Shown here: positions 1-64,000 of the stretch, one piece after another
Layout of the letters: each line of letters begins with the position of its first letter
Position numbering within the stretch: position 1 is the first letter of the stretch
Origin: Brachybacterium vulturis
GTDB taxonomy: Bacteria > Actinomycetota > Actinomycetes > Actinomycetales > Dermabacteraceae
Direction: 5' to 3'
Assembly: GCF_002407185.1 (NCBI RefSeq)
Contig: NZ_CP023563.1
Span: 2,232,001-2,296,000, forward strand
DNA length: 64,000 nucleotides
The notes under the pieces: model-generated
Seen by the model: the letters and a program-made list of their open reading frames with translations, nothing else
What the model was told of the DNA's origin: nothing
Databases searched by the model: none
Made by a program: the position numbers and the translations under genes

Positions 1-998
1 CGAGCGATGCCTGGTTCGACGCACTCGAGCAGCGCACCGACGTGGACTTCGCCGGCGAGGTGTGGCCGGTGCTCGCCCGCGAGTTCGCCCGCGTCCATCT
101 CGAGGCCCTCGCCGAGCTGGCGCCGTCCGCGGTGCACGGCGACTGGCTCCTCGGGCTCGACGCCGCGGCCACGGTCGCCGACGTCGACACCGTGCTCGCG
201 CAGGCGATCACCGACCCGCGCTGGCGCTGGACGCTCCAGGAGCTGCACCGCCCCACTCACGGCCGTCCCGTCTCCGCGCAGGACTGGTCGCGCCTGGTGC
301 GGCGACTGATCGCCGACGAGCTGGGCTCGCTCGCCGATCCCTGGCACCATCCCCGCGCCGCCGTCAACGGCGCGATGGGAGCGCTGCGTCGACGCGTCGG
401 ACGGCTGACCGGGCGCGGCGCCTTCACAGGAGCGTCCCTCGCCCGCGATGTCCTGGGCTGGTTCGACGGCGACTCCCTGGCGCTCGCCTCCGGACCGCCC
501 GCCGAGCGGGTCCGGCTGGTCCTGGCGCTCATCGAGGCCGGGATCATCGAGCTGATCGGCCCCGAGATGAGCATCGAGGCCGACGGGAGGACCGGGCTCT
601 TCCGCGCCGCCTCGCCGCTGACCGGGCGTGTGGCGACCTCCGCCGTGCTGCTGGAGACCCGCATGTCCAAGGGGAGGATCCCCCGCACCAGCGACCCGCT
701 GCTGCGCGCCCTGCTGGCCACCGGCCGGGCCCGCATCCACACCGTCGACGGCGTGCCCACCCACTCCCTGGAGGCCACCCGTGCCGAGCACTCCGAGCAG
801 GCGGTCGGCGGTCACAACCTCATCGCGGCCGACGGCACCGTGAACGGCTCCGTGGTGGTGCTCGGCATCCCTGCGGCCTCCACCCAGCCCGGCTCCGCGA
901 TCGGCGCCGCCCCGGGGGTGCCCTCGCCGCTGCTGGCCGGCGCGGACGTCGCCGCGAGACAGATCCTGGCGCGGGTGCGGGCGACCGTCAGGGTCTGA
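1..998 (+). CDS. FAD/NAD(P)-binding-type protein, 3' part (5' end outside window)
   Basis: The reading frame is open from the first complete codon (position 3) to a TGA at 996-998, so at least 331 residues of a longer protein are present and the true start lies upstream. The C-terminal section (GGHNLIAADGTVNGSVVVLG, then PGVPSPLLAGADVAARQIL) resembles the end of flavoproteins of the FAD_NAD_binding_9 type, where a substrate/FAD-domain strand is followed by a final helix. The N-terminal nucleotide-binding fold that would prove this is not in the window. No catalytic residue can be assigned. It could be another large oxidoreductase-like actinobacterial protein. The 3' end faces the convergent MgtC-like gene only 21 nt away. 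Confidence 0.5.
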   Translation, partial: SDAWFDALEQRTDVDFAGEVWPVLAREFARVHLEALAELAPSAVHGDWLLGLDAAATVADVDTVLAQAITDPRWRWTLQELHRPTHGRPVSAQDWSRLVRRLIADELGSLADPWHHPRAAVNGAMGALRRRVGRLTGRGAFTGASLARDVLGWFDGDSLALASGPPAERVRLVLALIEAGIIELIGPEMSIEADGRTGLFRAASPLTGRVATSAVLLETRMSKGRIPRTSDPLLRALLATGRARIHTVDGVPTHSLEATRAEHSEQAVGGHNLIAADGTVNGSVVVLGIPAASTQPGSAIGAAPGVPSPLLAGADVAARQILARVRATVRV

Positions 999-1019
999 GC
1001 CCCGGCGCGACCGTGCCCG

Positions 1020-1742
1020 TCAGGACTGGTCGTCGTCGGGGTCCTCGTCGCGGCGCAGGGCGACCCGCTCCACGCCGTCGAGCTCCATGAACGGCGGGAT
1101 CAGCTCGCGCACGGGCGGCCGGCCATGGAACTGCACCTCCATCACCACGAGCCGGAGGCCGTCCTGCTCGGTGCGGCGGCTGTGCTCGATCGAGCTGGTG
1201 AACCCCATCGAGGTCGCCACCGCCAGCAGGTCGCGCAGCACCCCGGCGCCGTCGACGTAGGTGATGCGCAGCAGACGCTTGGAGTCGGGAGAAGGGAGCC
1301 GGTGCAGCAGCGGGGCGATCACGAACAGCGTCAGCAGATGCAGCGCCGTGAGCATCACGGCGAGGGAGAGCATTCCGGCCCCGCAGGCCATCCCCACCGC
1401 GGCCGCCACCCAGATGGTGGCGGCGGTGGTCAGCCCGCGCACCACGTTGCGGCCCTTGAAGATGACGCCGGCGCCGAGGAAGCCGATGCCGGAGACGATC
1501 TGGGCGGCGATGCGCGAGGGGTCCAGGCGCACGTCGTCGCCGATCACTGCGGAGAACCCGTAGACGGAGACCAGGGTGAAGGCGCAGGACCCCAGGCCCA
1601 CCAGCACGTGCGTGCGGAACCCTGCCGCCTTCTGGCGGAACTGCCGTTCGAGCCCGATCAGGGAGCACAGCACGAACGCGGCCAGGAGCAGCTCGACCTC
1701 CACGAGCGTCGTGCTCGTGGCGAACCCGATGAGGCCATCCAT
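1020..1742 (-). CDS. MgtC/SapB family membrane protein
   Basis: A 240-residue protein with four to five hydrophobic segments in the first 150 residues and a soluble C-terminal domain (about residues 155-240). The segments carry MgtC-family signatures: LIGLERQ near residue 30, AGFRTHVLVGLGSC, and GIGFLGAGVIFKG near residue 90. MgtC proteins modulate membrane ATP synthase and phosphate or magnesium homeostasis in low Mg2+; a transport role is not established. The C-terminal part looks ACT-like, as in longer family members. The ATG at 1742 is preceded by a clear GGGGGAGGTGAG ribosome-binding site. The start is 116 nt from the OsmC gene, which is divergent. No magnesium riboswitch-like leader is apparent. 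Confidence 0.88.
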   Translation of the reverse strand: MDGLIGFATSTTLVEVELLLAAFVLCSLIGLERQFRQKAAGFRTHVLVGLGSCAFTLVSVYGFSAVIGDDVRLDPSRIAAQIVSGIGFLGAGVIFKGRNVVRGLTTAATIWVAAAVGMACGAGMLSLAVMLTALHLLTLFVIAPLLHRLPSPDSKRLLRITYVDGAGVLRDLLAVATSMGFTSSIEHSRRTEQDGLRLVVMEVQFHGRPPVRELIPPFMELDGVERVALRRDEDPDDDQS

Positions 1743-1823
1743 GGGATCTCACCTCCCCCGGTCAAACTAGCACCGCGGTCCCGCCGGGGGAGGCGCCGCG
1801 CATGACGGTCTGTGTCGTGGCGT

Positions 1824-1852
1824 TTGTCCGTGCCGGACCGGCTCCGCATCAT
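1824..1852 (+). promoter_or_regulatory. Promoter of the OsmC gene (leaderless)
   Basis: TTGTCC at 1824-1829, a 17-nt spacer, and CATCAT at 1847-1852, six bases before the ATG at 1859. This fits a sigma70-type promoter whose transcript begins at the start codon. It supports 1859 over the upstream in-frame ATG at 1802. Confidence 0.55.
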
Positions 1853-1858
1853 TGCTCC

Positions 1859-2299
1859 ATGGCCCTCAAGAGAATCCGCAGCCACGGTGAGCGCACCGGC
1901 GTCGAGCGCACCGACGTGACCATCCGTCGCCACACCTTCACGCTCGACGAACCGGTGGCCGCCGGTGGCACCGACACCGCCCCGACCCCGCTGGAGTACG
2001 TCGTGGGCGCGCTGAACGGCTGCGTCACGGTGCTCGTCGACCTCGTCGCATCAGACCTCGGGATCGCTGTCGAGCACGTGGTGAGCACGGCGGTCGCCGA
2101 GCAGGACCGCGACGGCATCGCCGGCGTCCCCGGCGTGCGGACCCACTTCACCTCGGTGCGCCTGGACGTCCAGCTCACCTCCTCCGCCGAGGCGGGGGCG
2201 CTCGAGCAGCTGGCCGCCGAGGTCGAGCGCCGGTGCCCGATGGTCAACCTGCTGCGCGATGCCCAGGTCGAGGTCGACGTCGTCTGGACCGCCGCATGA
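1859..2299 (+). CDS. OsmC family protein
   Basis: A 146-residue OsmC/Ohr-superfamily protein. Members are cytoplasmic thiol peroxidases that reduce organic hydroperoxides with a pair of cysteines. Both motifs are present: LNGC near residue 51 and RRCPM near residue 123, matching the two redox cysteines. The general subfamily is more likely than Ohr itself because the Ohr-specific signatures are not obvious. The ATG at 1859 is chosen because a leaderless promoter precedes it; an ATG at 1802 would add 19 unconserved residues. The stop overlaps the start of the downstream symporter gene (ATGA), so the two are probably translationally coupled. Confidence 0.88.
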   Translation: MALKRIRSHGERTGVERTDVTIRRHTFTLDEPVAAGGTDTAPTPLEYVVGALNGCVTVLVDLVASDLGIAVEHVVSTAVAEQDRDGIAGVPGVRTHFTSVRLDVQLTSSAEAGALEQLAAEVERRCPMVNLLRDAQVEVDVVWTAA

Positions 2300-3942
2300 G
2301 CGCGGTCGGCCTGTGGACCCTCGGCCTGGCCGCCGCCTACACCGCATTCCTGGTCCTCGCCAACCGGCGACTGGCCCGCCGGCCTGCCGAGGATCGCGCC
2401 GCCTCCTTCTTCGTGGGGGGCCGACGATTCTCCGCCTGGACGGTCACGTTCTGCATCACCGGGCTGTTCTCGGGCTCCAGCTTCATCTCGGTCCTGGAGC
2501 TGTCCTACCTGACCGGCGTCTCGGCCCTCTGGTACGGCGTCGCCGAGACCGTGCAGATCCTGCTCATCGCGCTGCTGCTGGTCAAACCGCTGCGCAAGCG
2601 GCTGGTGGTGACCGTCACCGGGATCATCGGGGACCGCTTCGGGCGCGCCGCGAAACTCGTGGCCGGGACCATCACCGCGATCACCTTCCCCATGTGGTCG
2701 GTCGCCACCACGATCGCCTTCGCCTCGGCGCTGCACGTGTTCACCGATCTCTCCCTGCCGCTGTCCGTCACGGTGACGGCGGTGCTGCTGCTGGCCTTCC
2801 TCTCCGCCGGAGGGATGCAGTCGGTCGGCTTCAACCAGACCATGAACTGCCTGCTCTTCGCCGTGATGGCGGTGGTCGGGGTGAGCGCGCTGCTGTCCGC
2901 ACCAGGCCGCGCCGCACTCGCGGAGCTGCCCGTGCAGCGACCCGACCTGCTGGACCCGCTGGCCACCGGACCGGCACTGATCCTGGCCTGGTTCGGCACC
3001 TTCCTGGTCAACGTCCCGCTGGCGCAGGCCGCCTTCCAGATGTCCCTCTCGGCCCGCAGCCCCGAGGAGGGCCAGCGGGGAATGGTCCGCGCCGCCGCCC
3101 TCGGTGCCCCGTTCATCGTGCTCGGCGCGATCATCGGCTGTGCCGCCGCGATCGCGGTGCCGAGCGGCGACCGCGGCCTCGAGGCCGTGCCCCGGTTCCT
3201 CGCCGAGGCCCTCCCCGCCCCGCTGGTCGCGCTGTTCTTCCTCGGCATCTGGGCCTGCGCGCTGGGCTGGGCCGGCCCCTGCCAGTTCTCCGGCGCGACC
3301 TCGCTGGGCCGCGATGTCGGCTCTGCCCTGCGCCCGAACGCCACCCCCGAGCAGCTGGTGCGCTGGACCCGATGGTCGCTGGTCGCGCTGACCGCCCTGA
3401 TGATCCTCTTCGCCGTGCTGCGCACCGAGCAGTCGGCCTGGTGGAACATCCTGGCCTGGACGCTGCGCAACGGCGCGACCCTCGCCCCGGTGCTCGCCGC
3501 CTTCGCGTGGCCCCTGGCCACCCGCACCGCAGCCGGCACCTCGATGATCGCCGGGTTCGGTGCGGGCCTGGCCTGGTACCAGCTCTCGGACTGGAGCGTG
3601 AGCGACTTCCACCTGGGTGTGCATCCGGTCTGGGTGGGGATGAGCGTGAACGTGATCGTCCTGGTGCTGGTCACGCTCGTGCAGGCCGGTTCCCGGACCG
3701 CCTGGCGGGCCGATCGCGGCGGAGTTCTCGCACTGGTCGGTGCGCTGATCCTGCCGGTCGTCACCGCGCTCGGGGCACCGGTGCTCCACCCCCTCGGGCT
3801 CACCGGGCCGGCGGTGCTCGCCACGACCGTGCTCGTGCTGGTGGCGGCGGTGCGGTGCGTGCACCACGGAGGGGACGCCGCCGGGCGGCGCGGAACCCGC
3901 TGCGAGGACCTCCGGCCGGCGGCACGCGCGGCCACCCTCTGA
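2296..3942 (+). CDS. Sodium:solute symporter family transporter
   Basis: A 548-residue integral membrane protein with about 13 hydrophobic segments along its whole length. The N-terminal part (LVLANRRLARRPAEDRAASF, FFVGGRRFSAW, GLFSGSSFISV) has the layout of the SSS family: a first helix, then FFVGGR, then a Gly/Ser-rich second helix. These proteins import solutes such as proline, pantothenate, sugars or carboxylates with Na+. The substrate cannot be told from the sequence. The ATG overlaps the stop of the OsmC gene by four bases (ATGA), which fixes the start. It ends 58 nt before the convergent MurA-like gene. Confidence 0.85.
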   Translation: MSAVGLWTLGLAAAYTAFLVLANRRLARRPAEDRAASFFVGGRRFSAWTVTFCITGLFSGSSFISVLELSYLTGVSALWYGVAETVQILLIALLLVKPLRKRLVVTVTGIIGDRFGRAAKLVAGTITAITFPMWSVATTIAFASALHVFTDLSLPLSVTVTAVLLLAFLSAGGMQSVGFNQTMNCLLFAVMAVVGVSALLSAPGRAALAELPVQRPDLLDPLATGPALILAWFGTFLVNVPLAQAAFQMSLSARSPEEGQRGMVRAAALGAPFIVLGAIIGCAAAIAVPSGDRGLEAVPRFLAEALPAPLVALFFLGIWACALGWAGPCQFSGATSLGRDVGSALRPNATPEQLVRWTRWSLVALTALMILFAVLRTEQSAWWNILAWTLRNGATLAPVLAAFAWPLATRTAAGTSMIAGFGAGLAWYQLSDWSVSDFHLGVHPVWVGMSVNVIVLVLVTLVQAGSRTAWRADRGGVLALVGALILPVVTALGAPVLHPLGLTGPAVLATTVLVLVAAVRCVHHGGDAAGRRGTRCEDLRPAARAATL

Positions 3943-4000
3943 GCAGCACCGGCGCGAGAGTCGAGGGAGAACTCCCCGGTGGTCTGCGAGACCCGTCCGC

Positions 4001-5536
4001 TCAGATGTCCCGGAAGGTCTCGATCCGCGCGCCGAGCTTGTTCAGCCGGGCCGCCAGATCCTCGTAACCGCGGTTGATGACGTAGACGTTGCGCAGCACG
4101 GAGGTGCCCTTCGCGGCGAGCATCGCCAGCAGGATCACCACGGCCGGGCGCAGCGCCGGCGGGCACACCAGCTCGGCACCGCTCCAGCGCGTCGGCCCCT
4201 CGATGAGCACCCGGTGAGGATCCATGAGCTTCACGTTCGCGCCGAGCTTCGTGAGCTCGGTGAGGTAGATGGCCCGGTTCTCGTAGACCCAGTCGTGCAG
4301 CATCGTCTGTCCGTCCGCGGTCGCGGCGATCACTGCGAAGAACGGCAGGTTGTCGATGTTCAGGCCGGGGAAGGGCATCGGGTGGATCTTGTCGATCGGC
4401 GCCCTGAGGTCCGAGGGATGGGTGGTGACGTCCACCAGGCGGGTCCGGCCGTTCTCCGCCATGTACTCCTCGGAGCGGTCGTAGCGCAGGCCCATCTCCT
4501 CCAGGAGCGCCAGCTCGATCTCCATGAACTCGATCGGCACCCGGCGCACCGTGATGCTCGAGCGGGTCACGATCGCGGCGGAGATCAGGCTCATCGCCTC
4601 GATCGGGTCCTCGCTGGGGGCGTACTCCACGTCCTTGGAGATCTGCGCCCTCCCGTGCACCCGCAGGGTGGTGGTGCCGATGCCCTCGATCGTCACCCCG
4701 AGCTGCTCCAGGAAGAAGCACAGGTCCTGGACCATGTAGTTGGGGCTGGCGTTGCGGATCACGGTCTCGCCCTCGTACAGCGCGGCCGCCAGCAGTGCGT
4801 TCTCGGTGACGGTGTCCCCGCGCTCGGTGAGGACGATCGGGCGCCGGGCCCCGGTCACCGCCGTGGTGGTGGCCTGGTAGTGGTGGTCGGTGGCGACCAC
4901 GTCGAGGCCGAAGTGGCGCAGCGCCGACATATGTGGCTCGACGGTGCGGGTGCCCAGGTCGCAGCCTCCGGCGTAGGGGAGCTGGAACGTGCCCGCCCGG
5001 TGCAGCAGCGGGCCCAGGAACATGATGATCGACCGGGTGCGACGGGCGGCGGCAGCATCGATCGAGGAGAGGTCCAGAGCGGCGGGGACACGCAGCTCGA
5101 GGTCGTTGTTCTCATTCAGCCAGGTCGCCCTCACCCCGATCGAGGTGAGCACCTCGAGCAGCCGGTTGACCTCCTCGATGCGCGCCACCTTGCGCAGCAC
5201 CGTGGTCCCGGTGTTGAGCAGCGAGGCGCACAGCAGCGCGACACCCGCGTTCTTCGAGGACTTCACGTCGATCGCCCCGGACAGGGTGGTCTCGCCGCGG
5301 ACCCGCAGGTGGCTCGGGCCGGAGCTGCCCAGCCCCACCAGCTCGGAGTCCAGCGCGGAGCCGATCCGCGAGATCGTCTCGAGAGTGAGGTTCTCCTGGC
5401 CCTTCTCGATGCGGTTCACCGCGCTCTGGCTGGTGCCGAGCTCGGTGGCGAGCTGAGCCTGGGTGAGGCCGGAGTGCTGACGGGCATCGCGGATCAGGGT
5501 GCCGATGCGGGCCAGATAGTCCTCGTTGTCTGTCAT
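4001..5536 (-). CDS. murA-like: XRE-type HTH fused to a UDP-GlcNAc 1-carboxyvinyltransferase (MurA-like)
   Basis: A 511-residue two-domain protein. About residues 5-65 form an XRE helix-turn-helix (LTQAQLATELGTSQSAVNRI). About residues 75-511 match MurA, which transfers enolpyruvate from PEP to UDP-GlcNAc in the first committed step of peptidoglycan synthesis. Signature residues remain: the SSKNA lysine-asparagine pair near the start of the enzyme domain and the loop cysteine in AGGCDLGTRTVEPH, equivalent to Cys115 of E. coli MurA. The protein may therefore be catalytically competent, unlike a pure regulator. The ATG at 5536 is preferred to the GTG at 5554 because TACGGT ends seven bases upstream. 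The fusion suggests DNA-linked control of wall precursor supply, which is inference. Confidence 0.87.
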   Translation of the reverse strand: MTDNEDYLARIGTLIRDARQHSGLTQAQLATELGTSQSAVNRIEKGQENLTLETISRIGSALDSELVGLGSSGPSHLRVRGETTLSGAIDVKSSKNAGVALLCASLLNTGTTVLRKVARIEEVNRLLEVLTSIGVRATWLNENNDLELRVPAALDLSSIDAAAARRTRSIIMFLGPLLHRAGTFQLPYAGGCDLGTRTVEPHMSALRHFGLDVVATDHHYQATTTAVTGARRPIVLTERGDTVTENALLAAALYEGETVIRNASPNYMVQDLCFFLEQLGVTIEGIGTTTLRVHGRAQISKDVEYAPSEDPIEAMSLISAAIVTRSSITVRRVPIEFMEIELALLEEMGLRYDRSEEYMAENGRTRLVDVTTHPSDLRAPIDKIHPMPFPGLNIDNLPFFAVIAATADGQTMLHDWVYENRAIYLTELTKLGANVKLMDPHRVLIEGPTRWSGAELVCPPALRPAVVILLAMLAAKGTSVLRNVYVINRGYEDLAARLNKLGARIETFRDI

Positions 5537-5542
5537 ATCGCG

Positions 5543-5548
5543 ACCGTA
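5543..5548 (-). promoter_or_regulatory. -10 element of the XRE-MurA gene (leaderless)
   Basis: TACGGT on the minus strand, with six bases between it and the ATG at 5536. It falls downstream of the alternative GTG at 5554, so a transcript from here can only use the ATG. No good -35 was found. Confidence 0.45.
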
Positions 5549-5621
5549 ACTCACAGATGAGATATCTGCAGTTGGGAGACGGTGCGGTGCTCCTCACGTT
5601 GCGCCGGGGGCCAGGTGAGGA

Positions 5622-6149
5622 TCAGAGGCGGGCCAGCACCGGGAGCCCGCCCACGTGCCCGGTGACCCGGTGGGAGAGAGCGGGATCATAGGGCTCCGCC
5701 CGCAGCGGCATCCCGGCCTCCGACGGGGTGCGATCGGCCTTGCGGTTGTTGCACTCCTTGCAGGCGGAGACAAGATTGGTCCAGCTCGACAGCCCTCCGC
5801 GGGAGGAGGGGAGGATGTGGTCGACCGTCGCCAGCAGGGCCTCGCAGGCCGGGGTCTTCGAGACGCTGCGGCCGCAGTACGCACAGCTCCAGTGATCCCG
5901 CTCGTGGACCGCCCGGTAGGAGAAGCCGACGGAGCGCTGGCCGACGCCCTCCACCCAGGCGCCGCTCAGCTCACGGGTGAGCTCGAGGGCGGTGGGCACG
6001 ATGCGGTCCCCGAGCATCGTGAGCTCGACCGGGTCGGCGACCTCGCGGCGGATCATCCCGAAGGCGTGGCGCACGGTGGTGGTGTGCAGGAGCTCGCCGA
6101 TCCCCGTCTCGGGGTCGTATCCGAGGTTGAAGACCCTGACCTGTGCCAT
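5622..6149 (-). CDS. HNH endonuclease domain protein
   Basis: A 175-residue protein. The C-terminal half holds a classical HNH nuclease: CAYCG near residue 94, VDHILPSSRGG near residue 114, and SACKECNNRKADRTP near residue 132. The two CxxC pairs should bind a structural zinc and the DH plus N/H residues form the metal-dependent catalytic site. The N-terminal half (VRVFNLGYDPETGIGELLH) is typical of a widespread actinobacterial single-copy HNH family of unknown biological target. A strong AGGAGG precedes the ATG at 6149. It lies between the XRE-MurA gene and a divergent unknown gene. No methyltransferase partner is adjacent, so a restriction role is not indicated. Confidence 0.9.
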   Translation of the reverse strand: MAQVRVFNLGYDPETGIGELLHTTTVRHAFGMIRREVADPVELTMLGDRIVPTALELTRELSGAWVEGVGQRSVGFSYRAVHERDHWSCAYCGRSVSKTPACEALLATVDHILPSSRGGLSSWTNLVSACKECNNRKADRTPSEAGMPLRAEPYDPALSHRVTGHVGGLPVLARL

Positions 6150-6313
6150 GCCTCCACCTCCTGGTCGCGTCGTCGAGGAAAGTGTGCCCCGGCCCGGTGA
6201 GCGGTGTCACGGCAATTGTGCGCCGATCGAACTGGTCCGAGTCCCTGCCCTCGTCCCCGCCGCAGTCGCCGCCGGTGCCACCCGGGAGACCTCTCCTGAG
6301 GCATGCTGGGGGG

Positions 6314-7714
6314 ATGACGGACGAACAGCGGGCACAGCGATCGGAGCGGGAGCAGGTGCTGTCCGAGTACGGCAGCTGGCGGCTCACCGCCGACGAGGAC
6401 GCGCCCGTCGCCGAGGAGATCCGCACCCTGGAGACCCTGCTGCGGCTCAAGGCCGAGCAGCTCGACAGCCCGGACCCCGGGCGGTGGACCGAGGAGCTGG
6501 CCACGGAGCTGCTCACGGTCGTGGTGCCGCGCACCGTCATACAGCCGCGTGAGCACGTGATGGACCTGGTGCCCACGCTGATCCGCTTCGTCACCTACCT
6601 GCGGGAGACCGGGCGCTGGCATCCGGCCTCGATGAGCGCCACCGAGGCGGCCGGGATCCTCGGCGGGCTGGAGTTCGCGGCCCTCGAGGCGGCCGACGAC
6701 CCCACCCGCCGCTCCTTCTCCACCAACATCCTCGGACACGGCATGGCCCTCGGCGTCGACCTCGAGGACGAGGACGAGCTCGCGGCCTTCATGCACTGGT
6801 ACAACTCGCTGCCCGATGACGAGCGGCTCACCCTCAGCGAGACCGGGCGTCTCGAGGACCCGGCGCGGCCGTACGACCGGGAGGCGGCGCTCCGGGCGGT
6901 GCAGGCCGAGGGTCGAACCGCGGAGGCGGAGGGACCGGTCCCCGGCGCCTGGCCCTGGTTCCTCCCCGAGCCGGAGGACTCCGGCGGCGCCCTGCTCGTC
7001 GACGGAGCCGCGGTGGAGGACGATGCGCCCTACGCCATGAACGATTTCGTGCAGCGGGCCGTCGCGCTGCTCGAGCACATCGGCGAGCAGCCGCGGAAGG
7101 TCACCGGCACCGGCGCCCTGAACCGTGCGGACTCCGCGGCCGTGCTGGATCGGCTGGGGCTGCGGTCCTCGCCGCGCACCATGTGGGAGCGGCCGGAGCT
7201 GGCCGGGGCCTGGGTCACGCTGCTGGACGGCGGGTGGCTCGAGATCAGCGGGGGGAAGGTGCGCCGCCTGCCGGGCCCGGTCCCGTACGTGCCCCCCTCC
7301 GCGGACGGGGACAGCACGGCACGCGTCGAGGGATTCGTGGAGTTCGGCCACGCCGTGCTCTCCGCGGCCCTGTTCGGGAAGGACGCCCGTGCCGCCGAGG
7401 ACGGCGGGTTCCGCGGCATGCCCGGCACCCTCGCCGCCCTGCTCGTGGCCTGCAGCCCGCAGGGACTGCTGATGCCCGGCGCTCTGCCACCGCCGGCCGA
7501 GGAGCCCCAGATCCCGGTCGATCCGGACACCGGCGAGTGGGACCGCACGGAGCTGCGTCGGCTGTTCGCCGTCCGTCGGGACCTCGACGACCTCGCGGGG
7601 ATGGGGGTCCTGGACTGCGAGGGCCGCCGCTTCGCGGGCTCCGCCGCGGTGATGGGGGCGCTGGTCGCGCTCGTCCGGGACCGGGGCGCGGAGCACGGCT
7701 TCACCCTGGGGTGA
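6314..7714 (+). CDS. Unknown acidic protein
   Basis: I do not recognise this 466-residue protein. It is soluble, rich in Asp, Glu and Leu, with no signal peptide or membrane helix. The N-terminal 150 residues look helical (for example TLETLLRLKAEQLD). A second block from about residue 235 (YAMNDFVQRAVALLEHIGEQ) contains a helix followed by LNRADSAAVLDRLGL, which could be a winged-helix-like unit. The ATG at 6314 is preceded by GGGGG and by CATGCT six bases further up, similar to the leaderless pattern in this window; an earlier in-frame ATG at 6143 would overlap the HNH gene start. It is convergent with the peptide transporter gene, 13 nt away. Confidence 0.75.
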   Translation: MTDEQRAQRSEREQVLSEYGSWRLTADEDAPVAEEIRTLETLLRLKAEQLDSPDPGRWTEELATELLTVVVPRTVIQPREHVMDLVPTLIRFVTYLRETGRWHPASMSATEAAGILGGLEFAALEAADDPTRRSFSTNILGHGMALGVDLEDEDELAAFMHWYNSLPDDERLTLSETGRLEDPARPYDREAALRAVQAEGRTAEAEGPVPGAWPWFLPEPEDSGGALLVDGAAVEDDAPYAMNDFVQRAVALLEHIGEQPRKVTGTGALNRADSAAVLDRLGLRSSPRTMWERPELAGAWVTLLDGGWLEISGGKVRRLPGPVPYVPPSADGDSTARVEGFVEFGHAVLSAALFGKDARAAEDGGFRGMPGTLAALLVACSPQGLLMPGALPPPAEEPQIPVDPDTGEWDRTELRRLFAVRRDLDDLAGMGVLDCEGRRFAGSAAVMGALVALVRDRGAEHGFTLG

Positions 7715-7727
7715 GCGCCGGTGGTGC

Positions 7728-9290
7728 TCAGCGCACCCCGCGCATGCCGCGACTCACGGGCCTGGCGATCACGAGCATGACCACCCCGATCATGATGGTG
7801 ACCGCGCCCAGCGCACCGAAGTAGGCCACCTCGGTCTCGGCGGAGTAGAAGCCGGCCAGCGCACCGGAGAGCGAGGTGCCCAGCGCCACCGCCAGGTTGT
7901 ACAGCGCCATCATCATCACCGGGTAGGCGCGGGGCGCGAGCTTGGTGGCCAGCGAGAGGCCGACGGGGGAGAGCCACAGCTCGCCGATCGTCGCGACCAG
8001 CATGATCATCGCGATCCACAGCACCGGCACCGCGGCCACGGAGGCCATCGGCAGGAACAGCAGGAACGCGGAGCCCATCAGGATGATGCCCACGCCGAAC
8101 TTCCGCGGGGTGCCGGGCTGGCGGGGGCCGAGCTTCGTCCACAGCGCCGCGAGCAGCGGGGCGAGCACGATGATGAAGAACGGGTTGAAGGACTGCACCC
8201 AGGAGATCGGCATCTCCCAGCCCAGGACCTCGCGGTCCAGCCGCGTGTCCGAGTACAGCGTGATCACCGTGAACTGCTGCTGGAACAGCGCGAAGAACGC
8301 CGAGGTGCCGACGAACAGCGGGATGAAGGAGACCACTCGGGAGCGCTCGTCGCCGTCCAGCTTCTTCGAGGTGAGCAGGAGCGCGAAGATCCCGACCGCG
8401 CCGATGACCGCGAGGCCCGCCACGACCGTGGCGAGGTTGTGCGCGTTCAGCACCCCCGTCAGCACCAGCACCAGCACCAGCACCACGGTGCCGATCCCGA
8501 TGCCGGCCCACCGCGAGTACTGCGCACGGGGCAGCGGGTCGGGAACGGTGTGGACGCTCGCCGGCAGGCCCTTGCGGGTCAGGACGTACTGGGTCAGGCC
8601 CACGGCCATCCCGATCGCGGCGAGACCGAAGCCGAGGTGGAAGCCCCACTGCTGCTGGGCGACGCCGGTGATCAGCGGGCCCAGCAGTCCGCCGATGTTG
8701 ATGCCCATGTAGTAGATCGAGAAGCCTGCATCCCGCCGCGGGTCATCGCGCGAGTAGAGGGAGCCGACCAGGGTCGCGGCGGTGGACTTCAGCCCGCCGG
8801 AGCCGACGCCCACCAGCAGCAGTCCGGCCATCAGCCCCGGGATCCCGGGCACCAGCGCGAGCGCGATATGGCCCAGCATGATCATCACGGCGCTGCCCAG
8901 CAGCGTCCTCTCGGCGCCCAGCAGCCGGTCGGAGACCAGCGCGCCCAGGATCGAGAAGAGGTAGACCGAGCCGCCGTAGGCGCCCACGATCCCCAGGGCG
9001 GCGGTCTCGTCGATCCCGAGGCCGCCGTCGGCGACCGCGAAGTACATGTAGATCGCGAGGATGCCCTGCATGCCGTAGAAGCTGAAGCGCTCCCACAGCT
9101 CGACGCTGAACAGGTTCGCGAGCGGGCCGGGCTGTCCCAGGAAGGTGCGTCCGGAGGGATTGTGGGCGTCCGGCGCCGGCGTCTGCACGGCGATCCCGCC
9201 GTCGGCGGCAGGGGGCTGGGACCCGCTCGGACGCGGAACGGGGATCTCGGGAGAATTCACGGAGAGCAATGCTGTGGCATCGGGATGCAC
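7728..9290 (-). CDS. Proton-dependent oligopeptide transporter (POT/PTR family)
   Basis: A 520-residue major-facilitator protein with about 14 hydrophobic segments after a soluble, proline-rich N-terminal tail of about 55 residues. It carries the POT signature ELWERFSFYGM near residue 68, whose ExxER motif couples proton binding to peptide uptake, and the FSIYYMGINIGGLLGP segment of the family's second signature. It should import di- and tripeptides across the cytoplasmic membrane using the proton gradient. The start is uncertain: GTG at 9290 gives the longest form, while a GTG at 9260 would remove ten residues of the tail. No clear ribosome-binding site marks either. Confidence 0.92.
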   Translation of the reverse strand: MHPDATALLSVNSPEIPVPRPSGSQPPAADGGIAVQTPAPDAHNPSGRTFLGQPGPLANLFSVELWERFSFYGMQGILAIYMYFAVADGGLGIDETAALGIVGAYGGSVYLFSILGALVSDRLLGAERTLLGSAVMIMLGHIALALVPGIPGLMAGLLLVGVGSGGLKSTAATLVGSLYSRDDPRRDAGFSIYYMGINIGGLLGPLITGVAQQQWGFHLGFGLAAIGMAVGLTQYVLTRKGLPASVHTVPDPLPRAQYSRWAGIGIGTVVLVLVLVLTGVLNAHNLATVVAGLAVIGAVGIFALLLTSKKLDGDERSRVVSFIPLFVGTSAFFALFQQQFTVITLYSDTRLDREVLGWEMPISWVQSFNPFFIIVLAPLLAALWTKLGPRQPGTPRKFGVGIILMGSAFLLFLPMASVAAVPVLWIAMIMLVATIGELWLSPVGLSLATKLAPRAYPVMMMALYNLAVALGTSLSGALAGFYSAETEVAYFGALGAVTIMIGVVMLVIARPVSRGMRGVR

Positions 9291-9341
9291 GATCTCAACG
9301 TGGGGGCCCGAGGTGTGAGAAGTCAGTCTCCGGGGCAGGTG

Positions 9342-10841
9342 TCAGGAGGATCGGGTGGGGGAGAGGTCGGGCATTGCCGTGATGCCGAACTCGCGCTCCA
9401 GCACCCGGCGGGCGGCGTGCCAGCCGGACATGCCGTGCACGCCCGGCCCCGGAGGCGTCGCCGAGGAGCACAGGTACCAGCCGGTCCCGGCCAAGCGGTA
9501 CGGGTCCCAGCGCGCGGTGGGACGGGCGATCATCCCGGTCATGGTGACCCGGCCCATCGAGATGTCACCGCCGACGAGGGCCGGGTTGTGAGCATCCATC
9601 TCGGAGGCGGGGATGCCGCGGGCGGCGACGATCAGATCGCGGAATCCGGGGGCGAAGCGCTCGATCTGGGCGGTGACCAGCTCGGTGGGATCGGTGGTGT
9701 CCCCGGCGGGCACGTGCGCATAGGCCCACAGCGGCCGCAGGCCGTCATGGATCCGCCCCGGATCGACCACCGACGGGTCGCTGACCAGGGTGGTCGGCCG
9801 CTGGGGCAGTCGGCCGGCGGCGACCTCCGCCTCGGCGTGCGCCATCTGGGCGCGGGTGCCGCCGAGATGCTGGGTCCCGGCCTCGCCCACCTCCGGGTCG
9901 CGCCAGGGCACCGGACCGGAGAGCACGAAGTCGACCTTCGCCGCCCCGTCGCCGTGCGGGAAGCGGCGCAGCGCGCGCTCGAACGGGGCCGGCAGACGGT
10001 TCGCGAGGATGTCCGCCGCGGCGGGGGCGGGGGTGTCCAGCAGGACAGCACGGGCGGGCGGCACATCCCGCCAGGTGCGCACGCGGTGGCCGGTGCGGAT
10101 CTGCCCGCCGTGGGCCCGCAGGTCCGCCACCAGGGCGTCGATGATCGACTGGGAGCCGCCGACGGGCAGCGGCCAGCCGGCGCCGTGGGCGATCGTGCCC
10201 AGCAGGCCGGCGGTCGCCGCCATCGCGAGCGAGGGCATCGGGCCGATCGCGTGGGCGGCGACCCCGCCCAGCAGGGCCCGCGCCCGCTCGGTGCGGAAGG
10301 GAAGGTTCCAGGCGGGGCTCCCCTGCGCTCCGATCAGTGCGCCGAACAGGGGAGCCACGGCGAGGGCCGCCGGATCCAGCAGTGCCGGGGGCAGGGAGCG
10401 CTTGTCCCCGAGGGCGAGCGCGACCACCAGGTCCTGATGGCGGGACAGCGTGCCGAGCGTCGCCCGCCAGGCACGTCCGTCGGTGCCGAGCCCGGCGGCC
10501 GTGCGCTCCGCATCGCGCCAGGCGATCGCGGCCGGCTCGTCGTCCAGCGGCTGCGCATAGGAGGCGACGGGGGCGATCGCCCGCACCCCGCGGGCCTCCA
10601 CGTCGAAGGCCGCGAAGAAGGGGCTCGCGAGCGCCAGCGGATGGACCGCGGAGCAGATGTCGTGCACGATCCCGGGAGCGAGGCCGAGGTCCAGGGTGCG
10701 GGCCCCGCCGCCGACCGTGTCCTCGGCATCGAGCACCTGCACCGAGAGACCGGCACGGGCGAGGGTCACCGCGGCGGCGAGCCCGTTGGGACCGGAGCCC
10801 ACGACGGCGACATCGACCTCGGGGACGGGACGGATGCTCAT
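9342..10841 (-). CDS. Phytoene-desaturase-like FAD-dependent oxidoreductase
   Basis: A 499-residue flavoprotein. The N-terminus has a dinucleotide-binding motif (VAVVGSGPNGLAAAVTLARA, residues about 10-29) followed by the acidic ribose-binding strand VLDAED and GGGARTLDL. The C-terminus has the second FAD contact WYLCSSATPPGPGVHGMSG. The layout matches the CrtI/PYROXD2-like amine oxidase and desaturase superfamily. No carotenoid genes are nearby, so carotenoid desaturation is not implied and the substrate is unknown. The ATG at 10841 sits seven bases after TAGGCT, a leaderless arrangement. It is divergent from the siderophore-interacting protein gene with only 75 nt between starts. Confidence 0.85.
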   Translation of the reverse strand: MSIRPVPEVDVAVVGSGPNGLAAAVTLARAGLSVQVLDAEDTVGGGARTLDLGLAPGIVHDICSAVHPLALASPFFAAFDVEARGVRAIAPVASYAQPLDDEPAAIAWRDAERTAAGLGTDGRAWRATLGTLSRHQDLVVALALGDKRSLPPALLDPAALAVAPLFGALIGAQGSPAWNLPFRTERARALLGGVAAHAIGPMPSLAMAATAGLLGTIAHGAGWPLPVGGSQSIIDALVADLRAHGGQIRTGHRVRTWRDVPPARAVLLDTPAPAAADILANRLPAPFERALRRFPHGDGAAKVDFVLSGPVPWRDPEVGEAGTQHLGGTRAQMAHAEAEVAAGRLPQRPTTLVSDPSVVDPGRIHDGLRPLWAYAHVPAGDTTDPTELVTAQIERFAPGFRDLIVAARGIPASEMDAHNPALVGGDISMGRVTMTGMIARPTARWDPYRLAGTGWYLCSSATPPGPGVHGMSGWHAARRVLEREFGITAMPDLSPTRSS

Positions 10842-10847
10842 CGTCCC

Positions 10848-10853
10848 AGCCTA
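10848..10853 (-). promoter_or_regulatory. -10 element of the FAD oxidoreductase gene (leaderless)
   Basis: TAGGCT on the minus strand followed by GGGACG and the ATG at 10841. The spacing places the transcription start at the start codon. Confidence 0.5.
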
Positions 10854-10882
10854 GAGCAGGTGCGCGAGTCCTCCCCGGGGGA

Positions 10883-10910
10883 TTTACGGAAGCAGTATGT
10901 AGCGTAATGT
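10883..10910 (+). promoter_or_regulatory. Promoter of the siderophore-interacting protein gene (leaderless)
   Basis: TTTACG at 10883-10888, a 16-nt spacer and TAATGT at 10905-10910, with six bases to the ATG at 10917. No IdeR/DtxR-type palindrome is visible across it, so iron control is not shown by the sequence. Confidence 0.5.
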
Positions 10911-10916
10911 GGGGGG

Positions 10917-11768
10917 ATGCAGACCCTCACCGACCAGACCAGCCCCGCCGACGCCTCCGCGAAGCGCCCCGCGAAGAAGCAGGCCGTGCTCGAGGTGCTG
11001 GGCAAGACCCGGATCTCGCCGCGCCTGCTGCGCCTCACCCTCGGCGGCGACGGCTACAGCGCGCTGCACCGCAACGAGAGCGCCGACGCCTACGTCAAGC
11101 TGCTCCTGCCCGATCCCGCCTCCGGCCTGCACCCGCCCTTCGACATGGAGGCGCTGCGCGAGCACAGCCCCGAGCTGCTGCCCACCCGCCGCACCTACAC
11201 CGTGCGGCACTGGGACGACGGGAATCAGCGTCTCGACATCGACGTGGTGCTGCACGGCGACGGCGAGGACAGCGGCATCGCCGCCCGCTGGGCCGATGAG
11301 GCCCAGCCCGGCGATCTCATCGCCCTGAACGGTGCCGGTGGTGGCTACAGCCCGCATCCGGAGACCCGCCGTCATCTGCTGATCGGCGACCATGCCGCCC
11401 TGCCCGCCATCGCCGCGGCGCTGGAGTCCATGCCGGCGGACGCCTCCGGGCTGGCGCTCATCCACCTCGAGGACGAGGAGGACCGTCTGGAGCTCGAAAG
11501 TCCCGCCGGGGTGGAGCTGCGCTGGGTGATCGGCCCGCGGGAGGCGCTGGTCCCCACGGTGCGCGCCCTGGACCTCGAGGATGCCGAGGGACTGCAGGTG
11601 TTCTGCCACGTCGAGCGGGCCACCACCAAGCAGCTGCGCCAGGTGCTGGTCAAGGACGCCGGCATTCCGCGCCCGCAGATCTCGATCTCCGCCTACTGGG
11701 CGCTGGGCCGCATCGAGGACCAGTTCCAGGCCGAGAAGCGGGAACCGATCGGGAGGATCGACGACTGA
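10917..11768 (+). CDS. Siderophore-interacting protein (ferric-siderophore reductase family)
   Basis: A 283-residue flavoprotein of the ViuB/YqjH-like family. Members reduce ferric siderophores in the cytoplasm with NAD(P)H and FAD, releasing Fe2+. The N-terminal FAD-binding barrel includes the RRTYTVRHWD motif (RxYT, near residue 92) that contacts flavin. It is followed by a GAGGGYSP phosphate-binding turn and LLIGDHAALPAIAAAL, the start of the NAD(P)H domain. The C-terminal CHVERATTKQLRQVL and SAYWALGR segments are also family-typical. The two-codon gap to the following DNA glycosylase gene suggests co-transcription. No siderophore transport or biosynthesis gene is in the window. Confidence 0.92.
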   Translation: MQTLTDQTSPADASAKRPAKKQAVLEVLGKTRISPRLLRLTLGGDGYSALHRNESADAYVKLLLPDPASGLHPPFDMEALREHSPELLPTRRTYTVRHWDDGNQRLDIDVVLHGDGEDSGIAARWADEAQPGDLIALNGAGGGYSPHPETRRHLLIGDHAALPAIAAALESMPADASGLALIHLEDEEDRLELESPAGVELRWVIGPREALVPTVRALDLEDAEGLQVFCHVERATTKQLRQVLVKDAGIPRPQISISAYWALGRIEDQFQAEKREPIGRIDD

Positions 11769-11784
11769 GCACGGACCCTCGAGC

Positions 11785-12423
11785 ATGGACCTGAGCATCG
11801 GGGACGACGGACTCGCCCGGCCCGCCTGGGCATCCGTCCACGACGACCTGCGCGAGTACTACGACACCGAGTGGGGCATGCCGGTGCGGGACGAGCGCGG
11901 TGTCTTCGAGCGCCTCGCCCTCGAGGGCTTCCAGTCGGGTCTGAGCTGGGCCACGATCCTGCGCCGCCGGGAGGGCTTCCGCCGCGCCTTCGCCGGCTTC
12001 GACGTCGAGGAGGTGGCGGCCTTCGGCCCCGCGGACGTGGACCGGCTGCTCGCGGACGAGGGGATCATCCGCCACCGGGGCAAGATCGAGGCCACGATCA
12101 CCAACGCCCGGGCGAGCATCGAGCTGCGCGATGAGCAGGGTCCCGGCACCACGCTCGCGGACCTGGTGTGGTCCTACCGGCCCGCTCGCACCCCGATGCC
12201 CGTGGTGGCGGCGGATGTCCCCACCACCAGCGCCGAATCGGTGGCGCTGGCCACGGAGCTCAAGCGCCGCGGCTTCCGCTTCGTCGGCCCCACCACGATG
12301 TTCGCGCTGATGGAAGCGCTCGGGGTGGTGGACACCCATCTGCTCGGCTCCCACCGCCGCGGCACCTCCGGGGTGTGGTCGACGGACGGGTTCCCGGTCG
12401 CGGAGGGCCACACTCCGTCATAG
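11785..12423 (+). CDS. tag-like: DNA-3-methyladenine glycosylase I family protein lacking most zinc ligands
   Basis: A 212-residue protein aligned end to end with Tag, which excises N3-methyladenine from DNA in base-excision repair. Conserved core motifs are present: EYYDTEWGMP, FERLALEGFQSGLSW with the catalytic Glu in LEG, and GIIRHRGKIEATI and KRRGFRFVGPTTMFALM. In E. coli Tag a Cys-His-His-Cys zinc site joins the two ends. Here the first Cys is replaced by Pro (ARPAWAS), the His of YHD by Tyr (YYD), and the last Cys by Ser (HLLGSHRR), leaving only one ligand. The fold may be held without zinc. The ATG at 11785 gives the family length; the gene begins 17 nt after the siderophore gene. Confidence 0.87.
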   Translation: MDLSIGDDGLARPAWASVHDDLREYYDTEWGMPVRDERGVFERLALEGFQSGLSWATILRRREGFRRAFAGFDVEEVAAFGPADVDRLLADEGIIRHRGKIEATITNARASIELRDEQGPGTTLADLVWSYRPARTPMPVVAADVPTTSAESVALATELKRRGFRFVGPTTMFALMEALGVVDTHLLGSHRRGTSGVWSTDGFPVAEGHTPS

Positions 12424-12491
12424 AGCTCGCCCGACCCCGCGGGGCGGCCGGAGGATGGACCGGTCAGCACCACAGAGGGGGAGGAGCAGCG

Positions 12492-13796
12492 ATGAGCACC
12501 GCAGCGATCCATGCAGGGTGGGTGGCCGCCGCCGATGGGCACCGGGCGCTCACCCCGCCCATCCACACCGCGAGCGCCTTCGCCCAGACCTCCCACGCCT
12601 CGCTCAAGGCACTGTTCCAGCGGCGCGGGGACGGCTTCGCCTACTCCCGCTCCGGCAACCCCACCACCGCAGTGCTGGAGCAGCGCATCACCGCCCTCGA
12701 GCAGGGGATCGGCGCGATCGCGGTCGCCTCAGGACAGGCGGCGACCACGATCGCCCTGTATGCGCTGGCCGCCCCGGGCGGTCATATCGTCGCCTCCTCA
12801 CGGCTCTACGGCGGCACCACCGAGCTGCTGGACGACACGCTCGCCGACGCGGGGGTGAGCTGCACCGTCGCGGATCCGTGGGATCTCGAGGCCTGGGAGG
12901 CCGCGTTCACCGAGGACACCCGGGCGGCGATCGTCGAATCGATCGCCAACCCCGGCGCGCAGCTGGTGGACCTGCCGGCGCTGTGCGCGATCGCCCACGC
13001 CCGCGACGTGCCCGTCGTCGTCGACTCCACGCTGGCCAGCCCCGCCCTCTACCGGCCCGGCGAGCACGGCGCCGACGTGGTGGTGCATTCGGCGACCAAG
13101 TACCTGTGCGGGCACGGCACCACCATCGCCGGGCTGATCGTGGACACCGGGCGCTTCGACCCGCGGCGATGTCCCCGGCGCTGGCCGCAGCTGACCGAGA
13201 GGAACCGACGCTTCGGCGTCACCTTCGCGGAGGAGTACGCCCGCGGCGGCTCCGGCCTGCTGGGGTACGCCCGCGCCAAGTACGTCACCGATTTCGGGGC
13301 CACCCTGCCTGCCGCCAGCGCCCAGCAGATCCTGGTCGGCATCGAGACCCTCGGCCTGCGGATGGGCAAGGTGAGCACCGACGCCGCCACCCTCGCGGCC
13401 CGTCTGCACGGGCTGCCCGGAGTGGCCCGGGTCGAGCACCCCACCATCCCCGGCCGCCCGGACGCGGCGCTCGCGGACCGAGACTTCCCGCGCGGCACGT
13501 CCGGGGTGTTCTCCATGGAGCTGACCGGGGGTGAGGCCGCCGCGGCCGCGTTCTGCGATGCGCTCGCGCTGTGGACCATCGCGGTGAACATCGGCGACGC
13601 CCGCTCCCTGGTCTGCCATCCCGGGACCACCACCCACTCCCACCTCACCGGTGCCCAGCGCGAGGCGTGCGGGGTGCGCGAGGGCACGGTGCGGCTCAGC
13701 GTCGGACTCGAGGACCTCGAGGATCTCTGGGCCGATCTCGCACAGGCCCTGAGCGCGGCGCACGCCGTGGGCGAGGAGCTCTCCACGGCGGCATGA
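12492..13796 (+). CDS. metY-like: PLP-dependent O-acetylhomoserine sulfhydrylase-like enzyme
   Basis: A 434-residue Cys/Met metabolism PLP enzyme. The pyridoxal lysine lies in VVHSATKYLCGHG near residue 205. The N-terminus IHAGWVAAADGHRALTPPIH, the FAYSRSGNPT motif and the phosphate-binding ASGQAATTIAL follow the family order. The overall length and the long insertion after the lysine region are typical of MetY, which makes homocysteine from O-acetylhomoserine and sulfide. Cystathionine gamma-synthase or lyase enzymes are shorter, near 380-400 residues. The ATG follows AGGAGC about 6 nt upstream and lies 68 nt after the glycosylase gene. Confidence 0.85.
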   Translation: MSTAAIHAGWVAAADGHRALTPPIHTASAFAQTSHASLKALFQRRGDGFAYSRSGNPTTAVLEQRITALEQGIGAIAVASGQAATTIALYALAAPGGHIVASSRLYGGTTELLDDTLADAGVSCTVADPWDLEAWEAAFTEDTRAAIVESIANPGAQLVDLPALCAIAHARDVPVVVDSTLASPALYRPGEHGADVVVHSATKYLCGHGTTIAGLIVDTGRFDPRRCPRRWPQLTERNRRFGVTFAEEYARGGSGLLGYARAKYVTDFGATLPAASAQQILVGIETLGLRMGKVSTDAATLAARLHGLPGVARVEHPTIPGRPDAALADRDFPRGTSGVFSMELTGGEAAAAAFCDALALWTIAVNIGDARSLVCHPGTTTHSHLTGAQREACGVREGTVRLSVGLEDLEDLWADLAQALSAAHAVGEELSTAA

Positions 13797-13845
13797 GGCG
13801 GCTCGCGGACCGGGCTCCCGACCGGACGCGCGCCCCGTCCCCGAC

Positions 13846-13851
13846 TAGGGT
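13846..13851 (+). promoter_or_regulatory. -10 element of the PIG-L deacetylase gene (leaderless)
   Basis: TAGGGT with seven bases before the ATG at 13859. No convincing -35 is seen upstream. Confidence 0.45.
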
Positions 13852-13858
13852 GGTGGAC

Positions 13859-14590
13859 ATGAACACCCCACCCGCCCCGCTGCCGCCGCTGCCCGAGGAC
13901 GGGGTGCGCCGCGTTCTGTGCATCGTCGCCCACCCCGACGACATGGAGTACGGGACCTCGGCCGCCGTGGCGGCCTGGAGCGGAGCCGGGATCGAGGTGA
14001 GCTATCTGCTGCTCACCCGCGGCGAGGCCGGGATGGCGCAGGACCCCGCGGTCGTCGCACCGCTGCGGGAGCAGGAGCAGCGGGCCGCGTGTGCGCGCGT
14101 CGGCGTCGAGCACCTGCGCTACCTCGACCACCCCGACGGGATGCTCGAGGGCGGCCTCGCCCTGCGGCGCGACATCGCCCGGGTGGTGCGCCAGGTGCGT
14201 CCCGATCTGGTGCTGACCGCGAACTTCGAGGTCGAGGCCTACGGCGGTCTCAACCAGGCCGATCATCGGGTGGCGGGGCTGGCCGCGGCCGACGGCACCC
14301 GTGATGCGGCCAACCCCTGGGTGTTCCGCGAGCTCGCCGAGGGCGAGGGCCTCGCCCCCTGGCGCGCCCGTGCACTGCTGGTGGCCGGGCACCCGCGGCC
14401 GACCCACGCGAAGCGGGTCGACGCCGAGCAGGTGCAGGCCGCCGTGGAGTCGCTGCAGGCGCATGAGGCGTACCTCGCGCACGTCCAGGGGCATCCGCTG
14501 CCCGAGGAGTTCATCCCCGAGATCCTGCGCGGCGGGGGAGAGGCCGCCGGGAGCGAGCACGCGGTGGTGCTGCGCGTCTTCGACCTCTGA
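13859..14590 (+). CDS. PIG-L/LmbE family deacetylase
   Basis: A 243-residue zinc-dependent N-deacetylase. The family's metal-binding AHPDD motif is at about residues 24-28 (CIVAHPDDMEYG), and the following TRGEAGM, VGVEHLRYLDHPDG and a later His segment (ADHRVAG) complete the usual site. PIG-L enzymes remove acetyl groups from N-acetylglucosamine-type substrates; mycothiol synthesis (MshB) and mycothiol conjugate cleavage (Mca) are the actinobacterial examples. This protein is somewhat short for MshB or Mca and no other mycothiol gene is adjacent, so its substrate is open. The start is chosen by the leaderless promoter and the absence of homology upstream. Confidence 0.87.
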   Translation: MNTPPAPLPPLPEDGVRRVLCIVAHPDDMEYGTSAAVAAWSGAGIEVSYLLLTRGEAGMAQDPAVVAPLREQEQRAACARVGVEHLRYLDHPDGMLEGGLALRRDIARVVRQVRPDLVLTANFEVEAYGGLNQADHRVAGLAAADGTRDAANPWVFRELAEGEGLAPWRARALLVAGHPRPTHAKRVDAEQVQAAVESLQAHEAYLAHVQGHPLPEEFIPEILRGGGEAAGSEHAVVLRVFDL

Positions 14591-14697
14591 GCGGTGCGAG
14601 CCCCGCGCGGGCCGACCGGACGGTCGCGGAGCGCTGGCGGTGTCGGGCGCAGGCTCCTACGGTGGGGGCATCAGGCATCATCACGGAAGGAGTCATG

Positions 14698-16569
14698 ATG
14701 ACCACGTCACTGCACGACGGCCTCGACCTCGAACAGGTCTCCGAGCTGGCAGCCCAGCTGCGGGTGGACTCGATCCGCTCGTCGACCAGCGCGGGCTCCG
14801 GGCACCCCACCTCCAGCCTCTCCGCCGCAGACCTGCTGGCCACCCTGATGGCGCGCCACCTGCGCTACGACTGGGACGAGCCCGAGGCACCCGGCAATGA
14901 CCACCTGGTCTTCTCCAAGGGGCATGCCTCGCCGCTGCTGTACTCCGTCTTCCGCGCCGCCGGCGTGGTCTCCGAGCAGGAGCTGATGGAGGGCTACCGC
15001 CGCTTCGACCAGCGACTCGAGGGGCATCCCACCCCGGTGCTGCCCTGGGTCGACGTCGCCACCGGCTCGCTCGGTCAGGGCCTTCCCGACGGGGTCGGCA
15101 TCGCGCTCGCCGGCAAGTACCTGGAGAAGTCCCCGTACCGGGTCTGGGTCCTCACCGGGGACAGCGAGCTCGCGGAGGGATCGATGTGGGAGGCCCTCGC
15201 CACCGCCTCGCACTACCAGCTCACGAACCTGGTCACCCTGGTGGACGTGAACCGGCTGGGACAGCGGGGCGAGACCGCGCTGGGCTGGGACATGGACACC
15301 TACGCCGCCCGGGTCGAGGCCTTCGGCGCCCGGGCCGTGGTCATCGACGGCCACGACCTGGACGAGATCGACGAGGCGCTGGCGCTGGCCGACGGCGAGC
15401 TGGACCGGCCCCTGGTGATCCTCGCCCGCACCCTCAAGGGCAAGGGCATCCCCGGCGTCGAGAACGAATCCGGCTGGCACGGCAAGCCGATGCCCGAGGA
15501 CAAGGCCGAGGAGGCCATCGATGCCCTCGGCGGCGAGCGCTCCCTGCAGGTGCGCGGACCGAAGCCGCCCACGCTCGAGCCGGCCCCGCACTCCCCGCGC
15601 GGCGCGGTCGAGCTGCCCGTCTTCACGCCCGGCGAGGAGGTCGCGACCCGCAAGGCCTATGGCCCGGCGCTCACCGCCCTCGCGGAGGTCGACCCGCGGG
15701 TGGTCGCCCTGGACGGAGAGGTCTCGAACTCCACCGGCGTCGCCGACTTCGTCGAGGCGCACCCGGAGCGCTTCTTCGAGATGTTCATCGCCGAGCAGCA
15801 GATGGTCGCCGCCGCCACCGGTCTCTCCTCCCGCGGCTACCTGGCCTTTGCCTCGACGTTCGCGGCCTTCCTCACCCGCGCCGCCGACTTCATCCGGATG
15901 GCTCCGGTCTCCCGGGTCGATCTGCGGCTGGTCGGCTCCCATGCGGGCGTCGAGATCGGCGCCGACGGGCCCTCCCAGATGGGGCTCGAGGACCTCGCGA
16001 TGATCGCCGCCACCCAGGGCTCGACCGTGCTCTACCCCAGCGATGCGACCTCGACCGCGGCGCTGGTGGCGGAGATGGCCGAGCTGTCCGGTGTGAGCTA
16101 CCTGCGGACCACCCGAGGGGGCTACCCGGTCCTCTACGGCTCCGAGGAGTCCTTCCCCGTGGGCGGGTCGAAGACCCTGCGCAGCTCCGAGGACGATGCC
16201 GTCACCCTCATCGGGGCCGGCGTGACCCTCCACGAGGCGCTCTCCGCCGCGGAGGCCCTGGCCGAGGACGGTGTGAACGCCCGGGTGATCGACGCCTATT
16301 CGATCAAGCCGCTCGACGGCGCGGGCATCCGTGAAGCCGTCGCGGCGACCGCTGGCCGGGTCGTGGTGGCCGAGGACCACCATGCCGAGGGCGGGCTGGG
16401 CGCCGCTGTGCTCGCGGCGCTGGCCTCCGAACCGGTCACGGACCTGCACCTGCGGCATCTGGCCGTCGACGGCGTGCCGGGATCCGGCACCACCGAGCAG
16501 CTGCTCGCCTGGGCCGGGATCGACGCCGCCCACATCGCCGCGGCGGCACGCGCCGCGCTGGAGGGCTGA
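14698..16569 (+). CDS. tkt-like: Transketolase (animal-type arrangement)
   Basis: A 623-residue thiamin-diphosphate enzyme of the pentose phosphate pathway, which moves two-carbon units between sugar phosphates. Domains in order: TPP-binding (about 1-270) with SGHPTSSLSAADLL, the TPP/Mg motif GDSELAEGSMWEAL and DVNRLGQRGETA; pyrimidine-binding (about 310-480) with FEMFIAEQQMVAAATGLSSR containing the catalytic Glu; and a C-terminal domain. The GDSELAEGSxWEA/DVNRLGQ wording resembles the shorter animal TKT rather than the E. coli form of about 660 residues. GGAAGGAG lies 5 nt before the ATG at 14698; the ATG at 14695 is an alternative. It is convergent with the Fic gene. Confidence 0.9.
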   Translation: MTTSLHDGLDLEQVSELAAQLRVDSIRSSTSAGSGHPTSSLSAADLLATLMARHLRYDWDEPEAPGNDHLVFSKGHASPLLYSVFRAAGVVSEQELMEGYRRFDQRLEGHPTPVLPWVDVATGSLGQGLPDGVGIALAGKYLEKSPYRVWVLTGDSELAEGSMWEALATASHYQLTNLVTLVDVNRLGQRGETALGWDMDTYAARVEAFGARAVVIDGHDLDEIDEALALADGELDRPLVILARTLKGKGIPGVENESGWHGKPMPEDKAEEAIDALGGERSLQVRGPKPPTLEPAPHSPRGAVELPVFTPGEEVATRKAYGPALTALAEVDPRVVALDGEVSNSTGVADFVEAHPERFFEMFIAEQQMVAAATGLSSRGYLAFASTFAAFLTRAADFIRMAPVSRVDLRLVGSHAGVEIGADGPSQMGLEDLAMIAATQGSTVLYPSDATSTAALVAEMAELSGVSYLRTTRGGYPVLYGSEESFPVGGSKTLRSSEDDAVTLIGAGVTLHEALSAAEALAEDGVNARVIDAYSIKPLDGAGIREAVAATAGRVVVAEDHHAEGGLGAAVLAALASEPVTDLHLRHLAVDGVPGSGTTEQLLAWAGIDAAHIAAAARAALEG

Positions 16570-16581
16570 GCCGCTGCCCCG

Positions 16582-16602
16582 GCGCGGGCGGTCAGCCCGC
16601 GC
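16582..16602. terminator. Likely bidirectional terminator between transketolase and fic
   Basis: Inverted repeat GCGCGGGC (16582-16589), loop GGTCA, GCCCGCGC (16595-16602), lying between two convergent genes and overlapping the Fic stop codon. There is no U-tract, which is common in high-GC actinobacteria. Confidence 0.4.
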
Positions 16603-17809
16603 GGCGGACCTCGGCGGCGTAGGCGTCCAGGAGGCCGAGGATCCCGGTGTGCTGCCAGACGCGGTTCCGCGAGCGGCCTGTCGCCTCCTGCAGGATGCCG
16701 GACTCGGTCAGCTGGGCGAGAGCGCGCTGGGCCGTCATCGCCGGCACCTCCAGCGTGCGCTGGAGATGCGCGGCGTTGACGATCGGCTGGCCGATCAGCA
16801 GAGGCAGCACAGACCATGCGAGAGCATGCCGACGCACCCCGGACAGCCGCTCCCGGTCCCTCTCGAGCTGCTCGGCGAGATCATCGACCAGCCGGCTGCC
16901 TGTGGTCGCGGCATACCGTGCGGCCCGGGCGAACTCCTCCACGATCGGGCGGGCGTCCCCCGCGCGGAAGGCGGTCAGCGCTGCGGTGTATGCCTCGAGG
17001 TCCGTCAGCAGGCCGGCGGAGACCGGGGCAGTGGTGGTCAGCAGGCCCTTGCCGCTCAGCAGCGCGTGCACCAGTGCGCGGCCGGTACGACCGTTGCCGT
17101 CGGCGAAGGGGTGGATGGTCTCGAACTGGGCATGGGCGAGCGCCGCGTGGACGAGGACGGGCAGGTCGTCCCGGGCGAGGAACGTGAGCAGGTCGTCCAT
17201 GGCGGGGAGCACGTCCTCGGCCTCGGGGGCGATGTGGACGGCGCCGAGGGGGCTCAGTCCGCTGCGGCCCACCCACACCAGCTGTCGGCGCAGCTGGCCC
17301 GCGTCCTCTGCACCGGCAAGCAGCTCGGCGTGCATCGCGAGGATCGCCTCGAGATCGAGGTCCGCGGCCAGGCGCAGCGCCGCCTCCATCGTGCGGACGT
17401 TGGCGACGACGGCGCGGGCATTGCCGCTGCGCGATTCGTCGAGCTCGGCGAGGGCGAGCTGTCGGGCGCCGACGGTGAGGTCCTCGATCTGCGAGGAGGA
17501 GGCGGATTCGGTGCGCAGCAGCACTGCGCTCATCGGGCCGAGCGCAGGGTTGTCGGCACCCAGGCGGGCCGCGGCGTGGGCGTCGAACGCCGCCAGCACG
17601 GTCTCCGCATCGGCCACGTCGGCCGCCAGTTCCCCGGGCAGTGCGAACTCGGAGGCGCCGAGCGCGGCGGGGAGCGTCGTCTCGTAGGTGCCGGTCCCCC
17701 GGGAGCGGGCGGATCGGGAGGCGAGGCCGTCGTCGGCGACGGTCCAGTGCCCCGTCCGGTGCCCGACGGGGGACACCGCCAGCGGTCGTCGTGCCGGAAG
17801 TGTTCCCAT
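16592..17809 (-). CDS. Fic family AMPylase-like protein with C-terminal winged helix
   Basis: A 405-residue protein. The catalytic Fic motif HPFADGNGR is at residues 233-241 (consensus HPFxxGNGR). An N-terminal inhibitory-helix candidate SSSQIEDL (residues 104-111) fits the (S/T)xxxE(G/N) motif except for Asp after Glu. This suggests a self-inhibited class of Fic protein. Fic enzymes transfer AMP from ATP to protein targets. Residues about 330-395 look like a winged helix (PIVNAAHLQRTLEVP, RALAQLTESGILQEATGR), a combination seen in Fic proteins annotated as regulators. A 13-bp perfect palindrome overlaps its promoter, so DNA-binding autoregulation is likely. The start at 17809 sits seven bases after TACACT. 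Confidence 0.9.
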   Translation of the reverse strand: MGTLPARRPLAVSPVGHRTGHWTVADDGLASRSARSRGTGTYETTLPAALGASEFALPGELAADVADAETVLAAFDAHAAARLGADNPALGPMSAVLLRTESASSSQIEDLTVGARQLALAELDESRSGNARAVVANVRTMEAALRLAADLDLEAILAMHAELLAGAEDAGQLRRQLVWVGRSGLSPLGAVHIAPEAEDVLPAMDDLLTFLARDDLPVLVHAALAHAQFETIHPFADGNGRTGRALVHALLSGKGLLTTTAPVSAGLLTDLEAYTAALTAFRAGDARPIVEEFARAARYAATTGSRLVDDLAEQLERDRERLSGVRRHALAWSVLPLLIGQPIVNAAHLQRTLEVPAMTAQRALAQLTESGILQEATGRSRNRVWQHTGILGLLDAYAAEVRRAG

Positions 17810-17815
17810 GCCGCC

Positions 17816-17850
17816 AGTGTAGTAACACTTTGTTCAGAAAGTGTTACTAC
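17816..17850 (-). promoter_or_regulatory. Leaderless promoter and palindromic operator of fic
   Basis: The minus-strand -10 TACACT (17816-17821) lies six bases before the ATG at 17809. It overlaps the palindrome GTAGTAACACTTT (17819-17831), spacer GTTCAG, AAAGTGTTACTAC (17838-17850), whose arms match perfectly over 13 bp. The element is strikingly AT-rich compared with its surroundings. The position suits a repressor that blocks RNA polymerase; the Fic protein's own winged helix is the obvious candidate. It also lies after the metG stop, so some terminator function cannot be excluded. Confidence 0.75.
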
Positions 17851-17885
17851 GGCCGGGGAGGAGTCACAATTTCGGCTCGAGCGGC

Positions 17886-19685
17886 TCAGCCCTCGGCGGC
17901 CGCCTCCAGGCGCTCGAGCTCCTGCTCGGCGGTCTTGGGGTCGAGCTTGACGAAGATGCCGGTGGGCTTGGTGACCGTCTGGCCCACCCCCACCGGGTGG
18001 TGCGCCCAGGCCGGGACGTCGGTGTAGTCACCGGTGATGATCGGGTAGCCGGGACCGCCGTCGAGATCCTCGACCTCCACGATCTGCGGCATCGGCGCGA
18101 TCTGGCGGCTCCCGCCCAGCGCCTTCTCGACCTCGTTGGCCGAGTGCGGCAGGAACGGAGACATCATCGTGTTGAGGTCCGTGACGGCCTGCGCGAGCAC
18201 GTGGAGCACGGTGAGCAGGCGCGGACGCTGCTCCTCGGCCTTCATCTTGAAGGGTTCGGTGCGGGAGACGTAGGCGTTCGCCTCGCCCACCAGGCGCATG
18301 ATCTCGGTGATCGCGGCCCGCTGACGATGCGCCTCGATGAGGCCGCCGACGGTCGAGAAGCCCTCACGGAGCTGATCCAGCAGTGCCCGATCGATCTCTT
18401 CGAGCTCGCCCGCCGCCGGGATCTCCCCGACGTTCTTCGCGATCATGGCGGCGGTGCGGTTGACCAGGTTGCCCCAGCCGGCGACCAGCTCGTTGTTGGT
18501 GCGGGAGACGAAATCCGTCCAGGTGAAATCCGAATCCTGGTTCTCGGGCCCCGCGGCGGAGATGAAGTAGCGCAGCGCGTCGGGCTGGTAGCGCTCGAGC
18601 ACGTCGCGCACGTAGATCACCACCCCCTTGGAGGAGGAGAACTTCTTGCCCTCCATGGTGAGGAACTCGCTGGAGACGACCTCGGTGGGCAGCGTCAGCT
18701 CGCCGAAGCGGCCGGGTTCGCCGCCCTTGTCGCCCTGACCGTTCTGCGCGATCATCTCCGCCGGCCAGATCTGCGAGTGGAAGACGATGTTGTCCTTGCC
18801 CATGAAGTAGTAGGCGAGGGTCTCCGGATCGTTCCACCACGTCCGCCACGCCTCCGGATCGCCGGAGCGGCGGGCCCACTCGATGGAGGCGGAGAGGTAG
18901 CCGATCACCGCGTCGAACCAGACGTACAGGCGCTTGTTCGGCTGATCCTCCCAGCCCGGCACCGGGATGCCCCAGTCGATGTCACGGGACATCGCGCGGG
19001 GCTTGATGTCGCCCAGGATGTTCTGGCTGAAGCGGATCACATTGGGGCGCCACAGCCCGGTCGCCTCCCGCTCGTCGAGCCAGCGGCCCAGCTCTCCGGC
19101 CAGGGCCGGCAGATCCAGGAACCAGTGCGAGGTCTCGATGAACTCCGGGGTCTCGCCGTTGATCCGCGAGACCGGATCGATCAGGTCCGTGGGGTCCAGC
19201 TGGTTGCCGCAGCTGTCGCACTGGTCGCCGCGCGCACCGCCGGCGCCGCAGATCGGACAGGTGCCCTCGATGTAACGGTCCGGCAGGGTGCGACCGGTCG
19301 ACGGGGAGATCGCCCCGGAGGTCGTCTCCTCCACCATGTAGCCGTTGTCCCGCACGGTGACGAACATGTCCTGCACCACCTGGTAGTGGTTGCGCGTGGT
19401 GGTGCGGGTGAACAGGTCGTACGAGAGACCCAGCGCGACCAGGTCCTCGACGATGAGGCGGTTGTTGCGGTCGGCGAGCTCGCGGGCGGAGATGCCCTCG
19501 GCGTCGGCGGCCACCAGGATCGGGGTGCCGTGCTCATCGGTGCCGGAGACCATGAGCACATCGTTCCCCGCCATGCGCATGTAGCGGGAGAAGACATCGG
19601 AGGGGACGCCGAAGCCGGCGACATGACCGATATGGCGGGGACCATTGGCATACGGCCAGGCGACCGCGGACAGGACTGTGCTCAT
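17886..19685 (-). CDS. metG: Methionyl-tRNA synthetase
   Basis: A 599-residue class I aminoacyl-tRNA synthetase that charges tRNA-Met. The HIGH motif is in [20 protein letters not shown] near residue 12 and the KMSKS equivalent is KKFSSSKGV near residue 345. A zinc knuckle in the connective domain ([20 protein letters not shown], about residues 141-160) has two CxxC pairs, matching the zinc-containing MetRS type. The anticodon-binding helical domain follows (about 400-540). The C-terminal EMAP-like dimerisation domain is absent. The ATG at 19685 follows TAGAAT by eight bases. Confidence 0.97.
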
Positions 19686-19693
19686 AGCAGTCG

Positions 19694-19699
19694 ATTCTA
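19694..19699 (-). promoter_or_regulatory. -10 element of metG (leaderless or nearly so)
   Basis: TAGAAT on the minus strand, with eight bases before the ATG at 19685. The transcription start is predicted within about two bases of the start codon. Confidence 0.45.
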
Positions 19700-19792
19700 G
19701 GGGAGTCGGCGCCGCGCCCCGACGAGAGCGCGGGGGAGACCTCGCACCGGGGCGCGCCGGGGCAGGCGGTGCCGAGCACCCGGCCGTCCCGA

Positions 19793-19798
19793 TACCCT
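19793..19798 (+). promoter_or_regulatory. -10 element of the UGPase gene (leaderless)
   Basis: TACCCT with six bases before the ATG at 19805. It fixes this ATG in preference to an in-frame upstream start. Confidence 0.5.
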
Positions 19799-19804
19799 GG
19801 TCCC

Positions 19805-21193
19805 ATGAGCACTGAAGGACTTGCCGCAGCGCAGCAGAAGATGGCCGAGGCCGGTGTCGCGCAGACCGCGATCGACGTCTTCTCCCACTACTACGGACAG
19901 CTCGAGGACGGGGTCACCGGCTCCATCCCCGAGGACACGATCGATCCGTTCCTCGACCCGCCGCAGCTCGAGGACGTGAAGGTCGACGTCGGTCACGCCA
20001 AGCAGGTCTTCGACCAGCTCGCGATCATCAACCTGAACGGCGGCCTGGGCACCTCGATGGGCCTGGACCAGGCCAAGTCGCTGCTGCCGGTGCGGGACGG
20101 CAAGAGCTTCCTGGACATCATCGTCGAGCAGGTCCTCGCCGCCCGGCGCGGCACCGGCTCCCGCCTGCCGCTGGTCTTCATGAACTCCTTCCGCACCCGC
20201 GAGGACACCCTCGAGGTGCTCGCGAAGTACCCCGATCTGCCCGTCGGCGACCTGCCGCTGGACTTCCTGCAGAACAAGGAGCCCAAGCTCCGCACCGACG
20301 ACCTCGCTCCGGTCGACTGGGACGCGGATCCCGCGCTCGAGTGGTGCCCGCCCGGCCACGGCGACATCTATACCGCGCTGCAGACCTCGGGCCTGCTGCA
20401 GCAGCTGCTCGACGCCGGCTTCAAGTACGCCTCGGTCTCCAACTCGGACAACCTCGGCACCGTCCCCAGCCCCGTCATCGCCTCCTGGTTCGCGGCCTCC
20501 GGCGCCCCCTACGCCGCCGAGCTGTGCCGCCGCACCCCCGCGGATCGCAAGGGCGGACACCTCGCGGTGCGCAAGTCCGACGGTCGGCTCATCCTGCGCG
20601 ACACCGCGCAGACCCCGGCCGAGGAGATGGACTACTTCACCGACGAGCACCGTCATCCGTTCTTCCACACCAACAACCTCTGGTTCGACCTCGAGCAGAT
20701 GGCGGCGGTGCTCGAGGAGCGCGGCGGCATCATGGGCCTGCCCCTGATCCGCAATGAGAAGACCGTGGACCCGGCCGACAAGACCAGCACCCCCGTCTAC
20801 CAGATCGAGTCCGCCATGGGCGCGGCGATCGAGGTGTTCGACGGTGCGACCGCGATCGTCGTGGGTCGTGACCGGTTCCTGCCGGTCAAGGCCACCAGCG
20901 ACCTGCTGCTGGTGCGCTCGGACGCCTACGCCCTCGACGAGCGGGCGGCCCTCGTGCAGCAGATCGACGCGATGCCCACGGTGTCGCTGCACAGCGGTTC
21001 CTACAAGCTCATCCAGGACTTCGAGCCGCGCTTCCCCCATGGTGTGCCCTCGCTCAAGGACGCCGTCAGCCTCGACGTGCAGGGGGACTGGACCTTCGGG
21101 GCCGACGTCTCCGTGGTCGGTGACGCGGTGCTGGGCGAAGAGGGCGGCGAGGTGCCCGAGGGCGCCCGCGTCGGCACCGCCTCCGCCGGCTGA
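19805..21193 (+). CDS. UTP-glucose-1-phosphate uridylyltransferase (UGP2-type)
   Basis: A 462-residue enzyme that makes UDP-glucose from UTP and glucose-1-phosphate for cell-surface polysaccharides and trehalose or glycogen pathways. It belongs to the eukaryote-like UGPase group, with the nucleotide-binding [20 protein letters not shown] motif (about residues 76-95, LNGGLGTxMG), [21 protein letters not shown] and [10 protein letters not shown]. Bacterial GalU enzymes are shorter, near 300 residues, and lack these. No membrane or signal segment is present. Its 3' end abuts a 586-nt repeat-rich intergenic region. Confidence 0.93.
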
Positions 21194-21261
21194 GCCGGGC
21201 CCCGGGCGCCCGAGGTGCGGCCCTGGCCCTGGCCCCGGCCTCGGCCTCGGGCACCCCAGGC

Positions 21262-21342
21262 GCGGCGACTGCTGCGGCCCCGGGCACCCGAGGTGCGGCG
21301 ACTGCTGCGGCCCCGGGCGCCCGAGGTGCGGCGACTGCTGCG
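21262..21342 (+). repeat. 33-bp tandem repeat, about 2.5 copies
   Basis: Two consecutive 33-bp units at 21262-21294 and 21295-21327 differ at one base, and a third at 21328-21342 is cut off after GCGGCGACTGCTGCG, where the palindromic element P1 continues. Units begin GCGGCGACTGCTGCGGCC and end CCCGAGGT. An earlier partial copy of the unit end lies at about 21199-21219. Confidence 0.85.
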
Positions 21343-21384
21343 TACGGCACCGCTCAGACGCTCGATACGGTGCCGAACGCAGCA
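21336..21384 (+). repeat. Palindromic element P1
   Basis: Arms GCTGCGTACGGCACCG (21337-21352) and CGGTGCCGAACGCAGC (21368-21383) pair over 15 of 16 positions, with one further T-A pair outside and a 15-nt loop. The arms match those of P2, P3 and P4. Confidence 0.85.
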
Positions 21385-21409
21385 CTCGGTGTGTGCTGTG
21401 GTGGCCGAC

Positions 21410-21458
21410 TGCGACGTACGGCATCACTGGCGCAGCGTGAAGGGTGCCGTACGCAGCA
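21410..21458 (+). repeat. Palindromic element P2
   Basis: Arms TGCGACGTACGGCATC (21410-21425) and GGTGCCGTACGCAGCA (21443-21458) pair at 13 of 16 positions plus one G-U, with a 17-nt loop. Both arms resemble those of P1, and P1 and P2 each begin with CGACTGC just upstream. Confidence 0.85.
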
Positions 21459-21510
21459 TCGGGTGGTTGCCCGAGCGGGATCCCTGCAGTGTCACGCTGC
21501 GCCCGCTACC

Positions 21511-21624
21511 GCTCCCGCTCCCGCTCCCGCGCCACGCCGCGCCCGGCCACGCCCGCGCCGCGCCCGCTCCCGCGCCACGCCACGCCCGCGCCGCGTCCGC
21601 TCCCGCGCCACGCCGCGCCCGACC
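21511..21624 (+). repeat. GC-rich tandem repeat
   Basis: Three copies of a unit starting GCTCCCGCGCCACGCC at 21523, 21566 and 21599, with lengths 43, 33 and about 26 nt. Preceded by GCTCCC triplets from 21511. Function unknown; it lies 160 nt before the nuclease-like gene. Confidence 0.75.
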
Positions 21625-21779
21625 TACCCGACCGAACAGCGGCGAGCACGCCACCAGCTTCCCGTCTCGGAGCTCGCTCGCCCTCGGGCCATGCCTGGGG
21701 AGGATGCGTCGACGCGGCTGCGACCAGGTCGTTGTGGAGCGAGTGAACGACTGCGCGTCGGTCCGCGGATGCTGTGGCG

Positions 21780-22814
21780 ATGCCGACCACACCGACTCCG
21801 CTCCCGGACGGGCTCTCGTCCGCAGTCTTCAGCACGCAGGAGGCACGCCGTGCCGGAGTGACGCGGGGGAGGCTCCGTGCTCGCGATCTCAGGTCCCTGT
21901 CACGTGGGCTCTGGGTGCGCGGCGATCGAGTCCTGTCCGAACGCGAGATCGTCGCCGCGCTCTGTCGTCGTGATCCAGCGGTGTTCGCGATGGGGCTCAC
22001 CGCTGCGCGGCTCCTCGGTTTCCCGTTGCCGGGCGTCGTCGCGCAGGAGGTCGTGGCGGCACCCGAGCAGGAGCATCGGGGTACGGGCCGCTCCGCTCAC
22101 GGCCCCGGCAGGGGCGGCGTCGACCTGAGGATCCATCTGGGGACCGGGCAGTCGCGCCGCCGAGACACCTCACTGATGCGGTGGAGCCTGCGCGCTGCGG
22201 ACATCCTCGATCAGGATCTGCTCCTCCTGCGGGGCGCGCCCACGGTGCGCACCACGTCTCGGATCCGCACCTTCCTGGACCTCGGGGACGTTCTCGCCAG
22301 GGATGCCCTCGTCGCCGTCGGTGATCACCTGGTGCGACAGCCCCGACCGCGGTACGAGGGCCGGGACACTCCGTTCGCCACGGTCGTCGAGCTCGCCGAG
22401 GCCGCCACCGGTCATCGCGGTCGCGGGGCCCGGAGACTCAGGGAGGCGGTCGCCCTGGTGCGCATGAGCAGCGATTCGCCGCCCGAGACCGCGCTGCGAC
22501 TGGCGGCGGTCCGAGCCGGTCTGCCCGAACCGCTGGCCAACGTCCGCGCGGAGCAGATCCAGCCCGAGGGGACCGTCCTGGACCTCGGAGAACCTGACCT
22601 GCACTGGCCGCAATGGCGCGTGGCGCTCGAGCATGAGGGCCCGACGCACCTGGACCGGGAACAGGTGCCCAAGGACATCGCCCGCGGAGAGCGACGACGC
22701 GACGCCGGCTGGATCGAGGTGCGCACCACCTACGCGGACCTTCCTCACGGCTGCCGCTCGGCCGTCGCGAGAATGTGCAGAGCCCTGGAGATGCAGGGCT
22801 GGAGAGCCGGATGA
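21780..22814 (+). CDS. AbiEi-like winged helix with a DUF559/Vsr-type nuclease-like C-terminus
   Basis: A 344-residue protein. Residues about 15-50 (TQEARRAGVTRGRLRARDL, then RGLWVRGD) resemble the winged helix of AbiEi-type antitoxin proteins. The C-terminal segment from about residue 266 (LDLGEPDLHWPQWRVALEHE, then HLDREQVPKDIARGERRRDA and GWIEVRTTY) has the strand-turn pattern of DUF559/Vsr-like endonuclease domains (PD-(D/E)XK fold): D, then E-x-E, then a helix with R and GW. The middle is unassigned. Catalytic competence cannot be judged. No AbiEii toxin follows, so it is not a standard AbiE pair. Copies of one palindrome lie on both sides. The ATG at 21780 has GATGCT six bases upstream, but a GTG at 21774 is also possible. 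Confidence 0.72.
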   Translation: MPTTPTPLPDGLSSAVFSTQEARRAGVTRGRLRARDLRSLSRGLWVRGDRVLSEREIVAALCRRDPAVFAMGLTAARLLGFPLPGVVAQEVVAAPEQEHRGTGRSAHGPGRGGVDLRIHLGTGQSRRRDTSLMRWSLRAADILDQDLLLLRGAPTVRTTSRIRTFLDLGDVLARDALVAVGDHLVRQPRPRYEGRDTPFATVVELAEAATGHRGRGARRLREAVALVRMSSDSPPETALRLAAVRAGLPEPLANVRAEQIQPEGTVLDLGEPDLHWPQWRVALEHEGPTHLDREQVPKDIARGERRRDAGWIEVRTTYADLPHGCRSAVARMCRALEMQGWRAG

Positions 22815-22843
22815 GCGGAGCTCCGGTGCTGTGCGGCGTGGGC

Positions 22844-22892
22844 TGCGACGTGCGCCCCGGCGCTGTGAGCATGGGTCTCGCAGCATCGGGTG
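22844..22892 (+). repeat. Palindromic element P3 (degenerate)
   Basis: Same order as P2: TGCGACGT at the left end and CGCAGCATCGGGTG at the right end, with a shorter and more diverged centre. It follows the nuclease-like gene stop by 29 nt. Confidence 0.65.
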
Positions 22893-22898
22893 TCGCCC

Positions 22899-22944
22899 AC
22901 GGCGTGACTCAGGTGCGGGGAGGGATGCCGTTCGCAGCAGTCGG
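22899..22944 (-). repeat. Palindromic element P4 (reverse orientation)
   Basis: On the minus strand the arm GACTGCTGCGAACGGCATC (22924-22942) matches the P1 left arm at all but two aligned positions of the core. The opposite arm is reduced to ACGGC. The element overlaps the 3' end of the acyltransferase gene and supplies its last codons. Confidence 0.7.
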
Positions 22945-23991
22945 TCGGGGCTCGCGCGGGCCGTCGTCCTGGGAGCGGACCAACAGGTCGCCGATCGGGG
23001 GGTCGGTCAGCCAGCTGGTCACTCTGCCGACCACGGTGGTGGACAGGATCGCCGTGAGCAGCAGTGCGGCGGCGACCATTCCGAGGGTGCCCCACCAGCT
23101 CACCAGCCACTCCGGCAGCTCCTCGGCATAGCGGATGGGCAGCAGCAGCACCGGGTGCAGCAGATAGATGGTCAGCGAGCGCTCGCCCATCGCGGTCAGC
23201 GGGGAGCGGCCGCGGGGCGTGACCAGCAGGATGGCCAGGCTCCCCGCGACCCCCGCCAGCAGCACCATCACCTGCAGGAGCATGCTCAGCAGGAGTCCTC
23301 TGTCGTCCTCGTACCCCGAGCGCAGGTAGAAGATCGAGGTGGGCACCCGGTCGTCCACCAGGTAGGCGACCGCCACGGCGGCCAGCAGCACCGCACCGCC
23401 CAGCCACCGGTGCCGGAAGGCCTTGACGCGCTCGAGCATCTCCGGCGTGGCGATCAGCCCGAGCACGAAGAACGGGAGCATCTCCGCCAGCCGGCCCACG
23501 CTCAGCACGGAGCCCAGATCGGGATCCAGCGGGGCGATCACCGAGATGGCGACCGCGAACATCAGCGGATGCTTGAGCTGCCGCAGCACGGGGGTGAGCA
23601 GACGCCATCCCAGCAGCGCGACCAGGAACCACAGCGTCCACGCCGGCAGCAGCAGCTGCAGTTCGAATTCGCTCCCGAGCAGCAGGGCCTTGCCCGTCTC
23701 GTGCACCATCTGGAAGATCACGTACGGCACGACCATCGCGGTGAGCAGGCGCCGCACCTGGCGCGGCTCGTTGCGGTACGAGCGCGAGAGGTACCCCGAG
23801 ATCATGATGAACGCGGCCATGTGGAACGAGTAGATCGCCGTGTACAGCGTGCCGCCGAGCACATCGGCGGTGTTCTCGAAGCATTCGATGGTGTGGCCCA
23901 CCACGACGAGCGCGATCAGCAGGCCGCGCGCATTGTCGAGGTAGGGGTCGCGCGGCCGGCGGGGCCGGGTGGTCGCTTCGGTGGTCGACAT
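22909..23991 (-). CDS. Acyltransferase 3-like membrane protein
   Basis: A 360-residue integral membrane protein with about ten hydrophobic segments. The N-terminus RDPYLDNARGLLIALVVVGHT carries the family's first helix with the catalytic-like His, and SFHMAAFIMISGYLSRS with a second His and SGY. These match the acyltransferase family 3 / Fuc4NAc-type O-acetyltransferase group, which acylate cell-surface sugars at the membrane. The acceptor is unknown. GAAGGA precedes the ATG at 23991. The C-terminal residues TAANGIPPRT and the stop codon are encoded by palindromic element P4. Confidence 0.85.
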   Translation of the reverse strand: MSTTEATTRPRRPRDPYLDNARGLLIALVVVGHTIECFENTADVLGGTLYTAIYSFHMAAFIMISGYLSRSYRNEPRQVRRLLTAMVVPYVIFQMVHETGKALLLGSEFELQLLLPAWTLWFLVALLGWRLLTPVLRQLKHPLMFAVAISVIAPLDPDLGSVLSVGRLAEMLPFFVLGLIATPEMLERVKAFRHRWLGGAVLLAAVAVAYLVDDRVPTSIFYLRSGYEDDRGLLLSMLLQVMVLLAGVAGSLAILLVTPRGRSPLTAMGERSLTIYLLHPVLLLPIRYAEELPEWLVSWWGTLGMVAAALLLTAILSTTVVGRVTSWLTDPPIGDLLVRSQDDGPREPRPTAANGIPPRT

Positions 23992-24035
23992 CAGGGTCCT
24001 TCGAGGAGGCGCCGGGGACTATCGCAGCACCGTAC

Positions 24036-24068
24036 GGCGTGCCGTGGCCGTCATCGGCACGGCACGCC
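24036..24068 (-). terminator. Likely terminator downstream of putA
   Basis: Perfect 11-bp stem GGCGTGCCGTG (24036-24046) and CACGGCACGCC (24058-24068) with an 11-nt loop, between the putA stop and the start of the next gene on the same strand. No U-tract. Confidence 0.5.
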
Positions 24069-24233
24069 CGGGCGACCGCGTGAACTGTTCCCTGCCGTCG
24101 GCGCTCACCGGCCACCGAGTGCGACGCGCGGCTCAGCGTTCCTGACCGGAAGCGTGCGGTCCGTCGCAGTGGGCGGTGGGTGCGGGGCCCCGGTGCTCCG
24201 TCGAGGTCGGATCCCGGCGCCCCGCCGAGCTCT

Positions 24234-24284
24234 GGCCCGGCCGCGGGCTCAGGCCCCGCGGGCTCAGGCCCGGCCGCGGGCCCA
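24234..24284 (-). repeat. Tandem repeats at the putA 3' end
   Basis: Three copies of 18, 15 and 18 nt at 24234-24251, 24252-24266 and 24267-24284. On the minus strand the first (24284-24267) encodes the last codons of PutA and the next two begin with the TGA stop. A spread of the 3' coding end with its stop codon, explaining the C-terminal ARGRA. Confidence 0.75.
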
Positions 24285-27200
24285 GCCCTGGCCGCCGGTG
24301 AGGTCCAGCGTGTGCGGGAGCGGGTTGCCGTAGCGGTGGTTCGTGGCGCTGATCGCCTGCTCGTGCAGGAACGGCAGCAGCTCCACCCGGCCGTCGACGA
24401 CCACCTCGCCGGTGAACAGGGCGACCTCGATGCGGTCCGCGATGGCGGCGCGCAGGGCGGGATCGCTCTCGCCGAGCAAGCGGATGCGTGACTGCTCGAG
24501 GGCGGGGACCCGGCCCGCGAACTCCGCGGCGTCCTCGACCCGGACGGTCCGGTCCGCCTCCCGTGCCACCGCAGCGAGCTCCTCGGAGGCGACCGAGACC
24601 TCGACCTCGGCACCGACCGTCGCGGCGGCGTGCAGCACCCGCTGCAGCTCCTGCGCCGAGGTGCCGCCGGCGGCCCGGATCATCACCGGCAGCGGCAGGT
24701 ACCGCAGCAGGTTGATCTCGCCGTGGAGCTCCTGCGCATCACGCGGGATGAAGGTGCTCGCCCACTGCTCCCGGTCGCTGTGGCGCGCCGCAGCGAGCCA
24801 GGCCTCCGCATCCTGCGCACGGTCGGGAGCCCCGTCGGCGTCCGACCAGTCCATCAGGTGCACCAGGTAGTTCGGGCCGCCCGCCTTCGCGGTCTGCCCG
24901 ATCGCCGAGCGCTTCCAGCCGCCGAAGGGCTGGCGCTCCACGATCGCGCCGGTGATCCCTCGGTTGACGTACAGGTTCCCGGCCTCGACGTGCTCGGTCC
25001 ACCAGGCGACCTCCGTGGGCTCCAGCGAATGGATCCCGGCGGTCAGGCCGAAGGCGGTGCCGTTCTGGATCCGCACCGCGTCCTCGAGGGTCTCGGCGTG
25101 GATCACGCCGAGCACCGGGCCGAAGTACTCGGTGAGGTGGAAGGGCGAGGCCTCCGCGACCCCGGTGCGGACCCCGGGGGAGAACAGCGTGCCCGACTCA
25201 TCGAGCTGACGCGGCCGGGAGAGCCACTCCTCCCCCTCGGAGAGCTCGGTGAGCCCCGAGCGCAGCTTCTCGCCGGGCTGCTCGATGACCGGCCCCATCT
25301 GGACCGTCGGGTCCGTCGGGCGGCCCACGTGCAGGCTCAGCACCGCATCGGCGAGCTGCGCGGAGAACCGGCGGGAGGTGGTGACCGACCCGACCGTGAT
25401 CACCAGCGAGGCGGCCGAGCACTTCTGGCCGGCGTGGCCGAAGGCGCTCGCGGCGACGTCGTGCGCGGCGAGATCGAGATCGGCCTGCGGGGTCACGATG
25501 ATCGAGTTCTTGCCGCTGGTCTCGGCGAGGATCCGCAGCTCGGGACGCCAGGAGGCGAACATCGCGGCGGTGTCCGAGGCACCGGTGAGGATCAGCTGCG
25601 AGATCCGCGGATCGGAGACGAGGGCGCGCCCCACCTCGTTCTCGGGGACGTCGACGAGGGTGAGCACGTCCTTCGGCACCCCGGCCTCGTGCATGAGCCG
25701 GCCGATCAGCGCGCCGCAGCGACGGGACTGGGGCGCCGGCTTCATGATCACCGCGCTGCCGGTCACCAGCGCGGCGAGGACGCCGCCGGTGGGGATCGCG
25801 ACGGGGAAGTTCCAGGGCGGGGTGACCAGGGTCAGGGGGCGCGCCTGCGCGCTCACGTCCTCGAGGCGGGCCAGCTGCTCGGCCTGCTCGGCGTAGTAGA
25901 GGGCGAAGTCGATCGCCTCGCTCACCTCCGGATCGCCCTGCTCGAGGGTCTTGCCGGTCTCGGAGGCCATCACCTCCAGCAGCTCACCGCGGTGCGCGGC
26001 CAGGGTCCCGGCGACGCGACGCAGGATCATCGCCCGTTTCTCGACGCCCAGCGCGGCCCAGGCCGGCTGCGCGTCGAGGGCGCTGGTGAGGGTCGTCTCC
26101 ACGGCCTCGACGGTCTCGAGCCGTGCGGCACGGACCTCTGCCACGCCGAGCTGCGAGCCGCGGATGCGGTGGGTGACGCGCGCGGCCCACTCCTGATTCA
26201 TCGGGGTCGACAGATCGGTGTCCGGGGTGTTGCGGAACGCCCCGGGGACCGCCGGCAGGCCGGGGGAGCCGAGCTCCAGGGAGGTCGTCCCTCCCGCGAC
26301 CTCCGCGCTGCGGTCCTGGTCGCGGTGGGTGGGCGGCGAGGTCTCCGCCAGCGCACGCTGCAGCGCCCGGGAGAAGCGCTGCTGCTCGCGGGCGAAGAGC
26401 TCCTCGGAGCTGTCCAGCTCGAAGGCCGCGGAGAGGAAGTTCTGCGAGGAGGCGTTCTCCTCGAGACGTCGCACCAGGTAGGAGACGGCGACGTCGAAGT
26501 GGCGGGGGTGCACGATCGGCACGTACAGGCGCATCGTGCCGGTGGTCTCGCGCACCACCGCCTGCTGGCCCGGCGCCATGCCGGCCAGCATCTCGAACTC
26601 GACCCCGTGCCCGGGGCCGGCGGGGATGCCGCGGTGCTGCATCAGCAGGTGGGCGAAGGCGACGTCGAAGAGGTTGTGCCCGGCGACGCCGAGGTGGACC
26701 GCCTCGAGCTTCTCGGCGTCCAGCGCCTCGAGCAGCATGCGCTTGTACTGCGCGTCGGTCTCCTCCTTGGACAGCAGCGGCGCCTGCGTGAGGCCGTGCA
26801 CCGAGGCGTCCACCTGCTCCATCGCGAGGTTGGCCCCCTTGACCAGGCGCACCTTGAGCGGCGCCCCGCCCTCGGCCACGCGGCGCTCGGCGAAGCGGCG
26901 CAGGCGGGCCATCGCCGAGGGGGCGTCGGGCAGGTAGGCCTGCAGCACGATCCCGGCGTGCAGGGAGGAGAGCTCGGGACGGTCCAGGAGCTTCTCGAAG
27001 ACCTGCAGGGTCAGCTCGAGGTCCCGGTACTCCTCCATGTCCATGTTCAGGAAGGTCGGGTTCTGGCCGCGGGCGGCCTCGAGGTACAGCGGCAGCAGCG
27101 TCTCGACGATGTGGTCGACGGTCTCGTCCGCCGCCCACAGCGGCAGGTGGTCCACGATCGAGGACACCTTGATCGAGGCGTAGTCGACGTCCTCGCGGGC

Positions 27201-27728
27201 CACCAGCTCGCGCACGCCCTGGAGGCGGCGGTCGGCCTCCTGCGCACCGAGCACCGCCTCACCCAGCAGGTTGATGTTCAGGTTCGTGCCGTCGGCCGTG
27301 AGGCGCTGGATCGCGCTGCTCAGCGGGCGGGGGCGCGCATCGAGGATCAGATGCCCGACCATGCGGCGCATCGTGGCCTGTGCGGTGGGCACCACGAGCG
27401 AGGGGGCGAGTGTGGAGGCGGCACCGCCCAGAGCGATCACCCGGCGCAGCGGAGCGGGCAGGAAGGCGGGCGGGTCCTGGGCCAGTCGCTGCAGCTCCAC
27501 GGCCGCGGCGCGCGGGTCCTCCGGTCGGATCACCCGGTCCACGAAGGCCAGGGTGAAATCCAGCCCCTTCGGGTCCTGCAGCAGATCCGAGAGCATCTTC
27601 GCCGGGCCCGGGACCGGACGGATGGCGGCGGCGTCCACCCAGAAGCGGACCTGTGCCGAGACCTCGTCGAGGGTCGGGACGGGACGGTCGGCATCGCGCG
27701 GGGACTGCGAGTGGGGCACAGGGGACAA
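24264..27728 (-). CDS. putA: Bifunctional proline dehydrogenase / L-glutamate gamma-semialdehyde dehydrogenase
   Basis: A 1154-residue protein that oxidises proline to glutamate in two steps. The FAD-dependent proline dehydrogenase barrel covers about residues 70-480 (LNINLLGEAVLGAQEADRRL, YASIKVSSIV, RLVKGANLAMEQ, YKRMLLEAL). The NAD-dependent aldehyde dehydrogenase covers about 530-1020, with the catalytic Glu in ETSGKNS and the catalytic Cys in FGHAGQKCSAAS. There is no N-terminal DNA-binding domain as in E. coli PutA. TTG at 27728 is chosen as the start because GAGGAG lies 9 nt upstream; an in-frame GTG three codons later is too far from it. The final codons lie in a tandem repeat. Confidence 0.95.
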   Translation of the reverse strand: MSPVPHSQSPRDADRPVPTLDEVSAQVRFWVDAAAIRPVPGPAKMLSDLLQDPKGLDFTLAFVDRVIRPEDPRAAAVELQRLAQDPPAFLPAPLRRVIALGGAASTLAPSLVVPTAQATMRRMVGHLILDARPRPLSSAIQRLTADGTNLNINLLGEAVLGAQEADRRLQGVRELVAREDVDYASIKVSSIVDHLPLWAADETVDHIVETLLPLYLEAARGQNPTFLNMDMEEYRDLELTLQVFEKLLDRPELSSLHAGIVLQAYLPDAPSAMARLRRFAERRVAEGGAPLKVRLVKGANLAMEQVDASVHGLTQAPLLSKEETDAQYKRMLLEALDAEKLEAVHLGVAGHNLFDVAFAHLLMQHRGIPAGPGHGVEFEMLAGMAPGQQAVVRETTGTMRLYVPIVHPRHFDVAVSYLVRRLEENASSQNFLSAAFELDSSEELFAREQQRFSRALQRALAETSPPTHRDQDRSAEVAGGTTSLELGSPGLPAVPGAFRNTPDTDLSTPMNQEWAARVTHRIRGSQLGVAEVRAARLETVEAVETTLTSALDAQPAWAALGVEKRAMILRRVAGTLAAHRGELLEVMASETGKTLEQGDPEVSEAIDFALYYAEQAEQLARLEDVSAQARPLTLVTPPWNFPVAIPTGGVLAALVTGSAVIMKPAPQSRRCGALIGRLMHEAGVPKDVLTLVDVPENEVGRALVSDPRISQLILTGASDTAAMFASWRPELRILAETSGKNSIIVTPQADLDLAAHDVAASAFGHAGQKCSAASLVITVGSVTTSRRFSAQLADAVLSLHVGRPTDPTVQMGPVIEQPGEKLRSGLTELSEGEEWLSRPRQLDESGTLFSPGVRTGVAEASPFHLTEYFGPVLGVIHAETLEDAVRIQNGTAFGLTAGIHSLEPTEVAWWTEHVEAGNLYVNRGITGAIVERQPFGGWKRSAIGQTAKAGGPNYLVHLMDWSDADGAPDRAQDAEAWLAAARHSDREQWASTFIPRDAQELHGEINLLRYLPLPVMIRAAGGTSAQELQRVLHAAATVGAEVEVSVASEELAAVAREADRTVRVEDAAEFAGRVPALEQSRIRLLGESDPALRAAIADRIEVALFTGEVVVDGRVELLPFLHEQAISATNHRYGNPLPHTLDLTGGQGWARGRA

Positions 27729-27883
27729 CGGAGTCTTCTCCTCGTTCGAAGGTCACGGCGACGGTGCTGTGAGGGCGGGCGACAGGAGGGTCGATGCGAC
27801 CGGTGTCCCCGTCCCTAGAGCGTAAGACCTCCCGCCGCCTTCCGACACCGCGATCAGGGCCTGTTCGTGGAGGTTGTGTGACC

Positions 27884-27905
27884 GAAGTGGGACTGAAGTG
27901 GGACT
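27884..27905 (+). repeat. 11-bp tandem direct repeat between putA and the YtxH-like gene
   Basis: GAAGTGGGACT at 27884-27894 is repeated exactly at 27895-27905. It lies 156 nt from the putA start and 117 nt from the YtxH-like start, in the divergent promoter region. A binding site for a dimeric or tandem regulator is possible, but the sequence does not identify one. Confidence 0.6.
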
Positions 27906-28021
27906 GCAGAGACAGAGGGCGTCCGGGGCGGTGGGCGGAACCGGTTGGTCGGCGCTCCGGCGCGGCGCTGCGGGGCTGTGGCACGATGCAGGGCACACAC
28001 CCGACGATGCAGGAGGCAGTG

Positions 28022-28408
28022 ATGAAGAGGTTCATTTTCGTAGCCGGACTCGCGATCGGCTTCGTGGTCGGCTCGCGGATGGGTCGCGGGCCCTACGAGT
28101 CCCTCGAGCGCACGGCCCACCGGGTCGCCGAGGACCCCGAGCTCCAGCGGCGCGCCTCACAGGCGAAGGAGACCGCCTCGCGGGTCGCGCAGGACACGGC
28201 CGGTGCGGTCAAGGAGAAGGGCCCGGAGGTCGCCTCCAAGGCGCAGGGGGCGGTGGCCGGTGCCGCCGGCTCCGCCAAGGAGCGCCTCCACGCTCGCTCC
28301 TCCGACGAGCTGGACGACGAGGCCGCGGCCGTGGCCGAGAACTCCGCGGACAGCGCCCACGCCGGCGGTGACGCCGAGGTGGGCGAGGACAAGCCGCTGA
28401 GCTCCTGA
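28022..28408 (+). CDS. YtxH-like small protein
   Basis: A 128-residue protein with one N-terminal membrane helix (KRFIFVAGLAIGFVVGSRMG, about residues 2-21), followed by a soluble Ala/Lys/Glu-rich helical region and an acidic tail. The helix plus Ala/Glu-rich repeats resemble YtxH-domain general stress proteins, though similarity is mostly in the hydrophobic start. Its function is not known. GGAGG is 7 nt before the ATG at 28022. It is convergent with the thymidine kinase gene, with a strong hairpin between. Confidence 0.7.
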   Translation: MKRFIFVAGLAIGFVVGSRMGRGPYESLERTAHRVAEDPELQRRASQAKETASRVAQDTAGAVKEKGPEVASKAQGAVAGAAGSAKERLHARSSDELDDEAAAVAENSADSAHAGGDAEVGEDKPLSS

Positions 28409-28444
28409 GCGGGTCGCTCAGCTCTGGGCATGCGCAGGACCCGG

Positions 28445-28483
28445 ACGCGCCGGCATCACCCCAGGACGGTGACGCCGGCGCGT
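28445..28483. terminator. Bidirectional hairpin between YtxH-like gene and tdk
   Basis: Arms 28445-28460 (ACGCGCCGGCATCACC) and 28468-28483 (GGTGACGCCGGCGCGT) pair at 15 of 16 positions, with a 7-nt loop. It overlaps the 3' end of tdk and suits termination in both directions. Confidence 0.65.
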
Positions 28484-29064
28484 TCCTGCTCCTCCATGAA
28501 GCAGGACCCGCACAGCGACATGTAGGCCACCGTCTCCCCGTCGATCGCGACCTGCGCACCCTCGAAGACGAAGCGGCCGTCGACGGCACGGCAGTTGAAC
28601 TCCGCCTGGGAGCCGCAGCGGCACATGGTGGGCAGCTTCTCGATGTTGTCCGCGAGCTCGAACAGGCGCGCGGCACCGGGGAACATCGCGGTGCGGAAGT
28701 CCGCGCGCAGCCCGTAGCAGATCACCGAGACCCCGTCGAGCTTCGCGATCCGGAAGAGATCGTCGATCTGGTGGGGTGCGAGGAACTGCGCCTCGTCCAC
28801 CAGCACGCAGTGCAGCGGGCGCAGTCCTCGCTCGTCGGCCGCGGCGCCGACGCGCGTGCGCAGGTCGTCACCGCTCGCCGCGAGCACATCCACCCGACGC
28901 CTGGCACCGCCGCGGGCGACCACCCAGTCCTCGCCCTTGGTGTCCAGCGCCGGCTTCACGGTGAGCGTGGCCAGGCCCCGCTCGTCGTAGTTGTACGCGG
29001 TCTTGATCAGGGTGTCGGACTTGCCGGAGTTCATCGCTCCGTACTTGAAGTGCAGCTTGGCCAT
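28456..29064 (-). CDS. tdk: Thymidine kinase
   Basis: A 202-residue type II thymidine kinase of the deoxynucleoside salvage pathway, making dTMP from thymidine and ATP. It shows the P-loop GAMNSGKSDTLIK (about residues 9-21), the DEAQFL Walker B-like motif near residue 90, and cysteine pairs of the zinc/lasso domain (CRCGSQAEFNCRA and CGSCFMEE). The length and layout match the tetrameric TK family. GGAG precedes the ATG at 29064 by 8 nt. It is followed at its 5' side by the Eis-like gene with a gap of 27 nt and could be co-transcribed with it. Confidence 0.95.
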   Translation of the reverse strand: MAKLHFKYGAMNSGKSDTLIKTAYNYDERGLATLTVKPALDTKGEDWVVARGGARRRVDVLAASGDDLRTRVGAAADERGLRPLHCVLVDEAQFLAPHQIDDLFRIAKLDGVSVICYGLRADFRTAMFPGAARLFELADNIEKLPTMCRCGSQAEFNCRAVDGRFVFEGAQVAIDGETVAYMSLCGSCFMEEQERAGVTVLG

Positions 29065-29091
29065 GCGGGTGCTCCGGAGGTCGGGGAGGGA

Positions 29092-30333
29092 TCAGAAGGC
29101 GTCCAGGACGCTGGGTCGGGGACCGGCCAGCAGCGCGTCCAGGAAGGACTCGGCCGCAGGATCGGCGTCGGCGCGCAGGCCGAGGCGGCGGGCGTCGGCG
29201 AGGGTGCGGCCGCCGACGAGCAGGAGCGAGGCGGAGTGGATGTCCAGCCGGCAGGTGCCCAGCACCGGCGCCGCCGCTCCCGCCTGCTCGTCCGTTTCCG
29301 TCACCGTGATCGTGCCGTGCTGCACGGAGACCAGAAAGGTGCCGGCGGCCCGACAGGTGCCCGCAGGGACCGTGGCGTCCTGGACGACGAGTTCGAACGT
29401 GCCGTCCAGGGCGGCGGGAGCTCGGCGGGCGCGCAGGGTCGCGGCCGTGTCGATCACTCGCATCATCACCAGCGGTTCCGGCGACGGATCGGGGCGGGCA
29501 CCGCCACCGGGCAGCACGTCCAGGACGGGATCCTCGGTGCGCAGCCGGATCCGGACCCGCTCGGTCACCGTGGACCAGGAGCCCAGGGAGCGCAGCAGCG
29601 CCTGCCGGTCCGCACGGGTGCGGCCGAGGAGCTCGTGCACCTCGAGGCCGGGGCCGTCGGCGGCGTCGGTGCGCCGTGTCCAGGACACATAGCCCTGCGC
29701 GGTGCCGGCGTCGTCCTCGAGCAGCAGCGCGGACCAGGGGTGGGCGGGCACGGCCACGGGGAACAGCGGCGGCTCACGGCGCAGCATCAGGTTGTCGCCC
29801 GAGGTCAGCTGGTGATACAACCGGCGCAGCCGCGGCATCGACTCGGCGGTGACGGGCACCAGGCGCCGCCCCGGGACCGCGGGGATCCGCTGCAGATCCA
29901 CCAGCGGCACGAGCAGCGACCGCCCCCGCGCGACCACCTGGTAGCCGTACCGGCGGTAGATCGACGGATTCGAGGGATACAGCATCGACAGCTCCATCCC
30001 CTCGGCGTGGCAGCGGGCGATGACGGCGGCCAGCAGCGTCCCGAACAGTCCCTCCCCGCGATATGCAGGATGGACCGCCAGCCCCGCGATCCCTCCGCAG
30101 CGGGCCACGCCGCCGCCCAACGCCACCTGGTCGCGGCGGATCCTGGCACCTGCGGCGATCACGCCGCGGGGCCCGCCCGGCAGCGCGGAGGCATCGATGC
30201 CCAGCGGGATCTGGCCGGCGGAGAAGTCTCGGGGAGCGGTCGGGGAGGCCGGGTCGACGCCCCCGCCGAAAGCGCCGGAGGCCAGGGTCCGATAGCTGAC
30301 GAAGTCCTCGGCGGTGAGATCTCGAACGGGCAT
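29092..30333 (-). CDS. Eis-like GNAT N-acetyltransferase
   Basis: A 413-residue protein with two consecutive acetyltransferase-type domains and a C-terminal SCP2-like domain, as in the Eis family. The acetyl-CoA-binding segment is GIAGLAVHPAYRGEGLFGTL near residue 80, with the R/Q-x-x-G-x-G/A pattern. A tyrosine-rich run (SNPSIYRRYGYQV) follows, as expected. The C-terminal Tyr/Phe carboxylate cannot be certain, though the sequence ends in Phe (LDAF). Mycobacterial Eis acetylates aminoglycosides and protein lysines; the substrate here is unknown. TAGACT lies seven bases before the ATG at 30333, so the start is probably leaderless. Confidence 0.87.
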   Translation of the reverse strand: MPVRDLTAEDFVSYRTLASGAFGGGVDPASPTAPRDFSAGQIPLGIDASALPGGPRGVIAAGARIRRDQVALGGGVARCGGIAGLAVHPAYRGEGLFGTLLAAVIARCHAEGMELSMLYPSNPSIYRRYGYQVVARGRSLLVPLVDLQRIPAVPGRRLVPVTAESMPRLRRLYHQLTSGDNLMLRREPPLFPVAVPAHPWSALLLEDDAGTAQGYVSWTRRTDAADGPGLEVHELLGRTRADRQALLRSLGSWSTVTERVRIRLRTEDPVLDVLPGGGARPDPSPEPLVMMRVIDTAATLRARRAPAALDGTFELVVQDATVPAGTCRAAGTFLVSVQHGTITVTETDEQAGAAAPVLGTCRLDIHSASLLLVGGRTLADARRLGLRADADPAAESFLDALLAGPRPSVLDAF

Positions 30334-30340
30334 GCGGGAG

Positions 30341-30346
30341 AGTCTA
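30341..30346 (-). promoter_or_regulatory. -10 element of the Eis-like gene (leaderless)
   Basis: TAGACT on the minus strand with seven bases before the ATG at 30333. This is one of the strongest -10 matches in the window. Confidence 0.55.
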
Positions 30347-30399
30347 GGGCGCGGGCTTGTTGCATACTGACCACGCCTGTCCAGTCCAGAGGAGATGTC

Positions 30400-31380
30400 G
30401 TGAGCCCACGCCGTGATCGTCCGTCCACGGATGCGCCGCGCACCGGTGCCCGCAAGCCCTACACCCGCCCCAGCAGTGCCCATCGCACCGCCCGCGAGAC
30501 GCTCTCCAAGCGCCTCTCGGCAGGGGATCCGCGCAGCGACCAGCACCCGCAGCGGAGGATCCCGGTGGGGCTGTCCACCTCCTCCGTCTTCCCCGCCGGT
30601 GTCGAGGAGGCCTTCCGCCTCGCCCACGAGATCGGCTACGACGGCATCGAGGTGATGGTCTCCTACCCCAAGGACAGCCAGGAACCCGCGCTCCTGCGCG
30701 AGTACTCCGAACGCTATGAGCTGCCGATCCTCTCCCTCCACGCTCCCACCCTGTTCTTCCTGCAGGGTCTGTGGGGCCGCGATGCCTGGGTGAAGATCGA
30801 GCGCACCATCGAGATCGCCAAGGAGCTCGGCGTCCCCACGATCGTGGCGCATCCCCCGTTCCGCTGGCAGGGGAAGTACGCGCACGGCTTCGTCGAGGGC
30901 GTCGCGGCGCTCGAGGAGGAGCACGGCATCGCGATCGCGGTCGAGAACATGTACCCGTGGCGGCTCGGGGTGCGGGAGCTGCTGAACTACTTCCCCGACC
31001 ACGATCCGACCGATGAGCAGTATTCCCACGTCACCGTCGACCTCTCCCATGCCGCGACCGCGGGTGATGACGCGCTGGAGATGATCGAGCGGCTCGGTGA
31101 CCGCCTCACCCACCTGCACCTCACGGACGGCTCCGGGAGGACCACCAAGGACGAGCACCTGCCGCCCGGGGAGGGCAATCAGCCCTGCGCCGAGGTGCTG
31201 CGGCGCCTCGCCAACCGCGGCTGGGAGGGCTCGGTGCTGCTCGAGGTCACCACCAGCAACAATGCCGAGGTCCGGGAGCGCACGCTGCGCCAGAGCCTCG
31301 CCTTCGCCCGTCACCATCTCGGCCATCACCTCGAGGACGAGGTGGACGAGGGGGGCGACGTGGGATCCACCACCCCCTGA
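30400..31380 (+). CDS. Sugar phosphate isomerase/epimerase-like TIM-barrel protein
   Basis: A 326-residue protein of the AP-endonuclease-2/xylose-isomerase-like superfamily. After a basic N-terminal tail of about 50 residues (AHRTARETLSKRL), the barrel begins with PVGLSTSSVFPAGVEEAF and continues through GYDGIEVMVSY, LHAPTLF, PTIVAHPP, AIAVENMYPW, TVDLSHAA, LTHLHLTDG and EGSVLLEVTT. His, Glu and Asp residues in these strands would bind the metal. The substrate is unknown. GTG at 30400 is chosen because AGGAG lies 5 nt upstream. The gene ends 107 nt before oleA, but its link to olefin synthesis is not supported by family knowledge. Confidence 0.85.
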   Translation: MSPRRDRPSTDAPRTGARKPYTRPSSAHRTARETLSKRLSAGDPRSDQHPQRRIPVGLSTSSVFPAGVEEAFRLAHEIGYDGIEVMVSYPKDSQEPALLREYSERYELPILSLHAPTLFFLQGLWGRDAWVKIERTIEIAKELGVPTIVAHPPFRWQGKYAHGFVEGVAALEEEHGIAIAVENMYPWRLGVRELLNYFPDHDPTDEQYSHVTVDLSHAATAGDDALEMIERLGDRLTHLHLTDGSGRTTKDEHLPPGEGNQPCAEVLRRLANRGWEGSVLLEVTTSNNAEVRERTLRQSLAFARHHLGHHLEDEVDEGGDVGSTTP

Positions 31381-31402
31381 GGGAACCCCCAGACGCAGGT
31401 GG

Positions 31403-31408
31403 GACAAT
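31403..31408 (+). promoter_or_regulatory. Possible -10 for the ole operon
   Basis: GACAAT at 31403-31408 in the 107-nt gap before oleA. No good -35 is present, so this is only a candidate. It would give a leader of about 70 nt. Confidence 0.3.
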
Positions 31409-31487
31409 GACGCTCGCAGGTGTCGGGCCCGTCCCGGCCGCCCTGCGACGACGACATCCACACGGAACGACGAGGTAGCGCACTCTG

Positions 31488-32519
31488 ATGGCGAACGGGA
31501 ACACAGGGATCGTCCACAGGAACACCAGCCTGCTCGCGATCGAGATGAGCCTCCCGCAGGTCACGGTGACCTCGGACGAGATCGACGAGATGCTCACCCC
31601 GGCGCGCAAACGACTGCGGCTGCCCAAGGGCGTGCTGCAGCGCGTGGCCGGTGTGTACGAGCGTCGCTGGTGGCGAGATCGCGACAACGGCTGGAAGCAG
31701 GGCGTCGTGCTCGCCGCCGAGCGCGCCATGGCCAAGGCCGGCATCATGCGCGACCAGGTGGGTCTGCTGATCAACGCCTCCGTCTCCCGCCAGCATCTGG
31801 AGCCGGCGGTGTCCACCGGGATCCACCACTCCCTGGGCCTGCCCAGCAGCGCCATGAACTTCGACATCACCAATGCCTGCCTCGGCTTCGTCAACGCGAT
31901 GACGATGGCCTCGGCCATGATCGATTCCGGGCAGATCAAGTATGCCCTGGTCGTCGGTGCGGAGGACGTCGAGCAGGTGCAGCGCGGCACCGTCGATCGG
32001 CTGAACTCCAAGACCTCGACCCGGGCGGACTTCAACAACCAGTTCGCCTCGCTGACCCTCGGTTCCGGCGCCGCCGCCGCCGTGCTCGGCCCGACCGATG
32101 AGCACCCCGAGGGCCACCGGCTGAGGCACACCCAGGCACGCGCCGGCACCGAGCACCACGAGCTGTGCGTGGCGAACATGCAGGACATGCGCACCGACTC
32201 CGCCGGACTGCTCGAGAACGGCATCCAGCTCATCCTGGACACGTGGAAGGGCGCGAACGAGGACGGCTACGACTTCAAGAACCTCGACCTCGTCATCCCG
32301 CACCAGGTCTCCACGGTCTACATCCGCAACTTCTCGACGATCACCGGGGTGGGGATGGACCGCATCCCGGTCACCCTCGCGGACTGGGGCAACGTCGCCG
32401 CCGAGGCGGTGCCGATGACGCTCGCGCACATCCAGGACGACATCGAGCGCGGGCAGCGCGTGCTGCTGATGGGCGTCGGCTCCGGACTGAACACGGCGAT
32501 GATGGAGGTCCAGTGGTGA
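31488..32519 (+). CDS. oleA: Thiolase-fold acyl-CoA condensing enzyme OleA
   Basis: A 343-residue thiolase-superfamily (KAS III-like) enzyme. OleA condenses two fatty acyl-CoA molecules head to head into a 2-alkyl-3-keto acid. The active-site Cys is at about residue 131 (DITNACLGF), the catalytic His at about residue 272 (VIPHQVSTVYIRNF), and an Asn region (DWGNVAAEAVP) is near residue 300. The absence of a downstream acyl carrier protein and the presence of oleBC and oleD directly behind support OleA over FabH. Its stop overlaps the oleBC start by three bases. The ATG at 31488 has only a weak GAGGT site. Confidence 0.95.
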   Translation: MANGNTGIVHRNTSLLAIEMSLPQVTVTSDEIDEMLTPARKRLRLPKGVLQRVAGVYERRWWRDRDNGWKQGVVLAAERAMAKAGIMRDQVGLLINASVSRQHLEPAVSTGIHHSLGLPSSAMNFDITNACLGFVNAMTMASAMIDSGQIKYALVVGAEDVEQVQRGTVDRLNSKTSTRADFNNQFASLTLGSGAAAAVLGPTDEHPEGHRLRHTQARAGTEHHELCVANMQDMRTDSAGLLENGIQLILDTWKGANEDGYDFKNLDLVIPHQVSTVYIRNFSTITGVGMDRIPVTLADWGNVAAEAVPMTLAHIQDDIERGQRVLLMGVGSGLNTAMMEVQW

Positions 32520-35215
32520 ACACCACCCGCAGCACCGGGCGCCGACGGGCGCCATCCCCCGCCGGGCCCGAGATCCCGGACCTGCCCGGCGTGGACCCGC
32601 GGCTGAACCGCACCGTCGAGGTCCGCGACCACACCGGTGAGGCGCGCCGCTGGCACCTGCTGGACTCCGGTCCGCTGCTCGCCGAGCGCGGGATCACCCC
32701 GCGCGGCACCCTGCTGGCCGTGCACGGCAACCCCACCTACTCCTTCCTCTTCCGCTCCCTGGTCAGGGACGACATCCCCTGGCGGCTGATCGCGGTCGAC
32801 CAGCTGGAGATGGGCTACTCCGAGCGCACCGGGCTGAAGCGCCGCTACCAGGACCGCATCACCGACCTCTCGCTGCTCACCGACGCACTGTCGCTGCGCG
32901 GCCCGGTGGTGACCGTCGGCCACGACTGGGGAGGGCTGATCTCCGCCGGCTGGGCGCTGGACAACCGCCACGATCTGGCCGGGATGATCCTCACCAACAC
33001 CGGGGTCCACCAGAAGCTCGAGCAGGCACTGCCCAAGGCGCTGCAGCTGGCGACCGCGCCCTGGTTCCGCACGCCCTCGACCTCGGTGACCGACACCTTC
33101 CTGCGCACCACGCTGGCCCTGTCGAGGCCGCCGCTGCCGCGCGAGGTCCAGGACGCCTATCTCGCCCCGTACCGGGGCCGTGCCCGCCGCCGCGGCATCG
33201 ACCAGTTCGTCGCCGACATCCCGGCCGGCGCCGAGCACCCCTCCCGCGCCACCCTCGAGCGGGTCGCCGCGGGCATCACCGAGCTGGACGTCCCCACCCT
33301 CTTCGCCTGGGGCCCGCGGGACATCACCTTCTCCGACCGCTTCCTGCGTGACCTCATCCAGCGGGTCCCGCACGCCGACGTGCACCGCTTCGAGGGCGCC
33401 TCCCACCTGGTGTGGGAGGACGCCGACGTCGCCGGGCTGGTCGCCGACTGGCTGGAGACCACCTTCGGCACCGTCGAGCAGCCGCGCACGGCAGCACCCG
33501 GATGGAAGCCCGTCTCGGCGTTCGCCGAGCAGGCGCCCGAGCGACCGATCGGCGCGCCGATCACCGAGCTCGCGAACGATCCCCGCCACGCCCACCGCGC
33601 GGCCGTGGTGGAGCTGGGCGGTGCGGACGGCGAGACCCGCGAGATCTCCTGGTCCCTGCTGAACCGCCGCGTCGACGACATCGCCGCCGGCCTCCTCGCC
33701 CACGGGGTGCGGCCCGGGGACCGGGTCAGCCTGCTGATCACGCCCGGTGCAGACCTCACCGGGGTGCTCTACGCCTGCTTCCGGATCGGTGCCGTCGCCG
33801 TGATCGCCGACGCGGGCCTGGGCCTGCCCGGGCTCACGCGCGCCACCATCGGCTCCCACCCGGACTGGTTCATCGGCATCAAGCGCGCCCTGGTCGGCGC
33901 CCGGGCGCTGGGCTGGCCCGGCCGCCGCCTCTCCGTCGAGCAGCTGCCGACGGTGGACCGCACCGCCCTGGGCGTGGAGACGTCGATCGCCGAGCTGGCC
34001 CGCTCCGGGTCGATGATGCGGGAGCTCGGGGCGCCGCTGACCGCGCCGTGGCCCGCGCCCGACGCGGACGCCGCGATCCTGTTCACCTCCGGCTCGACCG
34101 GGCCCGCGAAGGGTGCGGTGCTCACCCACCGCCAGCTGGGCGCCATGTTCGCGGCCGTCGGGGACACCCTGGACCTGGCCCCGGAGCGCGGACTCGTCGC
34201 CGGTTTCGCCACCTTCGCCCTGCTGGGCCCGGCCCTCGGCGCGCCGACGGTGGTGCCGGACATGGACATCATGCGTCCCGGCGACCTCACCGCCCCGGCA
34301 CTGGCGGCGGCGATCGCCGCCCTCGGCAGCCCTGCCGTGTTCACCGCCCCCGCAGCACTGCGCAACATCATCGACACCGCCGATCAGCTCGACGAGGCCG
34401 GCCGTGCCGCGATGGGCCGGGCGGCGAGCTTCTTCTCCGCCGGTGCGCCGATCCCCGCGCACCTGCTGCGCGCACTGCGCACCCTGATGCCCAGCGCGCG
34501 GGCGCTGACCCCCTACGGCATGACCGAGTGCCTGGCCGTGGCCGCGATCGACCTCGAGGGCATCGAGGCCGCGGGGGAGGGCTCCGGCGTGTGCGTCGGC
34601 CCTCCGGTGCCGCGCGTCGAGATCGCGATCGCCGTGATGGACGAGCTGGGGGAGACCACCGGGGAGATCACCCGGGACGCCGGGGAGAGAGGGGAGATCC
34701 TCGTGCGCGCGCCGCATGTGCGGGATAGGTACCTGATGCTCTGGGGCACCACCCACACTGCGATGCGCTTCACGGGCTGGCATGCCACGGGCGACGTCGG
34801 CCACCTCGATCAGGAGGGCCGGCTGTGGGTCGAGGGCCGTGCGGCCCACGTGCTCGCCACGGCCTCCGGGCTGCTCACCCCGGTCCAGGTCGAGGACGCC
34901 GCGGAGTCCGTGCCCACGGTGCGCCGTGCCGGCGCCGCCGTCGTCGGACCCCGCGGCACCCAGCAGGTGGTGGTGATCCTCGAGACCACGGACGGCTACC
35001 GGCCCGGCAGGCCCGGCCGTCCCCGCCCCGCCGATCCCTCCCTGCAGGAGGCCGTGCGCCGCGCCGTGCGGGACCGCTCGGGGGCCGATGTGGTCGCGGT
35101 GTTCACCACCAGCGCGCTGCCCACCGACATCCGGCACAACTCGAAGATCGACCGGGCGGCGCTGTCGCGCTGGTCCGCCCAGACCCTCGCCGGCGAGCGG
35201 GCGGAGGCCCTGTGA
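32516..35215 (+). CDS. oleBC: Fused OleB (beta-lactone decarboxylase) and OleC (beta-lactone synthetase)
   Basis: An 899-residue fusion. About residues 50-320 form an alpha/beta hydrolase of the haloalkane-dehalogenase type: the HGNP oxyanion motif at about 70-73, the nucleophile Asp137 in GHDWGG, and the catalytic His in GASHLVWE. About residues 325-890 form an AMP-binding enzyme with FTSGSTGPAKG (near 523) and TPYGMTECL, WHATGDVGHL. OleC closes a beta-hydroxy acid to a beta-lactone with ATP; OleB then removes CO2 to give a cis-olefin. The fusion is known from Micrococcus-type actinobacteria. The GTG at 32516 overlaps the oleA stop and the stop overlaps oleD (GTGA in both cases). Confidence 0.95.
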   Translation: MNTTRSTGRRRAPSPAGPEIPDLPGVDPRLNRTVEVRDHTGEARRWHLLDSGPLLAERGITPRGTLLAVHGNPTYSFLFRSLVRDDIPWRLIAVDQLEMGYSERTGLKRRYQDRITDLSLLTDALSLRGPVVTVGHDWGGLISAGWALDNRHDLAGMILTNTGVHQKLEQALPKALQLATAPWFRTPSTSVTDTFLRTTLALSRPPLPREVQDAYLAPYRGRARRRGIDQFVADIPAGAEHPSRATLERVAAGITELDVPTLFAWGPRDITFSDRFLRDLIQRVPHADVHRFEGASHLVWEDADVAGLVADWLETTFGTVEQPRTAAPGWKPVSAFAEQAPERPIGAPITELANDPRHAHRAAVVELGGADGETREISWSLLNRRVDDIAAGLLAHGVRPGDRVSLLITPGADLTGVLYACFRIGAVAVIADAGLGLPGLTRATIGSHPDWFIGIKRALVGARALGWPGRRLSVEQLPTVDRTALGVETSIAELARSGSMMRELGAPLTAPWPAPDADAAILFTSGSTGPAKGAVLTHRQLGAMFAAVGDTLDLAPERGLVAGFATFALLGPALGAPTVVPDMDIMRPGDLTAPALAAAIAALGSPAVFTAPAALRNIIDTADQLDEAGRAAMGRAASFFSAGAPIPAHLLRALRTLMPSARALTPYGMTECLAVAAIDLEGIEAAGEGSGVCVGPPVPRVEIAIAVMDELGETTGEITRDAGERGEILVRAPHVRDRYLMLWGTTHTAMRFTGWHATGDVGHLDQEGRLWVEGRAAHVLATASGLLTPVQVEDAAESVPTVRRAGAAVVGPRGTQQVVVILETTDGYRPGRPGRPRPADPSLQEAVRRAVRDRSGADVVAVFTTSALPTDIRHNSKIDRAALSRWSAQTLAGERAEAL

Positions 35216-36204
35216 GTGCGCCGACGGTCCTGGTCACCGGGGCCTCCGGCATGCTCGGCGGCGCGGTCGCGACCGCGCTGCGCGACCAGGGCGCCGCGGT
35301 GCGCGCCTTCCAGCGCCGCCCCGCCGGAATCGACGGGGTCCAGGACGTCACCGGCTCCCTCACCGAGGCCGGTGACGTGCGCCGCGCCGTGCAGGGCGTC
35401 GATGCGGTGATCCATCTCGCCGCGAAGGTCTCCATCTCCGGACCCGAGCACGAGTACCGGGCGATCAACATCGAGGGCACCCGCCACGTGGTCGACGCCC
35501 TGCGCGCCCAGGGCGGGGGAGCGCTGGTGAACGTCTCCTCCCCGTCGGTCGCCCATCTGGGCCGCGCGATCGTCGGCGCCGACGCCACCACCGCGGACCC
35601 CGCGATGGCCCGCGGGCCGTACGCACGCACCAAGGCCGCGGCCGAGCTGCTGGCGATGCAGGCCGACGGCACGGACGGACTGCTGGTGACCTCGATCCGC
35701 CCCCACGTGGTGTGGGGGCCCGGCGACACCCAGCTGGTGGGCCGCATCGTCGACCGTGCCCGTCGCGGCCGGCTGCCGCTGCTGGACCACGGCATGGCGC
35801 TGATCGACACCACCTACGTCACCAACGCCGCCGACGCGATCGTCGCCGGTCTGGGCCGCATCGAGGCCGTGCACGGGGAGAGCTTCGTGGTCTCCAACGG
35901 TGAACCCCGCACCGTCCGCGATGTCTTCGCCGGCTGGTGCGACGCGGCCGGCGTCCCGGCACCGACCCTGCAGGTCCCCGGGGCTGCGGCCCGTTTCGCC
36001 GGTCGCGTGATCGAGCGGATCTGGGAGAAGCGCCCCGGGAACGACGAACCGCCGATGACGGAGTTCCTCGCCGAGCAGATGTCCACCGCGCACTGGTTCG
36101 ACCAGCGCCGCACCCGCGAGCGGCTGGAGTGGACGCCCCGGGTGAGCATGGACGAGGGCAATGCACTCCTCGCGGCCTGGTTCCGCGAGCACCCGGTCAG
36201 CTGA
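35212..36204 (+). CDS. oleD: NAD(P)-dependent 2-alkyl-3-ketoacid reductase OleD
   Basis: A 330-residue short-chain dehydrogenase of the extended (3-beta-HSD/epimerase) type. The cofactor motif is VLVTGASGMLGGAVATAL (TGxxGxxG, residues 5-22). The catalytic Tyr and Lys are in YARTKAAAEL near residues 138-142, and the Ser/Thr strand LVNVSSPSV is in place. OleD reduces the 2-alkyl-3-keto acid made by OleA to the beta-hydroxy acid used by OleC. The GTG start at 35212 overlaps the oleBC stop. The C-terminal tail (EKRPGNDEPPMTEFLAEQMS) fits the family. Confidence 0.93.
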   Translation: MSAPTVLVTGASGMLGGAVATALRDQGAAVRAFQRRPAGIDGVQDVTGSLTEAGDVRRAVQGVDAVIHLAAKVSISGPEHEYRAINIEGTRHVVDALRAQGGGALVNVSSPSVAHLGRAIVGADATTADPAMARGPYARTKAAAELLAMQADGTDGLLVTSIRPHVVWGPGDTQLVGRIVDRARRGRLPLLDHGMALIDTTYVTNAADAIVAGLGRIEAVHGESFVVSNGEPRTVRDVFAGWCDAAGVPAPTLQVPGAAARFAGRVIERIWEKRPGNDEPPMTEFLAEQMSTAHWFDQRRTRERLEWTPRVSMDEGNALLAAWFREHPVS

Positions 36205-36253
36205 GAGCTGTTCCTGACGCCCCGTCCCCCGCACGGAAGAGCACGGTCACCGC

Positions 36254-36949
36254 ATGAACGAGAACCCCACCACGGACCCGGCAGGCGCGGATGACGTGCA
36301 CGACGAGGCGGCGCTGCTGGCCGAGATCGACGCCGAGCTGGCCGCCGAGCGCTCCGCGAAGCCGCGTGCCGGGCAGCGGGTTACCGGACTGGTGCTGCTG
36401 ATCGGCGCATTGGTCGGCTGGATCGGCTCGCTCGAGCTGCAGGTCGGCAAGGAGTTCCTGCTCGCGAACCCGGGCGCCAGCCTGGCCTGCGATGTGAACC
36501 CCTTCATCTCCTGCGGCAATGTGATGATGACCTGGCAGTCCTCGGCACTGGGCATCCCGAACATGGCGATCGGGCTGGGCGGCTTCGCGATCATGGGCGC
36601 GATCGGTGCGCTGATGGCCTCCGGAACCCGGCTGCCCACCTGGTGCCGCTGGGCCCGGCTGGGCGGGATCACCTTCGCCTTCGGCTATGTGCACTTCCTG
36701 GCGATCTCCACGATCTTCGTGATCGGTGCGCTGTGCCCGTGGTGCATGGTGATCTGGACGGTCACGGCCCCGATGTTCTTCGCCACCCTGGCCCACACCA
36801 TCGAGAGCGGCGAGCTGCGGATCCCGGCGCCGCTGGCGAACCTGCTGCGCCGCTGGGTGGTGCTCACTCTGGGGTGGTACCTGCTGGTGATCGTCGTGAT
36901 CGCGCTCGCGTTCCGGCAGCAGTGGCTGGTGATGCTGGGACTCGGATGA
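36254..36949 (+). CDS. Vitamin K epoxide reductase (VKOR) family protein
   Basis: A 231-residue membrane protein with about four to five hydrophobic segments after an acidic, soluble N-terminus. Four cysteines follow the VKOR pattern: Cys79 (LACDVNPF) and Cys87 (FISCGNV) in the loop, and the active-site pair Cys161-x-x-Cys164 (ALCPWCMVIW). Bacterial VKOR homologues reoxidise disulfide-forming proteins such as DsbA with quinone, in place of DsbB. No thioredoxin-like partner is fused or adjacent here. The gene begins 49 nt after oleD and may be read from the same operon, without a known functional link. Confidence 0.92.
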   Translation: MNENPTTDPAGADDVHDEAALLAEIDAELAAERSAKPRAGQRVTGLVLLIGALVGWIGSLELQVGKEFLLANPGASLACDVNPFISCGNVMMTWQSSALGIPNMAIGLGGFAIMGAIGALMASGTRLPTWCRWARLGGITFAFGYVHFLAISTIFVIGALCPWCMVIWTVTAPMFFATLAHTIESGELRIPAPLANLLRRWVVLTLGWYLLVIVVIALAFRQQWLVMLGLG

Positions 36950-37073
36950 GCGAGTCCCGGTGAGAGCCTCCGCGGCAGGAGCTCGGCGGAGCGGCCAGTG
37001 CCGACCATTCCTCCCCAGCCGGTGGTTGTCCCCAATGAGGAGCCGCCCGTAGAAGTCGGCGCGAGGGGCGACC

Positions 37074-37079
37074 TAGCTT
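37074..37079 (+). promoter_or_regulatory. -10 element of comEA (leaderless)
   Basis: TAGCTT with seven bases before the ATG at 37087, after a 137-nt gap following the VKOR gene. It suggests comEA-comEC-holA start their own transcript. Confidence 0.45.
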
Positions 37080-37086
37080 CGCTGGC

Positions 37087-37887
37087 ATGGGAGCACATAC
37101 CGGATCCGAGGGGCCGCGGCGCGGTCGAGCCGGGAAGCATCGCCGGTCCGGGCAGGCGCTGGTGGCGCGCCGGGATCACTGCGCACCGCAGCGGACGCGT
37201 CGCCTGAGCCTGCCCGCCCCGTCGCCGTCGGCGCTGGTGGGTCTCGCCGTGCTGGTGCTGATCGCGGTCGGGGTCGTGCATCTGTCCGGCACGGGCTCCG
37301 CAGTTCCTCTGCAGACGGCATCGACGCCTCACGACGAGGCGTTCGAGGCCGCCTCCCCGGAACGGACCACCGCCGCTGCGACCGGGGCTGCGGCCCCGCC
37401 GCCGCCGTCCGACCCGGCAGCCGCCGCAACCACCGACCGGCCCGAGATCGTGGTCCACGTCTCAGGGGCGGTGGCGGCACCGGGCGTGGTGCAGCTGCCG
37501 GGCGATGCCCGCGTCGATGACGCGCTGCGCGCCGCCGGCGGTGCGACGGACGAGGCCGACCTCTCGGTGGTGAACCTGGCCCGCCCCCTCGCCGATGGGG
37601 AGCAGATCCACGTCCCGGAGCCGGGTGAGCCTCCCCGCGACCGAGCGGCCGCGGAACCCGGATCCACGGGGGGAGCCCAGGAGTCCGGGAGCGGGGCACC
37701 GATCGACCTGAACACCGCCGGCGTCGCCGAGCTCGAGGAGCTGCCCGGGGTGGGGCCGGCGATCGCGCAGCGCATTGTCGAGCATCGGGAGAAGAACGGC
37801 TCCTTCACCTCGGTGGAGAGCCTGCTGGAGGTCTCCGGGATCGGACCGGCCACCCTCGAGGAGATCCGCGGACGGGCGACCGTATGA
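37087..37887 (+). CDS. comEA: ComEA family DNA-binding competence protein
   Basis: A 266-residue protein. After a basic tail, one transmembrane helix (about residues 45-65, LVGLAVLVLIAVGVVHL) anchors the protein; an Ala/Pro-rich linker follows. A SLBB-type segment covers about residues 118-180 (EIVVHVSGAVAAPGVVQLPG). The C-terminal helix-hairpin-helix pair (about 205-266, DLNTAGVAELEELPGVGPAI and VSGIGPATLEEIRGR) binds double-stranded DNA. ComEA captures DNA at the cell surface during transformation. Its stop overlaps the comEC start (ATGA). Confidence 0.93.
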   Translation: MGAHTGSEGPRRGRAGKHRRSGQALVARRDHCAPQRTRRLSLPAPSPSALVGLAVLVLIAVGVVHLSGTGSAVPLQTASTPHDEAFEAASPERTTAAATGAAAPPPPSDPAAAATTDRPEIVVHVSGAVAAPGVVQLPGDARVDDALRAAGGATDEADLSVVNLARPLADGEQIHVPEPGEPPRDRAAAEPGSTGGAQESGSGAPIDLNTAGVAELEELPGVGPAIAQRIVEHREKNGSFTSVESLLEVSGIGPATLEEIRGRATV

Positions 37888-40247
37888 CCCGGGCCGATCT
37901 GCGCCTGCTCCCGGGCGCGGCCTGCGTATGGGCACTGGCGGTGCTCGGCATCACCGCAGGCACCGAAGCGGCCGTCGCCGGTGCTGCGGTGCTGGCTGCG
38001 CTCGCCCTGACCGCGGTCACGCTCACCGGGTCACCACGGACCGCCCGGAGCATCCTCGCCCACCTCGGCATCGTGGTGCTGGCCGGTGCACTGCTGTTCC
38101 CTGCCCTGCAGCGACATGGCAGCACGGACGCCGCCTTCGAGCTCGCGGAGCAGGAGGGTCTGATCATGGAGCTGACGGTCGTGGCGGCCGCGGACCCCGC
38201 ACCTCCGGGCGGCGGACCGTCCTGGGCCCGCGAGGGTCAGCAGATGACGGCGCGGACGGTGCGCGGCCCGGCGCGGGTGGGGCGAGACGCCGTGGTGCTG
38301 CCCGCCTCGCTGCCCGTCCTGGTGCGAGCGTCGGGGGCGTCGGCCCGCGACCTGGCCCGTGTGCGGGACGGCGACCTCGCGCACCTGCGGGGACGTGTCG
38401 CGGTCAGCGGTTCCCTGGTGATCCTGCGAGCCTCGCAGGTGCGGCCGGCGGCGCAGGCAGGTCCGTCCGGGGCTGCCCGGTCCGTTCGGCACTCGCTGCG
38501 GCGGCAGGCACGGCAGGCGACCTCGCACCTGCCCTCGGACGAAGCCGCCCTGGTGCGCGGGATGACCCTCGGGGACACCCGCGGCATGGGGGAGCAGACC
38601 GAGGAGATCATGCGCCGGGCAGGGATCTCCCACCTGGTCGCCGTCTCCGGGGCCAACATCGCCCTGGTGCTCGCCGCGGTGCTGGGGCCGCTGCTGCTGT
38701 GCGGGGTGCGGCGACGACCCCGGCTGCTGGTCGCCGGGATCGTGCTCGCGGGATACGTGTGGCTGGTGGGGGACGAGCCCAGCGTCCAGCGCGCGGCGAC
38801 GATGTCGGTCCCGCTGCTGGCCGCCCGCTTCGCCGGGGTGCGAGCCTCCCCGATCGCCGCTCTCGCCCTCACCGTGGCCCTGTGGTCCGTGCTCGACCCC
38901 GTCACCGCCGCATCCATCGGGTTCCTGCTCTCCGCCCTGGCGACCGCGGCCATCCTGCTGGCTGCTCCGCCGCTGGCCACCGCTCTGAAGGAGCTCAGCG
39001 GCGGCAGGCTCGGCCGCACCGCCGCTCTCGTGCTGGCCGTGCCGCTGGTCGCCCAGCTGGCCTGCACCCCCGTGCTGATCCTGCTCACCCCGGAGGTCTC
39101 GGCCTGGGCGGTGCCTGTCAACATCCTGGTGGGCCCCCTGGTGGGACCGTCCACGGTGATCGGGCTGCTCGCCCTGGTGATCGGCACGGTATGGCCCGCT
39201 GCAGCCGCCCTGCTGTGGACGCTCGCCGCCGGGGGAGCGCACCTGGTGCTGCTGATCGCGCGGGGGGCTGACGCCCTGCCGGGATCCCGCATCCCCGTCC
39301 CCGCCGGAGCCACCGGCGTGCTGCTGGTGCTGGCCGTCCTGCTCGCCGTGGCGATCGCGGTGGCCGCCCGCCGACTGCCCCTGACGCGCTGGGTCGTGGC
39401 CGCGCTGCTGGTCGCGGTCCTCGCCCCCGGGGCGGGACGTCTGCTCCCGCTCGGCACGGGACCGGAGTGGACGCTGGCCCTGTGCGCGGTCGGCCAGGGC
39501 GACGCCCTGCTGCTGCGCCCGCACCCCGATGACGGGCAGGACAGCACCGTCCTGATCGACACCGGACCCGATCCCGCGATGCTGAGGCGCTGCCTGGACC
39601 GATTGCAGGTGCGCGAGATCGACCTGCTGGTGCTCACCCACCCCCATCAGGACCACACCGGGGGCCGGGCGGCGCTGACCGGACGCCGCACCCCGCAGCG
39701 ACAGTGGATCTGTCCGCTGCCCGGGGCCGCACCGGAATCGGTGCCACGGGTGCCGACCACGGTCGCGACCACGGGGGAGGCCTGGCAGCGTCCCGAGCTC
39801 GCCCTGCGCGTGCTGTGGCCGGGCTCCGCCGAGGACGCCCGTCGCGCCAGCGCCGCCGAGCACGGCGGGGGAGAGGGGGACGCCGCCAACGACTGCTCGA
39901 TCGTGCTCGAGGCGCTCTGGGGCGACGGCACCCGCCTGGTCTCCCTCGGTGACCTCGAACCCACCGCTCAGCAGGAGCTCGCCGCGCTCCGGCCCGGCCC
40001 CGCGGACATCGTCAAGGTCGCCCATCACGGCTCCCGGTTCCAGCACGCCCCGCTGTACCGGCAGCTCGACCCCGCTCTCGCGCTGGTGCCCGTCGGCCAG
40101 CACAACGACTTCGGCCACCCCACCGAGGAGGCGCTCGGCCTGCTGCACGCCGTCGGCGCCCAGGTGCTGCGCACCGACGTCCACGGCACCGTGGTGCTCC
40201 CGGCCGATGACGCCGCCGCGCCGCGCAGCGTCGGCCCGGCCCGATAG
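37884..40247 (+). CDS. comEC: ComEC/Rec2 family DNA-transport protein
   Basis: A 787-residue membrane protein. The competence domain with about ten membrane segments includes the signature HLVAVSGANIALVLA near residue 252. A beta-lactamase-like domain follows from about residue 530 with LTHPHQDHTGG (metal-binding HxHxDH-like motif near residue 590) and VKVAHHGS. ComEC forms the channel that moves single-stranded DNA across the membrane in transformation; the C-terminal domain may degrade the other strand. ATG at 37884 overlaps the comEA stop. Full length and intact motifs argue for a functional protein. Confidence 0.94.
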   Translation: MTRADLRLLPGAACVWALAVLGITAGTEAAVAGAAVLAALALTAVTLTGSPRTARSILAHLGIVVLAGALLFPALQRHGSTDAAFELAEQEGLIMELTVVAAADPAPPGGGPSWAREGQQMTARTVRGPARVGRDAVVLPASLPVLVRASGASARDLARVRDGDLAHLRGRVAVSGSLVILRASQVRPAAQAGPSGAARSVRHSLRRQARQATSHLPSDEAALVRGMTLGDTRGMGEQTEEIMRRAGISHLVAVSGANIALVLAAVLGPLLLCGVRRRPRLLVAGIVLAGYVWLVGDEPSVQRAATMSVPLLAARFAGVRASPIAALALTVALWSVLDPVTAASIGFLLSALATAAILLAAPPLATALKELSGGRLGRTAALVLAVPLVAQLACTPVLILLTPEVSAWAVPVNILVGPLVGPSTVIGLLALVIGTVWPAAAALLWTLAAGGAHLVLLIARGADALPGSRIPVPAGATGVLLVLAVLLAVAIAVAARRLPLTRWVVAALLVAVLAPGAGRLLPLGTGPEWTLALCAVGQGDALLLRPHPDDGQDSTVLIDTGPDPAMLRRCLDRLQVREIDLLVLTHPHQDHTGGRAALTGRRTPQRQWICPLPGAAPESVPRVPTTVATTGEAWQRPELALRVLWPGSAEDARRASAAEHGGGEGDAANDCSIVLEALWGDGTRLVSLGDLEPTAQQELAALRPGPADIVKVAHHGSRFQHAPLYRQLDPALALVPVGQHNDFGHPTEEALGLLHAVGAQVLRTDVHGTVVLPADDAAAPRSVGPAR

Positions 40248-40250
40248 GAT
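40245..40250 (+). promoter_or_regulatory. Possible -10 element for holA
   Basis: TAGGAT at the comEC stop (which ends at 40247), about 30 nt before the GTG at 40282. The following leader contains GAGGAG. It would let holA be transcribed apart from comEC. Confidence 0.4.
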
Positions 40251-40281
40251 CAGCCAGTCCCCCCAGCAGTGAGGAGCCCCC

Positions 40282-41268
40282 GTGAGCGATGTCGAGTGGC
40301 ACAGCGTCGCCCTCGCACCGATCGTGCTGGTCCACGGCACCGAGACCCTGATCGCCGACCGCGCCGTCCAGCGCCTGCGCGGCCTCGCCCGCGAGGCCGA
40401 TCCCACGGTGGAGGTCCATGACCTCACCGGGGACGCCGCCGGCCCCGGGGCGCTGGCCCAGGTGGCGAGCCCGTCCTTGTTCGGCGAGCCCCGCTTCGTG
40501 GTGGTGCCCGAGCTGCAGTCGGCCCCGGACACCCTGGTCCTCGAGCTGCTGGACTACCTCAGAGCCCCGGAGCAGGACGTCACCCTGGTGCTCGTCCACC
40601 GCGGCGGCAACCGCGGCAAGAAGCTGCTGGACGCGCTGAAGAAGGCCGGCGTGCCGCGGGTCGATGCGAGCCCCGTCAAGCGCGCAGGTGACAAGCAGAG
40701 CTTCGTGGCCGCAGAGTTCGCGCGGGCGCAGCGCCGCATCCAGCCCGAGGCGCTGATCGCGCTCGTCGACGCCTTCGGGACCGACCTGGCCGAGCTCGCC
40801 GCGATCAGCCGGCAGCTGATCGAGGACAGCACCCCGGAGCCCGGTGAGCAGGCCCCGCAGGTGTCCGTGGCCGATGTCCACGCGCTGACCGCCGGCCGGG
40901 TCGAATCCACCGCCTTCGCCGTGGCGGACGCCGCGATCGCCGGTCGCGAGCAGGACGCCCTGCAGCTGCTCCAGCAGGCGCAGCTCGCCGGTGCCGACCC
41001 CGTCCCCATCGTCGCCGCGATCGCCTCCAAGATGCGGTCCCTGGCGAAGGTCACCGCCCCTGAGGCCAGCGCCCGCACCCTCGGCATGCCCGACTGGATG
41101 CTGCGCAGCCTCGGCCGCGAGGCCAGGCACTGGAACGACCGCTCGCTGGCCCGGGCGCTCGAGGCGGTGGCCCGTGCCGACCATGAGGTCAAGGGCGCCG
41201 GGCGCGACGCCCGGTGGTCGGTGCAGCGCATGGTGATGGGCATCTGCCGCGCCCGCCGCGCGCACTGA
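40282..41268 (+). CDS. holA: DNA polymerase III delta subunit
   Basis: A 328-residue clamp-loader subunit. The N-terminal P-loop-like segment (APIVLVHGTETLIADRAV), PSLFGEPRFVVV and the three-domain AAA+-related layout match the HolA family. It opens the beta clamp together with the gamma complex during replication. Typical motifs include VKRAGDKQSFVAAEFARA and ITAGRVESTAFAVADAAIAG-like helices. The GTG at 40282 is preceded by GAGGAG about 8 nt upstream. The comEA-comEC-holA-rpsT order is common in actinobacteria. Confidence 0.92.
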   Translation: MSDVEWHSVALAPIVLVHGTETLIADRAVQRLRGLAREADPTVEVHDLTGDAAGPGALAQVASPSLFGEPRFVVVPELQSAPDTLVLELLDYLRAPEQDVTLVLVHRGGNRGKKLLDALKKAGVPRVDASPVKRAGDKQSFVAAEFARAQRRIQPEALIALVDAFGTDLAELAAISRQLIEDSTPEPGEQAPQVSVADVHALTAGRVESTAFAVADAAIAGREQDALQLLQQAQLAGADPVPIVAAIASKMRSLAKVTAPEASARTLGMPDWMLRSLGREARHWNDRSLARALEAVARADHEVKGAGRDARWSVQRMVMGICRARRAH

Positions 41269-41287
41269 CCCGGTCCCCGGGACAGCG

Positions 41288-41323
41288 AGGAGCCCGGTGC
41301 GCATCGCTGCGCACCGGGCTCCT
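41288..41323. terminator. Strong bidirectional terminator between holA and rpsT
   Basis: Perfect 16-bp stem AGGAGCCCGGTGCGCA (41288-41303) and TGCGCACCGGGCTCCT (41308-41323) with a TCGC loop, lying between two convergent genes. No U-tract follows in either direction. Confidence 0.8.
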
Positions 41324-41368
41324 GGCTCACCCCGTCAGGCGGGACGGCAGCTCAACGGCTGCCGGACG

Positions 41369-41635
41369 TCACTTGCTGACGCCGGCGACCAGCTTCGCGA
41401 GACCGGACTTGCGGTTCGCGGCCTGGTTCTGGTGGATGACGCCCTTGGAGACGGCCTTGTCGAGCTTGCGCGAGGCGGACTTGAGCGCCTCGCCCGCGAC
41501 GTCGGCATCGCCGGTGGAGACCGCGGCCTTCACCTTGCGGGTGTAGGTCTTGAGCTCGGACTTGACGATGCGATTGCGCAGGCGCGCCTTCTCGTTCGTC
41601 TTGTTCCGCTTGATCTGGGACTTGATGTTTGCCAC
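41369..41635 (-). CDS. rpsT: 30S ribosomal protein S20
   Basis: An 88-residue basic protein that binds 16S rRNA in the small subunit body. The N-terminus (V/M)[18 protein letters not shown] and the later [20 protein letters not shown] are characteristic. The start is the GTG at 41635, giving the family length; the in-frame extension upstream is not S20-like. A weak AGAAGAG lies about 7 nt upstream. It is convergent with holA, as is usual for actinobacteria. Confidence 0.96.
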
Positions 41636-41955
41636 GAAGACTCTTCTCTTGTGCTGCTGCGGTGGATCATCCGAGACGGCCGAGGAACGGAGCCGACGGG
41701 GACGGCGGTGGGGATTCGCCTGGAGACGTCGGTACCGGGTCGCTGCCACGGGTACTCGCCCGGGTCGCACGAATCGTCGCCCCTGACACGGCGGGACCAC
41801 GTCATGCGCACACCGAACGGTATGTCACACATACGGTGCAGAACATTACCAGAGCAGAGGCCCCGCACCGCATCGGGTGTGCGCCGCGTCTCGTGCGCCG
41901 GTGCTCGCCCGGACGGGTCGCACCCGGGCGGTGAGCCCGCAGCGGCGGTGAGCCG
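41636..41955. other. 320-nt gap between rpsT and the PemK-like gene
   Basis: No gene is supported. The S20 transcript should begin here. A short palindrome GTATGT-CAC-ACATAC lies at 41820-41834 in a locally AT-rich patch, a plausible promoter/operator area for the S20 gene. Nothing else stands out. Confidence 0.6.
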
Positions 41956-42570
41956 TCACCAGCCGTGCACCTCCCGCACCGCGGCGGCCACCCGGTCGTA
42001 CCGCTGTCGGTCCAGGCGCCCGCCCTCGCGGCGCACCGCCTCGGGCGACAGCCGCAGCAGCCGGTCGGCGCGCACCTCGGAAGGGCGCCCCCGGCGGTCC
42101 CAGTCCCCGGCGCCGATGTCCACCCAGGTCGAGCCGTGCTGGTCCGTGACGGTCATGCCCGGCGCGGTGCGATCGCGGGAGGTGAGCATGAGCGCGACCA
42201 GGACCGTGCCGGAGCCGTCGGAGCCGCCCCGACCGGCGTCCTCCTCCGCGATCACCAGCACGGGGCGGTCCTTGCCCTGGGTGATGTCCTCCTCGAAGGG
42301 CACCCAGGACCAGACGACCTCGCCCGGATCGGGGCGGCCGTCGGCATGCGGCGCATAGGCGAGGGCCGGCGGGCCACCGGTGCGGCGGTCGGCGAGAGCG
42401 GGGGAGCCCTCGCCGAGGCCGGTATCGGCTGCGGAGGCGCCGTGCGGCCGCTGGTCGTCCTGCGCGCTCCGCCTCACCGCGCGGAGCGCGGCACGACCGA
42501 GGTCCCGCACGCCGCGGCGGGCGGCGGGGGAGCGCAGGGCGGTGCGGAGGAATCGGGGGATCAGGGACAT
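41956..42570 (-). CDS. PemK/MazF-like protein
   Basis: A 204-residue protein. The C-terminal part (about residues 90-204) resembles the PemK/MazF RNase fold: PGEVVWSWVPFEE, DRPVLVIAEED, VLVALMLTSRD, STWVDIGAGDWD. MazF-type toxins cut mRNA at short sequences. The N-terminal 60 residues (FLRTALRSPAARRGVRDL) are basic and not part of the toxin core. No antitoxin gene is adjacent, so it may not act as a classical toxin-antitoxin module. The ATG at 42570 is favoured by a GGAAGCGAG site; it is divergent from the ATP-grasp gene by 61 nt. Confidence 0.8.
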   Translation of the reverse strand: MSLIPRFLRTALRSPAARRGVRDLGRAALRAVRRSAQDDQRPHGASAADTGLGEGSPALADRRTGGPPALAYAPHADGRPDPGEVVWSWVPFEEDITQGKDRPVLVIAEEDAGRGGSDGSGTVLVALMLTSRDRTAPGMTVTDQHGSTWVDIGAGDWDRRGRPSEVRADRLLRLSPEAVRREGGRLDRQRYDRVAAAVREVHGW

Positions 42571-42618
42571 GGTGCTCGCTTCCGGGGCGTTCCGCGCCAC
42601 ACGGGGCAGGGGTGGTGC

Positions 42619-42624
42619 GAGAAT
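42619..42624 (+). promoter_or_regulatory. -10 element of the ATP-grasp gene (leaderless)
   Basis: GAGAAT with seven bases before the ATG at 42632. The first base is not T, so it is a weaker match than most others. Confidence 0.35.
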
Positions 42625-42631
42625 GGTAGGC

Positions 42632-44278
42632 ATGTCTGCCACCTCGCTGTTCCACAGCGCCCGCACCGGTGCCGGAGGCGACGAGATGTTCGCGCCCGAC
42701 GGCACGGTGCGGCCCACCTATCGCGCCCTGCACGACGCGCTGGCCGGACTCGGACCCGAGGAGTTCCGCTCCCGCTCGGAGTCGCTGGCCCGCAGCTACC
42801 TCGACCAGGGCATCACCTTCGACCATGCGGGAGAGGAGCGTCCCTTCCCGATCGACGCGATCCCGCGGGTGATCGCGGCCGAGGAATGGGCGCGCGTCTC
42901 CGCAGGCATCTCCCAGCGGGTGCGGGCCCTCGAGCGCTTCCTCGACGACCTCTACAACGACCAGTCGGCGATCGCCGACGGGGTGATCCCCGCGGAGCTG
43001 GTCACCTCCTCGACCTACGTGGTCGATCAGATGCGCGGCTACACCCCGCCCAACGGGGTGCGGATCCACATCTCCGGCATCGACCTGGTGCGTGACGGGG
43101 ACGGGGAGTTCCGGGTGCTGGAGGACAACGTGCGCACGCCCAGCGGGGTCAGCTACGTGCTCTCGAACCGTCGCGCCATGGCGCAGGGCTTCCCGGAGCT
43201 GTTCGCCGACCGGCCGGTCCGCCGCGTCGGCGAGTACCCGGGACGGCTGCTGGCCGCACTGCAGGCCGCCGCGCCGGACATCGCCGACGAGGAGGCCACG
43301 GTGGTGGTGCTCACCCCGGGCCGCTTCAACAGCGCCTACTTCGAGCACTCCCTGCTGGCCCGCACCATGGGCGTGGACCTCGTCGAGGCCTCCGACCTGG
43401 TCGAGCGCAACGAGCGCATCTACATGCGCACCACCGCCGGGCTGCGGCGGGTGGACGTGATCTACAAGCGCACCGATGACGACTTCATCGACCCCGAGGT
43501 GTTCCGTCCGGACTCGATGCTGGGCGTGCCCGGTCTGGTGCGCGCGGTCCTCGCCGGCAACGTGGTGGTCGCCAACGGCATCGGCAACGGCATCGGGGAC
43601 GACAAGCTCACCTACACCTATGTGCCCGATCTGATCCGCTACTACCTGGCCGAGGAGCCGATCCTGCCCAACGTCGACACCTGGCGCCTGGAGGAGCCGG
43701 AGTCCCGGGCGGAGGTGCTGGAACGGCTCGAGGAGCTGGTGGTCAAGCCCGTCGACGGCTCCGGCGGCAAGGGCATCGTCATCGGCCCCGCGGCCACCAC
43801 CGAGGAGCTCGACGAGCTGCGGGCGCGGCTGCAGGCCGATCCTCGCGGCTGGATCGCCCAACCCGTGGTGCAGCTGTCCACGATCCCGACCCTGGTCGAA
43901 GAAGGGCCCGAGCCGCGTCATGTCGACCTGCGCCCCTTCGCGCTGAACAGCGGCGACGATGTCTGGGTGCTGCCCGGCGGGCTCACCCGGGTCGCGCTGC
44001 CCCGCGGCGAGATGATCGTGAACTCCTCCCGCGGCGGCGGCTCGAAGGACACCTGGGTGCTCGCCGCGGAGCGCAGCGCCGACACCGGCCCGGCCTCCTC
44101 GTCCTCGCAGACGCAGGAGACCCGCGACGAGGGGATCGAGGACCCCACCGACGACAGCTACGACGAGTTCGAGGACGTGCGCGAGGAACCGGTCGAGGAG
44201 CGGGCACCCGAGCCCGACCCGGTCACCTCCGCGATCCCGATCATCGACGTCGAGGAGGCACCCCATGATGCTCAGTAG
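42632..44278 (+). CDS. Circularly permuted type 2 ATP-grasp protein
   Basis: A 548-residue enzyme of the DUF404/DUF407 type. Conserved blocks are present: FDHAGEERPFPIDAIPRVI, RVRALERFLDDLYNDQ, HISGIDLVRDGDGEFRVLED with the metal-binding ExN pair, VSYVLSNRR and VVKPVDGSGGKGIVIGP, which should bind ATP. It should form an amide or peptide-type bond. The C-terminus (about 490-548) is a long acidic tail (EFEDVREEPVEERAPEPD). It overlaps the Alpha-E gene by 14 nt. In published surveys these two families co-occur with a transglutaminase-like protease or proteasome-like proteins; none is adjacent here. Confidence 0.92.
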   Translation: MSATSLFHSARTGAGGDEMFAPDGTVRPTYRALHDALAGLGPEEFRSRSESLARSYLDQGITFDHAGEERPFPIDAIPRVIAAEEWARVSAGISQRVRALERFLDDLYNDQSAIADGVIPAELVTSSTYVVDQMRGYTPPNGVRIHISGIDLVRDGDGEFRVLEDNVRTPSGVSYVLSNRRAMAQGFPELFADRPVRRVGEYPGRLLAALQAAAPDIADEEATVVVLTPGRFNSAYFEHSLLARTMGVDLVEASDLVERNERIYMRTTAGLRRVDVIYKRTDDDFIDPEVFRPDSMLGVPGLVRAVLAGNVVVANGIGNGIGDDKLTYTYVPDLIRYYLAEEPILPNVDTWRLEEPESRAEVLERLEELVVKPVDGSGGKGIVIGPAATTEELDELRARLQADPRGWIAQPVVQLSTIPTLVEEGPEPRHVDLRPFALNSGDDVWVLPGGLTRVALPRGEMIVNSSRGGGSKDTWVLAAERSADTGPASSSSQTQETRDEGIEDPTDDSYDEFEDVREEPVEERAPEPDPVTSAIPIIDVEEAPHDAQ

Positions 44279-45182
44279 GATCGCCGACGCGATGTTCTGG
44301 ATCGGTCGGTACGTCGAACGCGCCGACCAGACCGCCCGGATCCTCGACGTGACGCTGCAGACCATCACCGAGGACACCCCGGAGGACCTCCCCGCGGCCT
44401 GCGCCGCCGTCTACCAGATCTTCGGGGTGGAGCAGGTCCAGGACGAGGACTGCACGGTCCAGCGGGTGCTGGACCGCCTGGTCACCGACCGGATGAACCC
44501 GTCGTCCGTGGCCGGTGCGCTGCTCACCGCACGGGAGAACGCCCGAGGCGTGCGCGAGGCGCTCTCGACCGAGGTGTGGGAATCGCTGAACACCACCACG
44601 CTCGGGCTGCCGCGCGGGGTGCGCCCCTCCCGCATGCACGGCGCCTTCCAGTTCGCCAAGGACCGCTGCGCCGTGGTCAATGGCCTGGTGGATTCGTCGA
44701 TGACCCGTGACGAGGCCTGGCTGTTCCTGCGCATCGGGCAGCTGCTCGAACGGGTCGACATGCTGGCCCGCAACCTGCAGGACCACGACCTGGAGGACTC
44801 CTCCTCCGCAGGGACCGTGATGCTGCTGCGGTCGTGCAGCGCGCACGAGGCATATATCCGCACCTACCGGGGACGCGTCCGCTCCTACCGGGCGATCGAG
44901 TTCCTGCTGCTGGACTCGATCTTCCCCCGTTCGGCGGTGCACTGTCTCAGCGAGCTCGACGAGGCGCTCGAGACCCTCGCCAAGCTCCACGGCAACAGCT
45001 TCGACCGCCTCGGCGCGGCCGAACCCGGCCGGAGGATCGTCGGCCGCGCCCTGGCCAGCCTGCGGTTCCGTGCGCTGGACGACATCATCGCCGACTTCGA
45101 CGAGGAGATGGAGCAGCTGCAGATGGTCACCGGCGCCGTCACCCGGGCACTGGGCACCACCTACTTCCACCCGGCGCACTGA
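44265..45182 (+). CDS. Alpha-E domain protein
   Basis: A 305-residue all-helical protein. The N-terminus MMLSRIADAMFWIGRYVERADQTARILD is the hallmark of the Alpha-E family (WxGRYxERAE/D). Glu- and Arg-rich helices continue (ENARGVREALSTEVWESL, RVDMLARNLQDHD). Its function is unproven, but it is nearly always encoded next to a circularly permuted ATP-grasp protein, as here (14-nt overlap). The pair is proposed to build or modify a peptide tag; that is from comparative work, not from this sequence. Confidence 0.92.
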   Translation: MMLSRIADAMFWIGRYVERADQTARILDVTLQTITEDTPEDLPAACAAVYQIFGVEQVQDEDCTVQRVLDRLVTDRMNPSSVAGALLTARENARGVREALSTEVWESLNTTTLGLPRGVRPSRMHGAFQFAKDRCAVVNGLVDSSMTRDEAWLFLRIGQLLERVDMLARNLQDHDLEDSSSAGTVMLLRSCSAHEAYIRTYRGRVRSYRAIEFLLLDSIFPRSAVHCLSELDEALETLAKLHGNSFDRLGAAEPGRRIVGRALASLRFRALDDIIADFDEEMEQLQMVTGAVTRALGTTYFHPAH

Positions 45183-45193
45183 GCTCTCGGCGG

Positions 45194-45826
45194 ATGAGCA
45201 GCGGGGGCCCGCTCGTGCTCGCACTCCCGTTCCGCGGGCGGTGGAAGGTCCAGAACTCTCCGGCGGATCGCGTGCCGAGCCATGGGACCGCGCAGTTCGC
45301 CCTCGCCCACTCGATCGATCTCGTCCCGGTCGACGAGCACGGCCGCACCGCGCCCTTCGGCCTCAGGAGCCTGGTGCTGCCCGAGCCGCCCGAGGCCTTC
45401 CCCGGATTCGGGCGGGAGGCGCTGAGCCCCGTGGACGGCGTGATCCACAGCCTCCTCGACAGCCTGGACGATCACCACGCCGGCCGGGGGCTCCCCTCGA
45501 TCGGCTTTGCCCTCACCCAGCGACGCCGGGCCGCGGCGGGATGGACGGCGCTCGCGGGGAACCACGTGATCCTGCGCGCCCGCCACCGGGGCACCGAGGT
45601 GTACGTGGCGCTGTGCCACCTCCGTCGAGGGAGCGTCACCGTGCGTCCGGGGCAGGAGATCCGCGTCGGAGCGCCCCTCGGCAGCTGCGGCAATTCCGGC
45701 AACAGCACCGAGCCCCACCTCCACCTGCAGGCGATGAGCGCGGCGGACCCGTCGGTCGCCCGCGCCGTGCCCTTCACGCTGCCCGACGGGCTGCCCCGGG
45801 GCGGGCAGGTCGTGGACGGGGGCTGA
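45194..45826 (+). CDS. M23-like peptidoglycan endopeptidase domain protein
   Basis: A 210-residue protein. Zinc-binding parts of the M23/LytM fold are visible: an AHSIDLVPVD segment near residue 38 (HxxD) and EPHLHLQ near residue 178 (HxH). A glycine-rich turn CGNSGNST precedes the latter. No signal peptide is clear, which is unusual for a wall hydrolase, so either export by another route or a cytoplasmic role is possible. ATG at 45194 lies 11 nt after the Alpha-E stop and it probably shares that transcript. It takes the position that a transglutaminase-like gene holds in many related loci, but is not related to it. Confidence 0.75.
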   Translation: MSSGGPLVLALPFRGRWKVQNSPADRVPSHGTAQFALAHSIDLVPVDEHGRTAPFGLRSLVLPEPPEAFPGFGREALSPVDGVIHSLLDSLDDHHAGRGLPSIGFALTQRRRAAAGWTALAGNHVILRARHRGTEVYVALCHLRRGSVTVRPGQEIRVGAPLGSCGNSGNSTEPHLHLQAMSAADPSVARAVPFTLPDGLPRGGQVVDGG

Positions 45827-45946
45827 GGTCTCCCTGTGACCTCTGTCCTCGCGCGCGGCGGGGAGCGGGCCGAGGGCGGCTCCCATGAGACGATGGGCCG
45901 ATGCCCGGGCGCTGCTGCGCCCGACCACGAACCCAGGAGAGGACGT

Positions 45947-47827
45947 ATGCCGGTGAGCCCGAGGATCGCTGTCGATGAGGCCCGGGACATCCTGCCCGCG
46001 TCGACACCCCAGGAGCGCCTGCGCAACTTCTGCATCATCGCGCACATCGACCACGGCAAGTCCACCCTGGCCGACCGGATGCTGCAGATCACCGGGATCG
46101 TCGAGGAGCGCGCGATGCGCGCCCAGTACCTCGACCGGATGGACATCGAGCGCGAGCGCGGCATCACCGTCAAGAGCCAGGCCGTGCGCATGCCGTGGCA
46201 GGTCGACGGCGTGAACTACGCCCTGAACATGATCGACACCCCCGGCCACGTCGACTTCACCTACGAGGTCTCCCGCTCCCTCGCCGCCTGCGAGGGCGCG
46301 ATCCTGCTGGTCGACGCCGCGCAGGGCATCGAGGCGCAGACGCTGGCGAACCTGTACCTGGCGATGGAGCACGACCTCACCATCATCCCGGTGCTGAACA
46401 AGATCGACCTGCCCGGCGCGGAGCCGGAGAAGTACGCCGCCGAGATCGGTCAGCTGGTGGGCGTGGACCCCGACGACGTGCTGCGCGTCTCCGGCAAGAC
46501 CGGGGTGGGTGTGCCCGAGCTGCTGGACCACGTCGTGGAGACCCTGCCCGCCCCGCACGGCGAGGTCGAGGCCCCGTGCCGCGCGATGATCTTCGACTCC
46601 GTCTACGACACCTATCGCGGCGTGGTCACCTACATCCGCGTGTTCGACGGCTCCCTGAAGTCCCGCGACCGCATCGACATGATGTCCACCGGCGCGCACC
46701 ACGAACTGCTCGAGATCGGGGTCAGCTCCCCCGAGCCCCACCCCACCCCGGGCATCGGCCCCGGTGAGGTGGGCTATCTGATCACCGGCGTGAAGGACGT
46801 GCGCCAGTCCAAGGTCGGCGACACCATCACCACCTCGATCCGCGGCGCCCAGCAGCCCCTGGCCGGCTACTCCGAGCCCAAGCCGATGGTGTACTCCGGG
46901 CTGTTCCCGATCGACGGCTCCGACTACCCGGTCCTGCGCGATGCGCTGGACAAGCTCAAGCTCAACGACGCCTCCCTGAACTACGAGCCCGAGACCTCCA
47001 CCGCCCTCGGCTTCGGCTTCCGCGTGGGCTTCCTGGGCCTGCTGCACCTGGAGATCGTCCGCGAGCGGCTCGAGCGCGAGTTCAACCTCGAACTGATCTC
47101 CACCGCGCCCAGCGTCGTCTACCAGGTGACGATGGAGGACGGCACCGAGGTCGAGGTGATGAACCCCTCCGACTTCCCGGCCGGCAAGGTCGACTCCATC
47201 ACCGAACCGATCACCAAGGCCACCATCCTGGTGCCCAGCGAATTCATCGGCGCCGTCATGGAGCTGTGCCAGTCCAAGCGCGGCAACCTCGGCGGCATGG
47301 ACTACCTCAGCGAGGACCGCGTCGAGCTGCGCTACACCCTGCCGCTGGCCGAGATCGTCTTCGACTTCTTCGATCAGCTGAAGTCCAAGACCCGCGGCTA
47401 CGCCTCGCTGGACTACGACGTCTCCGGCTCCCAGGTCGCCGACCTGGTCAAGGTCGACATGCTGCTGCAGGGTGAGCCGGTGGACGCCTTCAGCGCCATC
47501 GTGCACCGCGACAAGGCGTACAACTACGGCGTCGAGATGGCCGGGAAGCTCAAGAAGCTCATCCCGCGCCAGCAGTTCGAGGTGCCGATCCAGGCCGCCA
47601 TCGGCGCCCGCATCATCGCCCGCGAGAACATCCGCGCGATGCGCAAGGACGTGCTGTCCAAGTGCTACGGCGGCGACATCTCCCGCAAGCGCAAGCTGCT
47701 CGAGAAGCAGAAGGAGGGCAAGAAGCGCATGAAGAACATCGGCTCCGTCGAGGTCCCGCAGGAAGCGTTCATCGCCGCGCTCTCCTCCGACGAGGGCGAT
47801 ATGCCCAAGGACAGCAAGAAGAAGTGA
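45947..47827 (+). CDS. lepA: Elongation factor 4 (LepA)
   Basis: A 626-residue translational GTPase. The G1 motif [14 protein letters not shown] is near residue 30; G2 (RERGIT), G3 (DTPGHVDF) and G4 (NKID) follow. The C-terminal LepA-specific part includes [20 protein letters not shown] and the basic tail [20 protein letters not shown]. LepA acts on ribosomes under ionic stress or in assembly. AGGAGAGGACGT places the ATG at 45947 just behind a strong ribosome-binding site. It has 119 nt to the previous gene, so it probably has its own promoter. Confidence 0.97.
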
Positions 47828-47867
47828 CGCCCGGGCGACGGCCCGACGCCGCGGGAGGAGCCCCGAG

Positions 47868-48623
47868 ATGACCAGCGCACCCAGCACCCTCGAGGTGGCG
47901 TTCGATCCGGCCGCCACCGGACGGATCGCCGCGGTGTGCACCGTCGCCGAGCTGTTCCCGGTCCCGGCCAGCGGCCTCATGAGCGGGATCGACAAGCGAC
48001 CGGCCCCCGGGCCGGTCCGGCTGCTCACCCACGGCGTGCTCGGTGATGTCCAGGGGGACCGCGAGCACCACGGCGGGATCTTCAAGGCCGTCTACGCCTT
48101 CTCCCGGGAGGTCCGCGAGGCCTTCGTCGACCTGGCCGGGCAGGAGCTGCCGGACGGGTTCTTCGGCGAGAACCTGGTGACGGTCGACCACGACACCGAC
48201 GAGACGGTCATCGGCGAGCGCTGGCGGATCGGCGGCGCCGAGATCGAGGCCACCTGCCCCCGGACCCCATGCGGCACCTTCTCCGCGAGGATGGGGGACC
48301 GGCGCTGGGGCCGCACCTTCACCGCTCAGGGCCGTTGCGGCGCCTACTTCCGCGTCCTCACCGACGGTGAGGTGACCGCGGGCGATGCGATCGAGGTCCT
48401 GGCACGCCCCGCCCACGGCGTGACCATCGCGGACGCCTTCCGCGGCCTGACCGCGGAGCAGGCCCGCGCCCTGCTGGACTGGGCAGAGGAGACCGGCACC
48501 GTGCTCTACGACTCGCTGGCACAGTCCGCGCTCACGGTGCTGTCCCGGGCGGGGGAGCACCCTGACTTCCCTGCCGCGCTGCGCTCCACCGGCCGCGGGC
48601 TCGGACTGGGGATGGGCCTGTGA
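47868..48623 (+). CDS. MOSC domain protein
   Basis: A 251-residue protein. The MOSC core covers about residues 15-170: GLMSGIDKRPAPGPVRL, VLGDVQGDREHHGGIFKAVYA, GFFGENLVTV, and CPRTPCGTFSARMG with the cysteine that in MOSC proteins contacts the molybdenum-cofactor sulfur. Such proteins act in molybdenum-cofactor sulfuration or in metal-sulfur detoxification (YiiM-like). The substrate is not indicated. The C-terminal helical addition fits YiiM. The stop overlaps the hemW start by four bases. Confidence 0.9.
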   Translation: MTSAPSTLEVAFDPAATGRIAAVCTVAELFPVPASGLMSGIDKRPAPGPVRLLTHGVLGDVQGDREHHGGIFKAVYAFSREVREAFVDLAGQELPDGFFGENLVTVDHDTDETVIGERWRIGGAEIEATCPRTPCGTFSARMGDRRWGRTFTAQGRCGAYFRVLTDGEVTAGDAIEVLARPAHGVTIADAFRGLTAEQARALLDWAEETGTVLYDSLAQSALTVLSRAGEHPDFPAALRSTGRGLGLGMGL

Positions 48624-49789
48624 GCACGGTGCGCCCCGCAGACGGTGACCTGTCGGTCTACATCCACGTCCCCTTCTGCGCCGTGCGCTGCGGGTACTGC
48701 GACTTCAACACCTACACCGCCACCGAGCTCGGCGGTGGCGGGTCCCAGGCGGAGTACGCGCACAACGCCATGACCGAGATGGACCTGACCCTCGCCGCGG
48801 ACCGCGCGGCCGGCTACGACTACCGGCAGGTCTCCACCGTGTTCTTCGGCGGCGGCACCCCCACGCTGCTGCCTGCGGACGATCTGGTCGCGATGCTCGA
48901 GCACCTGCGCACCCTGCTCCCGCTCGCGGACGACGCCGAGGTCACCACCGAGGCGAACCCCGACTCGGTGACCCGCGCCTCGCTCTCCCGGCTCGCCGCC
49001 GGCGGCATCACCCGAGTCTCCTTCGGCATGCAGTCCGCCGTGCCCTCGGTGCTCGCCACCCTGGACCGCACCCACGACCCCGAGAAGGTGCCGCAGGCCG
49101 TGGCCTGGGCGCGCGAGGCCGGCCTGGATGTCAGCCTCGACCTCATCTACGGCACCCCGGGCGAGACGATCGCCGACGTCGAGACGTCCGTGACGTCGGC
49201 GCTGGCCTGCGGAGTCGACCACATGTCCGCGTACTCGCTGATCATCGAGGGCAACACGGCGATGGCCCGGCAGCTGCGCCGCGGCGAGCTCACGGCCCCC
49301 GATCCCGACGACATGGCCGACAAGTACGAGCTCGTCGACGATCTCGCGAGGGCCGACGGGCTGTCCTGGTACGAGGTCTCCAACTGGTCCCGCACCCCGG
49401 CCCAGCGCTCCCGCCACAACCTCGCCTACTGGCGCGGCACCGACTGGTGGGGGATCGGACCCGGCGCCCACCGCCACCGCGACGGACTGCGTGCCTGGAA
49501 CGTGAAGCACCCCAGCCGCTACGCGAGGATGCTCGCCGCGGGGGAGATGCCGGTGGCGGACTCCGAGCAGGTCACCGCCGAGGACCGGCTGGTCGAGCGG
49601 ATCATGCTCGAGCTGCGGATCGCCGACGGCCTCGCCGTCGAGGTGGTCCCGGTCGACCGCCGGCGGATGCTCGCCGTGCACCGCGACCGCGGGCACCTCG
49701 AGCCCGCCGCCCTCGAGGCCGGCCGGGCGGTGCTGACCCGCAGCGGGCGTCTGCTGGCCGACGCGGTGATCCGGGACCTGGTGCCCTGA
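48620..49789 (+). CDS. hemW: Radical SAM protein HemW (heme chaperone family)
   Basis: A 389-residue radical SAM protein. The 4Fe-4S motif is in IHVPFCAVRCGYCDF (CxxxCxxC, residues about 17-24). FGGGTPTLL and SFGMQSAVPSVL follow the HemW layout, and the C-terminal domain begins near residue 290. HemW binds heme and helps deliver it to membrane cytochromes; coproporphyrinogen oxidation is done by true HemN. GTG at 48620 overlaps the MOSC stop. It precedes hrcA-dnaJ, the usual actinobacterial order with DUF genes between. Confidence 0.92.
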   Translation: MSTVRPADGDLSVYIHVPFCAVRCGYCDFNTYTATELGGGGSQAEYAHNAMTEMDLTLAADRAAGYDYRQVSTVFFGGGTPTLLPADDLVAMLEHLRTLLPLADDAEVTTEANPDSVTRASLSRLAAGGITRVSFGMQSAVPSVLATLDRTHDPEKVPQAVAWAREAGLDVSLDLIYGTPGETIADVETSVTSALACGVDHMSAYSLIIEGNTAMARQLRRGELTAPDPDDMADKYELVDDLARADGLSWYEVSNWSRTPAQRSRHNLAYWRGTDWWGIGPGAHRHRDGLRAWNVKHPSRYARMLAAGEMPVADSEQVTAEDRLVERIMLELRIADGLAVEVVPVDRRRMLAVHRDRGHLEPAALEAGRAVLTRSGRLLADAVIRDLVP

Positions 49790-49799
49790 CGGCTCGGGG

Positions 49800-49805
49800 C
49801 AGACT
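49800..49805 (+). promoter_or_regulatory. Possible -10 element of the DUF1801 gene (leaderless)
   Basis: CAGACT with six bases before the ATG at 49812. The first base deviates from TANNNT. Confidence 0.35.
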
Positions 49806-49811
49806 GGGACC

Positions 49812-50192
49812 ATGACCGCTGCTGCGAAGCCTGCCACGATCGACGAGTACATCGCGCGGCTCGATGAGCCTGCCGCTGCGCGGATGCGGGAGCTGCGGGC
49901 CGTGGCCCGGGAGACCGTGCCCGAGGCGGACGAGGCCATGAAGTGGGGCGCCCCGGCCTTCGTGCATCCGCGGGGCACCATCCTGTTCGTCTGCAGTGCG
50001 CACCGTCGCCACGCGAACGTCACGTTCACCCCCAGCACGCGCGAGGCCTTCGCCGAGGAGCTGGCCGCCTTCGAGACGGGCAAGGGGAGCGTCAAGCTGC
50101 CCTATGTCGCCCCGGTGCCGGTGCCGCTGCTGCGCCGTATGATCACCCATCGCCTGCGCGAGTTCGAGGACGAGGGCGTGAACTGGATGTGA
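49812..50192 (+). CDS. DUF1801 family protein
   Basis: A 126-residue protein matching the DUF1801/YdhG-like fold: IDEYIARLDEPAAARMRELRAV, EADEAMKWGAPAFV, SVKLPYVAPVPVPLLRRMI. These small proteins are widespread and of unknown function; an iron-related role has been suggested for some. The ATG at 49812 lies 22 nt after the hemW stop, with a possible leaderless -10 between. A clear hairpin follows. Confidence 0.87.
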   Translation: MTAAAKPATIDEYIARLDEPAAARMRELRAVARETVPEADEAMKWGAPAFVHPRGTILFVCSAHRRHANVTFTPSTREAFAEELAAFETGKGSVKLPYVAPVPVPLLRRMITHRLREFEDEGVNWM

Positions 50193-50194
50193 GA

Positions 50195-50229
50195 ACGCCC
50201 CCGAGATCGGCGAGCGATCTCAGGGGCGT
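50195..50229. terminator. Bidirectional terminator between the DUF1801 and DUF4870 genes
   Basis: Arms 50195-50209 (ACGCCCCCGAGATCG) and 50215-50229 pair at 14 of 15 positions with a 5-nt loop. It lies between convergent genes. Confidence 0.7.
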
Positions 50230-50261
50230 GCACGGTCAGCGGGCGGCGGAGGCCGCGACGC

Positions 50262-51026
50262 TCACTTCACCAGACGGAGGTTGACCGGGTAGTTCCAGTA
50301 CTCGCCCCGGTTCGCCTTGACCGCGCCGATGATCGAGAACACCAGCTGCACCAGGGCCGGCAGACCGACCAGCGGGTACAGGATCGTGGCGATCCCGAAG
50401 GTGAAGATGGTCAGGATGGTGATCACGATGGTCAGGACGATCTGGGCGGCGAACACCGCGATCGCACCGTTCAGCGCCTCGGCGGAGTGGAAGCGCACGA
50501 AGCGGTCCCGGTCCTTGTACATCAGGTAGACGACCAGCGGGCCCACCCAGCCGAGGAAGCCCCAGCTGACCACGTGCCCGACGGCGACCGCGGCCTGGGC
50601 GATCGTCGCCCACAGGCGCGAGTCCGACTGGCTCACGGCCTGCCCGGTCAGCGGCCCGTCGTAGATCCCCGGGGTGCCGGCCGGCGGCAGGTTCTCGCCC
50701 TGCGCTGCCGGCCCGGAGCCGTAGGGTGCCTGCTGGCCATGGGGTGCCTGCTGGGCGTGCGGAGCCGGTGCGGCGTACGGAGCCTGCCCGCCCGGGGACG
50801 GCTGCTGCGCCGGAGCCTGCGGTGCCGGCTGCGAGGCCGGGGCGGCGTCGATGTCCAGGGGGTGGTTCCTCGCGGCGTCGGCGTCGGCGTCGTAGGCGTA
50901 GGGATCGTGCGGATGGAGGTTCGGATCGGAGGTCGGAGCGCCCTGCTCCGCCTGCGGGGGCCGCGGGGCGTCCGGACCGCCGGGCTCGGCGGCATACGGA
51001 TCGTGGGGGTGCGGTGTCTGGCTCAT
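50262..51026 (-). CDS. DUF4870 family membrane protein
   Basis: A 254-residue protein. The first 130 residues are a Pro/Ala/Gln/His-rich disordered tail with short repeats (PHDPYAAEPGGP, then HPHDPYAYD, and several QQAP/HGQQ copies). The rest has about three hydrophobic segments (VGHVVSWGFLGWVGPLVVYLM, then AIAVFAAQIVLTIVITIL, then LVQLVFSIIG), matching DUF4870. Function is unknown. GAAGGAATC precedes the ATG at 51026. TAGGCT at 51080-51085 with a GTGACG -35 about 18 nt further upstream suggests its own promoter. Confidence 0.88.
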   Translation of the reverse strand: MSQTPHPHDPYAAEPGGPDAPRPPQAEQGAPTSDPNLHPHDPYAYDADADAARNHPLDIDAAPASQPAPQAPAQQPSPGGQAPYAAPAPHAQQAPHGQQAPYGSGPAAQGENLPPAGTPGIYDGPLTGQAVSQSDSRLWATIAQAAVAVGHVVSWGFLGWVGPLVVYLMYKDRDRFVRFHSAEALNGAIAVFAAQIVLTIVITILTIFTFGIATILYPLVGLPALVQLVFSIIGAVKANRGEYWNYPVNLRLVK

Positions 51027-51079
51027 GATTCCTTCTTCGTCACGGGCCGGCAGGGAGCCGGCGGCGGGCTGATGGATCC

Positions 51080-51109
51080 AGCCTAGAGAGCATCCGCGGC
51101 GTCGTCACC
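51080..51109 (-). promoter_or_regulatory. Promoter of the DUF4870 gene
   Basis: Minus-strand GTGACG (51104-51109), an 18-nt spacer and TAGGCT (51080-51085). The transcription start would be near 51073, leaving a leader of about 46 nt with a GAAGGA ribosome-binding site. Confidence 0.5.
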
Positions 51110-51163
51110 GTGGCGAACCGCCGGATCGTGTGGGGGATAGCCCCCAGACAGGGGGCCTGCGAC

Positions 51164-51197
51164 GGTCAGGACGGGTCGACGGTCAGGACGGGTCGAC
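51164..51197 (-). repeat. 17-bp tandem duplication at the DUF3097 gene end
   Basis: GGTCAGGACGGGTCGAC at 51164-51180 is repeated exactly at 51181-51197. The second copy contains the last codons and stop of the DUF3097 gene; the first lies downstream of the stop and would encode the same end again. Confidence 0.8.
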
Positions 51198-52073
51198 GGT
51201 CACGAAGTCGATGAGCTCCTCGATGCGGCCCGAGAGGGTCGGCTCGACGTCCGCATAGGAGCGCACGGTCGACAGGATCCGCTTCCAGCCCAGGCCGATG
51301 TCGGCCTTGTCGGCGCGCGGCCAGCCGAGCGCCGCGAGGGAGCCGACCTTGATGTCCGTGCCCTTGGGGACGTGCGGCCACTCGCGCAGACCCACCCGCG
51401 CGGGCTTGACCGCCTGCCACACGTCGACGTAGGGGTGGCCGAGCACGGTGACGTTGCCGCGGGCCCCCGGCAGAGCCCTCACCTCGGCGGCGATGCGGGA
51501 CTCCTTCGAGCCCTTCACCAGGTGATCCACGAGGATCCCGAGCCGTCGATCCGGCGCGGGGCCGAACTCGCGCACTCGCTCGGCGAGGTTGTCCGCGCCC
51601 TCGAGCTGCTCGACGACGATCCCCTCGATGCGCAGGTCATGGCCCCAGACCTTCTGCACCAGTTCGGCGTCATGGGTGCCCTCGACCCAGATCCGGGAGG
51701 CGCGCGCGGTGCGGGCCTGCGCGCCCTCGACGTAGACCGAGCCCGAGGCCGAGCGCCGGCGCACCGGGCCGGTCGGGGCCGCGGCGAGGGGGCGGTGGAG
51801 CACCACGGGCTTCCCGTCGATCATGAATCCGGGTCCGAGCGGGAACGTGCGGCGCGTGCCGCGGCCGTTCTCGAGCTCGACCACCAGCTCGCCCGCGATC
51901 TTCTCGACCCGGGTGATGGCACCGGTGAAACCGGTCGAGGCCTCCTCGACGACCAGGTCCCGTCGAGCGGGGACCTCCTGGGCGACGGGACGGCGACGAT
52001 GGTGGGCGGGGGGACCGGCGGACAGCACGTCGCGGCCGTACCGGTCGGGGAAGTTCGCAGGCACGCGCGACAC
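51183..52073 (-). CDS. DUF3097 family protein
   Basis: A 296-residue actinobacterial protein, normally encoded near hrcA. Recognisable blocks are RYGRDVLSAG near the start, RTARASRIWVEGTHDAELVQKVWG, RLGILVDHLVKGSKESRIAAEV, VLGHPYVDVWQAVKP. The middle has the look of a TOPRIM-like or nuclease-like fold (VEGTHDAEL, LVDHL), but its activity is not known to me. The GTG at 52073 is used; a GTG at 52064 (three codons later) is an alternative and neither has a convincing ribosome-binding site. A 17-bp tandem duplication lies at its 3' end. Confidence 0.85.
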   Translation of the reverse strand: MSRVPANFPDRYGRDVLSAGPPAHHRRRPVAQEVPARRDLVVEEASTGFTGAITRVEKIAGELVVELENGRGTRRTFPLGPGFMIDGKPVVLHRPLAAAPTGPVRRRSASGSVYVEGAQARTARASRIWVEGTHDAELVQKVWGHDLRIEGIVVEQLEGADNLAERVREFGPAPDRRLGILVDHLVKGSKESRIAAEVRALPGARGNVTVLGHPYVDVWQAVKPARVGLREWPHVPKGTDIKVGSLAALGWPRADKADIGLGWKRILSTVRSYADVEPTLSGRIEELIDFVTVDPS

Positions 52074-52120
52074 CGTACACCCGTGGCGAACGCCTCCCTG
52101 CGCAGCGCGCCGGGGCGGCG

Positions 52121-52152
52121 TACGATTGGCACTTGGCACGGCAGAGTGCCAG
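52121..52152 (+). promoter_or_regulatory. CIRCE operator overlapping the hrcA promoter
   Basis: Left arm TTGGCACTT (52126-52134), 9-nt spacer, right arm GAGTGCCAG (52144-52152): the HrcA-binding CIRCE element with actinobacterial substitutions of the TTAGCACTC-N9-GAGTGCTAA consensus. The -10 TACGAT (52121-52126) lies at its left edge, so the predicted start is inside the operator. Confidence 0.85.
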
Positions 52153-52209
52153 TCTGGACCGGCCACGTTTCCGGACACCGACCGTACCGGACACGCATCC
52201 GCCCCGACC

Positions 52210-53247
52210 ATGAGACGACAGCACGCAGCGCAGGAGGTGAGGGAGACGGAGGACCGCAAGCTCCATATCCTCGGCGCGATCGTCGAGGACTACGTCGCCA
52301 CCCGCGAGCCCGTCGGCTCCAAGTCGCTGCTGGAGCGGCACGAGCTCGGCGTGTCCGCCGCGACCGTGCGCAACGACATGTCGCTGCTGGAGGAGGAGGG
52401 GCTGATCCATCAGCCCCACACCTCCGCCGGCAGGGTCCCCACCGACAAGGGCTACCGCGCCTTCGTCGACCACGTGGCCACCATCAAGCCGCTGTCGGCC
52501 CCCGAGCGTCGGGCGATCCGTGCCCTGCTCGAGGACGCCGGCGACGTCGAGGACCTGCTGGCCCGCACCGTGCGTCTGCTCGCACAGCTCACACAGCAGG
52601 TCGCCATGGTGCAGTACCCCGCGCGCCGGCAGGCGAGGATCCGCCACGTCGAACTGGTCAAGGTGGCCGACTCCCTGCTCCTGGTGGTGCTGATCCTGGA
52701 GTCCGGGCGGGTGGACCAGCGCACCGTCCCGGTCATGGCGGGCAGGCCGGCGGAGTACTACGCGGTCCTGCGCGACCATCTGAACCGGGTCGTCGCTGGC
52801 CGGGAGGTCACCGATCTCACGGTGCCGCTGGGCGAGTACCTCGAGTCGCTGTCGCCGCCCGAGCGCGCGGCCGCCGCCGAGGTGGCCGAGAGCCTCGTGG
52901 CCCTGGCCGCGAACCGCGCCGAGGACCGCATCATGATGGCCGGCACCTCGAACATCGCCCGCTCCGCGCAGGACTTCGCCCGCGATGTCGAACCGCTGCT
53001 GGACGTGCTCGAGGAGCAGCTGGTGCTGCTGCGCCTGTTCACCGCGATGCACGTCTCCCCGGGGGCCGTCGAGGTGCGCATCGGCTCGGAGCTCGAGGAC
53101 CGTGCCCTGCACTCCACCGCCGTGGTCGGCGCCGGCTACGGGGCGGGATCCCATCTGGCGATCCTCGGCCCCCGCCGGATGGACTACGTCACCGGCATCT
53201 CCACGGTCCAGGCCATCGCCCGCTACGTCTCCCGCTACCTCGAATAG
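52210..53247 (+). CDS. hrcA: Heat-inducible transcription repressor HrcA
   Basis: A 345-residue repressor. The winged helix (about residues 15-85) includes AATVRNDMSLLEEEGLIHQPHTSAGRVPTDKGYR, which is the hallmark of HrcA. The rest is the GAF-like dimerisation and inserted domain, with AGTSNIARSAQDF and GPRRMDYVTGISTVQ near the end. HrcA binds CIRCE elements and represses chaperone genes; a CIRCE lies just upstream, so autoregulation is expected. ATG at 52210 is preferred; a later in-frame GTG lies directly behind GGAGGTGAG and cannot be excluded. It is followed by dnaJ. Confidence 0.96.
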   Translation: MRRQHAAQEVRETEDRKLHILGAIVEDYVATREPVGSKSLLERHELGVSAATVRNDMSLLEEEGLIHQPHTSAGRVPTDKGYRAFVDHVATIKPLSAPERRAIRALLEDAGDVEDLLARTVRLLAQLTQQVAMVQYPARRQARIRHVELVKVADSLLLVVLILESGRVDQRTVPVMAGRPAEYYAVLRDHLNRVVAGREVTDLTVPLGEYLESLSPPERAAAAEVAESLVALAANRAEDRIMMAGTSNIARSAQDFARDVEPLLDVLEEQLVLLRLFTAMHVSPGAVEVRIGSELEDRALHSTAVVGAGYGAGSHLAILGPRRMDYVTGISTVQAIARYVSRYLE

Positions 53248-53349
53248 GAGCGCCGTGGGTCCACCGGGCCCGCCCCGCTCGACCCCTGTCTCCGCCCGCC
53301 GCTCGCTGCGGCCCGGCCACCCCGACTCCCTGCGAAGGAATCCACCCCT

Positions 53350-54477
53350 GTGAACGAGGACTACTACGACCTGCTCGGCGTCTCCCGCGAGGCATCGACC
53401 GACGAGATCAAGAAGGCGTACCGCAAGCTCGCCCGCACCCTGCATCCGGACGTGAACCCGGATCCGGAGGCCGCCGAGAAGTTCAAACGGGTCTCCCAGG
53501 CCTACGAGACCCTCGCCAATGCGGACAAGCGCCGTCAGTACGACATGGGCGGCGGCCCGGGCATGGGCGGATTCCCCGGCGGCGGCGGGGCCGGTTTCGA
53601 CTTCAACGACATCTTCGACATGTTCGCCGGCGCCTCCGGGATGCGCGGCCGCAGCCAGGGCCCCGTGCCGCGCCAGCGCCGCGGCGGGGATGTGCTGCGC
53701 CGGGTCCGGATCGAGCTGCGCGACGTCGTCTTCGGCACCGAGGAGGAGGTCACCTTCCGCACCGCCGTGCTGTGCGAGCGCTGCTCCGGCTCCTGCTGCG
53801 AGCCGGGCACCAGCCCCACGCGCTGCACCGCCTGCTCCGGCTCGGGCCATGTGCAGCGGGTCGCCCAGTCGCTGCTGGGCCAGATGGTCACCATGGCGCC
53901 GTGCCCCACCTGCGACGGCCACGGCGACGTCATCGAGAGCCCCTGCACCGAGTGCTCCGGCCACGGCCGCACCGCCACCGAGCGCAGCGTGACCGTCCGC
54001 ATCCCCTCCGGCGTGGAGAACGGCACCCGCATCCAGCTGCGCGGCGAGGGCGAGACCGGCGAGGCCGGCGGTCCCTCGGGCGATCTCTTCGTCGAGCTCA
54101 CCGTCACCGACCATGAGATGTTCGATCGCCACGGCGACGATCTGGTGACCACCATCGCGGTGCCCATGACCACCGCCGCGCTCGGCGCCACCATCCCGTT
54201 GGACACCTTCGACGGCGAGCAGGAGCTGGACGTGCGCCCCGGCTCCCAGCCCGGCGAGGAGATCACCCTCAAGGGGCTCGGTGTGACGCCGCTGCGCCGT
54301 GAGCGGCGCGGCGACATCCGCGTGGTGCTCGATGTGGACGTGCCCTCCTCGCTCACCGACGAGGAGCGGGACCTGCTGGAGCAGCTGGCCGCGCTGCGCG
54401 GGGACGAGACCACCCGCCGCTCCAAGGGGCAGCGGGGACCGTTCGCGAAGCTCCGCGAGCGCCTGCGCGAGTTCTGA
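53350..54477 (+). CDS. dnaJ: Chaperone protein DnaJ (second-type actinobacterial DnaJ)
   Basis: A 375-residue co-chaperone of DnaK. The J domain (about residues 1-70) has the HPD motif in [14 protein letters not shown] Gly/Phe-rich segment follows, then a zinc-finger domain with four CxxCxGxG-like repeats: [24 protein letters not shown] and CTECSGHG; the first ends in Cys instead of Gly. The peptide-binding C-terminal domains finish the protein. The GTG at 53350 follows GAAGGA by about 11 nt. It is paired with hrcA, and its transcript is probably under HrcA control. Confidence 0.96.
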
Positions 54478-54513
54478 GCCCGACCTGCATCTGAGACGAC
54501 CGGAGAGCACCTG

Positions 54514-55302
54514 ATGCCCACCACGCCGCCGGGCTTCCTCATCCTCGATGAGGCGCTGGCCTCCGCCGTCGCCGGTGACTCGCTGGAGCTGGCGGGCGAT
54601 GAGGGCCGCCATGCCGCGAAGGTCGCCCGGATCGGGGTGGGGGAGCAGGTGCTGCTCACCGATGCCCCGGGCCGTCAGGTCCTCGCCGAGGTGACCGCCG
54701 CTCGCAAGGAGGCGCTGGACCTGCGCCTGCTCGCGGATCCCACGCCCGCCGTGCAGCGCCTGCCGCGCCTCACCCTGGTGCAGGCCCTGGCCACCGGAGG
54801 CCGTGACGAGCAGGCCGTCGAATCGGCCACCGAGCTCGGCGTCGACGCCGTGGTGCCGTGGATCGCGCGGCGCTCGGTGTCCGTCTGGCGCGGGGAGAAG
54901 CTGCGCAAGGGCCGCGCCAAGTGGGAGGCGACCGTGCGCGCAGCGGTGAAGCAGTGCCGCCGGCCGGGGATCCCGGCGGTCGGCGAACCGGTCACCACCG
55001 CGCAGCTGGTCGCCGACCTGGAAGGACGAGCGGCCGACGGCGCCCTGGTGCTGGTGCTGCACGAGCAGGAATCCGTGGGTGTGATGAGCCTCGCCGCTCA
55101 GCTGCGCTCGGCGAGCGAGGACGGGGTCGAGGAGATCCTGGTGATCGTCGGCCCCGAGGGCGGGATCGACACTGCGGAGCTCGAGCAGCTGCGCGAGGCA
55201 GGGGCTCGTTCCGTGCTGCTGGGGCCCGAGGTGCTGCGCTCCTCGACTGCGGGACCCGCCGCGATCGCGGTGCTCAGCGCTCTGGTGGGTCGCTGGGGCT
55301 GA
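54514..55302 (+). CDS. rsmE: 16S rRNA (uracil1498-N3)-methyltransferase
   Basis: A 262-residue SPOUT-class methyltransferase that modifies U1498 of 16S rRNA with SAM. The N-terminal PUA-like domain (about residues 1-75) is followed by the knotted SPOUT domain with VIVGPEGGIDTAELEQL and LLGPEVLRSSTAGPAAIAVLSAL. Both are diagnostic. The ATG follows GGAGAG by about 9 nt. The dnaJ-rsmE order is common in bacteria. The last codons lie in a duplicated stretch (see the repeat at 55292-55384). Confidence 0.94.
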   Translation: MPTTPPGFLILDEALASAVAGDSLELAGDEGRHAAKVARIGVGEQVLLTDAPGRQVLAEVTAARKEALDLRLLADPTPAVQRLPRLTLVQALATGGRDEQAVESATELGVDAVVPWIARRSVSVWRGEKLRKGRAKWEATVRAAVKQCRRPGIPAVGEPVTTAQLVADLEGRAADGALVLVLHEQESVGVMSLAAQLRSASEDGVEEILVIVGPEGGIDTAELEQLREAGARSVLLGPEVLRSSTAGPAAIAVLSALVGRWG

Positions 55303-55384
55303 GCGACGAACCGGCGAGGGACGAGCCGGGAGGAGATCAGCGGGAGAGCTGGGGCTGAGCGACGAACTGGTGAGGGACGAGCCG
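55292..55384 (+). repeat. 37-bp direct repeat at the rsmE 3' end
   Basis: 55292-55328 and 55348-55384 match at 35 of 37 positions, with a period of 56 nt. The first copy contains the last rsmE codons and its stop. The second ends at the stop of the convergent prepilin-peptidase gene. Confidence 0.8.
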
Positions 55385-55385
55385 C

Positions 55386-56033
55386 TCAGGTGACCGCGAG
55401 CGCGAGCGCGGTCCCGGCCACCATCGCCGGGCCGAAGGGCACCTCGCCGCGACGGTCCCGGCGGACCACCATCACCAGCAGCGCGATCACGGCGTTGAGC
55501 ACGAAAGCGGCGAGCACGCCCAGTATCACGGACTGCCACCCGGCCCAGCCGAGCGCGAGTCCCAGCAGGCCCGAGAACTTCACGTCCCCCATCCCGAGCC
55601 CGGCGGGGGAGATCAGGGCCAGGACCAGGTACACGACCATCACGACCATCCCGGCCAGCAGTGCCCGGCCCAGCAGCGCCCAGTCCGGGCCGAGCAGCGC
55701 CGCCGGCAGCAGGGAGATGAGCAGCGACGGGTAGGCGAGGGCGAGCAGTCGGTTCGGCAGCCGGTGCTCGGCGAGGTCGACCACCACCAGCAGCGCGCAT
55801 GCCACGGCGAGCACCACGGCCGGCAGCACCAGCAGCCAGCTGGGAGCGAGCACGCCCGCCCCGGCGCCCAGCAGCGCGGCCAGGGGAACGTGCACATGGT
55901 GGCGGTAGAGCCCGGAGGGCTGCTCGGTCACCGCACGCAGGCGCCCCGTCAGCAGCACGGCGGCGAGTCCGGCCAGGAGCCCCGCCAGCAGGGCGGCCGC
56001 GATCCCCGGAGCCTCCTGCGCCAGGGCCGCCAT
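55386..56033 (-). CDS. Type IV prepilin peptidase (TadV-like)
   Basis: A 215-residue membrane protein with about six to seven hydrophobic segments. The two catalytic Asp of aspartic prepilin peptidases are in LLVVVDLAEHRLPNRLL (near residue 88) and GLGMGDVKFSGLLGLALG (GxGD, near residue 150). It lacks the cytoplasmic methylase-like N-terminal loop of bifunctional PilD, as in TadV. It should cut the Flp pilin leader. It is the last gene of the tad locus and begins one base after the tadC stop. Confidence 0.93.
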   Translation of the reverse strand: MAALAQEAPGIAAALLAGLLAGLAAVLLTGRLRAVTEQPSGLYRHHVHVPLAALLGAGAGVLAPSWLLVLPAVVLAVACALLVVVDLAEHRLPNRLLALAYPSLLISLLPAALLGPDWALLGRALLAGMVVMVVYLVLALISPAGLGMGDVKFSGLLGLALGWAGWQSVILGVLAAFVLNAVIALLVMVVRRDRRGEVPFGPAMVAGTALALAVT

Positions 56034-56034
56034 C

Positions 56035-56925
56035 TCAGAGCACCCCGCCGGAGACCAGATCGATCGCCAGCGGGCCCATGATCACGATGAACAGCACCGG
56101 CAGGATGAACAGCATCAGTGGGAAGATCACCTTCACCGGCACCTGCATCGCCTTGTGCTCGGCCCGTTGGCGGCGCTTCAGGCGCATCTCGTCGGCCTGG
56201 GTGTGCAGCACGCCCGCGATGCCCACGCCGTGCTTGTCCGCCTGGATCACGGCGCGGGTGAAGCGGCGCAGGTCCGGCACATCGGTGCGATCGCCCAGGG
56301 AGGTGTAGGCCTCGCGGCGGGAGTGGCCCATCTGCATGTCCTGCAGGGTACGCACCAGCTCCTCGGCCAGCGGGCCCTTGCCGTTGCGGCCGGCGCGCTC
56401 CATCGCGGCGTCGAAGCCGAGCCCCGCCTCGACGGAGATCAGCATCTGGTCCAGGGTGTCGGCGAGTTCGAGCGTGATCTGCTCGGCCCGCTCGATGCCG
56501 CGGCTGTACAGCAGCAGCTCGGGCACGACGTAGGAGACCAGCAGCACCACGATCCCGATCAGGAACAGCAGCGGGCTCGGGGCGCCCGAGAGCACCAGGA
56601 GCAGCAGCAGGCCGAGCACCAGCGGCAGGCCGAGCTTGAGCAGCGCCGACTTCTCCATCGTCCAGCCGTCGGGATGCCCGGCGCGCCCGATCAGCCGCTG
56701 CAGCAGCTGCCGGCTCGGCGGCAGCATCAGTCGCAGCGCGAGCCGCGTGAGGAGACCGGGCTGGTCCTCGCCCTCCTGCTCCGTCGGCCGGGAGGGGGCG
56801 CTGATCTGCGGCTGCAGCCGGGCCCGCACGCGGCGCGCGTTGATCGCGGGTGTGGCGAGGGCGAGGGCCGCCAGCGCGCAGGCGGTGGCGAGGAGGAGGG
56901 CGGCGAGGAGCGCTGTCATCGTCAT
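56035..56925 (-). CDS. tadC: Type II/IV secretion F-domain protein TadC
   Basis: A 296-residue inner-membrane protein with an N-terminal hydrophobic segment, two central and one C-terminal segments, and a GspF-type domain (about residues 145-270: LADTLDQMLISVEAGLGFDA, RNGKGPLAEELVRTL, ADKHGVGIAGVLHTQADEMR). TadC pairs with TadB as the platform of the Flp pilus machine. ATG at 56925 could also be ATG at 56919. It is encoded 6 nt downstream of tadB. Confidence 0.92.
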   Translation of the reverse strand: MTMTALLAALLLATACALAALALATPAINARRVRARLQPQISAPSRPTEQEGEDQPGLLTRLALRLMLPPSRQLLQRLIGRAGHPDGWTMEKSALLKLGLPLVLGLLLLLVLSGAPSPLLFLIGIVVLLVSYVVPELLLYSRGIERAEQITLELADTLDQMLISVEAGLGFDAAMERAGRNGKGPLAEELVRTLQDMQMGHSRREAYTSLGDRTDVPDLRRFTRAVIQADKHGVGIAGVLHTQADEMRLKRRQRAEHKAMQVPVKVIFPLMLFILPVLFIVIMGPLAIDLVSGGVL

Positions 56926-56931
56926 CTCGGC

Positions 56932-57861
56932 TCAGAACACCACGCGCACGGTGCTGCGCATCACGAGACCGCCGACGATCAGCATCACCGTGCTCACGCC
57001 GAGGAGGATCCAGCCCAGGGGATTCTCGATGAAGGGGCGCAGGTAGTCGGGATTGGTGAGCATCAGGAACCCGCCGACGCCGAAGGGCAGCGCCATCAGG
57101 ATGACGGCGGAGAGCTTGCCCTCGGCGGCGAGCGCCTCGACCTGGCGACGGATCTGGCCGCGCTCGCGGATGGTGTCGCCCACGCCGTCGAGGACGTCGG
57201 CGAGGTTGCCGCCCACCTCGCGGTTGATGGCGATGGCCTGGGCCACCCACTCGAAGTCCTGGCACTGCATCCGGGCGGCCGTCTCCGACAGGGCGGTGCC
57301 GACGTCGCGGCCCACCCGGGTCTCGTTGAGGATGCGGGCGTACTCCTCACGGGTGGGGGAGTCCGATTCCTCGGTGACCGAGGCGATCGAGGTGAGCATG
57401 CTGTGCCCGGCGCGCAGCCCGCTGGCCATCTGCTGCAGGGTCTCCTCGAGCTGGTCGGCGAAGGCCTTGCGGCGGCGCCCGGCGAGGACTCCCAGCATCA
57501 CCCAGGCGAGGACCGGCACCACCACGGCGACCAGCAGCGCCAGCAGCGGCCCGGCGGCCACCAGGGCGGCTCCGCCGAGCACGATCATGGCGATGATCAC
57601 CAGGAACACGAAGTCCTGAGAGCGCATCGCGAGCCCGGCCTCCTCCATCATCGTCATCCCGGTGCGCTGCCCGCGGCGGCGCAGCACGGCGGCGATCACT
57701 GCGGTGAGCGCGTTCGCCGCGCGGGAGAGCAGGCTCTCCTGCGGGACGTCCGCAGGCCGGCGCCGGGACGCCGAGAGGCGGGGCGGGCCGGGCGCCAGCA
57801 GGGCGAAGCCCGCCAGACCCAGGGCGATGGCCAGCAGCACCGCGGCGACGAGGGCGCTCAT
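56932..57861 (-). CDS. tadB: Type II/IV secretion F-domain protein TadB
   Basis: A 309-residue inner-membrane protein. The N-terminus has one hydrophobic segment, two more are central (VFLVIIAMIVLGGAALVAAG), and one is at the end (NPLGWILLGVSTVMLIVGG). The F-type domain covers about 145-270 (FADQLEETLQQMASGLRAGH, QDFEWVAQAIAINREVGGNL, DGVGDTIRERGQIRR). Its start overlaps the tadA stop (ATGA). Confidence 0.93.
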   Translation of the reverse strand: MSALVAAVLLAIALGLAGFALLAPGPPRLSASRRRPADVPQESLLSRAANALTAVIAAVLRRRGQRTGMTMMEEAGLAMRSQDFVFLVIIAMIVLGGAALVAAGPLLALLVAVVVPVLAWVMLGVLAGRRRKAFADQLEETLQQMASGLRAGHSMLTSIASVTEESDSPTREEYARILNETRVGRDVGTALSETAARMQCQDFEWVAQAIAINREVGGNLADVLDGVGDTIRERGQIRRQVEALAAEGKLSAVILMALPFGVGGFLMLTNPDYLRPFIENPLGWILLGVSTVMLIVGGLVMRSTVRVVF

Positions 57862-59486
57862 CGGCGCCCCGCCCGCTCGGCGGGAGTGGCGAACACGCTG
57901 GGCGGCAGGTCGATGCCGAGGTCCTTGAAGCGCTCGACGAAGCGCGGCCGCACCCCGGTGGAGACGGAGCTGCCCAGGAACCGGCCGGAGGGATCCACGC
58001 CCGCAGAGTAGTCGAAGACGAAGGCGTCCTGCAGGGTGACGGTCTGGCCCTCCATGCCCTGCACCTCGGTGACCGCGGTGATGCGGCGGGTGCCGTCGCG
58101 CAGTCGGGTCAGCTGGACCACCACGTCCACGGCGGAGGCGATCTGCTCACGGATGGCGCGCAGCGGCAGGTCCAGCCCGGACATCAGCACCAGGGTCTCG
58201 AGCCGTGCGATCGCGTCACGAGGGGAGTTCGCGTGCACGGTGGACAGCGAGCCGTCGTGCCCGGTGTTCATCGCCTGCAGCATGTCGAGGGTCTCGCCGC
58301 CGCGGACCTCGCCGACCACCACCCGATCCGGGCGCATGCGCAGCGAGTTGCGCACCAGGTCGCGGATGGTGACCTCGCCCTTGCCCTCCATGTTCGGCGG
58401 GCGGGACTCCAGCCGCACCACGTGGTCCTGCTGCAGCTGCAGCTCGACCGCGTCCTCGATGGTGATGATCCGCTCGTCGGTGGGGATGAAGGAGCTCAGC
58501 ACGTTCAGCAGGGTGGTCTTGCCGGTGCCGGTTCCGCCGGAGACGATGATGTTCAGCCGGGCCCGCACGCAGGCGTGCAGCAGCTGCGCCATCTCCGGGC
58601 TCAGGGTGCCGAAGCCGAGGAGGTCGGTGACGGTCAGGGGGTCGCGGGAGAACTTGCGGATCGTCAGCGAGGAGCCGTTGAAGGCCAGCGGCGGGATCAC
58701 CGCGTTGACGCGGGAGCCGTCGGCCAGGCGCGCATCGACCAGCGGGGAGGACTCGTCGATGCGACGACCCACCCGGGAGACGATCCGCTCGATGACGCGG
58801 CGCAGATGCTCCTCGGAGGTGAAGATGGTGCCGCTGAGAGTGAGCTTGCCGCCGCGCTCCACGTAGACCATGTCCGGTCCGTTGACCATGATCTCGGTGA
58901 CGTCCGGATCAGACAGCAGCAGCTCGAGCGGCCCGTAGCCGAGGACGTCGTCGAGCACGGCGTGCATGAGGCGCTTGCGCTGCTCACCGCTCAGCGGCAC
59001 CGCGAGGTCCTCGACCACCGCGTTCAGCTCGCGCCGCACCAGATCGTGCAGCTGGTCCTCGCTGAGGGTGGGGTCGGTCATCCGGGAGCCCATGCGGTCG
59101 AACAGGTTCTGGGTGGCGCGGGACTTCAGGCGCAGCAGCGGGTCGGGCGCGCCGATGGCCTGGCCCCGCGGAGTCTCTGGGCTCGAGTCGGCCACGGGTG
59201 CGGCCGGCGCGGTGGCCTGCGCTGCGGTGGCGGCCGAGGACTGCTCGGACGCGGCCGACGCACCGGGCGTCGCTGCGGGTGCCGAGGGGGCGGGGGCCGC
59301 CATGCCGTCGGCCGCCTCCGGCGCCGGGTGCGGTGCCGGGGCGTCCTGCGCGGCGGACGGGGCAGGACGCTGCGGAGCCGACGGGGTCGCAGGCTGCGCA
59401 GCGCCCTCGGCCGTGGGGTCGGGCGAGTCGTCCGGGTGCCGCGGGGCCTCGCCGCGAGCGGCGCGCAGACGGTCGGAGAGCTTCAT
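57858..59486 (-). CDS. tadA: Tad pilus assembly ATPase TadA (CpaF)
   Basis: A 542-residue secretion ATPase. The first 120 residues are a disordered Ala/Pro-rich tail, longer than in most relatives. The ATPase core from about residue 130 has Walker A (VSGGTGTGKTTLL, near 314), the Asp box (TIEDAVELQL), Walker B/His box (VVGEVRGGETLDMLQAMNTG) and the CpaF-type RVGRRIDESSP segment. It powers assembly of Flp pili. The ATG at 59486 overlaps the tadZ stop by one base; the frame is open far upstream but that part is an antisense shadow. Confidence 0.96.
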   Translation of the reverse strand: MKLSDRLRAARGEAPRHPDDSPDPTAEGAAQPATPSAPQRPAPSAAQDAPAPHPAPEAADGMAAPAPSAPAATPGASAASEQSSAATAAQATAPAAPVADSSPETPRGQAIGAPDPLLRLKSRATQNLFDRMGSRMTDPTLSEDQLHDLVRRELNAVVEDLAVPLSGEQRKRLMHAVLDDVLGYGPLELLLSDPDVTEIMVNGPDMVYVERGGKLTLSGTIFTSEEHLRRVIERIVSRVGRRIDESSPLVDARLADGSRVNAVIPPLAFNGSSLTIRKFSRDPLTVTDLLGFGTLSPEMAQLLHACVRARLNIIVSGGTGTGKTTLLNVLSSFIPTDERIITIEDAVELQLQQDHVVRLESRPPNMEGKGEVTIRDLVRNSLRMRPDRVVVGEVRGGETLDMLQAMNTGHDGSLSTVHANSPRDAIARLETLVLMSGLDLPLRAIREQIASAVDVVVQLTRLRDGTRRITAVTEVQGMEGQTVTLQDAFVFDYSAGVDPSGRFLGSSVSTGVRPRFVERFKDLGIDLPPSVFATPAERAGRR

Positions 59487-60676
59487 CAACGGGGCCTCCC
59501 GGTGCGGGTCGGAGCGGGCACGAAGCGCCGTACCAGCTGCTGCAGCGCCTTGGCGGCCGGGTCGCTGGAGCGCCCCAGCAGCAGGGGAGCACCCTGGTTC
59601 ATCGCCGCGATCATGCCCCAGCTGCGGGGGATCTCGACGTGGACCTCGTGCTCCAGGGTGGATTCCACGTCGGAGCGGGTCAGCCCGGTGCGGCGGTGGG
59701 CGTCGTTGTGGACCACGTGCCGGGTCGAGCTCATCAGGTCCAGCGCCACCAGCGTCTGCATCCCGGTGCGCAGCGCGCGCAGGCCGGGCACATCGGACGG
59801 GGCGACGAACACCAGGTCGTGACTCTTCTCGACCGCCGCGAGGGTGTGCTCGGTGAGCCCGGCGGCGGTATCGACCACGACGTAGCGGAACTCGCCGGCG
59901 AGCACGGTGAGCAGCTGGCCGATGTCCTCGGCGCGCACGGCGTCGGCCGCCTCGGGGGCGCTCGCCCCGGGCAGCACGTACAGGCCCGAGGAATGCTTGG
60001 TGAGGAACGTCTTCAGCAGCATGCTGTCCAGGGTGCCCCGCCCGCTGATGGCGTCGGGCAGCCCGTACTCGGGGGCGAGGTCCAGGGTCAGGGCGACGTC
60101 CCCGAACTGGAGGTCGAGATCCACCAGCACGGTCGGCATCGCGGTGGTGCGCACCAGTCCCAGGGCGAGATTGGTGGCGATGCTGGTGCGCCCGGCCCCG
60201 CCCTTGGGTGACAGGACGCTGATCACCTGTCCGTGCCGGTCCGCGGGGGCGGCGGGCTGCGGCGCGGCCGCGGACTGGGGCAGGTGAGCGATGCGGCGCG
60301 CCCGGGCGGCGGCCCCCGCTCGGTCGAAGACGATGCGCACCCGGTCCGCGGTGACCTCGAGCGGCAGGATGTCCCGCACGCCGACGCGCAGGGCCGCGAG
60401 CCCCAGCTCGACGGCACGGTCGCTGAACAGCACGGTGGTGATGCCGGGGAACCAGTGGTCGATGCTGGCCGAGAGCGCGAGCGCCGGCTCGATGCCGACG
60501 GTGGTGGTGTCCACGACCACGACGTCGGGCAGGCCGGTGGCCGCGACGAACGCGAACAGCTGGTTCGCGTCGGTCGCCAACGGACCCGGAGGCAGCGCGA
60601 GGTGCCCGCCGCCGGTCGCCTCTCGCACGAGGGACTCCACCAGCGGGGAGGCCGGGGCCAGCAGGACGCGGGTCAT
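59486..60676 (-). CDS. tadZ: Tad locus ATPase TadZ (CpaE-like)
   Basis: A 396-residue protein. An N-terminal receiver-like domain (about residues 1-110, with DVVVVDT) lacks the classic phosphorylation pocket. A MinD/ParA-type ATPase follows from about 150, with the deviant P-loop SPKGGAGRTS (157-165); the usual second Lys is Arg. ParA-like TadZ/CpaE proteins position the pilus machine at the cell pole. The loss of Lys in the loop could weaken ATP hydrolysis. Its start overlaps the cpaB stop (ATGA). Confidence 0.88.
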   Translation of the reverse strand: MTRVLLAPASPLVESLVREATGGGHLALPPGPLATDANQLFAFVAATGLPDVVVVDTTTVGIEPALALSASIDHWFPGITTVLFSDRAVELGLAALRVGVRDILPLEVTADRVRIVFDRAGAAARARRIAHLPQSAAAPQPAAPADRHGQVISVLSPKGGAGRTSIATNLALGLVRTTAMPTVLVDLDLQFGDVALTLDLAPEYGLPDAISGRGTLDSMLLKTFLTKHSSGLYVLPGASAPEAADAVRAEDIGQLLTVLAGEFRYVVVDTAAGLTEHTLAAVEKSHDLVFVAPSDVPGLRALRTGMQTLVALDLMSSTRHVVHNDAHRRTGLTRSDVESTLEHEVHVEIPRSWGMIAAMNQGAPLLLGRSSDPAAKALQQLVRRFVPAPTRTGRPR

Positions 60677-61464
60677 CCGTCGTTCCTCTCATCCGGTGCG
60701 AAGTCCTCGGGGGAGACGACGGCGGTCGGGCCGTCCGGCACGGCCTCGCCCTCTCGGGTCAGCCAGATGGTGCCGAACTCGGCGGCGTAGACCAGCTCCT
60801 CGACGTCTTCGGTGTCCAGGGCGAGGGAGACCAGCAGCGAGTTCTCGGGCACCGGGTCCGATGCGGGTGCCTCCGGGGCGTCGGTGGTCGGCTCCGCCTC
60901 GGGATCGGTCTCAGCCTCCGGGTCCTCCGCCGGCGCCGGGACGGGCATCGGGGCACCCTGCACGCTGGTGACCAGGACCTGGTGGAGATCGAGGCGGGTA
61001 GTGGAGTCGTCGAAGGAGAGCACCACGCCGACGGTCTCCCCGGGAGTGATGCGGCCGCCGAGCGCCCGATGGCCCTCGAGGGGGATCGTCACCTCGTGCT
61101 TGTCCTCGGGCAGGGTGGGGACCGGGGCGTCATCGAGCGCCTCGGGCGCGACGAAGCGCTCGGCGAGCAGCTGCTCACCGGGCTGCAGGGTGGTGGCGGT
61201 GACCAGGTCCTGCACCTCGGTGAGATCGGTGAGGTGGCCGGGGACGGCGGCGCTGCCCGGGATGGTCGTGCGGACGACGAGCTGGCTGACGTCCGCGGCG
61301 GCGGTGCCCTCGGCGATCGGCTCCTCGCCGACGACGAGCACCTCCACCGGATCCAGCGTCGCGACGGCACGCTCGTCCGCGGTGCGGACGATGCCGAGCA
61401 CCAGGCCGCCGCCGATCAGGGCGAGGACGAGGGCGGCCACGAGGGCGAGCAGTCGGCGGCTCAT
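60673..61464 (-). CDS. cpaB: Flp pilus assembly protein CpaB (RcpC)
   Basis: A 263-residue protein with an N-terminal transmembrane segment (LLALVAALVLALIGGGLVLG, residues 4-23) and a SAF domain (about 40-115: EVLVVGEEPIAEGTAAADVS, LQPGEQLLAERF). An acidic Pro/Glu-rich linker (about residues 180-215) precedes the C-terminal strand-rich part (PENSLLVSLALDTEDVEELV). CpaB lies in the periplasm/cell-wall zone of the pilus. Its start overlaps the TadG stop (ATGA). Confidence 0.9.
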   Translation of the reverse strand: MSRRLLALVAALVLALIGGGLVLGIVRTADERAVATLDPVEVLVVGEEPIAEGTAAADVSQLVVRTTIPGSAAVPGHLTDLTEVQDLVTATTLQPGEQLLAERFVAPEALDDAPVPTLPEDKHEVTIPLEGHRALGGRITPGETVGVVLSFDDSTTRLDLHQVLVTSVQGAPMPVPAPAEDPEAETDPEAEPTTDAPEAPASDPVPENSLLVSLALDTEDVEELVYAAEFGTIWLTREGEAVPDGPTAVVSPEDFAPDERNDG

Positions 61465-62444
61465 GGGGTGTCCTCCTCGGGACCGGAGACCAGGCGCACC
61501 ACGACGGTGCCCAGGTTCGGAGCATCGGGGTCATAGGCGACGGAGCCGTCGTAGGCGATGTAGTCGACCAGATGACCCTGGATCTTGTCCCCGCCGTTGC
61601 AGGCCATGTTCCAGCAGGTGTGCTTGTTGTCGAAGGCGTAGCCGGTGACCCGGAACGCGGCGAAGCCGTAGATCTTGTACTCGCCGTTGCTGCCGGTGCC
61701 GCGGGTCTCCACGAAGACGGGCAGCAGGATCGTGCGACCCTGGATCGCGGCGAAGTCGTCGGCGCCGCACTCCTTGGGCTTGCTGCTGCCGGGGTCCGAG
61801 CCGACGGCGTCGCCCTCGTCCTCGTAGATCGTCGCGTCGAGGGTGCAGCTGGCGGCATCGGGATCCAACCAGCCGAACCCGCCGGAGAGTGCGGTGCCGT
61901 CTTGATCCACGCACCCCTCGCTGCCGTGCTTGGGCAGCGCGAGGGTGTAGGTGGTGGTGTCCGACGGCGTGCCCTGGTCGGTGGCGTTCATGAAATCGCA
62001 CCAGGAGAAGATCAGCGGCAGATCCAGCGTGCCGCCGGAGGGAGCGCCCCAGCGTGCGGTCGCGGAGGCGCCGACGACGGACTCGTCGATCCCGATGATC
62101 GGGGCGAAGAAGTGCTGGCTCGGGCTCGAGGCGCGCACCGTCACCGTGCCGGAGCTCGCATCCGGGATCGCGGCGAGCGAGAGGGTGTCATCATCGCCGC
62201 CGTAGGTGCGGTTGGCGCCGACGAAGCTCTCGGCGGTGGCGGCGGCGTCCCCGCAGTCGCCGTGGGCGCAGTCCTGGGCGATGGCGAGCGCGGCGGCGTC
62301 GGCCCCGGTCTGGAGCTGCTGGCGCTCGAGCTGCATCGCGGCGATATCGATGACCACGGCGGCGACCAGCAGGATCACCACCATGAAGAGCGCGACGATG
62401 GCGGAGGAGGCTCCACGCTCTTCGCGCAGGCGGGAGTTGATCAT
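61461..62444 (-). CDS. TadG-like pseudopilin/pilus protein
   Basis: A 327-residue protein. The N-terminal hydrophobic segment (SSAIVALFMVVILLVAAVVI, residues about 13-32) begins a TadG/TadE-like domain and is followed by QLERQQLQTGADAAALA, as in the Tad-locus proteins. The rest is a large extracytoplasmic domain with several cysteines (for example CDFMNATD, EGCVDQDG, CTLDATIYE, CWNMACNGG), probably stabilised by disulfides. Role: minor pilin or assembly factor. Its start overlaps the TadE stop. This start (62444) is used because an ATG lies in the overlap. Confidence 0.85.
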   Translation of the reverse strand: MINSRLREERGASSAIVALFMVVILLVAAVVIDIAAMQLERQQLQTGADAAALAIAQDCAHGDCGDAAATAESFVGANRTYGGDDDTLSLAAIPDASSGTVTVRASSPSQHFFAPIIGIDESVVGASATARWGAPSGGTLDLPLIFSWCDFMNATDQGTPSDTTTYTLALPKHGSEGCVDQDGTALSGGFGWLDPDAASCTLDATIYEDEGDAVGSDPGSSKPKECGADDFAAIQGRTILLPVFVETRGTGSNGEYKIYGFAAFRVTGYAFDNKHTCWNMACNGGDKIQGHLVDYIAYDGSVAYDPDAPNLGTVVVRLVSGPEEDTP

Positions 62445-62830
62445 CCGAAGCACCGCATGGTCCCCTTCCCGGTGAGGGTGATGTCCGGGCCGAGCATGCC
62501 GGCGAGGAACTCGAACTGGTAGGTCACCACGACCTGGGCCGTGGGGATGGTGCCGGCGGACGCGTCCTGGCAGGAGACCGGACTGACCGAGATGTCCCCG
62601 GGAGCGAGGTGCACGGGGGAGGCGCTGGCGACGGTGACCGCGGTCGCGGCCGCCGGATCGTCCTCGAGGGCCATCACGCGCACGCCGTCGCGCGCGGCGG
62701 CGGAGAGCATCGACTGGACGTGGTACGCCCGGCCGAACTCGACGATGCCCACGAGCAGCAGGATCAGGATCGGGGCGAGGAGGGCGAACTCGACGGCCTC
62801 GGCACCGCGATCGGAGCGGAGTCTGCGCAT
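62441..62830 (-). CDS. TadE-like pilus protein
   Basis: A 129-residue TadE-family protein. The N-terminal GAEAVEFALLAPILILLLVG (about residues 9-28) has the pilin-like Glu and a long hydrophobic helix; TadE is a prepilin-like protein processed by the prepilin peptidase. The remainder is a small extracytoplasmic domain with two cysteines (VSCQDASAG, MRCFG). The ATG at 62830 is the first in a well-conserved position. The stop overlaps the TadG start. It lies 131 nt after the flp gene, with a hairpin between. Confidence 0.87.
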   Translation of the reverse strand: MRRLRSDRGAEAVEFALLAPILILLLVGIVEFGRAYHVQSMLSAAARDGVRVMALEDDPAAATAVTVASASPVHLAPGDISVSPVSCQDASAGTIPTAQVVVTYQFEFLAGMLGPDITLTGKGTMRCFG

Positions 62831-62891
62831 GGGGGTCCCTCGGGAGGTGCGGTGGTCTGATGAGTGGGTGATGCACTGGGGCCCGAACAGC

Positions 62892-62923
62892 GCAGGGCGG
62901 CGCCGAGGATGGCGCCGCCCTGC
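62892..62923 (-). terminator. Stem-loop between flp and the TadE gene (attenuator candidate)
   Basis: Perfect 13-bp arms GCAGGGCGGCGCC (62892-62904) and GGCGCCGCCCTGC (62911-62923) with a 6-nt loop. It may let some transcripts stop after the abundant pilin or protect its mRNA. Confidence 0.7.
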
Positions 62924-62961
62924 GGAGTGACCAGGGGAAGCGTGGCCGGTGCGGGGTGTTG

Positions 62962-63186
62962 TCAGCTTGCAGCACCCTTGCCGGACGGGTCCGTGAGCGC
63001 AGTGGTGAGCTTGCCGAAGAGGGCTTCGAGCTGAGTGCCGAGCAGCGCGACAGCAACGATGATCACGACGGCGATCAGGCCGACGAGCAGGCCGTACTCG
63101 ACGGCGGTGGCGCCGCGCTCGGAGCGGGCCTCGATGCGGTCGGAGGCGAGGGCGACAAGGGTGCTGAGGAAAGCGGCAGCGCGCAT
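62962..63186 (-). CDS. flp: Flp family type IVb pilin
   Basis: A 74-residue pilin. A leader of about 25 residues ends near ERGATAVEYGLLVGLIAVVI, where the Gly preceding Ala and the Glu at mature position 5 form the type IVb cleavage site. The long hydrophobic helix follows, then a short tail (LTTALTDPSGKGAAS). It is the major subunit of Flp/Tad pili. AGGAG is 8 nt before the ATG at 63186. A promoter with TTGTCA-17-TATATC lies about 145 nt upstream. Confidence 0.95.
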   Translation of the reverse strand: MRAAAFLSTLVALASDRIEARSERGATAVEYGLLVGLIAVVIIVAVALLGTQLEALFGKLTTALTDPSGKGAAS

Positions 63187-63328
63187 GGTGAACTCCTGAG
63201 AGGAATGGGGGTGGGGGTGTTGGATTCGACCGGTGCGGCCGTCCTGAGGACAAGAGTGCCTCCAAGTCGTGGCGCCCGCAAGAGGACGTCTGCCCGCTCC
63301 GCGTCACACCGCCCATGCAGGTCACAGC

Positions 63329-63357
63329 GATATAACTGGAAAATAGACGGATGACAA
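63329..63357 (-). promoter_or_regulatory. Promoter of the flp-tad locus
   Basis: Minus-strand TTGTCA (63352-63357), a 17-nt spacer and TATATC (63329-63334), in an AT-rich patch. The transcription start would be near 63322, giving a leader of about 136 nt. Confidence 0.6.
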
Positions 63358-63735
63358 TAAGGGGCGCGCACCCCGTCGAAGATTGCCGGCGTGAGCGTTT
63401 CGTGATCCCGGGCGCGAATGCTCTTCGCGCATTCACTGAAATGTGATTCTTTGTCTGCGCCCAACCGGACGAAAAGGACATCAGGAACAAATCACCGAAC
63501 GGCGGCGCTCGGTTAGGCACACGTGCGCCCGCGTCAGCAGGCGTGTCCGCACTCTGGACACGCTCTGCGCTGAGTCGCCGAGCGGAGGGCCGCCGTCTCG
63601 TGGGTTTCTGTTCTCGGGCAATACCCAGAAATGATTCAGATTTCAGGTAGCGGGCGCGGAAGATAGCGGAGGATGCTCGCACTGGTGCCCTCAGGGATGC
63701 ATCGACACCTCGCACAGTGACGAAGGGCACATGAA

Positions 63736-63768
63736 GGCCCCGTCGAGACCAGGGGTCTCGACGGGGCC
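63736..63768 (-). terminator. Terminator of the flavodoxin-like gene
   Basis: Perfect 15-bp stem GGCCCCGTCGAGACC (63736-63750) and GGTCTCGACGGGGCC (63754-63768) with a 3-nt loop, 21 nt after the stop codon of the minus-strand gene. Confidence 0.8.
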
Positions 63769-63789
63769 GGAAGCGATGTCTCTGTGGGC

Positions 63790-64000
63790 TCAGCCGACGC
63801 TGACAGGCACCTCGGACGTGATCGCGGTGAGCCGCTCGCGCAGCGCGACGGTCTTCTCCTCGGCGACGAAGAGCTCACCCTCGACGGAGAGGTCCTCGCC
63901 GAAGCCCAGGCCGATCGCGCCGATCACGTCGGCGCCGAGGCGGGTCATGAGGGTCTCCAGCTGCGGCAGCACCTCACCGGCGGAGGCCCAGCCGTAGCCG
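63790..64000 (-). CDS. Flavodoxin-like protein, 3' part (5' end outside window)
   Basis: At least 69 C-terminal residues are present and the frame is open to the window edge. GYGWASAGEVLPQLETLMTR, followed by LGADVIGAIGLGFGEDL, resembles the last part of the flavodoxin domain in A-type flavoproteins (FprA-like), where a GW motif lies near FMN. That is a tentative match made on one segment; another flavodoxin-fold or short Rossmann protein is possible. A strong terminator follows. Confidence 0.45.
   Translation of the reverse strand, partial: GYGWASAGEVLPQLETLMTRLGADVIGAIGLGFGEDLSVEGELFVAEEKTVALRERLTAITSEVPVSVG

What the first reader, a model, noticed from the sequence alone, without database searches (positions are those of the whole stretch)
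17816..17850. Fic gene with a perfect 13-bp operator over a leaderless promoter
The 32-bp AT-rich palindrome overlaps the -10 TACACT, which sits six bases from the fic start codon. The Fic protein itself ends in a winged-helix-like domain. This predicts an autoregulated AMPylase, in which the enzyme, perhaps in a particular modified state, controls its own transcription. Many Fic proteins are class II with an inhibitory helix (SSQIED here), but few have visible operators.
Basis: partly seen in the sequence, partly recalled or inferred. Interest (0 to 1): 0.6.

Follow-up and report, generated by a model that had tools for sequence, protein, structure and literature searches.

The report
Toxin-like enzyme gene with four-part self-operator
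A bacterial Fic enzyme gene carries, over its promoter and first codons, a four-part DNA address whose sequence tracks the enzyme's own DNA-binding domain across many bacteria, so the enzyme very probably switches its own gene off.

Summary
The palindrome is real: GTAGTAACACTTT-6 nt-AAAGTGTTACTAC, 17819-17850, 13/13 arms, with TACACT six bases before the fic start. Even its half-site (1 mismatch allowed) occurs nowhere else in the 3.8-Mb genome. In 71 of 101 related fic loci (CDS control 1/101), and 40 of 70 further loci (control 0/70), a comparable palindrome sits at fic, usually with a different sequence. Comparing each locus's half-site with its own flanks, against half-sites swapped from distant loci, reveals two more half-sites. 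The operator is four 12-bp half-sites (< > < >, gaps 11-6-11), 76 bp, with the outermost one over the start codon; in the window 17797-17872. The third site recurred at the same offset in independent loci; the fourth is weaker there. Operator sequence tracks the protein's winged-helix domain (partial r 0.31) rather than its Fic domain (0.05). So autoregulation by the Fic protein's own domain is well supported, though no binding has been shown. Autorepression has a precedent, CccR of Yersinia. What I did not find described is the conserved four-site, leaderless, start-codon-overlapping operator. The protein is a class II Fic and matches PADLOC's SoFic anti-phage model. "Few have visible operators" is wrong: most relatives do.

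The parts
16592..17809 (-). fic gene, 405 aa, class II Fic protein with C-terminal winged helix
   Evidence: ORF; PF02661 E 1.3e-19; PADLOC SoFic E 5e-65; AF2 model pLDDT 88, best solved match 7cb8
17819..17850 (.). core palindrome, 13-nt perfect arms, 6-nt spacer (the finding)
   Evidence: conserved in genus
17861..17872 (+). outer half-site R0, GAGTCACAATTT, 9/12 match to R
   Evidence: fixed mirror position of the third site
17838..17849 (-). half-site L, TAGTAACACTTT (12-nt frame)
17820..17831 (+). half-site R, TAGTAACACTTT (12-nt frame)
17797..17808 (-). outer half-site 3, TGGGAACACTTC, 9/12 match to L, over codons 1-5 of fic
17816..17821 (-). -10 element TACACT, 6 nt before ATG (leaderless promoter, inferred)
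   Evidence: TANNNT 5-7 nt before an in-frame start at dyad +24 to +26 in 42 of 80 loci, exactly 6 nt in 35
16646..16798 (-). codons 338-388, winged helix-turn-helix domain
16703..16741 (-). codons 357-369, predicted recognition helix
   Evidence: strongest residue-base covariation includes 357, 359, 362
17480..17497 (-). codons 105-110 SSQIED, inhibitory helix motif of class II Fic
   Evidence: S105, S106 and E109 invariant
17078..17113 (-). codons 233-244 HPFADGNGRTGR, catalytic Fic motif
   Evidence: H233-F235, D237-R241, G243 and R244 invariant
17886..19685 (-). metG-like gene, upstream neighbour in the same orientation
   Evidence: ORF; identity from the sequence; metG lies near fic only in the genus
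14662..16569 (+). transketolase-like gene, convergent; ends 22 bp from the fic stop, leaving no room for a downstream antitoxin gene
   Evidence: identity from the sequence

Best explanation
The site is the operator by which this class II Fic protein represses its own gene. The protein's C-terminal winged helix binds 12-bp half-sites. Two half-sites make the visible core palindrome; a degenerate one lies on each outer side, giving four sites in the order < > < > over 76 bp (17797-17872). Together they cover the -35 region, the -10 element TACACT, the start point and codons 1-5, so bound protein would block RNA polymerase on a leaderless promoter. Shown: the sequence anatomy, its conservation, the fixed spacings, the covariation with the winged helix and the uniqueness of the site in the genome. 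Inferred: binding, repression, leaderless transcription, and that two Fic dimers sit side by side, each spanning an outward-facing pair (R0-L and R-3, 23 bp apart) with the 5-6 bp central gap as the junction (that last point about 50%). The gene is probably a self-limiting, toxin-like AMPylase of the SoFic anti-phage type, kept low until repression is relieved.
For: Palindromes at fic: 71/101 loci at p<=0.01 versus 1/101 in matched coding stretches; 40/70 versus 0/70 in further loci. Same place but different sequence between clades. Operator distance correlates with winged-helix distance given Fic-domain distance (partial r 0.31, 0/500 permutations); the reverse is 0.05. Among the strongest residue-base pairs by APC score are three in the predicted recognition helix: 359-base 6, 357-base 3, 362-base 8. 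Third site: own half-site beats swapped ones in 47/53 loci, 0/2000 permutations, z 9.0 at +26 in even-centred loci; fourth site z 7.6 at the mirror position -38. In 32 further loci the third site is again at +26 (z 6.7; 19 even-centred). Where a match of >=8/12 exists, R-3 spacing is 23 bp in 38/45 loci and R0-L spacing 23 bp in 24/37, while the central gap is 6 (61) or 5 (17). Half-site unique in the genome. Precedent: CccR, a class II Fic with a C-terminal HTH, represses its own promoter through a palindrome (PMC9755527).
Against: No binding or expression data. Related loci are not independent, and partial Mantel tests can be over-confident. The 20 protein columns with the highest mean covariation are not significantly enriched in the winged helix (5/20, p 0.13). 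The fourth site is weak in the validation set (z 2.7 and not the top offset in either parity class). About 30-40% of loci show no clear palindrome in the region searched. In the window itself the outer sites match only 9/12 each (chance about 4e-4 to 1e-3 each).
Confidence: 0.82

Rival explanations
1. The palindrome is the operator of a different regulator that happens to control fic.
For: A palindrome alone does not name its protein. No binding data exist.
Against: Only one copy, even of the half-site, in the genome. Divergence of the site tracks the winged helix encoded by the same gene. Sites travel with fic across genera whatever the neighbour: 62 of 71 operator loci lack metG.
Confidence: 0.08
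2. It is a transcription terminator or mRNA hairpin of the upstream metG gene.
For: Lies between metG and fic on the same strand; a 13-bp stem with a 6-nt loop could fold in read-through RNA.
Against: No T run and no terminator-like site found. The stem is A+T-rich, the element is found where metG is absent, and the outer half-sites extend into fic codons.
Confidence: 0.03
3. The outer half-sites are an artefact: the third only reflects conserved N-terminal coding, and only the core palindrome matters.
For: The third site overlaps codons 1-5; in the window it matches 9/12.
Against: The swap control keeps the coding sequence and changes only the half-site compared. The mirror site R0 is in no shared coding context, and the spacing is 23 bp on both sides.
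Confidence: 0.12
4. The dimer binds the inward-facing core pair (L-R) and the outer half-sites are secondary contacts, rather than each dimer spanning an outward-facing pair. (This rivals only the dimer arrangement, not autoregulation.)
For: The core pair is the best conserved; 17-18 bp is a usual spacing for winged-helix dimers (established knowledge).
Against: The central gap varies (5 or 6) while both outer spacings hold at 23 bp. In some loci the outward-facing pair is itself a near-perfect palindrome (L011, L118, L121, L122). CccR recognition helices are 70 angstrom apart (PMC9755527), nearer 23 bp (78 angstrom) than 17-18 bp (about 60), though not decisive.
Confidence: 0.45

Closest known systems
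CccR of Yersinia pseudotuberculosis (PMC9755527)
   Same: Class II Fic protein with C-terminal HTH; dimer; represses its own promoter through inverted repeats near -35 and -10, shown by lacZ fusion, EMSA, footprint and ITC.
   Different: Its operator is reported as AGATAATCAT-N26-ATGATAATCT (46 nt, two half-sites); here there are four half-sites with gaps 11-6-11, the last over the start codon of a leaderless gene. CccR is a T6SS effector with other targets; nothing here suggests secretion.
SoFic / EcSofic anti-phage AMPylases (PADLOC SoFic; PMC12249575)
   Same: Domain layout; strong match to the PADLOC SoFic profile; fold match to Shewanella SoFic 3zcn.
   Different: About 20% identity; far below the NCBIfam SoFic cut-off (58 versus 550 bits). 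EcSofic is held by a small downstream antitoxin, AS1; here 22 bp separate fic from a convergent gene, so none fits downstream. A term search of that paper's text found no DNA-binding, HTH or transcription terms.
7cb8, Fic-domain protein of Mycobacterium marinum with CDP
   Same: Closest solved relative by sequence and fold.
   Different: No publication on its regulation was found in the papers searched.
CbFic2 of Coxiella burnetii (PMC10628234)
   Same: Class II Fic with winged helix; binds DNA with nanomolar affinity and DNA stimulates its activity.
   Different: Random DNA was used; no operator was identified.

Membership tests
Class II Fic AMPylase | Fic motif HPFx[D/E]GN[G/K]RxxR | tested here: met
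   HPFADGNGRTGR, residues 233-244; core invariant in 52 homologues
Class II Fic AMPylase | Inhibitory motif (S/T)xxxE(G/N) N-terminal to the Fic motif | tested here: met
   SSQIED, residues 105-110, with D in place of the usual G/N; S105, S106, E109 invariant
Class II Fic AMPylase | AMP transfer to a target | not testable with these tools
   needs assay
Autoregulating Fic-HTH protein (CccR-like) | C-terminal winged helix | tested here: met
   AF2 helices 346-353, 357-369 and strands; match to SoFic and CbFic2 structures that contain it; PF11972 below its cut-off
Autoregulating Fic-HTH protein (CccR-like) | Inverted repeats over its own promoter | tested here: met
Autoregulating Fic-HTH protein (CccR-like) | Binding and repression of the own promoter | not testable with these tools
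   only covariation evidence
Autoregulating Fic-HTH protein (CccR-like) | Two half-sites separated by 26 bp | tested here: not met
   four half-sites, gaps 11-6-11: same working principle, different geometry
SoFic anti-phage defence | Match to the PADLOC SoFic profile over most of its length | tested here: met
   PDLC03963 E 5.3e-65, profile 23-358 of 361
SoFic anti-phage defence | NCBIfam SoFic equivalog cut-off | tested here: not met
   58 bits versus cut-off 550; a relative, not the SoFic equivalog
SoFic anti-phage defence | AS1-type small antitoxin gene downstream (known for EcSofic) | tested here: not met
   22 bp between fic stop and the end of the convergent gene
SoFic anti-phage defence | Protection against phage | not testable with these tools
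   needs plaque assays

The most novel reading that the evidence does not exclude
The four-site operator is a holding platform as well as a silencer: two Fic dimers bound side by side on their own gene are kept in a defined catalytic state, and whatever frees them (phage DNA, a nucleotide or target cue) both releases the enzyme and switches on its synthesis. ATP-induced movement of the C-terminal domain in EcSofic (PMC12249575) and DNA-stimulated activity of CbFic2 (PMC10628234) make such coupling conceivable; nothing here tests it.
Probability: 0.15. Interest if true: 0.75.

Novelty: new variant of a known kind. Interest (0 to 1): 0.6.

Why it matters
Class II Fic proteins are said to make up about 80% of Fic proteins, yet almost nothing is known of how their activity is held down (PMC9755527). 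This points to a general answer in Actinobacteria: dedicated, private, fast-diverging operators read by the enzyme's own winged helix, laid over leaderless promoters and the start codon. It gives more than a hundred natural protein-operator pairs, a direct route to a recognition code, and orthogonal repressors; and it makes testable whether anti-phage AMPylases are induced by loss of autorepression.

Tried and rejected
Terminator or hairpin of metG: no T run, and the element is present without metG. A regulon: no second site in the genome. A -35/-10 sigma-70 pair: none passed the scan; only the -10 to start spacing is conserved. Ranking protein columns by mean covariation did not single out the winged helix (p 0.13); the Mantel contrast did. 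A sliding-window version of the Mantel test peaked at residues 81-90 as well, in a gappy stretch, and was not relied on. Loci whose best palindrome was the outward-facing pair were set aside by hand in the discovery swap test but not in the validation. Phage records hold only three weak partial relatives.

Full report
What was checked. The stated feature is present. The arms 17819-17831 and 17838-17850 match 13/13 with 6 nt between. TACACT lies at 17816-17821 on the minus strand, six bases before the ATG of a 405-codon gene read leftwards. Perfect inverted repeats of this size are uncommon but not unheard of in the window: four in 64 kb, against 0-2 in each of eight order-1 resamples. Significance therefore has to come from conservation.

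The gene. The protein has the Fic motif HPFADGNGRTGR and the inhibitory motif SSQIED; their key residues are invariant in 52 homologues. It matches Pfam Fic and the PADLOC SoFic profile (E 5e-65), but it is far below the NCBIfam SoFic equivalog cut-off. An AlphaFold model built on the 52-sequence alignment (mean pLDDT 88) shows a C-terminal winged helix, with the predicted recognition helix at residues 357-369. Its best solved matches are the M. marinum Fic protein 7cb8 and Shewanella SoFic. Fic lies downstream of a metG-like gene on the same strand and faces a transketolase-like gene 22 bp away, so there is no room for a downstream antitoxin gene of the AS1 kind described for EcSofic.

Conservation in close relatives. 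Of 38 genomes of the genus, 28 have some match; about 16 carry a clear orthologue. In about fourteen of them TAGTAACACTT(T)-n-AAAGTGTTACTA stands at the same place, mostly followed by TACACT or a close variant and, six to seven bases later, ATG or GTG. The spacer between the arms varies; the arms are largely kept. In the window's own genome even the 13-mer half-site occurs only here.

Conservation in distant relatives. In 101 fic loci (the window's own, relatives from genome contigs, and orthologues and paralogues from the genus) the best palindrome near the start reached p<=0.01 against order-1 resamples in 71, versus 1 in matched coding stretches. In 70 loci taken later, from a class-wide search with a mycobacterial query and regions fetched from its hits, it was 40 versus 0. 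The sequences differ between clades (TTACCAACACTTA, ATAGCATCACTTA, TTAGCTACAGATA, CTTATGAAAGGTTA and so on) while length and position are kept. Of the 71 operator loci, 62 have no metG within reach, so the element belongs to fic.

Who reads it. For 60 non-redundant loci, distance between operators correlates with distance between winged helices (r 0.42), also after correction for Fic-domain distance (0.31, 0 of 500 permutations). The Fic domain, corrected for the winged helix, gives 0.05. In a residue-by-base analysis the highest corrected scores include 359-base 6, 357-base 3 and 362-base 8, all in the first half of the predicted recognition helix. A cruder ranking of whole columns was not significantly enriched there. 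Shared ancestry weakens all such tests, but the contrast between the two domains is hard to explain if another protein reads the site.

Four half-sites. Reading the aligned loci showed a further copy of the left arm at the start codon. To test this, each locus's half-site was compared with every position around its own dyad, and the score was set against half-sites taken from distant loci. Besides the two arms, two positions stood out: +26 in the same sense as the left arm, and its mirror, -38, in the opposite sense. In the 36 even-centred loci the z-values were 9.0 and 7.6; own exceeded swapped at the third site in 47 of 53 loci, 0 of 2000 permutations. In 32 further loci not close to the discovery set, with none set aside by hand, +26 again ranked first after the arm itself in the 19 even-centred loci (z 6.7). 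The -38 signal was weaker (z 2.7) and not the best secondary offset. Among 78 core-centred loci, where a match of at least 8/12 exists, the R-3 distance is 23 bp in 38 of 45 and the R0-L distance 23 bp in 24 of 37; the central gap is 6 in 61 loci and 5 in 17. In the window R0 is 17861-17872 and the third site 17797-17808, each 9/12.

Promoter. TANNNT stands 5-7 bases (35 times exactly 6) before an in-frame start codon 24-26 bases from the dyad in 42 of 80 loci; the reversed hexamer gave 14. This fits a leaderless promoter whose -10 shares bases with half-site R and whose start codon sits in half-site 3. No -35 consensus was found.

Mechanism. The best-supported account is that the Fic protein's winged helix occupies the four sites and blocks its own promoter. 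The two outer spacings are fixed while the central gap varies, which suggests that each dimer spans an outward-facing pair and two dimers meet at the core; the reported 70-angstrom separation of recognition helices in CccR (PMC9755527) is compatible with 23 bp. This last step is inference, at about even odds. What relieves repression, and what the enzyme modifies, are not known.

Comparison with the known. Autorepression by a class II Fic-HTH protein through a palindrome has been shown for CccR of Yersinia, so the principle is known. The geometry here differs (four half-sites, 11-6-11, instead of two half-sites 26 bp apart). In the papers searched I found no description of this operator family; that library covers open-access papers only. 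A small look at 15 plasmid-borne Fic genes, 14 of them from other phyla, shows repeated inverted half-sites in several (Agrobacterium, Azospirillum, Bradyrhizobium, Sulfitobacter); only some reach p<=0.01, and this is a lead, not a result.

Noticed in passing
L086, L092, L098, L100 (Brachybacterium-like genomes G003, G028, G037, G020): Four of about sixteen fic orthologues in the genus are split into two frames, with the operator still recognisable upstream; frequent inactivation of a costly gene, or assembly error.
   Followed up: no
L002, own genome C1:1072189-1073391: A second SoFic-type paralogue (39% identical) in the same genome has its own, different palindrome (ATCCAACTTTAA-gcc-TTAAAGTTGGAT) at its start: two apparently insulated self-operators in one cell.
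   Followed up: partly
L191-L205 (plasmids of other phyla): Fic-HTH genes of Agrobacterium, Azospirillum, Bradyrhizobium, Sulfitobacter and Enterobacter also carry repeated inverted half-sites upstream, sometimes over the start codon, with other spacings.
   Followed up: partly
window 41288-41323, 62891-62924, 63736-63768: Three other perfect inverted repeats with arms of 14-16 nt in the window.
   Followed up: no
L024, L046, L011: Some loci show three or four near-perfect alternating half-sites in a row upstream of fic, as if the array were extended or shifted.
   Followed up: partly

Follow-up and report, generated by a model that had tools for sequence, protein, structure and literature searches.

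Extragenic palindromes are widespread, and to our knowledge the HUH-type RAYTs are the only enzyme family tied to their spread. Classical REPs occur in hundreds of copies; the 10–18 sites found here are few by comparison. In the IS200/IS605 elements a nuclease gene lies between terminal hairpins, an arrangement similar to that of the present locus. Unlike them, however, our locus has no HUH transposase and gives no sign of movement as a whole unit. For the REPIN/RAYT systems, PMC8266576 describes a correlation between the presence of the RAYT gene and of the hairpin. According to PMC7319586, the inverted repeats bound by AbiEi and by Rv2827c are 23 bp long, with spacings of 3 and 13 bp, and neither protein bound the repeats of the other.

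The system described here resembles the REPIN/RAYT REPtrons in that short extragenic hairpins are dispersed in the genome and in that the presence of gene and hairpins correlates. As with TnpA-REP, a chromosomal enzyme gene lies beside its own cognate hairpins, our own locus being a weak example, and enzyme and hairpin co-diverge. Unlike in REPIN/RAYT, the arms are long (median 24 bp), several different enzyme/hairpin pairs are found in one genome, and the enzyme is of an AbiEi-Vsr type, as judged from its predicted fold, instead of a Y1/HUH transposase. The Y1_Tnp domain (PF01797) of the RAYT-type transposases was found in none of six genomes, and a positive-control search gave hits in 5 of 14 named genomes. 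RAYT-driven REPs were rejected on this ground. Unlike the GTAG-class REPs, the one hairpin family read in this respect, that of genome G027, has no GTAG beside the stem in its consensus.

The locus and its protein

The window is the whole stretch of 64,000 nucleotides that was analysed. The features at the locus are given below; the core is the sequence GRTGCCGWWCGCAGCA.

19769..21193, plus strand: galU-type UTP-glucose-1-phosphate uridylyltransferase (PF01704, E 3.6e-115), upstream neighbour; this site was compared between species
21332..21388 (best bounds), no strand assigned: P1, upstream hairpin with two exact cores; covariance model score 73.2 bits, P1 itself having been used in building the model
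21406..21462 (best bounds), no strand assigned: P2, second upstream hairpin; covariance model score 70.5 bits, P2 itself having been used in building the model
21774..22814, plus strand: predicted AbiEi-Vsr nuclease gene, an ORF of 346 aa, assigned by fold prediction
22840..22896, no strand assigned: P3, the third palindrome of the original prediction, doubtful and without the core
22887..22943, no strand assigned: P4, degenerate downstream copy with one exact core, overlapping the 3′ end of the acyltransferase ORF
22909..23991, minus strand: acyltransferase (PF01757, E 4.3e-24), downstream neighbour

The nuclease gene is present in one copy in its own genome. The protein has no match in Pfam (E ≤ 0.1) nor in NCBIfam and PADLOC (both E ≤ 1). 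The AlphaFold2 model (pLDDT 90.4, pTM 0.87) predicts an AbiEi-like module at about residues 7–230 and a nuclease resembling Vsr and homing endonucleases at about residues 233–344. Residues 7–230 of the predicted structure match AbiEi (6y8q) with a Foldseek E of 7e-5 and a VIA Z of 9.5, at a high rmsd of 5.9. The similarity of this part to Rv2827c (1zel) is weak (Z 6.3) and is only mentioned, as fold matches with Z below about 8 were kept out of the evidence. The predicted nuclease domain matches I-Bth0305I (3r3p, Z 12.1), NGO0050 (3hrl, Z 10.7) and Vsr (1cw0, Z 9.7) over 92–99 residues, and 3hrl is also linked weakly at the sequence level (E 0.032). We take NGO0050 to be DUF559-like. Besides the predicted fold, the protein shares with these nucleases the residues E238, D275, H292 and D301, which are conserved without exception in the 36 enzymes that were aligned. 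Unlike the Vsr/DUF559 families, it is not recognized by Pfam and has the AbiEi-like module fused to it. Of the original designation as an AbiEi/DUF559-like gene, the nuclease-like character holds by predicted fold; at the sequence level DUF559 finds no support. The protein is predicted to be an AbiEi module joined to a Vsr/homing-endonuclease-like nuclease with putative catalytic activity.

The predicted AbiEi fold is a likeness to the AbiE type IV toxin–antitoxin system. Unlike in AbiE, no AbiEii nucleotidyltransferase toxin gene is adjacent at this locus, the neighbours being galU and the acyltransferase. Further differences are the fused nuclease and the downstream and dispersed copies of the palindrome.

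Palindromes in the window

It had been claimed that the core recurs at least four times within 1.6 kb and is not noticed elsewhere in the window. This is correct. The window contains exactly four exact copies, all at this locus (21336–21351 on the minus strand; 21369–21384, 21443–21458 and 22924–22939 on the plus strand), and a fifth site with two mismatches (21410–21425, minus strand). The exact copies are not distributed one to each palindrome, as P1 has the core in both arms and P2 and P4 in one arm each. The whole genome (3.80 Mb) has five exact matches, the only one outside this locus being at C1:1744275, and a sole site with one mismatch at C1:3613187. With up to two mismatches the core is found at 43 places in the genome and the reversed pattern at 8. 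When three mismatches are allowed, the 10 sites in the window are within the chance range (on average 7.0 after shuffling, with 10 reached in 18 of 100 cases), and therefore only close copies count.

Of the two upstream hairpins, P1 folds strongly (z −6.45 as DNA, equalled by 0 of 200 shuffles) and P2 modestly (z −2.41; 6 of 200). P4, which was absent from the model-building set, is recovered by the covariance model at a genome-wide E of 3.9e-4 and folds no better than its shuffles (z −0.29; 68 of 200). P3 is missing from the covariance-model matches at E ≤ 0.1 and its fold is not exceptional (z −1.19; 27 of 200). Of the four palindromes said to bracket the gene, P1 and P2 therefore stand, P4 survives as a degenerate copy, and P3, without core and model match, is doubtful and unsupported. 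The match between the upstream and downstream flanks of this locus scores 37, a value that 6 of 25 controls also reach, and the locus fails this test. Taken by itself the locus in the window is weak evidence.

Matched hairpins at homologous genes

Homologues are present in 72 of 98 relatives searched and, in a second genus, in all 61 genomes. At many of them two long hairpins, alike within the locus, bracket the gene (arms median 24 bp, loops median 9). This geometry resembles the 23-bp inverted repeats of AbiEi and Rv2827c as described in PMC7319586. The hairpins differ between homologues, including paralogues of one genome, and several distinct enzyme/hairpin pairs coexist within one genome.

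Among the named-genome loci (L101–L180, the best 80 of 152 relatives, two of which were left out as their flanks were too short) the alignment of upstream and downstream flanks scores at least 40 in 68 of 78, compared with 0 of 150 shifted control windows. At a score of at least 36 the numbers are 71 of 78 and 5 of 150. A hairpin on each side of the gene is found at 50 of the 78 loci and in none of the 150 shifted windows. In the set of G genomes 48 of 88 loci (2 of 90 being left out for short flanks) lie above the 99th percentile of 2,200 between-locus scores; this set shares loci with the named set, and the two flank tests are thus not independent. Within a locus, the hairpins of the 39 hairpin-pair loci situated in G genomes score 57.9 on average, a mean inflated by choosing loci with a hairpin pair scoring at least 26, whereas same-genome paralogue pairs average 15.5 (17 pairs, highest 23), a value which is not raised by this choice. 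The repeats are real, and the pairing of nuclease and palindrome is well supported by the relatives. The outcome that would have spoken against a link with this gene family, an even spread of the palindrome, was not obtained.

For the co-divergence we used the 89 of 170 loci with a hairpin pair of at least 26, of which 76 remained once those with at least 95% identity were removed. Hairpin similarity follows enzyme similarity (Mantel rho 0.28, a value reached in 0 of 2,000 permutations). The mean hairpin similarity is 70.4 at 80–95% enzyme identity, 52.6 at 65–80% and about 13–16 below 65%. Considering the domains separately, rho is 0.24 and 0.26 for the AbiEi-like parts and 0.32 for the nuclease domain, and the partial correlations do not favour the AbiEi-like module. 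As the AbiEi-like parts are not better correlated than the nuclease domain, the specificity is not located by this analysis.

Dispersed hairpins

In Brachybacterium G027 16 cognate hairpins stand alone between genes besides the flanking pair. Half-sites of the G027 hairpin arm number 33 in G027, 8 in G001, where the enzyme comes with a similar hairpin, and 0–3 in each of the 36 other genomes; the reversed control pattern has no match in G027. The G027 half-sites make up 18 sites (two with one arm recognized), which have common edges inside unlike flanks. Another Brachybacterium, G025, has about 16 sites, about 14 of them away from the gene. A second arm sequence is present in 2 of 38 genomes, both of which carry the matching enzyme. 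With the covariance model of our own hairpin type we found 10 distinct sites each in G000 and G037 and 0–4 in each of 36 others. Of the 10 model sites in the window's genome three belong to the gene locus, and the remaining seven are candidate dispersed copies, one of them inside a predicted ORF; five of the 10 had served in building the model. These copy numbers (10–18 sites) are modest.

In the 61 genomes of the second genus at least three half-sites are found in 20 of 32 with the cognate enzyme and in 5 of 29 without (Fisher 5.7e-4, not corrected for kinship). The cognate class is defined by a best hit of at least 69% identity, and in four of its members (G132, G151, G136, G107) the gene is incomplete; 6 of its 32 genomes have no half-site. 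Genomes with the cognate enzyme are therefore where the dispersed copies concentrate, but the restriction is not strict.

Could the palindromes be ordinary intrinsic terminators or chance products of GC-rich DNA? Some gene-less galU loci do have GC-rich terminator-like hairpins, and P3 and P4 fold like shuffles. However, none of the 150 control windows had a flank match of at least 40 or two-sided hairpins, and the dispersed copies are near-identical, with no match of the reversed pattern in G027. We regard this explanation as extremely improbable. A chance origin is contradicted by the arm counts, the common-edge sites in G027 and the flank controls, and known RNA families were discarded, as six loci gave no Rfam match at the gathering score.

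All 29 dispersed sites tested in G027, G025 and G029 are intergenic, in loci which are 84–88% coding. Seven of the roughly 14 sites of G025 away from the gene entered this test, and several sites of G025 and G029 are orthologous, so that the 29 are not all independent. By our count from the table, the neighbouring genes are convergent at 15 sites, tandem at 11 and divergent at 2, with one site left unassigned.

These positions bear on the possibility that the hairpins are operators of the AbiEi type, the upstream copy serving autoregulation and the dispersed copies being other regulated or structural sites, with no spread driven by the protein. According to PMC7319586, proteins of the AbiEi family repress their own promoters via 23-bp inverted repeats; the arm length fits, and the 50 loci with hairpins on both sides have one upstream of the gene. 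Promoter sites, however, should favour upstream positions, whereas few of the dispersed sites are divergent and a matching hairpin is also found downstream of the gene. Moreover, a repressor does not need a nuclease, yet the four putative catalytic residues are invariant, and the copies have sharp common edges with unlike flanks. An operator function as the whole explanation is in our view rather unlikely.

A probable counterpart of REPIN/RAYT

In our view the system is probably a REPIN/RAYT counterpart of independent origin: an AbiEi-Vsr nuclease would recognize the arms of the hairpins and cause these to spread and turn over. The chances are somewhat better than even that it is a second, independently evolved REPIN-like kind, whose nuclease propagates its own long intergenic hairpins, with several specificities per genome, and which diversifies across the actinobacteria. 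The original prediction had seen a resemblance to REP elements with a RAYT, but with a nuclease of the Vsr/DUF559 type. The flanks, the co-divergence, the dispersal, the lack of Y1 in six of six genomes and the predicted AbiEi and Vsr-like folds agree with it.

We infer that the enzyme moves the hairpins, that is, it would bind and cut DNA and thereby drive the spread. The locus would belong to a large family of paired nucleases and hairpins in Brachybacterium, Arthrobacter, Pseudarthrobacter and related actinobacteria. The AbiEi-type module would bind the approximately 24-bp arms of the protein's own hairpin. Then, the Vsr/homing-endonuclease-like domain could nick or cut the DNA at the hairpin, perhaps near the CGA...TCG base. 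Repair or strand transfer might copy the hairpin of about 57–63 bp into new intergenic sites, and the same process could homogenize existing copies, with one being lost cleanly now and then. The hairpins which bracket the gene would hold enzyme and hairpin linked.

In the titles and beginnings of abstracts of the open-access literature we found no link of DUF559-, AbiEi- or Vsr-like nucleases with dispersed palindromes; a report which is not openly accessible is possible. If the proposal is true, a REP-like lifestyle has arisen more than once, here with a non-HUH nuclease and its cognate hairpins. Studies of how hairpins spread in GC-rich actinobacteria would then have an enzyme to test, and a large, multi-copy and unnamed gene family would have a role. 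The dozens of natural enzyme/hairpin pairs could further be used to study how an AbiEi-type module reads 24-bp sites.

Presence and absence at orthologous sites

One clean difference was observed. Locus L156 has a hairpin where L132, 94.4% identical, has GATCGAT. In the tree the two are sisters beside L165, which has the hairpin, and the difference reads as a loss. The hairpin has short repeats at its base, and slippage between them could produce such a loss without the enzyme. Of 63 loci scanned, the 23 matching the anchor were compared, and at this site the hairpin is present in 10 of the 23, alternating with absence. Two other candidates were rejected. At the L241 site G016 lacks the hairpin seen in G025 and G029, but about 190 bp are missing and there is no precise insertion edge. 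G011 was considered as empty-site partner of G027; G011 carries a similar half-site at its contig end, and there is no empty site.

The alternation matters for the view that the host keeps the hairpins because they act in termination, at mRNA ends or in chromosome structure, and that the nuclease processes or repairs them, with no selfish spread. Such a role would suit intergenic sites, often between convergent genes, and the orthologous hairpin sites retained in G025 and G029. The paired changes among the G027 copies (12 cells compared with 4.9 in shuffles, 0 of 500) would suit it as well. A general structural role would, however, not require the two tested arms to be almost absent from genomes that lack the cognate gene, nor does it sit well with alternating presence or with the missing Rfam matches. 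We think this view quite improbable.

The preferred reading, in which the nuclease spreads single hairpins, can also be compared with the movement of palindrome, gene and palindrome as one unit whose ends are the palindromes. In the window about 1.7 kb including the gene separate galU from the acyltransferase, whereas in six relatives the acyltransferase follows galU directly with no nuclease between. At the galU site two species, G003 and G001, have the gene in inverted orientation, and genomes have several homologues at different places. All this would fit a composite unit. Yet, 30 galU loci were read in the set of 38 genomes, and 12 of them have a homologue at this site, which suggests vertical inheritance and loss. 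Precise edges of a whole unit were not found, since the intergenic DNA of the six gene-less relatives is too diverged for edges at the base level, and 16 of the 18 G027 hairpins are away from the gene. Among 72,556 plasmid records and 50,697 phage records just 3 and 1, respectively, have a homologue at E ≤ 1e-5, for which reason plasmid or phage cargo was also rejected. We hold transposition of the whole unit to be improbable. Where a mobile or selfish unit or a repeat-processing system had been proposed, the REP-like pairing is upheld and the moving whole unit is less supported. At the galU site of G002, which is without the gene, there is a different solo palindrome, and this genome still has four sites of our own model.

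The locus in the window

The nuclease-like gene is preceded by a galU-type gene and followed by one for an acyltransferase. According to the original prediction four palindromes surround it, P1 and P2 upstream and P3 and P4 downstream. P1 and P2 stand and P4 persists in degenerate form; P3 is supported neither by the covariance model search nor by folding.

Features of the locus (window coordinates)
21332-21388, P1, clear hairpin
21406-21462, P2, modest hairpin
21774-22814, + strand, nuclease-like gene, 346 residues, single copy in its own genome
22887-22943, P4, degenerate copy, detected by the covariance model and not by folding

As predicted, the core GRTGCCGWWCGCAGCA is confined to this locus within the window (four exact copies); the 3.80 Mb genome holds five. 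The upstream and downstream flanks match with a score of 37, equalled or beaten by 6 of 25 controls, and the locus by itself is a weak case. Three 33-nt head-to-tail repeats (21231-21342) lead into P1, each terminating in CGACTGCTGCG, the sequence that forms the P1 arm's left end. They look as if a hairpin tip had been amplified.

Matched hairpins at homologous genes

Homologues of the enzyme are present in 72 of the 98 relatives searched, frequently several in one genome. In a flank scan of 30 homologues many have a long hairpin on each side and a few have none; the arms are alike inside one locus and unlike from locus to locus. We then compared 78 of the 80 loci from named genomes with 150 control windows shifted by 2.3 kb at the same loci. 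The flanks match at a score of at least 40 in 68 loci versus none of the shifted windows, and at a score of at least 36 in 71 loci versus five; hairpins on both sides occur at 50 loci versus none. In a second set, which overlaps the first, the match at 48 of 88 loci lies above the 99th percentile of 2,200 scores taken between loci. Hairpins of paralogues inside one genome are dissimilar (mean 15.5, highest 23, 17 pairs); pairs within a locus score 57.9 on average (39 loci, selected by a pair score of at least 26).

At five loci (L069, L070, L083, L090 and L093) short tandem repeats, inverted between the sides, flank the homologue instead of clear single hairpins. A further homologue, with matched flanks (score 94; no hairpin of at least 11 pairs among those listed), lies on a contig of 67% GC titled Sporosarcina beigongshangi (L134), probably an actinobacterial contamination of that assembly.

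Enzyme and hairpin diverge together. Among 76 non-redundant loci, selected by a hairpin pair score of at least 26, greater enzyme identity goes with greater hairpin similarity (Mantel rho 0.28, 0 of 2,000 permutations equally high). Mean hairpin similarity is 70.4 at 80-95% enzyme identity, 52.6 at 65-80% and about 13-16 below 65%, yet each locus's own pair stays matched (59.4). Thus change proceeds in step across the two flanks and across the two arms of every hairpin.

The enzyme

The AlphaFold2 model of the window protein (36 sequences) is confident (pLDDT 90.4, pTM 0.87) and predicts an AbiEi-like and a Vsr-like fold. Residues 7-230 resemble the AbiEi antitoxin 6y8q (Foldseek E 7e-5; Z 9.5, rmsd 5.9, 180 aligned), and residues about 233-344 the homing endonuclease I-Bth0305I (Z 12.1, rmsd 2.2, 95 aligned), NGO0050 (Z 10.7) and Vsr (Z 9.7). 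All 36 of the 36 aligned sequences share E238, D275, H292 and D301, a pattern consistent with the EDxHD motif.

Among 152 hairpins CGA...TCG stands at the base of 89, versus 13 when the same test is applied further in. The hairpin arms have a median of 24 bp and the loops of 9. AbiEi is reported to bind two 23-bp inverted repeats spaced by 3 bp and Rv2827c 23-bp repeats spaced by 13 bp, and neither protein bound the repeats of the other (PMC7319586). Given the similar arm length, an AbiEi-type module reading each arm would be the natural model.

Dispersed copies

The hairpin arm beside the enzyme of another genome of the genus, G027, has 33 half-sites there, 8 in G001, whose enzyme carries a similar hairpin, and 0-3 in each of the 36 remaining genus genomes; the reversed control pattern has no match in G027. 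The half-sites group into 18 sites, of which two adjoin the gene and 16 lie elsewhere (two of these 16 with just one arm recognised), so that copies standing alone, as had been asked, do occur. They have common edges (CACCGAG...CTCGGTG) in unlike surroundings. In the G027 copies both partners of a pair are altered in 12 cells versus 4.9 in shuffles (0 of 500), which is mild support only, since related copies can beat such shuffles without structure. A second arm is restricted, among the 38 genomes, to G025 (9) and G029 (13), the two genomes that carry the matching enzyme; in a DNA search G025 has about 16 places, including two at the gene, and G016 about six related ones. Three diverged hairpins lie inside 12 kb in G025 (L250, C1:2363000-2375000), and the G027 copies are likewise bunched on a few contigs.

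A covariance model built on seven hairpins like those of the window gene, five from its genome and two from G037, recovers 10 separate sites in the window's genome (three at the gene; five had gone into the model) and another 10 in G037, whose enzyme is 90% identical (two had gone into the model). In the 36 other genomes it finds 1-4 sites in 16 and none in 20, some of these matches being other hairpin families (G027, G028).

Copies are also concentrated in gene-bearing genomes of a second genus, to which G051 belongs (61 genomes, G051 arm as query, cognate enzyme at least 69% identical): 20 of 32 genomes with the enzyme have at least three half-sites versus 5 of 29 without (Fisher 5.7e-4, uncorrected for kinship). 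Against the association, six of the 32 have no half-site, and five genomes that lack such an enzyme (G115, G126, G142, G148 and G149) carry copies. In G132 the cognate nuclease is broken into two frames (C21:33451-34379) and 13 half-sites persist, which may reflect a pair that died recently or an error in the sequence.

All 29 dispersed sites tested (16 in G027, six in G029 and seven of about 14 in G025, several of the latter two orthologous) are intergenic by gene prediction, in loci that are 84-88% coding. The main rival explanation is that the hairpins are AbiEi-type operators and the dispersed copies a regulon. Divergent-promoter positions are rare (15 convergent, 11 tandem, two divergent, one undetermined), hairpins also lie downstream of the gene, and the nuclease residues are invariant; all three argue against regulation as the whole explanation. 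In the window's genome five of six loci are intergenic; the sixth, C1:496156, lies within a predicted ORF and is thus possibly a chance match.

Presence and absence

At one orthologous intergenic site in Arthrobacter/Pseudarthrobacter the hairpin is present in 10 of 23 loci compared and absent in 13. The precise edges sought for presence and absence were found here for the hairpin: L156 and L132, 94.4% identical, differ by ATCGAT-hairpin-GTCGAT against GATCGAT. In the tree both are sisters, followed by L165, which has the hairpin, and then by L129, which lacks it, so that L132 would have lost the hairpin cleanly; the short repeats at the hairpin's ends could have brought this about by slippage, without the enzyme. 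For the whole gene such edges were not obtained. In six relatives the acyltransferase gene directly adjoins galU and the gene is absent, compatible with gain or loss alike.

At the galU site of G003 (L199) and G001 (L203) the nuclease is reversed relative to the ten other species having it there, and a hairpin still adjoins; the gene may have been inverted between its flanking palindromes or inserted separately. In G002 (L186) a perfect palindrome of 16 bp, belonging to another family, takes the nuclease's expected place downstream of galU, and a window-type hairpin lies past the acyltransferase gene.

Proposed mechanism and known systems

Most likely, the protein would bind the hairpin arms, its nuclease domain would nick or cut at the hairpin base, and copying or strand transfer would then spread and homogenise the hairpins. 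The pair flanking the gene would keep enzyme and hairpin linked. What the data show directly is the layout of the loci, the matching and co-divergence, the dispersal and its concentration in gene-bearing genomes, the predicted folds and one clean polymorphism; binding, cutting and spread by the enzyme are inferred.

The predicted resemblance to REP elements with a RAYT transposase holds in that the system would work like REPIN/RAYT; it is not a member, since the defining HUH transposase was found in none of six genomes searched. With no toxin gene next door at the window locus, we do not class it as an AbiE toxin-antitoxin system either. A search of the open-access literature gave no report of such a pairing of nuclease and dispersed hairpins. 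The lifestyle itself is already known; enzyme and repeat are both unrelated to the known kind.

Hardly any plasmid (3 of 72,556) or phage (1 of 50,697) record holds a homologue; RAYT genes, likewise, are said to act like housekeeping genes (PMC8266576). A 6.7 kb record titled 'Bacteriophage sp.' (MT837503.1:4953-5984) carries a homologue 58.7% identical and is possibly a mislabelled chromosomal contig.
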